Assembly: GCA_024400395.1 (NCBI GenBank)
Contig: JAKSMW010000024.1
Span: forward strand, 1 to 32,958
Reading direction: 5' to 3'
Origin: Bacteroidales bacterium
Lineage (GTDB): Bacteria; Bacteroidota; Bacteroidia; Bacteroidales; F082
DNA length: 32,958 nucleotides
Shown: positions 1-32,958 of the stretch, piece by piece
Layout: every line of letters starts with the position of its first letter
Position numbering within the stretch: position 1 is the stretch's first letter
Program-made: the position numbers and the translations under genes
Notes under the pieces: generated by a model
The model's input: the letters and a program-made list of their open reading frames with translations, nothing else
What the model was told of the DNA's origin: nothing
The model's database searches: none

Positions 1-2
1 AT

Positions 3-746
3 GTCACGCTCTCGATTGCCTGTTCAAGGGTGACGATCAAAGACAAGGATGTCAAGATATTGGCAGTCAACAACATAAGCGACGACATCGAAGCCAACGA
101 AGTCGAGGCGTGGACACGGCTGATCCGCGTCCTAACACATGAAATAATGAACTCCATCTCGCCTGTAGCCTCGTTAAGTGAAACATTGTCAAAGTTTTAC
201 GGCAACGATAACGCCGAGCTGAAGGAAGGCCTCGATGTGATAAACAGGACCAGCCGCGGACTCATCGACTTCGTTGAATCATACCGCAGCATAACACGAA
301 TCAACAAGCCGATGAGGAAAGCTATTTCCTTCAAACAATTGATTAACAACATCCTGACACTTGAAAAAGAAGAATTTTCGGTCAACGACATCAGCGTTGA
401 GGTGACCGCCAACCGCGATGACATCATGCTTTACGTTGACGAAAGCCAAATTTCGCAGGTGATAATCAACGTCATCAAAAATGCGATTCAAGCTAATGCC
501 AACAAATTGAAAATCAGTGCGTTCATAGATAAAGACGAGGTCATCAGGATTGAGTTCGCCAACAACGGCGCACCGATTTCAAAGTCGATGTCGGAACAGA
601 TTTTCGTGCCGTTCTACACCACGAAGCCGTCGGGCAGCGGCATCGGGCTGAGCATCTCGAAAAAAATCATGCAGAACCACGACGGAGCCATACAGCTTCT
701 ACGGTCGAACGAGAAAGAGACGGTCTTCGTGGTTGTTTTCAGATAG
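3..746 (+). CDS. Sensor histidine kinase, C-terminal part (cut by window edge)
   Basis: The frame is open to the left edge, so the sensor and membrane regions lie outside the window; the GTG at 30 is inside the reading frame and is not taken as the start. Visible are an H-box with the phospho-acceptor histidine in HEIMNSISP, an N-box (NVIKNAIQAN), an F-box-like IFVPFYTTK and a glycine-rich G2 box (GSGIGLSISKKI). This is the complete DHp-like plus HATPase_c core of an NtrY-like two-component kinase: it autophosphorylates on His from ATP and passes the phosphate to a response regulator that is not visible here. The stop lies 12 bp from the end of the convergent transglutaminase gene. The family call is firm; the signal sensed is unknown. 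Confidence 0.9.
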   Translation, partial: VTLSIACSRVTIKDKDVKILAVNNISDDIEANEVEAWTRLIRVLTHEIMNSISPVASLSETLSKFYGNDNAELKEGLDVINRTSRGLIDFVESYRSITRINKPMRKAISFKQLINNILTLEKEEFSVNDISVEVTANRDDIMLYVDESQISQVIINVIKNAIQANANKLKISAFIDKDEVIRIEFANNGAPISKSMSEQIFVPFYTTKPSGSGIGLSISKKIMQNHDGAIQLLRSNEKETVFVVVFR

Positions 747-758
747 AAATCAAAAAAC

Positions 759-1787
759 TCACCGCGGTTCAGATACCGACATGATTCTGTGGTCGATGGA
801 AATGCCTTCCAAAGTGAGGTCAAAATGCCGTTTTGCAGGTGTTGACACAGATCCTTTTCCTGAACGAACCACATTCAATTCGGCTTCGGTGAAATCACCC
901 GCAGGATCCGCATCATATCTTCCACCTTCATAGCGGAGCATGGAATCCCAAGTCGAATCAAATATGACAATCCTGTTATCAGGATATGCAATGTTCCATG
1001 CGTGGTTGCTATCATTATTAAGAGAGGCCAGGTCCCACTCTCCAGAACTGTCAATTCCCAAAGCATAACCGCTTACCACATCGCAAGGTATCCTCAAAGA
1101 ACGCAGTAACGCCGCACAGAGATTGGCGTATCCCTCGCAAACCCCTTTCCTAAAATTTAACACTGATACGGCATCACAAATATAAATTCCTTTCCTGTAA
1201 GCATCAAAATCATAATAGATATGAGCAGCAACCCAGTCATGCACCGCGGCAACACGTTCATAATCAGTTTTGCAACTTTTCGTAATCTCATGCGCCAACA
1301 TGACTATTGCATTGTCATTCGACTGTATGGCTTCCGTTGAAGCCGTGATAAGATCCGGATAATAAGGCCTCTCAAGAAATTTTTTATTGTTTTGCAGAAC
1401 ATATTCATTCACAGCCAAAGTCTTTTTCCCATTCTTCACATCAATGTACAACCCTTTGTCAACATACGTGTTACCGCTGAATGAAAATTCGGAAAATTGC
1501 TTTCCCAGATAAAGCACGATTTTATACCGACCATCATTTACCATTTGCGGAAGATTGAAAAACACATTTCCGTCTTTGATATTTCCCCATTCGGTGTTTC
1601 CTCCGCCAATTGTTATTCCGGCTTGTTTGTAAACATCGTCAATACGTTGCACACTTATCACGCTGTCCATCAAAAAGAATATCGGAGACCCTTGATTTTT
1701 GTATGTCAACACAACATAATCATTCTGACATAAAGTCTGGAAGCACATGCAGATAAGGATAAATGCAAAATTAAATTTTCTTTTCAT
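759..1787 (-). CDS. Secreted transglutaminase-like (papain-fold) protein
   Basis: A 342-residue protein with an N-terminal hydrophobic signal segment (about residues 6-20, ending TLCQ), so probably exported to the periplasm or outer surface. The transglutaminase-like core spans about residues 175-285. The catalytic triad can be read as Cys217 in KGVCEGYA, His262 in NHAWN and Asp277 in FDSTWDS. Proteins of this superfamily are usually peptidases or amide-bond hydrolases rather than true crosslinking enzymes. The first 130 residues resemble no family I can name. The gene has its own promoter (1851-1881) and is monocistronic, converging on the kinase gene. The substrate cannot be inferred. Confidence 0.85.
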   Translation of the reverse strand: MKRKFNFAFILICMCFQTLCQNDYVVLTYKNQGSPIFFLMDSVISVQRIDDVYKQAGITIGGGNTEWGNIKDGNVFFNLPQMVNDGRYKIVLYLGKQFSEFSFSGNTYVDKGLYIDVKNGKKTLAVNEYVLQNNKKFLERPYYPDLITASTEAIQSNDNAIVMLAHEITKSCKTDYERVAAVHDWVAAHIYYDFDAYRKGIYICDAVSVLNFRKGVCEGYANLCAALLRSLRIPCDVVSGYALGIDSSGEWDLASLNNDSNHAWNIAYPDNRIVIFDSTWDSMLRYEGGRYDADPAGDFTEAELNVVRSGKGSVSTPAKRHFDLTLEGISIDHRIMSVSEPR

Positions 1788-1850
1788 ATATTTTTATTTT
1801 TAGTTTCAACTTCTGAGATTTACACATTAATTTTTGTTAGATTCCCGCCG

Positions 1851-1881
1851 CAAAAATACAATTTTCATCTACAAGAACAAA
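1851..1881 (-). promoter_or_regulatory. Bacteroidota-type promoter of the transglutaminase-like gene
   Basis: On the minus strand, TTTG (1881-1878) is followed by 19 nt and then TATTTTTG (1858-1851), an ideal -33/-7 match to the Bacteroidota primary sigma consensus TTTG-N19-TAnnTTTG. The start codon lies about 64 bp downstream. It is the best-formed promoter in the window. Confidence 0.75.
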
Positions 1882-1984
1882 TATATTTTTACATATTGTG
1901 CGATACAAGAAAATTGATTTTTTGGAATTTGAATAAAAAGATGCCCTGTCAAACTTCTGTCTTCTGGTATAAAATAATCTATTT

Positions 1985-4900
1985 TCACAGCCCGAAATAT
2001 CTCTCGAAGAACGTCTTGATTTTCTCAATGACAGTCTTTTTCTTCTCATGTCTGTCGCCTCCGCCGAATCTCGACATTGGCGGAAGTATCTTGTCAATTT
2101 CCGTTCCCGTGGTCCTGACCTGTCCGTCCCTGAAGCTGCTCTCGATGAACTTCTCTGTCTCATCTGGTTTCAGGTTCTCACTCTCAATGAGTGTCTTCAG
2201 GTCTTCCGCCTTCTGTTTCTGCACAAAGTCTCTCCAGCTCCGCTCCACATCTGTATCTGCGTTGACGCTGCTGACGAAACTCTCGATGAGCTCCTTCTTG
2301 CTTCTCAACTGTATGCTCGAACCGATGGCTTTCGTGATATTGACCAATATCTCCTTGTTCGCACAATTGGAGTCGTGATAATTCTGAACCAAAAGAAGAA
2401 TGTAGTCAATGTTGATTTCAACCTGCCTGATCAGTTCCGTCTCAAACACAAGGTCATCATTGATGTTCTCCTTGTCTCCGGGCTTTCTCTTTCTCCATTT
2501 CTCCTGAAGGTCAAGGTAGTTGCTCTGGTAATCCTGCAACTGCCTGTCTGAAAGTATCTCTTTTCCTTCAAACTGGTCAAAGGTTGAGAGTATGTTTATC
2601 GATTTGAGAAGGCTCCCGTAAAGCCCGATGAACCGCTTCTCGGCATCTTCTCCCAATATCGGTTCTCCCTCCGGGAACTCTTCCTGCAACTGCTCCACAA
2701 GTTCCTTGTAGCCATAGCAGTGCTTGCCGTTCTCGGCGTCGTATCCGTTGTAATATGACCAGAAGTCTTTGAGCATGACAATGCTGTTTGCATCCTTGTC
2801 GCCAAAAAGTGCAATCGCGTCATCTGTTTCCTGTTGCAAATCCCTGAAACAGACAATGTTGCCAAATGTCTTTACGGAGTTCAAGATTCTGTTCGTTCTT
2901 GAAAACGCCTGAATCAGTCCGTGCTGTTTCAGGTTTTTATCCACAAACAATGTGTTCAGGGTTGTCGCATCAAAACCTGTCAGGAACATATTCACAACTA
3001 TCAACACATCGACCTGACGGTTCTTCATTCTCAAAGACAAATCCTTGTAATAGTTCTGAAACCTATCGTTCGACGTGTCGTAATTCGTGGCGAACATATT
3101 GTTGTAGTCCTTTATCGCGCCTTCAAGGAAATCTCTCGACTGCTGGTCAAGCTGTGTGGTGCTTTCAGGGTTTTCTTCTTCCAGAATGCCATCGATTTCC
3201 TCCTCATTTGCGCCATAGCTGTATATTGTAGCAATCTTCAGCCTCTGTGATTCCGGAACATTCTCCTGCTGTTTCTTGAACTCATTGTAATATGCCTTTG
3301 CCATCGGGATGGAAGCCACGGCGAACATTGCGTTGAAGCCGTTCAGTTTCTGTTCGGTCTTGTGTTCGGAGACCTGCTGTCCCTTCTTTGCGCTTGCCAC
3401 CTTGTGTATGTCATCAAGCACCTTGAAAGAGTAGAAGGAGCTTCTCTTGGTTTTCTGGTCGAAATGGTCGAGGATGTATTTCACCACCTGTGAGATTCTC
3501 TCCGGCGACGCCATTGCCTTCTCCCTGTCAATGGCCGAAATCTGTTTGTCCAATATGCCATCTTTCTCCTTGATGGTATTGACGTAATCAATCCTGAACG
3601 GAAGGACATTCTCGTCGTTGATTGCATCAACGATGGTGTAGGTGTGGAGCTTGTCGCCAAAAGCCTGCTGGGTGGTCTTTAAATTGAGATTTCCGCCTGT
3701 GCCTGCATTCTGTGCAAAGATAGGAGTGCCTGTGAATCCAAAGAGATGGTATTTCTTGAAGTTCCTGGTGATGGCCGTGTGCATCTCGCCGAAGTTGCTT
3801 CTGTGACATTCATCAAAGATTATCACGACCCGCTGTTGGAAGACAGGATGGTTCTTGTTCTTGGCGACAAAGATCGAGAGTTTCTGTATTGTGGTGACGA
3901 TGATACGATAGTCGTGATAGCCGCCGTTCTTGTCCTTGTTCTCCAACTGCCTTTGCAGCACTGCCGTTGATGAGTTTCCATCCGCCGCTCCTTCCTCAAA
4001 CCTGTTGTATTCCTTCATTGTCTGGTAGTCCAAGTCCTTTCTGTCCACGACGAACAGAACCTTGTCGATGTACGGGAGCCTCGACGCCAACTGCGCTGTC
4101 TTGAATGAAGTGAGCGTCTTTCCCGAACCCGTGGTGTGCCAGATGTAGCCGCCACCTTGGATGCTGCCATATTGTCTGTAGTTGTTCGCCACGTTGATTC
4201 TCTGGATAATCCTCTCTGTGGCTGCAATCTGGTAAGGCCTCATCACCATCAGCATCTTCTCGCTTGTGAAGACGCAATATTTTGTGAGGATGTTCAGTAG
4301 CGTATGTTTCGAGAAAAATGTCTTGGTGAAATCCAAAAGGTCTGTGATGACCTTGTTGTTGCTGTCGGCCCAGAATGACGAGAACTCAAAGGAGTTGCTG
4401 GTCTTCTTCGACTTGTTCCTTCCGCCGGTTTCCTGTTCTTTCAGGTGGTTTGACCTTGTGGTGTTGGAGTAATATTTGGTGTTTGTGCCATTGGAGATGA
4501 CAAATATCTGCACATATTCATAAAGGCCACACCCGGCCCAGAAGCTGTCCCTCTGGTATCTGTTAATCTGATTGAAAGCCTCTTTGAGCTGGACTCCTCT
4601 TCTTTTGAGTTCCACATGAACAAGCGGGAGGCCGTTGACAAGGATGGTGACATCGTATCGGGTGTCGTGGTTTCCGGCCTTCTCCTCATACTGGTTGATG
4701 ACCTGCACGAAGTTGTTGTGGATGTTGTTCTTGTCGATAAGATAAATGTTCTGGCTCTCTCCCGTTTCCCTTTTGAGGACTTGGATGTAGTCTTCCTGTA
4801 TCTTGGCTGTCTTGGCGGCGATGTCGTCATTCTTGTTGGCGATGCAGGTGTTGAAGAACTGCTCCCATTCATTGTCGGTGAAATGGTATGAGTTGAGTTT

Positions 4901-5104
4901 CTCCAACTGTGTCCGCAGGTTGGAAACGAGGTCGGTTTCAGTGTGGATATTCAGATATTCATAACCTTGTTCTTGGAGAAGATGAATGAACTCCTTTTCA
5001 AGTTCAGCCTCGCTCTGATATGCGTCAGAAGTGCTTGCTGCGTGTTCGTATTCAGAAACCACCGTATATTCCTGACTTTCAGCTATGATATTGTATTGTG
5101 ACAT
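1985..5104 (-). CDS. hsdR: Type I restriction enzyme, motor and nuclease subunit HsdR
   Basis: A 1039-residue restriction and DNA-translocation subunit. The PD-(D/E)XK nuclease site is Asp151, Glu165 and Lys167 (LVHVELK), the same numbering as in EcoR124I HsdR, whose length (about 1038) also matches; this supports a type IC enzyme. A superfamily 2 helicase motor follows, with Walker A at about residues 323-330 (HTTGSGKT), a DECH box near residue 410 (IIFDECHRS) and a later SRTNR arginine motif. The C-terminal region should dock onto HsdM/HsdS. The frame is intact. Its start overlaps the end of the ATPase gene by 22 bp, so translation is probably coupled to that gene rather than to hsdS, which is separated from it by two inserted modules. 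Confidence 0.96.
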   Translation of the reverse strand: MSQYNIIAESQEYTVVSEYEHAASTSDAYQSEAELEKEFIHLLQEQGYEYLNIHTETDLVSNLRTQLEKLNSYHFTDNEWEQFFNTCIANKNDDIAAKTAKIQEDYIQVLKRETGESQNIYLIDKNNIHNNFVQVINQYEEKAGNHDTRYDVTILVNGLPLVHVELKRRGVQLKEAFNQINRYQRDSFWAGCGLYEYVQIFVISNGTNTKYYSNTTRSNHLKEQETGGRNKSKKTSNSFEFSSFWADSNNKVITDLLDFTKTFFSKHTLLNILTKYCVFTSEKMLMVMRPYQIAATERIIQRINVANNYRQYGSIQGGGYIWHTTGSGKTLTSFKTAQLASRLPYIDKVLFVVDRKDLDYQTMKEYNRFEEGAADGNSSTAVLQRQLENKDKNGGYHDYRIIVTTIQKLSIFVAKNKNHPVFQQRVVIIFDECHRSNFGEMHTAITRNFKKYHLFGFTGTPIFAQNAGTGGNLNLKTTQQAFGDKLHTYTIVDAINDENVLPFRIDYVNTIKEKDGILDKQISAIDREKAMASPERISQVVKYILDHFDQKTKRSSFYSFKVLDDIHKVASAKKGQQVSEHKTEQKLNGFNAMFAVASIPMAKAYYNEFKKQQENVPESQRLKIATIYSYGANEEEIDGILEEENPESTTQLDQQSRDFLEGAIKDYNNMFATNYDTSNDRFQNYYKDLSLRMKNRQVDVLIVVNMFLTGFDATTLNTLFVDKNLKQHGLIQAFSRTNRILNSVKTFGNIVCFRDLQQETDDAIALFGDKDANSIVMLKDFWSYYNGYDAENGKHCYGYKELVEQLQEEFPEGEPILGEDAEKRFIGLYGSLLKSINILSTFDQFEGKEILSDRQLQDYQSNYLDLQEKWRKRKPGDKENINDDLVFETELIRQVEINIDYILLLVQNYHDSNCANKEILVNITKAIGSSIQLRSKKELIESFVSSVNADTDVERSWRDFVQKQKAEDLKTLIESENLKPDETEKFIESSFRDGQVRTTGTEIDKILPPMSRFGGGDRHEKKKTVIEKIKTFFERYFGL

Positions 5105-6426
5105 TTCAAAAAACGTTTTAAGAGGAATGCTAAGAAATACGGGAATGTATAAAACTTCCCGTTGAAGCCTATATTCTTGTTGGCAAATTTGATTCCATAC
5201 ATTATATCCGAATATTTCTCATCGTCAATTACTTTGTTAAGTGAGGCCGTGGCTCCATCCTGTGCCTTGACTTCAATGGGTATAAGGCTATCTGTATCTC
5301 TCACAAAGAAGTCTATCTCCACCGTAGATTTCTCATTTCTGTAAAAGAACAGAGAATATCCTTGTTTCACGAGCATTTCTGCCACAATATTTTCGTAGAT
5401 GGCTCCCTTGTATGTATTGAAATTCTTGTTTTCGCGCAAATCTCGCTGGGCTTCCTCATCCAACGAAGCAATAAGCAGTCCCGTGTCGTGATAGTACACC
5501 TTGAAGTTGTTGTAGATGTAATTCCCTTTAAGAGGCAAGGAGAGTTCTCCCATGCAGTAGCAGATGTTTACCACGCCAGCGTCGTCTAACCAGTCCACGG
5601 TCCCAACATACTCTCTGTTTCTTGCACCATTGGCAATCTTTGATATCTGGAATTTCTTGTTCGGCTGTCCGAGAAACACAGGGATGTGATTATACACGGC
5701 ACGCACCTTGGCCTTGTCTAATCCCACGGCATATTTTGTGATGTCCTCATCATAATCTCTCAGCAGTTGCCGCTGCATCTTCAAAACATTAGCGAAGGTG
5801 TTGTTCTCAAGATATTTCTTCACTATGGCGGGCATTCCGCCGACAACGATGTAATCTTTGAATGCCGCCGACATCACCTCCATCTCCGTCTTGGAGAGTT
5901 GTTCCACACGCAGCATTTTTTCAAACAGTCCATCTATTTGTTCTTCAAGAAATCCCTTTGCCCAGAGGAACTCTTCAAAATCCATGGATTTCATATCGAA
6001 ATCTTCCTTGTAGCCGACACTGTTTGACTCTATTTCATTATAACTGATTCCCATCAGCGAGCCGGAGCATATCACGTCGTATCTGCCATCAATGTAGAAC
6101 GACTTCAAGCAAGTGGCCACTGCCGGCTGTTGTTGGATCTCGTCGAAAAAAAACAGTGTATCGTCAGGAACGAACCGGAACGAAGGATTCAGGAACGACA
6201 GGTTTTTGAGTATGCTGTCAACCTCATATCCATCGTCGAATATTGAAGCATATTGAGGTTGAAGGGCAAAGTTCACCTCTATCACATTGGCGTAGTTGTT
6301 TTTAGCAAATTTACCGACGGAGAACGTCTTGCCAATCTGCCGTGCACCTTTCACGATGAGTGGCTTGTGATCGTCCCGTGCTTTCCAATCCGTCAGGAAA
6401 CCGTCTATCTTTCTTTTTATTTCCAT
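5083..6426 (-). CDS. AAA ATPase with DUF4143 domain (PD-(D/E)XK-like C-terminus)
   Basis: A 447-residue protein of the AAA_14/DUF4143 family, common in Bacteroidota but of unsettled function. Walker A is GARQIGKT (about residues 27-34) and Walker B is the hydrophobic stretch ending FFFDEIQQ (about residue 97). The DUF4143 part has a nuclease-like signature near residue 375-395: Asp in EIDFFVRD followed by Glu/Lys in IPIEVKAQ. The C-terminus overlaps the hsdR start by 22 bp and the promoter lies within an array of 13-mers (6443-6519), so the ATPase is tightly built into the restriction locus. An accessory defence role is inferred from position only; many homologues are solitary. Confidence 0.9.
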   Translation of the reverse strand: MEIKRKIDGFLTDWKARDDHKPLIVKGARQIGKTFSVGKFAKNNYANVIEVNFALQPQYASIFDDGYEVDSILKNLSFLNPSFRFVPDDTLFFFDEIQQQPAVATCLKSFYIDGRYDVICSGSLMGISYNEIESNSVGYKEDFDMKSMDFEEFLWAKGFLEEQIDGLFEKMLRVEQLSKTEMEVMSAAFKDYIVVGGMPAIVKKYLENNTFANVLKMQRQLLRDYDEDITKYAVGLDKAKVRAVYNHIPVFLGQPNKKFQISKIANGARNREYVGTVDWLDDAGVVNICYCMGELSLPLKGNYIYNNFKVYYHDTGLLIASLDEEAQRDLRENKNFNTYKGAIYENIVAEMLVKQGYSLFFYRNEKSTVEIDFFVRDTDSLIPIEVKAQDGATASLNKVIDDEKYSDIMYGIKFANKNIGFNGKFYTFPYFLAFLLKRFLKCHNTIS

Positions 6427-6442
6427 GTGCCGCTATTTTTCT

Positions 6443-6528
6443 TTCACAAAATTCCGGCGCAAAAATACTAAAAAATCACAAAATTCCAGCTAAAAAACAC
6501 CAAAAAATCACAAAATTCCTTTATGATT
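6443..6528. repeat. Left array of 13-mers at 32-bp period, overlapping the ATPase promoter
   Basis: ATCACAAAATTCC occurs at 6475 and 6507, with a one-mismatch copy (TTCACAAAATTCC) at 6443; unit starts are exactly 32 bp apart. A minus-strand -7 element TATTTTTG (6467-6460) sits in the spacer between the first two units, 33 bp before the ATPase ATG, so this is the likely ATPase promoter with built-in binding sites. Positions 6475-6519 (45 bp) recur exactly at 7943-7987, and 6507-6528 (22 bp) recurs exactly at 8007-8028. The period of about three helical turns would place bound proteins on one face of the DNA. Confidence 0.85.
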
Positions 6529-6540
6529 GACTCATTATGA

Positions 6541-7248
6541 TTATTGTGTTGCAATTTGTGGGAAAGCGGAAAACAGTTCCAAAGCGGAGGCCGTCTCAAC
6601 TATCAGTTTGTTTTTGATGAAACTTTTGGTGTGAGCATCGTCAACGACCTCACCCAATCCTTGCATCAGCAACTTCGGACTCGTTTCCTTGATACGTTCA
6701 GCACACCATGCTGCGTATTCCGCAACCGACCTCCCCGTCCGGCTCCTGACAATGTTCTCATTGATGTCTGTATGCTTCTGCAAAAAGAACCAGACATCAA
6801 ATACATCACGGGGCGACAGCCTCTCTCCAAAGGCACACAATTTATGAGCGAACATGTCCGGCAATGTCATCACGCGGATGTCTGTTCCCGCAAGATTAAG
6901 TAATTCATAGTGGTTGTCGTAGATGCGGTTGGAAATTTCCACCTTGAGCATTCTCTCTCCCTTACCATAATCCAGTACAAGCACCGGACCGAAATGTTTC
7001 ATCGCCTCATCATCTATTGTTCCAAATTTCGTGAGTATCGCCCTGATCTTATTGTAAACAAGATCCTCCTTCGATAAATCAAGAAGATTGAAGTCGAGAT
7101 CGGTGGAAAAACGAGGCAATCCATGGAAAAACATCAACGAAGTTCCACCCTTGAAAGCCAAGATGTTGCACAAATCCTTGTCTTTGAATATCAATCCAAG
7201 AATTTGAGCCATATATAGTTTGTGTTTCTGTTTGTTCATGCTTGTCAC
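6541..7248 (-). CDS. abiEii: AbiEii-family nucleotidyltransferase toxin
   Basis: A 235-residue protein with the nucleotidyltransferase-fold motifs of AbiEii: FKGGTSLMF then FSTDLDFNL (the metal-binding DLD pair), KVEIS at mid-protein and the later HKLCAFGERLSPRDVFDV block. AbiEii toxins act as the abortive-infection partner of AbiEi and transfer nucleotides to RNA targets in characterised members. The frame is intact with the motifs present, so it is probably active. The start is either GTG at 7248, overlapping the abiEi stop in a GTGA, or ATG at 7239; the overlap favours translational coupling to abiEi. It ends 13 bp before the left repeat array. Confidence 0.88.
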   Translation of the reverse strand: MTSMNKQKHKLYMAQILGLIFKDKDLCNILAFKGGTSLMFFHGLPRFSTDLDFNLLDLSKEDLVYNKIRAILTKFGTIDDEAMKHFGPVLVLDYGKGERMLKVEISNRIYDNHYELLNLAGTDIRVMTLPDMFAHKLCAFGERLSPRDVFDVWFFLQKHTDINENIVRSRTGRSVAEYAAWCAERIKETSPKLLMQGLGEVVDDAHTKSFIKNKLIVETASALELFSAFPQIATQ

Positions 7249-7823
7249 ACTTTGAGGTTCAATAGTTCTGACACTCTTTTCTCCAGAACACGTGAGTTAT
7301 ATAGCGGAAGGAGTTCTTTTATCCGCAACTTGTCGAGAGGACGCAGATTGTCAAAGTAGCAACTCCCGGCGCTCAAATACACCATATCGAGGAATGCCCT
7401 CTCTGGTGTTGCCATGCATACATTGTCATTCTGGTTTATTCCCTCCATTCCGATCCACAACTCTGGTTTAATGATGCGATAGCGGTACGACCTGCCATCA
7501 ATCTCCACCTCTCGGTTCAGATAGCTCACACAAGTGACAGTTTCGTCAAACTGAAACACGACGCCAGCCCGTTGCAAGACATATTCCAAAGATATATAGG
7601 CTGGACGAAACATACCGCAAGCCATTTCTTTCTCATCATACACCAACTTGGCATATAATCCCTTGCGCGGGTTGCATATTTTACCAGACTTTGAATAGTA
7701 GTGCAGAGATTTCGTCAGTTTCGTGCTGTCTTCACAACCCGTCAACATCATCATTGACTGAATGGTAAAGACTGTGCGACTGCTTTTCAAGATAGTTTCC
7801 AATATATTATTTTGAGAACCCAT
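7245..7823 (-). CDS. abiEi: AbiEi-like winged-helix antitoxin and autorepressor
   Basis: About 192 residues from the ATG at 7823. The N-terminal 60 residues look like a winged helix (ILETILKSSRTVFTIQ through NPRKGLYAK); the C-terminal domain carries the AbiEi-type ATPERAFLDM segment. AbiEi antitoxins neutralise AbiEii and repress their own promoter. An upstream in-frame start at 7913 is rejected: the extra 30 residues are encoded by the 33-bp operator repeats and would lie upstream of the predicted -7 element. The gene overlaps abiEii by a few bases. The family is assigned from partner and layout as much as from motifs. Confidence 0.82.
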   Translation of the reverse strand: MGSQNNILETILKSSRTVFTIQSMMMLTGCEDSTKLTKSLHYYSKSGKICNPRKGLYAKLVYDEKEMACGMFRPAYISLEYVLQRAGVVFQFDETVTCVSYLNREVEIDGRSYRYRIIKPELWIGMEGINQNDNVCMATPERAFLDMVYLSAGSCYFDNLRPLDKLRIKELLPLYNSRVLEKRVSELLNLKV

Positions 7824-7851
7824 AATACAAATTTTTCGTATTTTCAGTTTG

Positions 7852-7942
7852 CAAAAATAAACATTTTTTCGATGATTCAAACTGCAAAATATTACATTTT
7901 TTCGATGATTCAAATCATGAAAACCTACACTTTTTCGATGAT
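7852..7942 (-). promoter_or_regulatory. abiE promoter embedded in three 33-bp-period repeats (probable operator)
   Basis: Minus-strand TTTG (7881-7878), 18 nt and TATTTTTG (7859-7852) form a good core promoter about 30 bp before the abiEi ATG. A 21-bp sequence containing TTTTTTCGATGATTCAAA occurs perfectly at 7861-7881 and 7894-7914, and a partial copy (15 of 16) starts at 7927; unit starts are 33 bp apart. The first copy covers the -33 box and spacer, so a bound protein would block RNA polymerase. AbiEi is the natural candidate; characterised AbiEi operators are inverted repeats, so direct repeats would be a variation. Confidence 0.7.
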
Positions 7943-8028
7943 ATCACAAAATTCCAGCTAAAAAACACCAAAAAATCACAAAATTCCAATATTTTCAGCG
8001 CGATTTATCACAAAATTCCTTTATGATT
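7943..8028. repeat. Right array of 13-mers at 32-bp period, overlapping the hsdS stop
   Basis: ATCACAAAATTCC occurs perfectly at 7943, 7975 and 8007, exactly 32 bp apart with 19-bp spacers. The first spacer is identical to one in the left array; the second (7988-8006) is unique. The last unit runs into the hsdS stop codon (8021-8023). Together with 6443-6528 it brackets the abiE pair, with 45 bp and 22 bp of perfect identity. Confidence 0.85.
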
Positions 8029-9199
8029 CCTTTCTTTTGAAGGTCAGCAGCTTGTCTCTGTAGTACTCATACTGCTGCCTACGCTTCTCAATCTCCGCCG
8101 GAAGACCCGATGTAAGGTCATTGGTGATGGTGTCAAAGCGGTCAAGTAGTGAGACTATCTTTTCTTGTTCTGTTTCAGAGGGAATAGGTAACATAAAATT
8201 GGCTATATCCTTCATACTGATATGAGGAATGGCACCAGGGGTCTTTTTCTTATCAACATAATTTGGGAACCAGTTTGTGATACAATGGTATATGAAATTG
8301 ATATTGACAACAGAAGACCTTATTCTTGCAACTCTTTGGACAAGTAGCAGTGGTAAATCTTCTTTCTTCACCATGCCAAAACTCTTTCCAACCAAGGATC
8401 CATCCATAGAAATGACAATATCATTTTCATTTATTATATATTTCTCCAACCCATCCACACTATTCCAAAACCTATCATCAGTATCATTGAAACATAATTG
8501 TCCTCTCTTGATGTTAATACCCCTCATCAATTTGATACCTGTCTTCGTGAATTGTGTGCTATCAAATGGAAATCCAGACAACAAGTCAGCAACATCTCCC
8601 AACTTTTTCCATTCAACCTCTATTTGCCCCCCCCGATTTAATTTATTGAAACTCAATAAGTTATCTCTATAATACTCATATTGTTTCTTTCTTGCCTCCA
8701 GCTCCGCCTCCAGCTCCGCTGTATATGATGCGAAAGCATCCAAAATTTTCACTATCTCTTCCTGAACAGGGAGCGGGGGAACGGGGATTACCAAATCCTT
8801 TATAACAGAAGGACTTAATCTTGGAATACTTGCCTTTCTTACTTGTGAGAGAAGATAATGCTGATTAGAGACTAAACAATAGTAGATATACTTATTGATG
8901 ACTTTGCTATTATCACATTGTATATATTCACAATCATCTGCTGCCCAACAATCAACATCAGTATATCCAACATTTCCAGCAGCACCTCCACAAATAACAA
9001 AGGTGGTTCCTTGAGGACAATTGGTTTTGTCATAATACCCCATCGGTGTCAGACAATTCTGATATACAGGATAGCCCAACTTAGACAATTGGCTCTTGAC
9101 CACTCTAACACCCCTGCAAACCTGTGCAACATCCCCCAACTTCACATATTCCACCCCATCAGGACAGTATTGCTGTATTAACTCTTCTAACTTACTCAT
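8021..9199 (-). CDS. hsdS: Type I restriction enzyme specificity subunit HsdS
   Basis: A 392-residue DNA-recognition subunit with two target recognition domains (about 15-140 and 195-345). Each is followed by a conserved helical segment with matching ends: QEEIVKILDAF to KKQYEYYRDNLL, and QEKIVSLLDRF to RRQQYEYYRDKLL. HsdS sets the bipartite recognition sequence for methylation and cutting by HsdM and HsdR. Two variable elements lie in the central region: a 12-bp tandem duplication giving TAELEAELEA (about residues 160-169) and a G8 tract at codons 189-191. The current length is in frame, so the full subunit is made. It follows hsdM by 8 bp. Target sequence cannot be predicted from sequence alone. 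Confidence 0.95.
   Translation of the reverse strand: MSKLEELIQQYCPDGVEYVKLGDVAQVCRGVRVVKSQLSKLGYPVYQNCLTPMGYYDKTNCPQGTTFVICGGAAGNVGYTDVDCWAADDCEYIQCDNSKVINKYIYYCLVSNQHYLLSQVRKASIPRLSPSVIKDLVIPVPPLPVQEEIVKILDAFASYTAELEAELEARKKQYEYYRDNLLSFNKLNRGGQIEVEWKKLGDVADLLSGFPFDSTQFTKTGIKLMRGINIKRGQLCFNDTDDRFWNSVDGLEKYIINENDIVISMDGSLVGKSFGMVKKEDLPLLLVQRVARIRSSVVNINFIYHCITNWFPNYVDKKKTPGAIPHISMKDIANFMLPIPSETEQEKIVSLLDRFDTITNDLTSGLPAEIEKRRQQYEYYRDKLLTFKRKES
8627..8634 (-). repeat. Poly-G tract (G8) within hsdS, candidate phase-variation site
   Basis: Eight consecutive C on the plus strand, read as CGG GGG GGG (Arg189-Gly190-Gly191), at the joint between the two HsdS half-subunits. Loss of one G gives a TAG two codons after the tract; gain of one gives a TGA five codons after it. 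Either change yields a protein of about 192-195 residues that keeps the first recognition domain and the central helices. Confidence 0.85.
8694..8717 (-). repeat. 12-bp tandem repeat in the hsdS central spacer
   Basis: Two perfect tandem copies of a 12-bp unit (plus strand GCCTCCAGCTCC) encode the AELEAELEA segment at about residues 161-169. In EcoR124I and EcoR124II a TAEL repeat present two or three times at the equivalent place changes the recognition spacer by one base pair. The similarity in sequence and position is close. Confidence 0.85.
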
Positions 9200-9207
9200 A
9201 CCTGCCC

Positions 9208-10767
9208 TTATTGAAGTTCTGCAATAATCTTGTCAATCGCTGCTCTCAGTGCATTCTCCTTCTCCACTATCTCTTTCAGTTCTGCATTGAGTTTTACTAT
9301 ATCCACCTTCTCCCGGGTGTCCTCCTGCTCCACATAAGTAGAGACAGAGAGGTTGTAGTCTCCTGCTGCCACATCCTCATTGGAGACCAACTTGCATACA
9401 TGGTCAACATCCTTCCTCTCTGCAAACACATCAAGGATATTCCGGATATTGTCATCTGTGAGTTTGTTGCTGTTGGTGACTTTTACACATTCCTTTGTGG
9501 CATCTATGAAGAGAGTGCAGTTGTCCTTCTTGGCTTTCTTCAAGACCATGATGCAGGTTGCGATGCTGGTTCCAAAGAAAAGATTGTCAGGGAGTTGGAT
9601 AATGCAATCCACATAGTTGTTGTCGATCAGATACTGACGGATTTTTCTCTCCGCACCGCCTCTGTACATCACGCCGGGGAAACACACAATGGCCGCCGTC
9701 CCATTGGTTGCAAGCCAAGCCAGAGAGTGCATGATGAAAGCCAGATCCGCCTTCGACTTTGGGGCCAGCACACCCGCCGGAGCAAACCTCGGGTCGTTTA
9801 TCAGAGTGATGTCGTCGTCACCTTTCCATTTGATGGAATAAGGAGGGTTTGAAACTATGCACTCAAAAGGTTCGTCATCCCAGTGCTGGGGGCTCAGCAA
9901 CGTGTCTTCACAGGCGATGTCAAACTTGTCGTAGTCGATGTCGTGAAGGAACATATTTATCCTGCAAAGGTTGTATGTGGTGAGATTTATTTCCTGTCCG
10001 AAGAAACCCTGGCGGACATTATCCTTGCCGAGGATTTTTGCGGCCTTCAGGAGCAGTGAGCCGGAGCCGCAGGCGGGGTCATAAACCTTGTTGATCTGTT
10101 TTTTCCCGAAGGTGGCGATTTTGGTGAGGAGTTCCGACACTTCCTGCGGAGTGTAATATTCGCCGCCCGACTTGCCTGCATTTGAAGCGTACATGCCCAT
10201 CAGGTATTCGTATGCATCACCGAAGGCATCGATGGTATTGTTCTGGTAATCACCAAGTTTCATCGACTGGACGCCTCTCAGCAGTTTCACCAACTTCTCA
10301 TTTCTCTTTATGACGGTAGCGCCAAGTTTGTTTGAATTGACATCAAGGTCAGCGAACAATCCTTTGAAGTCATCTTCACTTTCGGTGCCCTTTGCGGAAT
10401 TTTCGATTGACGAGAATATTCCTTCGAGTGTCATATTGAGGTTAGGGTCGGTGTCACACACTTTGCAGACGTTCTCGAATAGTTGTGACGGGAGCATGAA
10501 GAATCCTTTGACGGCGACCATTTCCTCGCGTGCGCCTTCCGCCGTGGAGTCGTCGAGGTCGGCGTAATTGAACGACTTGTCGCCCGTCTCCCATTCACCT
10601 TTATTTATATAGGCGGTGATGTTTTCGCTGATATATCTGTAGAAGAGCATCCCGAGGATGTACGACTTGAAGTCCCAGCCATCGACGGAGCCTCTCATCT
10701 CATCAGCTATCGCCCAGATGGTGCGGTGAAGTTCAGCTCGCTCCATTTCTTTCTTGTTGTCTGCCAT
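9208..10767 (-). CDS. hsdM: Type I restriction-modification N6-adenine methyltransferase HsdM
   Basis: About 519 residues from the ATG at 10767 ([14 protein letters not shown]), close to the 520 of EcoR124I HsdM. The SAM-binding motif is [14 protein letters not shown] and the catalytic motif is NPPYS, placing it with the N6-adenine gamma-type methyltransferases; an N-terminal HsdM helical bundle precedes them. Two HsdM with one HsdS form the methylase, and with HsdR the restriction complex. An in-frame start at 10803 would add 12 residues but overlaps the predicted promoter (10790-10797), so the shorter form is chosen. hsdM is the first gene of the locus, with hsdS 8 bp downstream. Confidence 0.96.
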
Positions 10768-10789
10768 GATTCGCAAAAAATTCGAGTGG

Positions 10790-10819
10790 CAAAAATAAGA
10801 CAATAATCTGAATTGTAAA
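10790..10819 (-). promoter_or_regulatory. Probable promoter of the hsd locus
   Basis: Minus-strand TATTTTTG (10797-10790) with a weak -33 element TTTA (10819-10816) 18 nt upstream. The hsdM ATG follows 22 bp after the -7 box, giving a very short leader. The region from 10820 to 10930 is AT-rich with no gene. Confidence 0.55.
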
Positions 10820-10952
10820 AAAATATTTACATAATTAAGTTGAATGGAGGCTTAAATGTTAAAATAAATTAACTTTTTAACGACAATTATCTGCGAACCC
10901 GGGAAATTCATTCCATTTCTTTCCAATTTTTAAAATATTGGAAAGAATTTTG

Positions 10953-11049
10953 TATTTTTGCCGGAAATTTCAAGATAAGCGTGGCGGAAGTCATCACTGT
11001 CAAGGATTTGCAGGAACGTTTCGGCGTCACGGCAACCACGGTGTATTGA
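10953..11049 (+). pseudogene. Possible truncated HTH-protein fragment behind a promoter-like site
   Basis: A plus-strand TATTTTTG (10953-10960) is followed by a GTG at 10981 opening a 22-codon frame (ITVKDLQERFGVTATTVY) that ends in TGA at 11047-11049. The peptide resembles the start of a helix-turn-helix domain, but it is too short to be sure. I read it as the broken remnant of a gene whose rest was deleted, joined to the truncated toxin gene on the other strand. Chance similarity is a real alternative. Confidence 0.3.
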
Positions 11050-11110
11050 AATCGGCGATGTATGTTGTTGGTAAGAAGGGTGGGATTAGTATCCTATTTT
11101 TCCGTTTCTC

Positions 11111-11290
11111 CTATTCAGAAGCCACCGTTCCGCTAATCCAATGTTCAGGCCAATCAGGATGCTCTTTACGAAGATTCAATGCAAGTTTGTCACCGTCAAA
11201 TGATTTCACACTGACATAGAAAGGGCAAAGTCTGCTCTTTCCTGCGCCGTTTGGCCCGGCTATAACGGTAAATTCCGGCCTACGTTCCAT
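11111..11290 (-). pseudogene. Truncated zeta-toxin-like P-loop protein
   Basis: From the ATG at 11290 the frame encodes 59 residues with a clear Walker A (VIAGPNGAGKSRL) at the N-terminus, as in zeta-toxin-like kinases (COG4185, usually about 190-200 aa), then a segment (FDGDKLALNLRKEHPDWPE) that looks like the start of that fold. It stops at a TAG after TVASE, so the substrate-binding and catalytic remainder is missing. It starts 2 bp after the stop of the upstream partner gene, the usual antitoxin-toxin order. The toxin is almost certainly inactive. Confidence 0.65.
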
Positions 11291-11292
11291 GG

Positions 11293-11571
11293 TTACGGAA
11301 TTAAGTGGGCATGTCTGCCACATCCAGGCTGGGCAGTACGCATGATGATATTATAGGTACGGGTGGCACGGTCAAGAGTCACTTTGTCCTCGCTGCCGTC
11401 AGGATTGGCCAGATAGGTAGTACCGTCGTCATCGAAGAACGGCACGGAAACACCTTGCAGCCACGACTCCAGATAAATGCGTTCCACCTCACGCCTGACA
11501 GCGTCGTTCACTTCTTTTACAGTTTTGCCGTTTGGCAATTCAACGGTCTCTATATCGGTGTATTTGCACAT
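11293..11571 (-). CDS. Small protein upstream of truncated zeta-like toxin, putative antitoxin
   Basis: A 92-residue acidic protein from the ATG at 11571 (MCKYTDIETVELPNGKTV). The upstream in-frame start at 11616 is less likely because the extra residues come from AT-rich leader. I do not recognise the family. Its position 2 bp before a zeta-like toxin start and its size suggest an antitoxin or partner. If the toxin is dead, the gene may be a relic. The last residues (CGRHAHLIP) look unlike a natural domain end, so its 3' end may also be altered. Confidence 0.5.
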   Translation of the reverse strand: MCKYTDIETVELPNGKTVKEVNDAVRREVERIYLESWLQGVSVPFFDDDGTTYLANPDGSEDKVTLDRATRTYNIIMRTAQPGCGRHAHLIP

Positions 11572-11849
11572 TTTTATATAACTTTTATGTTGCAAAGGTA
11601 ATAAAAAATCCAACATCTTTCTTAAAAAACAAGTTAGCCCAATCGCTTCAACTCATATTATTGATTTTAAACATTTTATATCAAAAAATCCTTACCATAC
11701 TTCCTCAGAAAAAAGAAATAACCAGGTATAACTTTAGGTTAACTTATTCTTCCAAAATAGCCCGAAATATGCTGTTTTAAGCATAAAAAAAGACCCTTAA
11801 TTAACCTAAAGATCTTCTTTATTTAACTGATTTTCAGTTAGTTAATCAA
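11572..11849. other. AT-rich intergenic region
   Basis: No coding potential is seen. The right half holds the putative terminator of the DUF2795 gene (separate entry). No clear promoter for the putative antitoxin is visible. Confidence 0.5.
11785..11840 (-). terminator. Possible double-hairpin terminator after the DUF2795 gene
   Basis: On the minus strand, 10 bp after the stop codon, a perfect 7-bp stem with a 3-nt loop (TAACTGA/TCAGTTA, 11840-11824) is followed by a weaker 7-bp stem with wobble pairs (11816-11810 with 11796-11790) that runs into seven T. The second hairpin is the more terminator-like but has a long loop. Confidence 0.45.
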
Positions 11850-12074
11850 TTAGTATTCGTCTTCGTGGAAGAAGAAATCCTCTTTTGTCGGATAATCAGG
11901 CCAGAGGTCTTCGATGCGTTCGTAAACGTCACCGTCTTCGTCCTCAAGATCTTCAAGATTTTCAATAATCTCTCTCGGCAATCCGTATCTCATTGCCCAT
12001 TCAAGAAGTTCCTCTCTCGTTGCCGGCCATGGAGCATCCTCCATCTTCGACGCTAATTCTAATGTCCAATACAT
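11850..12074 (-). CDS. DUF2795 domain protein
   Basis: A 74-residue, strongly acidic protein beginning MYWTLELASKMEDAPWPAT and ending DLWPDYPTKEDFFFHEDEY, the form typical of short DUF2795 proteins in Bacteroidota. Function is not established; high conservation and small size suggest a housekeeping or regulatory role. It has its own promoter (12104-12133) and a likely terminator, so it is monocistronic. Confidence 0.85.
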   Translation of the reverse strand: MYWTLELASKMEDAPWPATREELLEWAMRYGLPREIIENLEDLEDEDGDVYERIEDLWPDYPTKEDFFFHEDEY

Positions 12075-12103
12075 TGTACTAAATTTTTATTTTTTTCGGG
12101 GTG

Positions 12104-12133
12104 CAAAAATACTACAAAAATCACTTTTGTCAA
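12104..12133 (-). promoter_or_regulatory. Promoter of the DUF2795 gene
   Basis: Minus-strand TTG (12133-12131), 19 nt and TATTTTTG (12111-12104); the ATG lies 29 bp downstream of the -7 box. Spacing and both boxes agree with the Bacteroidota consensus. Confidence 0.65.
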
Positions 12134-12208
12134 GTGTTTTTTTTATTTTTTTTGATAATCAAACAAAAGCATTGACCATCAATCTGTTAAACAGGAGCAA
12201 AAGTGTTT

Positions 12209-12745
12209 TCAGCATTCTTCGGGATGCCATTTCCTGTCGTCTTCGACAAACGTCCTCGACATCACGAAGAAGAAGTCGGAGAGTCTGTTCAGATATTTCA
12301 GGATTACTTCGTTGACTTCAAACTCCCTGCTCATCCTCACCGCCGCGCGTTCCGCGCGGCGGCAAACGGTGCGGCACACGTGGCATCGCGACGCCAAGAT
12401 GTTGCCGCCCGGAACTATCAGGCTGTTCAACGGCGGCAGCTCCGCATTCATCGCGTCGATGTTTCTTTCGAGATACTCAACGTCGGCGTCGGTCAGCTGC
12501 GGCAACTGTTTCTTCAAGTCGCTGCCATCGTCGGTCGCGAGAAGACATTCCGCCACCATCAGTTTCTTCTGTATCTCGAAAAACTGTTCCTGAAACCGCT
12601 CCGTCGAGTCCATCAGGACAGCGACAAAAGCACTCAGCTCGTCCAAGGTGCCGTAAGCCTCCAGCCGCACGTCGTCCTTCCCGACACGCGTCCCGTTCAC
12701 CAACGACGTCGTCCCCTTATCCCCTGTTTTTGTATAAATCTTCAT
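12209..12745 (-). CDS. PduO-type cob(I)alamin adenosyltransferase
   Basis: About 178 residues from the ATG at 12745 (MKIYTKTGDKGTTSL). It transfers adenosyl from ATP to cob(I)alamin, making coenzyme B12. The N-terminal ATP-binding TKTGDKGTTSLVNGTRVGKD, the AYGTLDELSAF segment and the C-terminal RTVCRRAERAAV and YLNRLSDFFFVMSR motifs are all present at usual spacing. An upstream in-frame ATG at 12787 would add MRRLRRLRSLRNLV, which is encoded by the 9-bp array (12755-12808), and is rejected. A cobalamin-dependent enzyme elsewhere in the genome, such as methylmalonyl-CoA mutase, is the probable client; none is in the window. Confidence 0.93.
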   Translation of the reverse strand: MKIYTKTGDKGTTSLVNGTRVGKDDVRLEAYGTLDELSAFVAVLMDSTERFQEQFFEIQKKLMVAECLLATDDGSDLKKQLPQLTDADVEYLERNIDAMNAELPPLNSLIVPGGNILASRCHVCRTVCRRAERAAVRMSREFEVNEVILKYLNRLSDFFFVMSRTFVEDDRKWHPEEC

Positions 12746-12754
12746 AACCAAATT

Positions 12755-12808
12755 CCTTAAACTCCTTAATCTCCTTAATCTCCTCAACCTCCTCTAAAAC
12801 CTCAAAAC
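12755..12808. repeat. Tandem array of six 9-bp units (CCTTAATCT type)
   Basis: Units CCTTAAACT, CCTTAATCT twice, CCTCAACCT, CCTCTAAAA and CCTCAAAAC follow without gaps. The array fills the space between the adenosyltransferase start and the 116-codon ORF and covers the last codons of the latter. On the coding strand the units read AGGAGATTA-like, giving several AGGAG strings before the start codon. It is one of four related arrays in the window. Confidence 0.8.
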
Positions 12809-13144
12809 GAAGTGTTCTTTTTTCAATCTTTCCATCACGAAAACCAATCCGAAACTCCAGCAGTCGATGCTCAGGCTCACATTCCCGTCCTTGCAAAGTC
12901 TCTTCCAGTCGTCTTCGTCTTTCTTGTTTTTATGAATGCCTTTAACCACCATAACGCAATCGTCATCTTTGAAAATCAAAGGGTTGTCGTTGACAAAATT
13001 TTTCAGTCTTCTGTCAAGCTCCGCATCTCTGTCTTTTTTGGGCAGATGTTTCAGCACCTTGTTATACAGGTCGAAAACAAGAGGCGAATGGAGACGGAAA
13101 TCTCCCTTCGCCTTTTGCAGATATTTGAAATAACTGGCAATCAC
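12794..13144 (-). CDS. Shrunken methyltransferase-like ORF lacking its catalytic core
   Basis: A 116-residue frame. Its start (YFKYLQKAKGDFRLHSPLVFDL) and end (VSLSIDCWSFGLVFVMERL, HFVLRF) resemble, from memory, the two ends of a Bacteroidota SAM-dependent methyltransferase family of about 250 aa, but the glycine-rich SAM-binding middle is absent, as if deleted in frame. The only start available is GTG at 13144, directly after the in-frame stop of the T9SS gene (13145-13147), with no leader. It is probably a degraded gene; a small functional protein made by reinitiation is possible. Confidence 0.5.
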   Translation of the reverse strand: MIASYFKYLQKAKGDFRLHSPLVFDLYNKVLKHLPKKDRDAELDRRLKNFVNDNPLIFKDDDCVMVVKGIHKNKKDEDDWKRLCKDGNVSLSIDCWSFGLVFVMERLKKEHFVLRF

Positions 13145-14797
13145 TTATTTCTTGACAAATTTGACAACCGACGCACCCATCTTCACGAAATAGACGCCGT
13201 TGCTGAGTTCAGAAACGTTGACGTTGTTTTCGCCGGCCACAGCGTTGACGCTCATCACTGTACGGCCTGTCATGTCGATGATTTCAACTGTCTCGTCGTT
13301 TTCGGCGTTGAAGCTGAAGCTGTTTGAAGCCGGGTTCGGATAGACGTTCAAAGCCGAAGCGTTGACTTCCTCAACGGCGTCGTAGCCCATGCCATATATT
13401 TCGACATCGGTGATTTCCCATGTTGAAGCCTCGGCAGCCGATGATGTATAGACGAAAGCGATGTAAAGTGAGTTGGCGTTTTCTATTTCCAATGTCAGCT
13501 CGCCCGATTCCTGCCAGACGTAGTTGCCTTCCGACCAGTCGAATTCATCGGTGATGTCTTCCCACTGAAAGTCGTTCGGGTCGCTGTGTCCGTCGTATGC
13601 GCCCGAAATCAGAACCATGAGGGCGTTGCCGTCGAACTTGTAGGCATTCATGAAGCTGATGGAGATGCTTTCATATTTTCCGTTCACGAATAGGTTCGGT
13701 GAGATGAGCCAGTCTTCGTTTGCGAATGCCGAGCCGCTTGCATAGCCGTTCATCTTCGCGAAATTGACTCCGCTGTAAGATGAAGGTGTCCATTCCTGTT
13801 CGCCGGTGACGTTATAAGCCGTGAACGGAGCGAGGCTGCCGTTGAAGTCGGTGTCAACGAGGCAGGTCACGTTTTCCGTTGTCACAGAAGCGGTCGGGTA
13901 TGTCCCGTCGGTTTTGTAGTCGATGTTTTCGCCGCTGTTGGTGTATGGGAAGATAGCGAAATTGTATGTTGTGTTTCCCATGAGGCCGCTGAACTCGCAT
14001 TCTGTTCCTGAGAGGACGTTGAAAGCGACGTGTCCGTCAGAGGCGTTGAGGTCGTTGGTGACCGGCGTGCCGTCTGTCGGGACGGTGATTGCGCCTGTCG
14101 AGCCGAGCACGAGGTAGCCTCTCGGTGCCTGTGCGCCTGTCGAGGCGTTCCATTCGAGTTCGACTGTGGTGCGTTCCACCTCAGCCGTGAACTGTGTCGG
14201 ATAGTTGCTCGGTTCCGGGTCGATGGTCGGAGTGCCGCCGGCCATGAAGATATAGACCGGAGCCGTGACGTTTGATGTCGGCTTGTAACATCCGAACAAA
14301 GGAGAACCTGAACGGTTGATGTTGAAATGCATGTAGCATTGTTCGACGCCGCCGTTTGACATGAAGACACAAGCGCCGTCTGTCATCGTGACGGCCCACT
14401 TGCCTTTGTCGTCGAGTGAAGTCTGCGTCTTGAGGTAGTTGCCGCCGCCAGCTGCGTAGAGGTAGCCGCCTTTGAGTTCATCGAAGAATGTCCATGCGCC
14501 TTCGCTGCCGCCGACGGTGAGTTCAAACGGCTCGGTCTCGCTCGTCGCCGAAACCGCCACTGTCGTCGCGATTGAGTTGCCAGTCTGGTTCGTGTAAATC
14601 GCATGACGGTTGTTTGACTTCTGATACGACATCATGAATGCCGAGTCAGCCGTATCGTTGTAGCCGACGAGGATGACTTTCGCTCCCTCATAAAGGTCAG
14701 CCGTTGAAGTCACCATGTTGTAAGTGTTTGTCTGTGCCTTTGCACCGAAGCCCATGACCAATGCCAAAAGGCTGAATAATAGTAGATTACGTTTCAT
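13145..14797 (-). CDS. Secreted protein with FN3-like and choice-of-anchor J-like domains and T9SS sorting signal
   Basis: A 550-residue protein. Residues 1-21 are a signal peptide (MKRNLLLFSLLALVMGFGAKA). About 25-190 is a beta-rich region I cannot name; about 195-305 looks like fibronectin type III; about 315-470 is a jelly-roll of the choice-of-anchor J kind (NEDWLISPNLFVNG, WEITDVEIYG). The last 75 residues (LNVYPNPASNSF to GVYFVKMG and a basic end) are a type A type IX secretion sorting domain, removed when the protein is attached to the cell surface. It may bind glycan or protein; no catalytic motif is visible. It starts 40 bp after nifU. Confidence 0.88.
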   Translation of the reverse strand: MKRNLLLFSLLALVMGFGAKAQTNTYNMVTSTADLYEGAKVILVGYNDTADSAFMMSYQKSNNRHAIYTNQTGNSIATTVAVSATSETEPFELTVGGSEGAWTFFDELKGGYLYAAGGGNYLKTQTSLDDKGKWAVTMTDGACVFMSNGGVEQCYMHFNINRSGSPLFGCYKPTSNVTAPVYIFMAGGTPTIDPEPSNYPTQFTAEVERTTVELEWNASTGAQAPRGYLVLGSTGAITVPTDGTPVTNDLNASDGHVAFNVLSGTECEFSGLMGNTTYNFAIFPYTNSGENIDYKTDGTYPTASVTTENVTCLVDTDFNGSLAPFTAYNVTGEQEWTPSSYSGVNFAKMNGYASGSAFANEDWLISPNLFVNGKYESISISFMNAYKFDGNALMVLISGAYDGHSDPNDFQWEDITDEFDWSEGNYVWQESGELTLEIENANSLYIAFVYTSSAAEASTWEITDVEIYGMGYDAVEEVNASALNVYPNPASNSFSFNAENDETVEIIDMTGRTVMSVNAVAGENNVNVSELSNGVYFVKMGASVVKFVKK

Positions 14798-14837
14798 AAG
14801 CGTATTGTTAATCTTTTTTAACTTTAATATTTAATCT

Positions 14838-15074
14838 TTAAACTTTCTCAACTGACTTTATTTCCGGGAGAACGCTTTTGATGGTTTTCTCGATGCCGTT
14901 TTTCAGCGTCTGCATGCTGTGAGGGCAGTCGCCGCAGGCACCGGTCAGGCGCACCATCACGGTCATGTCGTCGGTGAGTTCCACGAACTCCACGCCGCCG
15001 CCGTCAGCCTTCAGGTAAGGCTCAATCTGAACGAGTATGTTCTTGATTTTCTTTATTAAAACTTCTTTTTCCAT
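14838..15074 (-). CDS. NifU-domain Fe-S scaffold or carrier protein
   Basis: A 78-residue protein consisting only of the NifU C-terminal domain: LKADGGGVEFVEL followed by the cluster-binding CGDC motif (GACGDCPHSMQTL). Such proteins hold and transfer Fe-S clusters. It lies 2 bp downstream of mrp, another Fe-S assembly factor, so the two form an operon and probably act together. Confidence 0.92.
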   Translation of the reverse strand: MEKEVLIKKIKNILVQIEPYLKADGGGVEFVELTDDMTVMVRLTGACGDCPHSMQTLKNGIEKTIKSVLPEIKSVEKV

Positions 15075-15076
15075 GG

Positions 15077-16108
15077 CTAAAGAATTTGTTGTATAATGTT
15101 ATTTGCCAATTTGTTGAATGCAGCCGTGACAGGTGAGCACGGGTTGTTGAACGTGTAAGGCTGTCCTGTGTCGCCTGCGTTTGCGACTTTCTCGTCAATC
15201 GGGATCTGGGCGAGGAACGGGATGTCCAATTCTTTTGCGAACTCGCGTCCGTGGCAGTCGCCGTAGATGAAATATTTCTTTTCCGGCATGTCGGACGGCG
15301 TGAAGTACGCCATGTTCTCTACGAGTCCGAGGATCGGGACGTTGACGCCTTTGTGTTTGAACATCATGGCGGCGCGGCGCACGTCGGCGAAGGCCACCTT
15401 CTGCGGTGTCGTCACGATGACGGCTCCGTCGATGTTGTAGTTCTGCGCGATGCAAAGCTGGATGTCGCCTGTTCCCGGCGGCATGTCAACGACCATGAAG
15501 TCGATCTCGCCCCAGTCGGTGTCGCCCATGAGCTGTGTCAAGGCACTCGACGCCATCGGCCCGCGCCAGATGAGCGGCTGGTTGGAATCGACCATGTTGC
15601 CGATGCTCATCAGCTTGATGCCGTATTTCTCGACCGGCACCATGATGGCCTTGCCGTCCTTGTCGTAGCATTCCGGCTGCGTGCCTTCCGTGCCGAACAT
15701 GATTGGCACCGACGGCCCGTAGATGTCAGCGTCGAGCAGGCCGACCCTGAAACCCTGCATCGCAAGCGCGATGGCAAGGTTCGCCGACACCGTCGATTTG
15801 CCGACACCGCCCTTGCCCGACGCAACGGCGATGATATGATGCACTTTGCTGAGGTTGTTCGGAATCTCCTCGACGATGATGTCAACTTTCACGCCTTTGA
15901 AGGCCTCCTCCAAAGCGTTTTTCGCTGAATCAATCAAAAACTGGTTCTTCTCATCACCGAGTTTTTCAAAATAAAGATGGAAACGAATGAGGTCAACACC
16001 CACTTCTATTTCCTTAACCATCTCTAAATCAACGATGTTACTTCCTTTCGGGAAATAAACAACATTTCTCAAGACTTCAATTACATTTTGTTTTGCTGGT
16101 ATCATCAT
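15077..16108 (-). CDS. mrp: Mrp/NBP35-type P-loop ATPase for Fe-S cluster assembly
   Basis: A 343-residue protein with an N-terminal MIP18-like (DUF59) domain of about 80 residues, then a ParA/MinD-type ATPase with the deviant Walker A GKGGVGKSTVSANLA and the DMPPGTGD motif. It carries and inserts Fe-S clusters. The usual CxxC near ENMSYF is replaced by ENMAYFTPSDMPEKK, so the canonical bridging cluster ligands are missing; I believe this is common in Bacteroidota homologues. The start could be either of two adjacent ATG codons. A promoter lies at 16135-16142. Confidence 0.93.
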   Translation of the reverse strand: MMIPAKQNVIEVLRNVVYFPKGSNIVDLEMVKEIEVGVDLIRFHLYFEKLGDEKNQFLIDSAKNALEEAFKGVKVDIIVEEIPNNLSKVHHIIAVASGKGGVGKSTVSANLAIALAMQGFRVGLLDADIYGPSVPIMFGTEGTQPECYDKDGKAIMVPVEKYGIKLMSIGNMVDSNQPLIWRGPMASSALTQLMGDTDWGEIDFMVVDMPPGTGDIQLCIAQNYNIDGAVIVTTPQKVAFADVRRAAMMFKHKGVNVPILGLVENMAYFTPSDMPEKKYFIYGDCHGREFAKELDIPFLAQIPIDEKVANAGDTGQPYTFNNPCSPVTAAFNKLANNIIQQIL

Positions 16109-16134
16109 GTAAAAATTAATTCTCTAAAAGGCTG

Positions 16135-16142
16135 CAAATATA
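16135..16142 (-). promoter_or_regulatory. -7 element upstream of mrp-nifU
   Basis: Minus-strand TATATTTG, 26 bp before the mrp ATG, preceded by an A-tract (GAAAAAAA then 4 nt). No good TTTG -33 box is seen. Confidence 0.5.
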
Positions 16143-16194
16143 CGATTTTTTTCAATATAAAAACTTTTTAATTAAGCATTTCAAAACACTGTTT

Positions 16195-16971
16195 TCAAGA
16201 TATGAAACGCTCGGTCGCCATGATAAAATCATCGGTTGCGTCAACATGAATCCAATGCCCCGACTTCTCGAAAGTGATCATTTCATGGTGCGGGAAATGA
16301 TGCCTCATCGCCGGAATGTCCTTTTCAAGAATGTAATCTGATTCACCGCCTTTTATGAACAAGGTCCTGCCTTCAAAAACACATTGATTGTCAAAGCCCT
16401 TGCCGATTTCGCCAATATTCCTGTAAATCGACTTCAGATACGGTTTCCAGCGGAATCCGTGTTCGCGCGTGTATGACAGGTTTTTCATGAGGAAAAGGAG
16501 AACGCGTTTCTCGTAATTGTATTTCTCGAGTTGCTCCATGACTTCGATTCTTCTCGTAACTTTCTTCAAATCAACGCCTTCCATTGCCGCAATGAAACCG
16601 ATATGTTCCAAAGGGCTGTCGAACGCCCTCGGACTGATGTCGAGGATTTCGAGTCTGTCAACCAATTCCGGATGCTTGAATGCCAGGGTCATCGCGACTT
16701 TCCCGCCCATGCTGTGACCTATGACACTGCAACGCGTAACATTTTCATTTTCGAGCACTTTCTTGACATCATTTGCCATCACGTTGTAGTTGAACGCTTC
16801 CATCCGCGGCGACATCCCGTGGTTTCGCATGTCGGGGACGATGACGTGAAAACCACGTTCCGCGAAATGTTTCCCGAAGAAGTCCCAGTTGTCGGAAAGC
16901 CCCAGCAGCCCGTGAAGCACGAGGATCGCGGGGTTTTCAGGATTGCCGTATTTTCTGTAAAAAAGTATCAT
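16195..16971 (-). CDS. Alpha/beta hydrolase (YbfF-like esterase)
   Basis: A 258-residue alpha/beta hydrolase. The oxyanion HGLLGLSDNW lies near residue 20, the nucleophile elbow GHSMGGKVAM places the serine near residue 97, and the catalytic histidine is in KSGHWIHVD near the end. The pattern HGLLG...DMRNHGMS is that of YbfF-type esterases acting on short acyl or acyl-CoA substrates. Its start overlaps the dtd stop by 4 bp (ATGA), so the two are translationally coupled. Confidence 0.88.
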   Translation of the reverse strand: MILFYRKYGNPENPAILVLHGLLGLSDNWDFFGKHFAERGFHVIVPDMRNHGMSPRMEAFNYNVMANDVKKVLENENVTRCSVIGHSMGGKVAMTLAFKHPELVDRLEILDISPRAFDSPLEHIGFIAAMEGVDLKKVTRRIEVMEQLEKYNYEKRVLLFLMKNLSYTREHGFRWKPYLKSIYRNIGEIGKGFDNQCVFEGRTLFIKGGESDYILEKDIPAMRHHFPHHEMITFEKSGHWIHVDATDDFIMATERFIS

Positions 16972-17420
16972 TCTTTGTTTTGCGAGTCAATCAGTATTGT
17001 CACCGGGCCGTCGTTGATGAGTTCGACCTGCATGTTCGCGCCGAACTCGCCGCATTTGACGGGCAGTCCCGATATTTCGGCTAACCGTTTGAGGAACAAT
17101 TCATAAAGCGGAACGGCATGTTCGGGTCGCGCCGCGCGGATGAAACTCGGCCGGTTTCCTTTCTTCGTCATCGCATGAAGCGTGAACTGGCTGACGACGA
17201 GGAACTCGCCGCCGACCTGGTTGATGTCCAAGTTCATCGCCTCGTTCTCATCCTCAAAGATGCGGAGTTTCGTCACTTTCTGGCAGAGCCATTCCACATC
17301 TTCCTGACTGTCAGCGTCTTCAACGCCGAGAAGAATCATCAGTCCCTTTCCGATTTCCGACTTCAAAACGCCTCCGATTGTCACCGAAGCGCGTGAAACA
17401 CGTTGAATTACAAGTCTCAT
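16968..17420 (-). CDS. dtd: D-aminoacyl-tRNA deacylase
   Basis: A 150-residue full-length Dtd. It begins MRLVIQRVSRASVTI and carries the SQFTLHAMTKKGNRPSF segment and the C-terminal GxxxVELINDGPVTI with the NDGP form of the cross-subunit Gly-Pro motif. It hydrolyses D-amino acids from mischarged tRNA and is cytosolic. Only 3 bp separate it from the restriction endonuclease gene upstream, and it overlaps the hydrolase, so it sits within one run with the restriction-modification pair. Confidence 0.95.
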   Translation of the reverse strand: MRLVIQRVSRASVTIGGVLKSEIGKGLMILLGVEDADSQEDVEWLCQKVTKLRIFEDENEAMNLDINQVGGEFLVVSQFTLHAMTKKGNRPSFIRAARPEHAVPLYELFLKRLAEISGLPVKCGEFGANMQVELINDGPVTILIDSQNKE

Positions 17421-17423
17421 TGC

Positions 17424-18146
17424 TTATCTATTAAAACTGTCTTCGATGTCACTCCATCTCGGTACATTTAATTTTACATTATAGAACTCAAAATAATTCC
17501 TTTTGAAATTTTGCAACCACGTTCCAGACCGAATACGCGTCTTCGGATTCCTGAAAACCGTTTCATCGATGGCGGAAATGAAACTTTCCAACGAATTGAA
17601 AGGCATGTATCTGGCATTTTCCGAATACCAGACACACGGACGAATCTTATGCACGACATTGTCTTTTATCTGAAGATTCATCGGCCAGTTTTCCATTCTC
17701 CTGCAAATCTCCCATACATTTTTCAACCATAAATTCTTGATAATCACGTAGCCATCTTCAGTCATCTGATAACCGAAAATCAAATATTTGACATGAAGCA
17801 TATATGGTTTCTCAACAATTTCCGACTGATACATGTTGAAATCAGCGATGTCAAAACCCGGCTGCGCATCATAGTTAAATGCTTTGACTTCAAGCAAATC
17901 ACAAGTCAAGTCATCAGGATTCAGGAAAAAATCAGGCGGCATCTGAGAGTTGGAATTTGTTCTGAAATCAATGCCGTTTTTGATCAGCCACCCTTCAAGC
18001 CATTCCTGCATGATGTTTCCGACGACGTCTTTTTGCTTTACAACAATGTCAACATTGCCGAGATAAAAACGAATCTGCCCTTGAATCTCAAGGATTTTCT
18101 CTTCATTTAGAAGTTTCTGAAAAACATTTTCAGCTGAAAGTTTCAT
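17424..18146 (-). CDS. Type II restriction endonuclease, NgoBV-like
   Basis: A 240-residue endonuclease. The segments VVGNIMQEWLEGWL, MPPDFFLNPDD, LLEVKAFN and PGFDIADFNMYQSEI match what I recall of the NgoBV family, which cuts GGNNCC. PPD plus EVK supply a PD-(D/E)XK site (about residues 90-115). It overlaps the cytosine methyltransferase upstream by 4 bp (ATGA), the arrangement of a complete restriction-modification pair in which the methylase is translated first. The frame is intact. Specificity is inferred from the family only. Confidence 0.75.
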   Translation of the reverse strand: MKLSAENVFQKLLNEEKILEIQGQIRFYLGNVDIVVKQKDVVGNIMQEWLEGWLIKNGIDFRTNSNSQMPPDFFLNPDDLTCDLLEVKAFNYDAQPGFDIADFNMYQSEIVEKPYMLHVKYLIFGYQMTEDGYVIIKNLWLKNVWEICRRMENWPMNLQIKDNVVHKIRPCVWYSENARYMPFNSLESFISAIDETVFRNPKTRIRSGTWLQNFKRNYFEFYNVKLNVPRWSDIEDSFNR

Positions 18147-19462
18147 GATTTTGTATTTGATTTTAAATAAACTTCAAGCAATCTCATCGCGACAGACCTT
18201 ATTACCGGCACCGCCACGGTGTTTCCGAGCAAGTCGTATCCGTCATCTTTTTTTACATCAAACTGATAATCATCAGGATATCCGAACAAACGCAAACCTT
18301 CTTTCAACGAGAGGGTTCGTATTCCGTCGTTGTCAACCACAAACAGTTTTTTCATATCCATCGCCACTAAAGTTGGCGTAACATCTTGTGGGTCAAGTAT
18401 TTTATTCACTTCAAAACTAAGTTTTCCAGCAACGATGTTATAACCCAAAGGTAAACTCTCATCCTGCTGTCTGACGATACTCGACTCGCCAAAAAGATTT
18501 GTCTTTGTGACCAAACGTTTCGGATGTTCCTTGCACAAGTAGCCCTTACTCACAAGATCCTCAAGCATTTGCATGAGATTTTCATCAGCGAAGAATGTTT
18601 TTATCTGCTCAAAAGTCAGAGGCATCCCGTCCATCCATTCAATTCCGAACTCTTCAGCCCATTTCTTTTTTCTTCTTTGTTTAAATAGTTCATTCAGCAA
18701 TTTCTTTTGATTATCAGACACTTCACCTTTCATTTCAATATCCCAGCTATGAATATTGTTTTCTCCTCCGCGCTTGTCTTTTATTGACTTTCCATACAAT
18801 TCTTCAAAAGAATAATGAGAAAGAAGCTGATTTATGAATTTGCTATGAACCGTTGGCAAACCTTTTTCCAAGACATCGCCAAGAACCGCAGTTTTCACAT
18901 GGAAAAACTCCAACGATGGCTTTTCAATTTTCGAGCCTACGATATATATTCTCTTGCGTTCCTGAGCGAGACCGAAATTCCTTGAATTCAGTATTTTCCA
19001 CTCCGTCTTATAGCCAAGTTCGGCAAGATGCCCAAGTATCGTCTCCAATGTCCTGCCCATCGGTGCGTTTTTTTCGGTTTTATCGTGATTTACAAGACCT
19101 TCGACATTTTCCAATACAAATCCAAAAGGTTTCTTTTCCTTTAAAATCCTTTCCACTTCAAAAAACATCGTGCCTCTGGTATCCATGAAACCAAGTCTTT
19201 TCCCGGCAGCCGAAAACGCCTGACAAGGAAATCCGGCTAAAAGAATTTCAAAATCAGGAATATCTGACGCGTCAATTTTTGTTATGTCACCTCTGATTTC
19301 TTCGCCCGGATGATTCTGTTTTAAAACATCAACGGCATACTCCTTAATCTCTGATGTCATAACGCATTGCGTTTCAATACCAAAATCACGAGCCGCCTGT
19401 TCAAAACCAAGCCGAATGCCTCCGATTCCCGCGAACAAATCTATAAATTTTATTTTTCTCAT
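18143..19462 (-). CDS. DNA (cytosine-5) methyltransferase of a type II system
   Basis: About 439 residues from the ATG at 19462 (MRKIKFIDLFAGIGG). Ordered C5-methyltransferase motifs are present: I (DLFAGIGGIRLGF), IV with the catalytic cysteine (GFPCQAFSAAGKR), VI (FVLENVEGL), VIII (QERKRIYIVGS) and X (LLGNTVAVPVI). The target recognition region lies at about residues 210-380. It protects host DNA against the coupled endonuclease. An in-frame start at 19495 would lie upstream of the -7 box and is rejected. A TAATTTTG box ends only 7 bp before the ATG, so the mRNA is probably leaderless. Confidence 0.93.
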   Translation of the reverse strand: MRKIKFIDLFAGIGGIRLGFEQAARDFGIETQCVMTSEIKEYAVDVLKQNHPGEEIRGDITKIDASDIPDFEILLAGFPCQAFSAAGKRLGFMDTRGTMFFEVERILKEKKPFGFVLENVEGLVNHDKTEKNAPMGRTLETILGHLAELGYKTEWKILNSRNFGLAQERKRIYIVGSKIEKPSLEFFHVKTAVLGDVLEKGLPTVHSKFINQLLSHYSFEELYGKSIKDKRGGENNIHSWDIEMKGEVSDNQKKLLNELFKQRRKKKWAEEFGIEWMDGMPLTFEQIKTFFADENLMQMLEDLVSKGYLCKEHPKRLVTKTNLFGESSIVRQQDESLPLGYNIVAGKLSFEVNKILDPQDVTPTLVAMDMKKLFVVDNDGIRTLSLKEGLRLFGYPDDYQFDVKKDDGYDLLGNTVAVPVIRSVAMRLLEVYLKSNTKS

Positions 19463-19468
19463 AACCCG

Positions 19469-19496
19469 CAAAATTACTCTTTTTTCCGATTTCAAA
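19469..19496 (-). promoter_or_regulatory. Promoter of the type II restriction-modification genes
   Basis: Minus-strand TTTG (19496-19493), 16 nt and TAATTTTG (19476-19469). The spacer is shorter than the usual 19. The ATG starts 7 bp after the -7 box, so transcription would begin at or near the start codon. Confidence 0.55.
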
Positions 19497-19568
19497 GACT
19501 TTTTTCAAAACATTTATTTTTATTTTCAAATAATGGGTGAAAAATCACACGGCAATCATTTTTCTTTG

Positions 19569-19576
19569 TAATTTTG
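19569..19576 (+). promoter_or_regulatory. -7 element upstream of rbfA
   Basis: TAATTTTG ends 8 bp before the rbfA ATG at 19585, again implying a leader of a few bases or none. No clear -33 box. It is divergent from the methyltransferase promoter across about 90 bp. Confidence 0.5.
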
Positions 19577-19584
19577 CGGCCATT

Positions 19585-19926
19585 ATGGAGACAAAAAGAC
19601 AACAGAAAATTTCCAAGCTGGTCCAGAAGGAACTTGGTGAGATATTTCAGAGAGAAATCAAGACGCGTGGCAACGTAATGATTACAGTGACAAAGGTCAA
19701 CGTCACTTCCGACATGTCGTACGCACGCATTTACCTGAGCATTTTCGGCCCGTCGCACGAGGCGAAAGCCAACGTCGTGAAAGAGGTCAACGAGATGAGC
19801 CGTTACCTGCGCGGACTCCTCGGCGGACGCGTCGGGAAACAGCTGCGCATCATCCCGGAACTGCAATTCTTCGAGGATGACTCGCTCGACTACATCGAGA
19901 ACATTGACAACCTGCTGAAACAGTAG
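19585..19926 (+). CDS. rbfA: 30S ribosome-binding factor A
   Basis: A 113-residue RbfA from the ATG at 19585 (METKRQQKISKLVQKELGEIF), with the KH-like fold segments MITVTKVNVTSDMSYARIYLSIFG and LRGLLGGRVGKQLRIIPELQFFEDDSLDYIE. It assists late maturation of the 30S subunit and binds near the 5' end of 16S rRNA. An upstream start at 19537 would include the promoter and is rejected. It is followed by a 9-bp array and the LolE-type permease, likely in one transcript. Confidence 0.95.
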   Translation: METKRQQKISKLVQKELGEIFQREIKTRGNVMITVTKVNVTSDMSYARIYLSIFGPSHEAKANVVKEVNEMSRYLRGLLGGRVGKQLRIIPELQFFEDDSLDYIENIDNLLKQ

Positions 19927-20035
19927 GTTTCATAGGTTTAAGAAGTTTCAAAGGTTTCAGAGGATTCAGAGGTTTCTTGAAACCCTTGAAACTTTGAAAC
20001 CCTTGAAACCCTTGAAACTTTGAAACCCTTGAAAC
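19925..20035. repeat. Opposed 9-bp arrays forming a large inverted repeat between rbfA and lolE
   Basis: Six units of AGGTTTCAN type (19925-19976) start inside the rbfA stop codon and are followed at once by seven units of TTGAAACCC or TTGAAACT (19977-20035), the approximate reverse complement. Right-arm units are 9, 8, 9, 9, 8, 9 and 7 bp. The array ends one base before the lolE ATG. RNA from it could fold into a long, slippable stem that includes the lolE start region. Confidence 0.85.
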
Positions 20036-20036
20036 A

Positions 20037-21266
20037 ATGAAACTACCACTTTTCATAGCGCAACGTTATCTTCTCGCGAAGAAAAGCCACAACCTCATCA
20101 ACATAATCACATGGATTTCGATAGTGAGTGTCGGCGTGGCGGCTTTCGCCATGATTTTCGTGCTGTCGGTGTTCAACGGCTTCAACGTGGTCATCTCCGA
20201 CTCCATCCACAAGCTCTCGCCCGACCTGCGCGTCACCGCCACGGAAGGCAAGACCGTGAACCTCAAAGACTTCCCTTTCGACAAGATAAAAAACGTGAAG
20301 AACGTTGACTTCGTGCTTCCCACAATCACCGAAGACGCGCTTTTCCGCAACGCCGACAAGCAACAGATCGGGCAGATAAAAGGCTTGCCCGACGAATACG
20401 AAGACATCGACCGCATCAACGGCTCCGTGGTTGGCGGCAAAGGCCTGCGGCTGCACCGTGAAGAATATGACTTTGCGACACCAGGTTCCGGCATGGCTTA
20501 CTACCTCGGCATCAACCCGAACAGACCGTACTCCATGGTGCAGGTATATGTCCCGCGACGCGGAAACGCCTCGTCATTCAACATCGAAAACAGTTTCAAC
20601 AACGGACAACTGTTTGTGAATCAGGTGTTTTCAACGCAACAGGAAATCGACGACCAACTGATTCTCGCGCCATACCAATGGCTTTCAGACCTGATAGGTT
20701 ACGACAGCCTTTCGTCTGCCGTGGAGATTTTCGTCCCAAACGGCAAAGACGCCGCACGCAGCCTCTCCGCCGTCAAAAAGGAAATACAAAACATCCTCGG
20801 CCCAGGTTTCAAGGTCGATGACCAATACGAGCAGCAGTCCACTTTATATAAAATGATGAAATCGGAGAAACTCGCCGTATATCTGATACTTACATTCATC
20901 TTGATAATGGCGACGTTCAACGTGATAGGCTCGCTGTCGATGCTCATCATAGAGAAGAAGAAAGACACTTCCACTTTACGCGCCATGGGAGCCGACAACA
21001 CCTTGATACACAATATCTTCCTCAACGAAGGCACGCTCATCGCCGTCGTCGGCGGCATCATCGGACTTGTATTAGGAATCATTGCCGTGTTGCTTCAGCA
21101 GTACGTCGGCATCATCCGCCTCGGCGACGGCACCGGGAACTATATCGTTGACTACTACCCTGTCGCGCTGAAGCTGACCGACATTCTCGTCGTTCTCGCG
21201 ACGATTGTGGTCATAGGCGGCATCGCGGCGTGGACCACGGTGAAGGTGGCGATGAAGAAAATGTGA
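20037..21266 (+). CDS. LolC/LolE-family lipoprotein-releasing ABC permease
   Basis: A 409-residue MacB/FtsX-type permease. It has a first membrane segment at about 20-45 (IITWISIVSVGVAAFAMIF), a periplasmic domain of about 220 residues and three C-terminal segments at about 280-305, 325-350 and 378-400. This is the LolC/LolE layout, which with LolD extracts lipoproteins from the inner membrane. The N-terminal FIAQRYLLAKKSHNLINII is typical of the Bacteroidota form. The start codon follows the inverted repeat with no separate ribosome site. The stop lies one base from the convergent rsmA stop. Confidence 0.9.
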   Translation: MKLPLFIAQRYLLAKKSHNLINIITWISIVSVGVAAFAMIFVLSVFNGFNVVISDSIHKLSPDLRVTATEGKTVNLKDFPFDKIKNVKNVDFVLPTITEDALFRNADKQQIGQIKGLPDEYEDIDRINGSVVGGKGLRLHREEYDFATPGSGMAYYLGINPNRPYSMVQVYVPRRGNASSFNIENSFNNGQLFVNQVFSTQQEIDDQLILAPYQWLSDLIGYDSLSSAVEIFVPNGKDAARSLSAVKKEIQNILGPGFKVDDQYEQQSTLYKMMKSEKLAVYLILTFILIMATFNVIGSLSMLIIEKKKDTSTLRAMGADNTLIHNIFLNEGTLIAVVGGIIGLVLGIIAVLLQQYVGIIRLGDGTGNYIVDYYPVALKLTDILVVLATIVVIGGIAAWTTVKVAMKKM

Positions 21267-21267
21267 T

Positions 21268-22065
21268 TTACCTATCAACATCCAGCATCTTCGTCAACTC
21301 CACGAACTCCGCCACCGACAGCTGCTCCGGCCTCTTGTCAAATATCTCGTTATCAATCATTTCGGCAGGAATCAGCGAGCGCAGGGAGTTACGCATCGTC
21401 TTGCGTCGCTGGTTGAAAGCCTGTTTCACAATTGTCACAAAGAGTTTCTCGTCGCAGCCGAGTTCCTTGACGTTGTTACGTTTCAGCCTTATAACCGCCG
21501 ACTTCACCTTCGGCGGCGGGTTGAACACGTTTTCATGCACTGTGAACAGATATTCGATGTCATACCACGCCTGGAGCAGCACGCTCAAAATGCCGTAGGT
21601 CTTGCTTCCCGGCCCGGCGGCCAAACGCTCCGCCACCTCCTTCTGAATCATTCCAACCGACTCCGAGACGCAATCGCGGTACTTCAAAATCTGAAAGAAA
21701 ATCTGCGACGAAATGTTATACGGAAAATTGCCTATCACCGCAACGTCATTTTTCCCATTGACAGTCAAGGCCGCGATGTCGTATCTCAAGAAATCACCAA
21801 AGACAATATGCCCGTCAAGCATCGGGAACTTCTTCAGCAGATAGTCAACAGACTCGCCGTCAATCTCGACAACCTGAAGTTTATCTAATTGGTCTTCAAT
21901 GAGATATTGTGTCAGCACACCCATTCCGGCACCGACTTCAATGACAACATCGTGGTCTTTTGACAAGGCATCGACGATGTTTCTTGCGATGTTCAGGTCA
22001 ACGAGGAAATGCTGTCCCAAGGCTTTCTTAGGTCTTACAGCATTGATTTTTGAATTTTCGCCCAT
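21268..22065 (-). CDS. rsmA: 16S rRNA (adenine1518/1519-N6) dimethyltransferase
   Basis: A 265-residue RsmA/KsgA. The N-terminal KKALGQHFLVDLNIARNIV, the SAM motif VIEVGAGMGVLTQYL, the catalytic NFPYNISSQIFF and the C-terminal FNQRRKTMRNSLR are all present. It dimethylates two adenines near the 3' end of 16S rRNA late in 30S assembly, a theme shared with the nearby rbfA. It lies 4 bp downstream of the TPR gene, in the minus-strand run from serS. Confidence 0.95.
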   Translation of the reverse strand: MGENSKINAVRPKKALGQHFLVDLNIARNIVDALSKDHDVVIEVGAGMGVLTQYLIEDQLDKLQVVEIDGESVDYLLKKFPMLDGHIVFGDFLRYDIAALTVNGKNDVAVIGNFPYNISSQIFFQILKYRDCVSESVGMIQKEVAERLAAGPGSKTYGILSVLLQAWYDIEYLFTVHENVFNPPPKVKSAVIRLKRNNVKELGCDEKLFVTIVKQAFNQRRKTMRNSLRSLIPAEMIDNEIFDKRPEQLSVAEFVELTKMLDVDR

Positions 22066-22069
22066 ATTT

Positions 22070-23914
22070 CTATTTTATTTCGTCACGGAGACAGCGGTAA
22101 CTTTTACGTGCCTGCGCCACATAGACGCTGGCGGTGTAATAATCAAACAATTTTGCGTAGCACTCCATCGCATCTTCTTTTCTGCCGAGCTGATATTCAA
22201 GAAGTTGTGCGTCTTCAATCAGAGCTTCATCGGCAATGTAGCTGTCGGCGTAGCCTTCATAAATGCGTTTGTAAAGGCTGTCAGACTGCTGGTAATCACC
22301 GTTTTCCCTTGCGATTTTCGCTTTTCTGTAAAGCAGGCTCGGCATACTCACCTCATTCGGGTTGTAGGCGTTTATCGAGTCAAGCATCTGATTTGCAAGG
22401 TCGTAGCGATGTTGATATATGTAATAATCCGCTTTCGCGAGACGTTTCAAGGCGATTGTGTCAAACTCAAGATTATCGCTTATCGTGAGCGAGAGCGTCA
22501 TGGCATCGTTGGCGATGAGTTTTGAGGTGGCGGCTTTCAGGATGTCGAGCGAGGCCTGCGCCCACTCGAACTCCCCGATGAAATAACGGAGCTGCCCGTT
22601 TTTGAACCGCGCCTCGTGCGCTACCGGCTCATTTTTCATCGACTTCTCAATCTGAGAATACAATAATGTCGCCTCCCAGACCTCATCCTTGAAAAGGTAA
22701 ATGTCGGCGAGTTCCATCTTCAAAACGGCATTGTCGGCATTAGTGAATCCAAGTTGCAACGCATTGTTTATCAATTCTATCGCCTCATCAGACCGGTCAA
22801 GTTCAAAAGCGAGGATGTGAGCCTGGATTGTCATCAGCGACTTGGTATATTTATAGAATCCTATATCTTTGAAAGCCTCGGCGATGCGTCCCGACAGGTT
22901 TTCATAAAACACCTTGTCGTGATTTCCTTCAACAATCGCTTTATTGTATTGCGTCTCTAAAAGCCCGACTTCGGCATCGATATAGAAAACGCCTTCCTTT
23001 GATTTGGCGGCGACGTATTCATAGCCGTCGATGGCGATGTCAAACTGCTGATTATCAAGCGCAATCTGTGAGATGTAAATGATGTCACTCTCGTGGTCGC
23101 CCTTGCGCCGGTCGAGTGCTTTCAGCTGCATCATGGCGAGTTCGTAGTCTTTCTGCTGAAGCGAAAACCACATCAGAAGCTGCGAAAACTCCTCATTTTC
23201 AGGCTTTTCCTGCGTGCTTTGCAAAAGCGCCATCCTGATGACATCGTTGACATTTCCGTTCATGTCGTACATCAGCAGTATGCGGAACCTGTTTTTCACA
23301 TTGTCGTACTGATTCGGATTCTCCTCCAAATAAAGAAGATAATATTTCACGCAGTTTTCAAAGTCGAGCAATGAATTATATGCGTAAGCCTTTTCAGAAT
23401 AGAAATTGTAACCGACCTTGGCACTTTGCGCACCTTTATTATATAATGTCAATGCCGCTTCATTAAAAGTCCTGACACGCAGCAAGTTAGCGACTTCCAA
23501 TATCGAATTTTTGTTTTCGGGGACATCTTTTACGATTTTCGCGACATACTTCTCCGACTTCTCGCTCTCGCCGTTTTTCAGATAAACGAATGCGAGGTCA
23601 ACATGCGATTTCCAGGCGTTGGGATTTGTTTTCAGAAAAGTCTTCAACTTGTCTTTCGCCGTTTCAAAATCATTTTTTTGCAAGAGACAGTCAACAAGCT
23701 GGTTGAAATACTGCGACCTTTTCGTATCATTGTAAAGCTGTTGATACAAATCGGCGGCCTTGTCGTATTCCTTGTTAGCGTAAAACTGATAAGCCAACCT
23801 TTCGTTGGTGGAGTTTGCAGGTATTTGAGCCTCAACGTGATACGACACGAAAAATGACATCACACAGAGTAATGTCATTATTTTATCGCGCATTTTATGA
23901 GGCAGCCGCGTCAT
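22070..23914 (-). CDS. Exported tetratricopeptide-repeat protein
   Basis: A 614-residue protein with a hydrophobic signal segment (MTLLCVMSFFVSYHVEAQ, residues 13-30) and then almost wholly helical TPR repeats, for example YQFYANKEYDKAADLYQQLY and SDSLYKRIYEGYADSY. It is probably a periplasmic or surface scaffold for a complex; the partner is unknown. The ATG at 23914 overlaps the stop of the lipoprotein gene (ATGA), which argues for that start, though the ATG at 23893 would place the signal peptide closer to the N-terminus. Confidence 0.8.
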   Translation of the reverse strand: MTRLPHKMRDKIMTLLCVMSFFVSYHVEAQIPANSTNERLAYQFYANKEYDKAADLYQQLYNDTKRSQYFNQLVDCLLQKNDFETAKDKLKTFLKTNPNAWKSHVDLAFVYLKNGESEKSEKYVAKIVKDVPENKNSILEVANLLRVRTFNEAALTLYNKGAQSAKVGYNFYSEKAYAYNSLLDFENCVKYYLLYLEENPNQYDNVKNRFRILLMYDMNGNVNDVIRMALLQSTQEKPENEEFSQLLMWFSLQQKDYELAMMQLKALDRRKGDHESDIIYISQIALDNQQFDIAIDGYEYVAAKSKEGVFYIDAEVGLLETQYNKAIVEGNHDKVFYENLSGRIAEAFKDIGFYKYTKSLMTIQAHILAFELDRSDEAIELINNALQLGFTNADNAVLKMELADIYLFKDEVWEATLLYSQIEKSMKNEPVAHEARFKNGQLRYFIGEFEWAQASLDILKAATSKLIANDAMTLSLTISDNLEFDTIALKRLAKADYYIYQHRYDLANQMLDSINAYNPNEVSMPSLLYRKAKIARENGDYQQSDSLYKRIYEGYADSYIADEALIEDAQLLEYQLGRKEDAMECYAKLFDYYTASVYVAQARKSYRCLRDEIK

Positions 23915-24381
23915 TTTGCAAGCTCCTTTGCGACTTTTTCCTGTTCGTCGAATTTCTCCTGAAAATACTTCACCTGCGCCTCTATTTTGTGCAGCGCGGC
24001 CTCCTCTTCGGAGATGTATTTCACAACTTTCTCTTCCGGCAACACGCCTGAAACCAGATCATCTTTGAGGTTGGAAAGCTGCTGACGCGAGAAATCGATG
24101 TCGTCCTGCATTATCGGGCGCATCGTCTCAAACTGTTGCAGATACATCGTCATGAGTTCGATTGCCTCAACGTTCGCAGCGGTTCTCGAAACCGTGGTGT
24201 CGAGCATCTGACATTTACTTACGAGATTGTTAAAATCTTCATTATAAATGACTTCAAGTTGACTCTCGGCCTTTGTCAGGCGTTTCTGCATGGAGTCAAT
24301 CTGTCCTGACGGCGACTTGGATGAGCAAGCCGCCATCAGGAACAGGACCGTTATTGCCAATATTTTACTTAATGATTTCAA
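23911..24381 (-). CDS. Small coiled-coil lipoprotein of unknown function
   Basis: A 156-residue lipoprotein with lipobox LMAAC (Cys19) after a short hydrophobic segment. The mature part is charged and helical with probable coiled coils (about 30-60 and 105-156). I do not recognise the family. It overlaps the 3' end of serS by 17 bp and the TPR gene by 4 bp, so the three are translationally linked; partnership with the TPR protein at an envelope membrane is plausible. Confidence 0.75.
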   Translation of the reverse strand: MKSLSKILAITVLFLMAACSSKSPSGQIDSMQKRLTKAESQLEVIYNEDFNNLVSKCQMLDTTVSRTAANVEAIELMTMYLQQFETMRPIMQDDIDFSRQQLSNLKDDLVSGVLPEEKVVKYISEEEAALHKIEAQVKYFQEKFDEQEKVAKELAK

Positions 24382-25636
24382 AGCCTGTGTATGGTTGAAG
24401 TGCCTTTGGAATTAAGATGCCGTCTTCTGTCTGGTTGTTTTCAAGCAACGCCGCCACTATTCTCGGCAATGCCAACGCACTGCCGTTCAGAGTGTGAGTC
24501 AACTGAATGTTGCCGTCTTTGTCTTTAAATCTGAGTTTCAATCTGTTAGATTGGAATGTTTCGAAGCAAGAAACGGAGCTTACTTCGAGCCAGAGCTGCT
24601 GTGCCGCCGACCACACCTCGTAGTCGTAAGTCATGGCCGAAGTCCAACTCATGTCGCCGCCGCAGAGACGGAGGACGTGGAACGGAAGTTCGAGCTTGCG
24701 AAGCAGGTTGGCGACGTGTTCCTTCATTGCCTCGAGGCGTTCGTAAGAGTTGTCAGGGTGAGCGATTTCGACGATTTCAACCTTGTCGAACTGATGCAGA
24801 CGGTTGAGTCCGCGGACGTTCTTGCCCCACGATCCGGCTTCACGGCGGAAGCAGTTGGAATAAGCCACCGTCTTGATCGGCAACTGGCTCTCCTGCACGA
24901 TCTGGTCGCGGAAGATGTTCGTCACCGGCACCTCGGCTGTAGGAATCATGTACATCTTATCCAACGGGACGGCATACATCTGCGCCTCCTTGTCAGGAAG
25001 CTGGCCTGTGGCGTAGGCCGATGCCTCGTTCACGAGAATCGGAGGCTGGACCTCGAAGTAACCGTCGGCGACCGCTTCATCCAAGAAGAAGTTGATAAGT
25101 GCGCGTTGCAGACGTGCGCCTTTGCCTTTATAGAACGGGAAACCCGCACCTGTGACCTTGTTACCGAGTTCAAAATCAGCGAGTTGATATTTATTGAGAA
25201 GCTCCCAGTGAGGAAGCGCGTTCTTCGGAAGTTCCGGCATCTTGCCTTCTTCGCTGACCACGAGGTTGTCGGCAGCGGTCTTGCCGCGCGGAACCATGAG
25301 GTTTGGCGTGTTTGGAATCTCCACCAACTTACTGTTAATCAAACGTTTCACTTCTTCAAGACGCTCGCCTTTGACTTTTGTGAGTTCTTTGAGTTCGGCG
25401 ACGCGAGCCTTCATCGGAGCGGCTTCGGCAGCCTTGCCTTGCTTGCAAAGGTCGCCAATCTGACGTGCAATTGAATTGGCTTCGGCCAAAGCCTCGTCGT
25501 TTTCCTGCTGTGTCTTACGACGTTCATCGTCCAAAGCAAGAATCTCGTCGAGCAGTTCAAAACGTGTGAAGTTCTTGATACTCAAACGATTTATACATTC
25601 TTCTTTATGTTCTCTGATATAAGGAATTGTTAGCAT
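24365..25636 (-). CDS. serS: Seryl-tRNA synthetase
   Basis: About 423 residues from the ATG at 25636 (MLTIPYIREHKEECI), the usual size. It has an N-terminal tRNA-binding coiled coil (about 30-105), then the class II core with motif 2 in NCFRREAGSWGKNVRGLNRLHQF and motif 3 in NGSALALPRIVAALLENNQ. It charges tRNA-Ser with serine. The upstream in-frame start at 25669 lies on the far side of the promoter and is rejected. Its 3' end overlaps the lipoprotein gene. Confidence 0.96.
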   Translation of the reverse strand: MLTIPYIREHKEECINRLSIKNFTRFELLDEILALDDERRKTQQENDEALAEANSIARQIGDLCKQGKAAEAAPMKARVAELKELTKVKGERLEEVKRLINSKLVEIPNTPNLMVPRGKTAADNLVVSEEGKMPELPKNALPHWELLNKYQLADFELGNKVTGAGFPFYKGKGARLQRALINFFLDEAVADGYFEVQPPILVNEASAYATGQLPDKEAQMYAVPLDKMYMIPTAEVPVTNIFRDQIVQESQLPIKTVAYSNCFRREAGSWGKNVRGLNRLHQFDKVEIVEIAHPDNSYERLEAMKEHVANLLRKLELPFHVLRLCGGDMSWTSAMTYDYEVWSAAQQLWLEVSSVSCFETFQSNRLKLRFKDKDGNIQLTHTLNGSALALPRIVAALLENNQTEDGILIPKALQPYTGFEIIK

Positions 25637-25657
25637 AGCTATTAAAAATTTTGCGTG

Positions 25658-25665
25658 CAAAGGTA
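25658..25665 (-). promoter_or_regulatory. -7 element upstream of serS
   Basis: Minus-strand TACCTTTG, 21 bp before the serS ATG. The -33 region falls within the 3' end of the T9SS protein gene and shows no clear TTTG. Confidence 0.5.
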
Positions 25666-25675
25666 GCAAAAAACT

Positions 25676-27235
25676 TTATTTCCTGACCACCTTTTTTACA
25701 ACTTTATTTCCATTTTTGTCGATAATACTGAAGAAATAAACGCCGCCTTCGAGATTTGTGACGTCAATCTTGTTTTCATTGGCAAGATTGACATTCATAA
25801 CCAATTGACCGACAGCGTTATAGACTTCAAGATTGTCGAGGTTTTCACCTATGACATTCACGAAGTCGTTGGCTGGATTCGGGAAGATGTTCAAGGAAAC
25901 GGCATTGTTTTCATTGACGGTTTCAGGTTTGAATGCCGTGACTTTAATGTCGTCGATGCACCAACCGGGGCCGTTGTCGCCTTTCTTGTAAAACGCGATA
26001 TAGACCGTCTCGCCGATGTATTCCGAAAGGTCAATCTCTATCTTAACATATTCCATGTCAATGGGTTCGGCATCGACCCAGGCTTCATCCCACTCGCCGT
26101 TGTAGAGAGCTTCGATGTCGGGGTTCGTTGAGACTCTCACCGAATGATGGACGTAATCTTCGGCGAAAATGACCATCGAATAGAAAGTCATTTGGCTTTC
26201 GAAGGCGATGTCGTTGAGCTTCAGCGGTCGGCTGATGAACGCTTTTTCCTCGTATGCGTTGAGAAGTGCGTCGCCGAAGAGCAGGTAGTCGCCGCTGTGT
26301 GACATTATTATCTCGCCGTCGTTCTCCTCGTGTGTCCAGATGCAGTTCGGGAAGTCGGTGAAGTTGACGCCGCGCCATGCATCGAAGCCGTCTTCTGTCT
26401 CGAAGCCTTCTTCAAAAGTCTGATTGTCATTGACTTCGTAAACTTCAGGATATTCGTATGCGTCAACAAACTCGGCCGTGAACCCGGCACTTTGCGTGAC
26501 GGTGACTTGGCGCGGGTTTTCGGTATTGCCGTCGCTCCACTGTGAGAAGACGTAACCGTTTCTGCCTGTGGCTGTCAGTGTTGCGACTTCGCCGCTGTCG
26601 TAAGTGCCCGCTCCCTCGACGTTGCCGCCGAAGAACGGAGCGGCATTGGCTGTGATCTCGAATGAGGAACCGGCTGTCTCTTCAATTTTGAAGTCGTCCA
26701 CGCAAAAACCGTGAGCGTCGTAGCCTTCGCGCAAGAAGCTGATATACACCGTCTTGCCCGCCCACGGGGTGAGGTCGATGAATATCTGACGCCATTCCTC
26801 CTGCGGCTCCTCCTCTTCCCAAATGACGACGGCGTTGCTTTCATCGCCCGGTGTCACGTAATCCTCACGGATTCTGACTTTCGACTCCCGGAAATCGTCA
26901 ACATACGTCGTGGCTGTCCAGAATGAGAGTTCGTAGCTGTTTCCGGCTGTGAGGTTGAAGGCCGGGCTTACGACTTCGATGCGCGAGTCGCCGTATGTCG
27001 TCGCCGAATATGCGAAATACTGACCACCGTGAGAGTACATCCCGTTGCCGTTGCTGGTCCTCTGCCATGTGACGTTACCCGCGTAAACAATTGGCAACCA
27101 GTCTGATGTCCATTCCGTCTCGTTTTCAAAACCGCAGCTGTATGGATAAACTTCAACTGCGTTTGCATTCAATGCGATGCCGAGGAACAATGCCGCGAGC
27201 ATCAGCGATTTCTTAAATAACCTTGTCATACTCAT
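25676..27235 (-). CDS. Secreted protein with two adhesin-type jelly-rolls and T9SS sorting signal
   Basis: A 519-residue protein with a signal peptide (about residues 1-26, ending NANA). Two choice-of-anchor J or cleaved-adhesin-like domains lie at about 30-180 and 275-425, each ending in a similar block (GFCVDDFKIEE; GWCIDDIKVTA). Between them, at about 190-260, is a divergent InlB-type repeat (GGNVEGAGTYDSGEVATLTATG, VFSQWSDG). The C-terminal 75 residues (LNIFPNPANDFVNV to GVYFFSI and KKVVRK) are a T9SS sorting domain. It is a surface-attached binding protein by layout; the ligand is unknown. No good promoter is visible in 27236-27375. Confidence 0.88.
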   Translation of the reverse strand: MSMTRLFKKSLMLAALFLGIALNANAVEVYPYSCGFENETEWTSDWLPIVYAGNVTWQRTSNGNGMYSHGGQYFAYSATTYGDSRIEVVSPAFNLTAGNSYELSFWTATTYVDDFRESKVRIREDYVTPGDESNAVVIWEEEEPQEEWRQIFIDLTPWAGKTVYISFLREGYDAHGFCVDDFKIEETAGSSFEITANAAPFFGGNVEGAGTYDSGEVATLTATGRNGYVFSQWSDGNTENPRQVTVTQSAGFTAEFVDAYEYPEVYEVNDNQTFEEGFETEDGFDAWRGVNFTDFPNCIWTHEENDGEIIMSHSGDYLLFGDALLNAYEEKAFISRPLKLNDIAFESQMTFYSMVIFAEDYVHHSVRVSTNPDIEALYNGEWDEAWVDAEPIDMEYVKIEIDLSEYIGETVYIAFYKKGDNGPGWCIDDIKVTAFKPETVNENNAVSLNIFPNPANDFVNVIGENLDNLEVYNAVGQLVMNVNLANENKIDVTNLEGGVYFFSIIDKNGNKVVKKVVRK

Positions 27236-27375
27236 TTTTTATTATTATTACTTTTTCAACCATTAACGTCTTTCCAACTCACAATATTTTGTTTCTCCAT
27301 ATCAACGCCGATAAAGTTCCTTCTTTCCTCTACTACATTGTAAATCAATTCAGTTTTGTCAATATAAACTTTCAG

Positions 27376-28929
27376 CTAAACCACCTCCCACTCAACGATG
27401 TTTTTCTTTTCTGAAGAGAAGCTCACTCCTATGCGGAAAAGTTTTCTTTTATCCGCGGCGTATGGCTCGGCGTAGCCTTTGTCTTCAATCTGTTTCAGGG
27501 CTTCGGCGGCCGTGCCGTTTAATTTGAACTCGAAGATATAAACGTAGTCGTCCGTCTCAACGATGATGTCGGCTCTTCCTCTTGAATTTTCCTTTTCCGT
27601 CAGGACCGTGTAACACGACAGCAGATTGAACACTAAATACAATGTGTAATGATAGTGGCTCTCGTAGCTCCAGACGCGTTCCTGATAGTTTGCGTTGTAT
27701 GGGATTGAGGCGAAGAAGCCGGAGAGTGCGTCGCGCATGTCGTCCAAGCGACACTCGCCGAGCATATCGCTGATATCCATGACCAGGCAATTCGTGCCGC
27801 CGTGGATGTCGTTGAGATAGTCGTTGGCGAGCAGGTCGATGAAGCCGTTGCGCACCTCGTTGTTCGGGAAGTCCAATTTGTAAAGCCCCTTCCTGCCATC
27901 GTAGCCTTTTATCGTGAGGTATCCGCTCTGGTATATCATCGCCAAGGGGTCTTCGACATCGGCCTTGTAGTCCATGAAGTATTTCTTCGCATACGACTTG
28001 CTTACGATGTCTTTGATGTTCGTCTTGTGCCTGTTTATGAGTTTTATAAGGTATGTCGGAGTGCCTGACGCAAACCAATATTCATCCAATTTCCTGTCGT
28101 TCAATGCGTTCAGCACGCTGTAAGGGTTGAAGATGTCTGTCATCCCCTCGGAGAAATGGTAGCCGTCGTACTGTTTCTTGAGGCGGATGTACATCTCCTC
28201 CTTCGAACACTTCCTTTTCTCGGCCATCACCGCAATCTCCTCGTCGAAATAGCTCACGAGTTCGTCTTTGGTGATGCCGCACAGCGCGTCGAACTCGCTC
28301 TTCATGCTGATGTCCTCCGGCTGGTTGAAGCCGCTGAAAACGCTCACCTGCGAGAACTTGGTGACACCTGTGAGAAGAACGAAACGCAGATGTTCGTCGG
28401 TTTTCTTGAAGGTGCTGTATATTTCTTTCAGTGCATCGCGGTTCGTCTGTTCTTGTGCCTCCATGAGAACGTCAAGCAAAGGCTTGTCGTATTCGTCAAT
28501 AAGGACTACAACTTTCCGCCCTGTCTTCTCATGCGCCGCCGCGATGACGTTTGAGAAACGGATGCCGATCTCTTCATATTTTTTGCTGACACCATATTCC
28601 TCCTCCCACTCGTCAAGATAATTGCCCATCGTGCTGGGAATATAGTTGGGATCCTTAAAATTACCTTGCGAGAAATCCACATGAAACACCGGATACTGCG
28701 TCCAATCCTTCTCCAACTTCTCCATTTCCAGGCCTTTGAAGAGTTCTTTTTCACCTTTGAAATAGCTTTCCAATGTTGAAATTAGCAATGATTTCCCGAA
28801 CCGTCGGGGGCGGCATAAAAAGCATATATGTTTCTGCGCGAGGTTGTAAACGAGGTCTGTCTTATCTACATAAACCATGCCTTCCTCGATGAGTGTGCTG
28901 AACGTCTGGGTTCCGATGGGGTACTTCAT
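27376..28929 (-). CDS. AAA-ATPase-like/PD-(D/E)XK nuclease-like protein (PF09820 + PF08011 type)
   Basis: About 517 residues from the ATG at 28929 (MKYPIGTQTFSTLIEEGMVYVDKT), the typical start of this family. The N-terminal half is a divergent AAA ATPase with P-loop RPRRFGKSLL (about residues 40-49) and Walker B VVLIDEYDKP. The C-terminus has a PD-(D/E)XK signature: Asp in GRADIIVE, then Glu/Lys in YIFEFKLNG. Such proteins are abundant in multiple copies in Bacteroidales and some anaerobes; a role in defence or mobile-element control has been proposed but is not established. The gene stands alone between surface-protein genes. Confidence 0.9.
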   Translation of the reverse strand: MKYPIGTQTFSTLIEEGMVYVDKTDLVYNLAQKHICFLCRPRRFGKSLLISTLESYFKGEKELFKGLEMEKLEKDWTQYPVFHVDFSQGNFKDPNYIPSTMGNYLDEWEEEYGVSKKYEEIGIRFSNVIAAAHEKTGRKVVVLIDEYDKPLLDVLMEAQEQTNRDALKEIYSTFKKTDEHLRFVLLTGVTKFSQVSVFSGFNQPEDISMKSEFDALCGITKDELVSYFDEEIAVMAEKRKCSKEEMYIRLKKQYDGYHFSEGMTDIFNPYSVLNALNDRKLDEYWFASGTPTYLIKLINRHKTNIKDIVSKSYAKKYFMDYKADVEDPLAMIYQSGYLTIKGYDGRKGLYKLDFPNNEVRNGFIDLLANDYLNDIHGGTNCLVMDISDMLGECRLDDMRDALSGFFASIPYNANYQERVWSYESHYHYTLYLVFNLLSCYTVLTEKENSRGRADIIVETDDYVYIFEFKLNGTAAEALKQIEDKGYAEPYAADKRKLFRIGVSFSSEKKNIVEWEVV

Positions 28930-28953
28930 AACGGTATCATTTTTTTCAGGCTG

Positions 28954-28961
28954 CAAAGATA
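28954..28961 (-). promoter_or_regulatory. -7 element upstream of the AAA-ATPase-like gene
   Basis: Minus-strand TATCTTTG, 24 bp before the ATG at 28929. The -33 region is AT-rich without a clear TTTG. Confidence 0.45.
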
Positions 28962-29004
28962 GTAAAAAGTTTTTAAAGTGCTAAAAGTGGAGAGTTAAAA
29001 GTTA

Positions 29005-29034
29005 AAAGAGGCCTCCATCTCTGAAAGCCTCTTT
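29005..29034 (-). terminator. Intrinsic terminator after the surface lipoprotein gene
   Basis: A perfect 8-bp stem (AAAGAGGC/GCCTCTTT; 29034-29027 with 29012-29005) and 14-nt loop, followed on the minus strand by TTTTAACTTTTAAC. It begins 28 bp after the lipoprotein stop codon. Confidence 0.7.
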
Positions 29035-29062
29035 GCAATATGATATTCGTAATAGTTGAATT

Positions 29063-30805
29063 CTATTTTACATTACGAACAAGACGGACGGAATTTCCAT
29101 TATACCTACCAGCCTTTTTATCACAGTTAAATTCGGCTGATGAAAATGCTAATTTTGAAGAGTAACTATCACTATCTTGATAAAACACACTTCTTGACCA
29201 GTAGCAAACAGAGACACCAACTTGACTAAATTTATTACCTGAACTATAATAGCGATAGCCAACAGCTGGAAGGAAAATAACGCCAGCTTTCTCCTGTTCA
29301 GTAAACTCAGACACAGTGTAACTAATCGGGTAATCAACATAGCAGTTGACTTTGTCCGGAGCCGTACCCATTTTTGTTTCGTCCCATGCAAAAATGTCTG
29401 GGAATATCAGCAAACCTTTAACCCCGTTCACTTTAACCATTGCGTATCGCGAGAGGTTCGGAAGTCCAGTGGTATTGGTAGTACGTGTATTGAACAGATA
29501 CGTCCATTCGGCTTTGCTCAACGTGTACCAGCCTGCTTCAGTTTCGATGTCTCCGCAATATATCGTATTGCAGCCCCAGTCTGACTTATATTCCACACTC
29601 AATTCGTACGTTTTTCCGTAAGGTCCGTAGTATTTATTTCTATTTGCTGTAGAATACGGTTGGTATTCAGTCTCAGATGATGTCCGCGTGTCCTGGTACC
29701 CCGTGCAGCCCCAGCCGAACAGGTCGCGAGCAGCCGCCTTGTCCGCATCGGTCTCGCTGGGACCGGCTGTGCCGGAACCCGTGTTGTACATTCCAGCCAA
29801 GTAACCAAGTGAGGTGAGGTCGACGTTGCCCTTATTACCCGTTGTGGTATTCGGACCGTCGCCCATGTAGTCCCACTGGTGTTCAGCGAAACGCCACTTA
29901 TGACCTTCCTCTGCCTGGCCAAGGTACTGCAGGTTGCCCGGCGAGAAGAACACCGTGGTGGTTGCCGAAACGCTGAACACCGGCACAGCCTTCACCTCAA
30001 CCTCGCCGCAGTCAAGCATGTTGTTGACAGCATCGAAGGCGGACGTCGCAGTCAACTTCTTCTCCACGTATATGCCGTTGGCGCAGTCGAAGCGCACCGT
30101 GAGGTCGCCGCCGTTGATTTTAGCGAGCGGGATGTAAACGCACTGCGCTGCTTCCGCCGTGAGCTGGAGGCCGTCGCCGAAGAGAACGGTCATCGTCTTC
30201 GAGGCGCCGTCACCGGCGATGGCGTTGAATGTGGGATTACCTTCGCCGTCGAACGTTACGCTTATGTCTCCGCTGAGGTTGGACGTCGCGCTCGTGAACA
30301 CGATCGACTTCAGCTTGCTGGCTTCGGTGTTGCCGCCCTTGAGCTGCATTTTCAGCATGTTCACCGCATTGTGGAACTGCAGGCCGCCTTCAACACTGTT
30401 GGTGACCGCCACCATCGGGACGATTTGCTTCTCGGTGTCGTATGTCCATTCCGCCAGGATGCTGAGTTTCAGCGTCGTACCGCTATATGTCGTCGCATCC
30501 GCCGGGTAGCCGATACGGTAAGGGCCGTCGCCCGTGACAGGGCCTTCAAATACGCCTTCCGTAGTGCCGGCTCCCTCTTTGAGGGTCAGAACGCTCTCGG
30601 CGTTCATCCTGATCTGGTCGCCTACGCTCCAGTTCACGTTCTGGCCGTCGATGGCCGTCTTCGAGCCGTTGCCGCTCTCCGTCACCGCGCTGATGGTAAC
30701 GACTCTTCCGTCACCGCTGAATCCGATGACCGGCTTCCTGCATGAAACCATCGTCATCAGGCCCGCCAACGCAAGGCCCATCATTGCCATTGAGAATCTC
30801 TTCAT
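29063..30805 (-). CDS. Surface lipoprotein with fimbrillin-like N-terminus and FISUMP-like C-terminus
   Basis: A 580-residue lipoprotein with lipobox MVSC (Cys22). The N-terminal half (about 40-275: SKTAIDGQNVNWSVGDQIRMN, LKLSILAEWTYDTE, LKSIVFTSATSNLSGDISV) has the layout of fimbrillin-like surface proteins. The C-terminal half (about 280-580: FFSPGNLQYLG, WRFAEHQWDYMGD, LSKAEWTYLFNTR, SVRLVRN) is of the Fibrobacter-major-paralogous type common in Bacteroidales. It is probably exposed on the outer membrane. A 48-aa protein gene lies just upstream and a terminator follows. Confidence 0.85.
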   Translation of the reverse strand: MKRFSMAMMGLALAGLMTMVSCRKPVIGFSGDGRVVTISAVTESGNGSKTAIDGQNVNWSVGDQIRMNAESVLTLKEGAGTTEGVFEGPVTGDGPYRIGYPADATTYSGTTLKLSILAEWTYDTEKQIVPMVAVTNSVEGGLQFHNAVNMLKMQLKGGNTEASKLKSIVFTSATSNLSGDISVTFDGEGNPTFNAIAGDGASKTMTVLFGDGLQLTAEAAQCVYIPLAKINGGDLTVRFDCANGIYVEKKLTATSAFDAVNNMLDCGEVEVKAVPVFSVSATTTVFFSPGNLQYLGQAEEGHKWRFAEHQWDYMGDGPNTTTGNKGNVDLTSLGYLAGMYNTGSGTAGPSETDADKAAARDLFGWGCTGYQDTRTSSETEYQPYSTANRNKYYGPYGKTYELSVEYKSDWGCNTIYCGDIETEAGWYTLSKAEWTYLFNTRTTNTTGLPNLSRYAMVKVNGVKGLLIFPDIFAWDETKMGTAPDKVNCYVDYPISYTVSEFTEQEKAGVIFLPAVGYRYYSSGNKFSQVGVSVCYWSRSVFYQDSDSYSSKLAFSSAEFNCDKKAGRYNGNSVRLVRNVK

Positions 30806-30862
30806 CTCTTTTTCTCCTTTCTTTTTCTTTGATTGTTAGACTTTGATGTGTCAACGCCGGCG

Positions 30863-31009
30863 TCAGTCACCGAAGCTTATCTTCACATTGTTGAACACCT
30901 GTGTGCTTTTCACTGCGCCGCTCGCGGCGTAGCCGTTCTCTGTGACGAAGCTCGCCGCTTCAATCCTTGGGGCTTCGTAGCCTGTTTTTTTGCTGATTTT
31001 TGCCTTCAT
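30863..31009 (-). CDS. 48-residue small protein at the head of the lipoprotein operon
   Basis: An ATG at 31009 opens 48 codons ending in TGA (30863-30865). The product starts MKAKISKKTGYEAPRIEAAS and continues with ENGYAASGAV to KISFGD. Short basic-start peptides with an APxxE core and a small-residue motif commonly precede fimbrillin or lipoprotein genes in Bacteroidales; the resemblance is from memory. It lies 57 bp upstream of the lipoprotein, same strand, downstream of a shared promoter. There is no signal peptide. Function unknown. Confidence 0.65.
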   Translation of the reverse strand: MKAKISKKTGYEAPRIEAASFVTENGYAASGAVKSTQVFNNVKISFGD

Positions 31010-31022
31010 TTTTTTATTATTT

Positions 31023-31152
31023 ATTAAAGTCTTTAAAGTCGATTAATGTCATTAATGTCTTGAAAAAAGATCCCCTGAAGCCCCTGAAATTCCTCAAACA
31101 CCTTAAACTCCTCAAGTTCCTTAAACCCCTGAAAACGCCGAAAGCCCCTGAC
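31023..31152. repeat. Tandem array of about fourteen 9-bp units (CCCCTGAAA type)
   Basis: Nine gapless units at 31072-31152 (for example CCCCTGAAG, TTCCTCAAA, CACCTTAAA, CTCCTCAAG) are preceded by more diverged units (ATTAAAGTC, TTTAAAGTC, ATTAATGTC twice; one extra base at 31041). Consensus is roughly NNCCTNAAA. It lies in the leader of the small-protein operon, ending 14 bp from the start codon. Confidence 0.8.
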
Positions 31153-31306
31153 TTGCGGTCAGCGGCGGAGTTTTCAAGCAAATGATAAATTGTTGATTTA
31201 CAGCAAATTGGCAACGGGAGGGGTAATCACAATATCCCTATTCGCCAAATTCGGCGAACAGAAACCTTGTTCTTGATATTGTAAATATGCTTTTTTCGTA
31301 TTGGCG

Positions 31307-31332
31307 GCAAAAGTACAACTTTTTTCAATACG
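31307..31332 (-). promoter_or_regulatory. Promoter of the small-protein/lipoprotein operon (26 bp shared with rplU)
   Basis: Minus-strand TACTTTTG (31315-31308) preceded by TATTG and an A-tract. The whole 26-bp segment is identical to 32238-32263 upstream of rplU. Confidence 0.6.
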
Positions 31333-31397
31333 GCGGTCTATTTTTTTTCATTTTTTTTTGCACGAGTGATGTGTCTGCCGGACACGAACAGAAAACC

Positions 31398-31428
31398 GGC
31401 GTACAAGGGAGAAAAACCCTCGTGCGCC
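31398..31428. other. GC-rich hairpin between rpmA terminator and lipoprotein-operon promoter
   Basis: Arms 31398-31409 and 31417-31428 pair over 12 positions with one mismatch and one wobble; the loop is 7 nt and A-rich. No clean T-run follows on either strand, so it is not a standard terminator. It could be a backup terminator, a protein-binding site or a small RNA element. Confidence 0.5.
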
Positions 31429-31433
31429 AGCCA

Positions 31434-31490
31434 CTTTCTACTTTATAACTTTCTACTTTATGAACTTTACAAACTTTATAACTTTACGAA
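31434..31490. repeat. Tandem array of 7-9-bp units (CTTTACAAA type)
   Basis: Units CTTTCTA, CTTTATAA, CTTTCTA, CTTTATGAA, CTTTACAAA, CTTTATAA and CTTTACGAA follow one another. The mix of 8- and 9-bp units resembles the rbfA-lolE array. Confidence 0.65.
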
Positions 31491-31533
31491 CTATAAACCG
31501 CTTCTTTCCTCGCTTATCTAAAAGGTTTCAAAT

Positions 31534-31567
31534 AAAAAACCCGGCCGCAAAAGTGGCCGGGTTTTTT
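31534..31567 (-). terminator. Strong intrinsic terminator after rpmA
   Basis: A perfect 13-bp inverted repeat (AAAAAACCCGGCC with GGCCGGGTTTTTT) and 8-nt loop, 24 bp after the rpmA stop. It has a T-run in both directions, so it could also stop plus-strand transcription. Confidence 0.92.
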
Positions 31568-31591
31568 ATCTGTTCGTTATCTTGAAACGAC

Positions 31592-31864
31592 TTATTCTGT
31601 GACTTCAGCCTCCACCGGGATGACTGAAACGTATGAGCGGTCGTCTCTTTTTCTACGGAACTCCACGATGCCGTCTGTGAGAGCGAATAAAGTATGATCT
31701 TTACCCATTCCAACGTTTTCACCTGGATTGTGTTTTGTACCACGCTGACGAACGATGATGTTACCAGCGATAACTGCCTGTCCACCGAAAACCTTTACTC
31801 CGAGTCGTTTGCTATGTGATTCACGACCGTTTTCTGAACTACCAACGCCTTTCTTGTGTGCCAT
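31592..31864 (-). CDS. rpmA: 50S ribosomal protein L27
   Basis: A 90-residue L27. It begins [16 protein letters not shown], with [22 protein letters not shown] and [13 protein letters not shown]. The N-terminus reaches the peptidyl-transferase centre. It starts directly at MAHKKG without the cleaved leader found in Firmicutes. It lies 23 bp downstream of rplU in the usual rplU-rpmA operon and is followed by a strong terminator. Confidence 0.98.
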
Positions 31865-31887
31865 AACTTCTTGATTTTTTAGGTTAA

Positions 31888-32199
31888 TTATTCAGTGATG
31901 TTTTCGATGCTGATTCTGCTCAAACACTGGCGATGGCCATTGAGTTTCTGATAGCCTTTTCTTCTTTTCTTCTTGAAGACCAAGACTTTGTCAGCTTTGA
32001 GATGTTCTATGATTTTAGCATCAACTTTAGCACCTTGGAGGACGGGGGTGCCAACCCTTGTGTTGCCGTCATTGTCGATCATCAACACCTTGTCGAAAGA
32101 GATTGAACTTCCGACTTCGCCGTTCAAACGGTTGCAATAGATTTTGTCGCCATTGCTGACTTTGAACTGCTGCCCTGCGATTTCTACGATTGCGTACAT
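31888..32199 (-). CDS. rplU: 50S ribosomal protein L21
   Basis: A 103-residue L21. It begins [21 protein letters not shown] and has the conserved [21 protein letters not shown] block that binds 23S rRNA. It is the first gene of rplU-rpmA and is transcribed divergently from purL, with a promoter at 32238-32263 and a leader of about 35 nt. Confidence 0.98.
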
Positions 32200-32237
32200 T
32201 ACTTTTTATTAATTAGAAAATTTAATTTTTTCGAGCT

Positions 32238-32263
32238 GCAAAAGTACAACTTTTTTCAATACG
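32238..32263 (-). promoter_or_regulatory. Promoter of rplU-rpmA
   Basis: Minus-strand TACTTTTG (32246-32239) with an upstream A-tract and TATTG. Exact 26-bp copy of the segment at 31307-31332. No classical TTTG -33 box at 19 nt. Confidence 0.6.
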
Positions 32264-32360
32264 AACCACATTCTTCCGAAAATTAATTTTCAAATTATCT
32301 ACACCTTATTAATTAAAGCAATTCTTTCAAAAATCTTGTAGATGCCATTTCATTTTTTCG

Positions 32361-32368
32361 TATTTTTG
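32361..32368 (+). promoter_or_regulatory. -7 element upstream of purL
   Basis: TATTTTTG, 22 bp before the purL ATG, with TTG at 32336-32338 as a poorly spaced -33 candidate. No purine riboswitch-like structure fits in such a short leader. Confidence 0.5.
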
Positions 32369-32390
32369 CGCTTTGAAATTTTTTGATTAT

Positions 32391-32958
32391 ATGATAATCT
32401 TTTTCGAAACTAAACAAAAGACAATCATCGCAGTACAATGCGTTGAAAATCCTTCAAAGCAGGATATTACAAAATTCATCTGGCTTTTCGATGAAGCAAA
32501 ACAGATTGATTCACAGTCTGTTGAAGGTTATTTCTTCGGTCCTCGCCGTGAGATGATAACCCCGTGGAGCACCAACGCCGTCGAGATAACCCAGAACATG
32601 GGCATCAGCGGAGTGACCCGCATCGAGCAATATTTTTCGGTAAAAGAAGACGACAACAGCTTCGACCCCATGCTTCAGGCGAAATACCACAACCTCGACC
32701 AGAACGTGTTTTTCGTTGACCTGAAACCGGAACCGCTGAAGTATATCACTGATATTGAGGAATATAACCAGAAGGAAGGCCTCGCTTTGAGTCAGGAGGA
32801 AATAGATTATCTGAAAGGCATCAGCAAGAAGATCGGGCGCGGCCTCACCGATTCGGAGGTTTATGGTTTCGCGCAGGTGAACTCCGAGCACTGCCGTCAC
32901 AAAATCTTCAACGGCTCGTTCATCATCGACGGCAAGGAGATGCCGGAGACGCTTTTCG
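32391..32958 (+). CDS. purL: Phosphoribosylformylglycinamidine synthase, N-terminal part (cut by window edge)
   Basis: The ATG at 32391 opens a frame that runs off the right edge after 189 codons. It contains the N-terminal PurS-like domain (MIIFFETKQKTIIAVQC), then LSQEEIDYLKGISKKIGRGLTDSEVYGFAQVNSEHCRHKIFNG, the highly conserved start of the large single-chain PurL (usually about 1200-1300 aa in Bacteroidota). It makes FGAM from FGAR, glutamine and ATP in purine synthesis. The rest of the enzyme lies outside the window. Confidence 0.95.
   Translation, partial: MIIFFETKQKTIIAVQCVENPSKQDITKFIWLFDEAKQIDSQSVEGYFFGPRREMITPWSTNAVEITQNMGISGVTRIEQYFSVKEDDNSFDPMLQAKYHNLDQNVFFVDLKPEPLKYITDIEEYNQKEGLALSQEEIDYLKGISKKIGRGLTDSEVYGFAQVNSEHCRHKIFNGSFIIDGKEMPETLF

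Follow-up and report, generated by a model that had tools for sequence, protein, structure and literature searches.

A G8 tract at the seam of a Bacteroidales Type IC HsdS as a probable slippage switch of DNA specificity

In the hsdS gene of a Bacteroidales bacterium, a run of eight G residues stands where the two halves of the encoded specificity subunit join, which raises the question of whether the run is a chance occurrence, a by-product of the protein sequence or a slippage tract that would switch the DNA target of the enzyme. The window, i.e. the whole stretch of 32,958 nucleotides that was analysed, belongs to a 2.12 Mb draft assembly of 61 contigs, about 83% complete, which is one genome of its species. 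The original prediction had placed the G8 on the coding strand, past the central helix and before the second recognition domain, and this was borne out: the plus strand carries C8, and in the AlphaFold2 model of HsdS (mean pLDDT 92.7, pTM 0.74) a helix of residues 143–182 is followed by a coil of residues 183–195 and then by the second half, with the tract coding for residues 189–191 (N188-CGG-GGG-GGG-Q192) inside the coil. The lowest mean pLDDT of the model (70) falls in the block 181–190. A Foldseek search of the PDB with the model returned S subunits as top matches (1ydx, 7vs4, 7vru, 1yf2 and 7bst). Near-copies of one helix motif follow each half (RKKQYEYYRDNLLSF and RRQQYEYYRDKLLTF), as in Type IC S subunits, and the 12-bp repeat within the central helix occupies the place of the LEAT spacer repeat of NgoAV and the TAEL spacer repeat of EcoR124. 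An Rfam search gave no match above threshold.

Table 1. Features of the hsdS gene and its restriction–modification cluster in the window.
Feature	Position	Strand	Basis
hsdS, 392 aa, two recognition domains, one open frame (joined state)	8021-9199	-	Methylase_S E 9.6e-45, two stretches
First recognition domain, residues 1-142	8774-9199	-	Pfam stretch 13-168; model
Central helix, residues 143-182, QEEIVKILD...RKKQYEYYRDNLL	8654-8773	-	AlphaFold2 model; near-invariant columns
12-bp tandem repeat, 2.2 copies (AELEAELE), inside central helix	8694-8719	-	TRF
Coil, residues 183-196, from first helix to second half, partly coded by the tract	8612-8653	-	Model
G8 tract on coding strand (C8 on plus strand)	8627-8634	-	Codons of R189-G191
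TAG stop after loss of one G (G7), half of 192 aa	8620-8622	-	
TGA stop after gain of one G (G9), half of 195 aa	8613-8615	-	
Second recognition domain, residues 197-341	8177-8611	-	Methylase_S match G000:C17:8084-8620; model
C-terminal helices, residues 342-384, near-copy of central helix motif	8048-8176	-	
hsdM, 531 aa, upstream of hsdS	9208-10803	-	TIGR00497 735.7 bits (cut-off 242.75); N6_Mtase
AbiEi-like antitoxin gene, within the cluster	7245-7913	-	PADLOC AbiEi E 1.9e-79
AbiEii-like toxin gene, within the cluster	6541-7248	-	PADLOC AbiEii E 3.7e-103; Pfam AbiEii
AAA_14/DUF4143 ATPase gene (PADLOC PDC-S01), between hsdS and hsdR	5083-6426	-	
hsdR, 1039 aa, EcoR124 type, downstream of hsdS	1985-5104	-	EcoR124_C E 2.7e-66; PDB 2w00_A E 1.7e-258

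As HsdR matches that of EcoR124, and an HsdS profile of 67 rows matches the EcoR124 S subunit (7bst_A, E 5.3e-92), the sequences assign the restriction–modification system of the window to Type IC (EcoR124-like). Inverting hsdS loci, described for S. pneumoniae and others in the available part of PMC7394358, also switch Type I specificity but do so by recombining several hsdS genes, whereas the window contig carries a single hsdS. Across the whole assembly, Methylase_S was found in five places, two of them in this hsdS and three on contigs C10 and C19. The window also holds a Type II pair at 17424–19495, consisting of a cytosine methyltransferase of the dcm family and a restriction enzyme gene.

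The frame that hosts the tract is the intact hsdS, with both halves joined. Frame computation agreed with the original prediction that a slip of −1 leads to a TAG and a slip of +1 to a TGA, leaving halves of 192–195 residues, and gave halves of 194 and 193 residues for G6 and G10, respectively. The gene thus has the make-up of NgoAV, a poly-G at the seam whose off-frames end as a half HsdS of about 200 residues. We consider it probable, at roughly three chances in four, that the G8 is a slippage tract that switches the specificity of a Type IC HsdS in the manner of NgoAV. With eight G residues (modulo three) the halves would form one polypeptide, and the enzyme would mark a bipartite, asymmetric site. 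Replication slippage that adds or drops one G would stop translation 1–4 codons past the tract, and the product would be a half subunit made of the first recognition domain and the central helix. Two such halves would pair via their helices, make up for the missing half and guide HsdM (and HsdR) to a symmetric form of the first half-site. We infer slippage in the species, dimerisation of the half, the new target and an effect on gene expression or phage defence; cells with G7 or G9 would accordingly be present and would methylate the symmetric first-domain site. Eight G residues are a modest length for hypermutation, and this counts against the switch, as does the draft state of the assembly.

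The tract is a real feature of the gene and not a chance run. It is the one G/C run of at least 8 in the window, where the runner-up has a length of 5, and the assembly (2.12 Mb, both strands counted) holds eight G/C runs of at least 7 (one of 7, four of 8 and three of 9). Six of the remaining seven lie in one repeated intergenic element and one just beyond an ORF end; some of these seven are spanned by short open frames, but no such frame was judged a gene, so that the hsdS run is, as judged, the sole in-gene run of the assembly. In the 23 window ORFs taken as genes, GGG makes up 10% of glycine codons, and GGG-GGG encodes one of 42 Gly-Gly pairs, that of hsdS. A chance run was rejected on this rarity in window and assembly, together with the enrichment at the junctions of relatives described below.

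The intergenic element is dispersed, with copies at 31021–31226 of the window (minus strand) and on contigs C6, C16, C23, C35, C45 and C56 of the same assembly (G000), and with 18 partial matches across the genome. It consists of a box TANTTTTG, a run of C7–C9 and CGCCGCTGACCGCARGTCAGGGGC, followed in part by arrays of a GGTTTCA-like 9-mer; in the window copy the C run is interrupted (C4TC3). The copies in the window and on C6, C16, C23, C45 and C56 lie about 390–540 bases upstream of lipoprotein genes (start ...CRKP...), and the contig of the C35 copy ends before any such gene. The element is possibly a slippage-prone leader of surface lipoproteins.

To place the tract among its relatives, we used a protein-similarity scan of a species-genome collection, whose peptide patterns took in the helix (RKKQYEYY) and left out the tract. 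It confirmed at least 575 relatives, and the best 80 loci were kept, in which a script detected 82 half-junctions (67 loci). Runs of G7–G10 stand at 20 of these 82 junctions (16 loci of the best 80 of at least 575), and the other 62 have G1–G5, with G6 at none. The other 861 kb of the same 80 loci contain 16 G/C runs of at least 7, giving a Fisher value of 6.6e-34, which is only a guide since the loci are mutually related (e.g. L073/L110 and L112/L125). A Neisseria locus (N. wadsworthii, L086) has G9 at a seam matching that of the window. With the window added to the best 80 of at least 575 loci, 62 of 83 junctions lack a G tract, which means that the enzyme can do without one.

The same junctions speak to the proposal that a glycine-rich linker has been selected as a flexible hinge, with the G run as its by-product. 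The tract does encode RGG within the modelled coil, as a hinge would have it. However, a Gly-Gly pair occurs within the next 20 residues at 21 of 21 tract junctions and at none of the 62 tract-free ones (window included; best 80 of at least 575), GGG is a minor glycine codon in the window genes, as given above, and the seams of other relatives carry C9, (AG)n, (GACA)n or (GCAA)n, repeats that encode different residues. As Gly-Gly is confined to tract junctions, the tract and not the glycine seems to be kept; the hinge is contradicted by this distribution, and we rejected it as scarcely credible. The stops beyond the tracts are also closer than in control positions of the same genes: both off-frames end within five codons at 9 of 19 joined tracts, compared to 14% of control positions (binomial 6e-4), and within 15 codons at 14 of 19, compared to 52% (0.045). 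By sequence, this fits retention of the tract itself, with clean stops behind it.

What the half subunit would do is the point on which the main rival differs. If the half were inactive or unstable, G7 and G9 would silence the restriction–modification system, and the tract would be an on/off switch. This silencing is the main rival because of a single H. pylori construct: according to the consulted excerpt of PMC3936762, TRD1 of JHP1422 alone did not modify a palindromic site, while TRD3 alone methylated one, and in view of that result the symmetric target of the window enzyme is one that we infer. On the other hand, an on/off tract could sit anywhere early in hsdS or in hsdM, whereas the tracts of the relatives recur at the seam, and the off-frames leave a whole half domain with its helix, cleanly ended. 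Truncated Type IC S subunits, both natural and engineered, work and have a symmetric target in the accessible parts of PMC3874165, with activity likewise described in PMC9577141 (in part), and TRD3 of H. pylori speaks on the same side. Finally, an E. fergusonii plasmid (L184) carries a half HsdS of 204 residues, annotated beside hsdM and hsdR. Half-size HsdS ORFs were seen in L082, L089 and L120 as well. We regard silencing as unlikely, and a change of specificity as the probable outcome.

The closest known system to the window tract is NgoAV of Neisseria gonorrhoeae. That its poly-G switches the form and specificity of HsdS, as the original prediction stated, agrees with the portion of PMC9577141 at hand, where loss of one G changes GCAN8TGC to GCAN7STCA and 92 gonococcal loci with 6–9 G are described. 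The full-length forms given in the excerpt of PMC6789123, GACN6TGC and GACN7TGC, are unlike that motif, and there the motif is set jointly by the four-residue LEAT repeat and the poly-G. Both systems have an EcoR124-type enzyme in which a poly-G near the middle of hsdS decides between a full and an approximately 200-residue HsdS (PMC9577141, PMC7394358, PMC6789123 and PMC3874165, each in part), and in both a 12-bp (four-residue) repeat accompanies the poly-G. In strain FA1090, NgoAV is cut, and its switch of motif is proven, whereas the window gene is assembled joined and its switch is predicted; the two are compared here by description, and their hosts belong to different phyla, that of the window being Bacteroidota. 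The truncated S subunits of EcoR124I and EcoDXXI, of the same Type IC family, resemble the predicted half in consisting of the first recognition domain and helix and in being homodimeric, but they are mutants (available text of PMC3874165), whereas the half of the window would be a slippage product. The REBASE survey of Atack et al. 2020, as quoted in the part of PMC7394358 consulted, finds simple sequence repeats in 7.9% of hsdS genes, and the window gene belongs to this potentially phase-variable class. The window tract seems to be a further, new case of the mechanism known from NgoAV, in a distant bacterium.

Comparison with related genomes, the check that the original prediction proposed, cuts both ways. 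A DNA search with the seam in 173 genomes of the family gave some match in nine, and besides the window's own genome only G049 is close (94%). The nearest locus, L065, from a Bacteroidia MAG of the same genus, appears to be the contig of L027 in this genome. Its DNA matches that of the window with 95.8% identity on the hsdM side (1806 bases), 97.9% on the hsdR side (6139 bases) and 93.8% around the seam (193 bases), the identical G8 included; both recognition domains are replaced, and the seam and G8 are kept. By its sequence, the tract apparently outlives the exchange of the domains that it joins. As the tract length is equal in the two, this pair shows no slippage. Among the wider relatives, seam tract length and frame do differ. 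The predicted specificity switch is thus favoured by the seam position, the clean stops, the Type IC assignment, the recurrence of tracts in relatives and the existence of out-of-frame relatives, and is opposed by the exact G8 of both nearest loci.

The domains that differ between L065 and the window flank a helix and tract that are conserved, which could also mean that the seam is mainly a recombination site for swapping recognition domains, with the G run incidental. In G049, part of the second half is similar to the first domain of the window (38%). Such exchange needs homology, which the helix can presumably supply, and it leaves unexplained both the uninterrupted multi-unit repeats of other seams and the excess of near off-frame stops. 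We give this reading little credence as a full account, and the roles of the seam in recombination and slippage can coexist.

Among the 21 seam tracts (window included; best 80 of at least 575 loci), 19 are joined and two are cut, namely that of L096 and the second tract of L112. Further cut tracts are the third of L125, that of L215 (G461, from the same order and assembled as one contig) and the G11 of L163, a viral contig. L112 and L125 come from two flavobacterial MAGs with 96.5% DNA identity over 6.7 kb, yet their frames differ at two of three seams. The third seam has GT-G10 in one and G8 in the other; at the second seam both have G9 and the frame differs through a base beside the tract. 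Because of this base and the extra T at the third seam, the two are not a clean slippage pair. These sequences indicate that seam tracts and frames differ between near relatives; the difference is one between two MAGs rather than inside a clone, and the number of G does not account for all of it. The hsdS genes of both have four halves with three poly-G seams (L112 at 6571, 7146 and 7688; L125 at 6577, 7193 and 7733), and an extra C9 on the coding strand lies in a proline-coding stretch before the central helix (L112 at 6425; L125 at 6419).

G runs of such length can also cause the polymerase or the ribosome to slip. Slippage in transcription or translation would let a single DNA sequence yield full and half subunits in a fixed mixture. 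Against it, different frames are fixed in the DNA of relatives, and the tetranucleotide repeats found at other seams suit DNA slippage. We therefore consider RNA-level slippage very unlikely compared to a switch in the DNA.

The distribution of the tracts was followed on a rapidly built HsdM tree with 61 rows, drawn from 83 (the window, the best 80 of at least 575 loci, L147 and L163) after leaving out 18 without HsdM on the stretch, three that were too short (L071, L123 and L130) and L101 (26% identity). The poly-G label (16 rows, window included) changes 11 times, with at least seven changes forced by starred branches; shuffled labels give a mean of 14.2 changes and values as low in 10 of 500 shuffles, i.e. 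poly-G is weakly clustered. The labels predate the wider repeat search, so that second-seam loci with other repeats count as 'none'. Common inheritance alone was rejected on these 11 changes. As HsdS may move without HsdM, the tree shows repeated gain, loss or transfer, and not which of these. A gapped poly-G/YYRD pattern matched 38 stretches of viral contigs, three of which are HsdS-like: L147 and L151, which have G7, are joined and share the same protein stretch, and L163. There were matches in 1035 plasmid and eight phage records, and in the six plasmid and two phage regions inspected (EcoR124-like) the seam G tract was not found.

A search for repeats of any unit widened the picture. Slippage repeats were found at 30 of 82 junctions (24 of 67 loci; best 80 of at least 575), with units of G7–10, C9, (GA/AG)6–10, GACA-type tetranucleotides repeated 14–19 times, (GCAA)8 and (CAGAG)8. 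In the same set they occur at two of 74 gene ends, both of which (L083 and L125) are in fact seams, the script having overlooked the half that follows, and in three of eight contig-edge cases. The best matches from the genus and order added 58 loci, in which 21 junctions were found, six of them with a repeat (L025, L026, L027, L191, L199 and L215); in L199 the run is displaced 70 bases past the junction. Long tetranucleotide repeats (AAGC x21; GACA/AGAC/ACAG/CAGA x14–26) lie at HsdS seams or just past the second half (L083 at 6560, L076 at 6588, L058 at 7149, L059 at 4054, L061 at 1402, L062 at 7183 and L085 at 7123).

The repeats favour genes with more than two halves. In loci with three or four halves, 12 of 13 have a repeat after the second half, compared to 12 of 55 two-half chains with a seam repeat (Fisher 3.9e-6; best 80 of at least 575 loci), and the exception, L080, is without any. 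This locus has a tandem hsdS at 5076–7477, in which a full ORF of two halves comes after two ORFs of half size, and its seams are without slippage repeats. Ten proteins with third or fourth halves all have Methylase_S there or a matching number of stretches. L025 and L026, of the window's genus, have three halves and C9 at the second seam. We tentatively suggest, as a possibility that falls somewhat short of probable, that the HsdS seam is a general slippage site and that in one class of loci it makes hsdS a readable array of recognition domains, where slippage would pick between a two-domain and a longer or recombined HsdS, the window gene being the two-half, poly-G version. A parallel for the three-half relatives exists in H. 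pylori JHP1422/JHP1423, where one three-TRD S polypeptide has two specificities (PMC3936762, excerpt); the available portions of that paper mention no slippage repeat for JHP1422, whereas the window gene has one, with two halves. On three-TRD HsdS, a 2025 paper (PMC12429846, seen in part) refers to the REBASE repeat survey of 2020, and part of the array pattern may therefore already be published. The seam and array pattern is a more interesting lead than the window tract itself.

If the switch works as proposed, the cells of one clone would differ in the sites that they restrict and methylate, with consequences for phage resistance, for gene exchange and possibly for gene expression. For the wider family, two general claims follow that can be tested in sequences: that the repeats at HsdS seams are kept for specificity switching, and that HsdS genes with three or four domains are read partly through their seam repeats.
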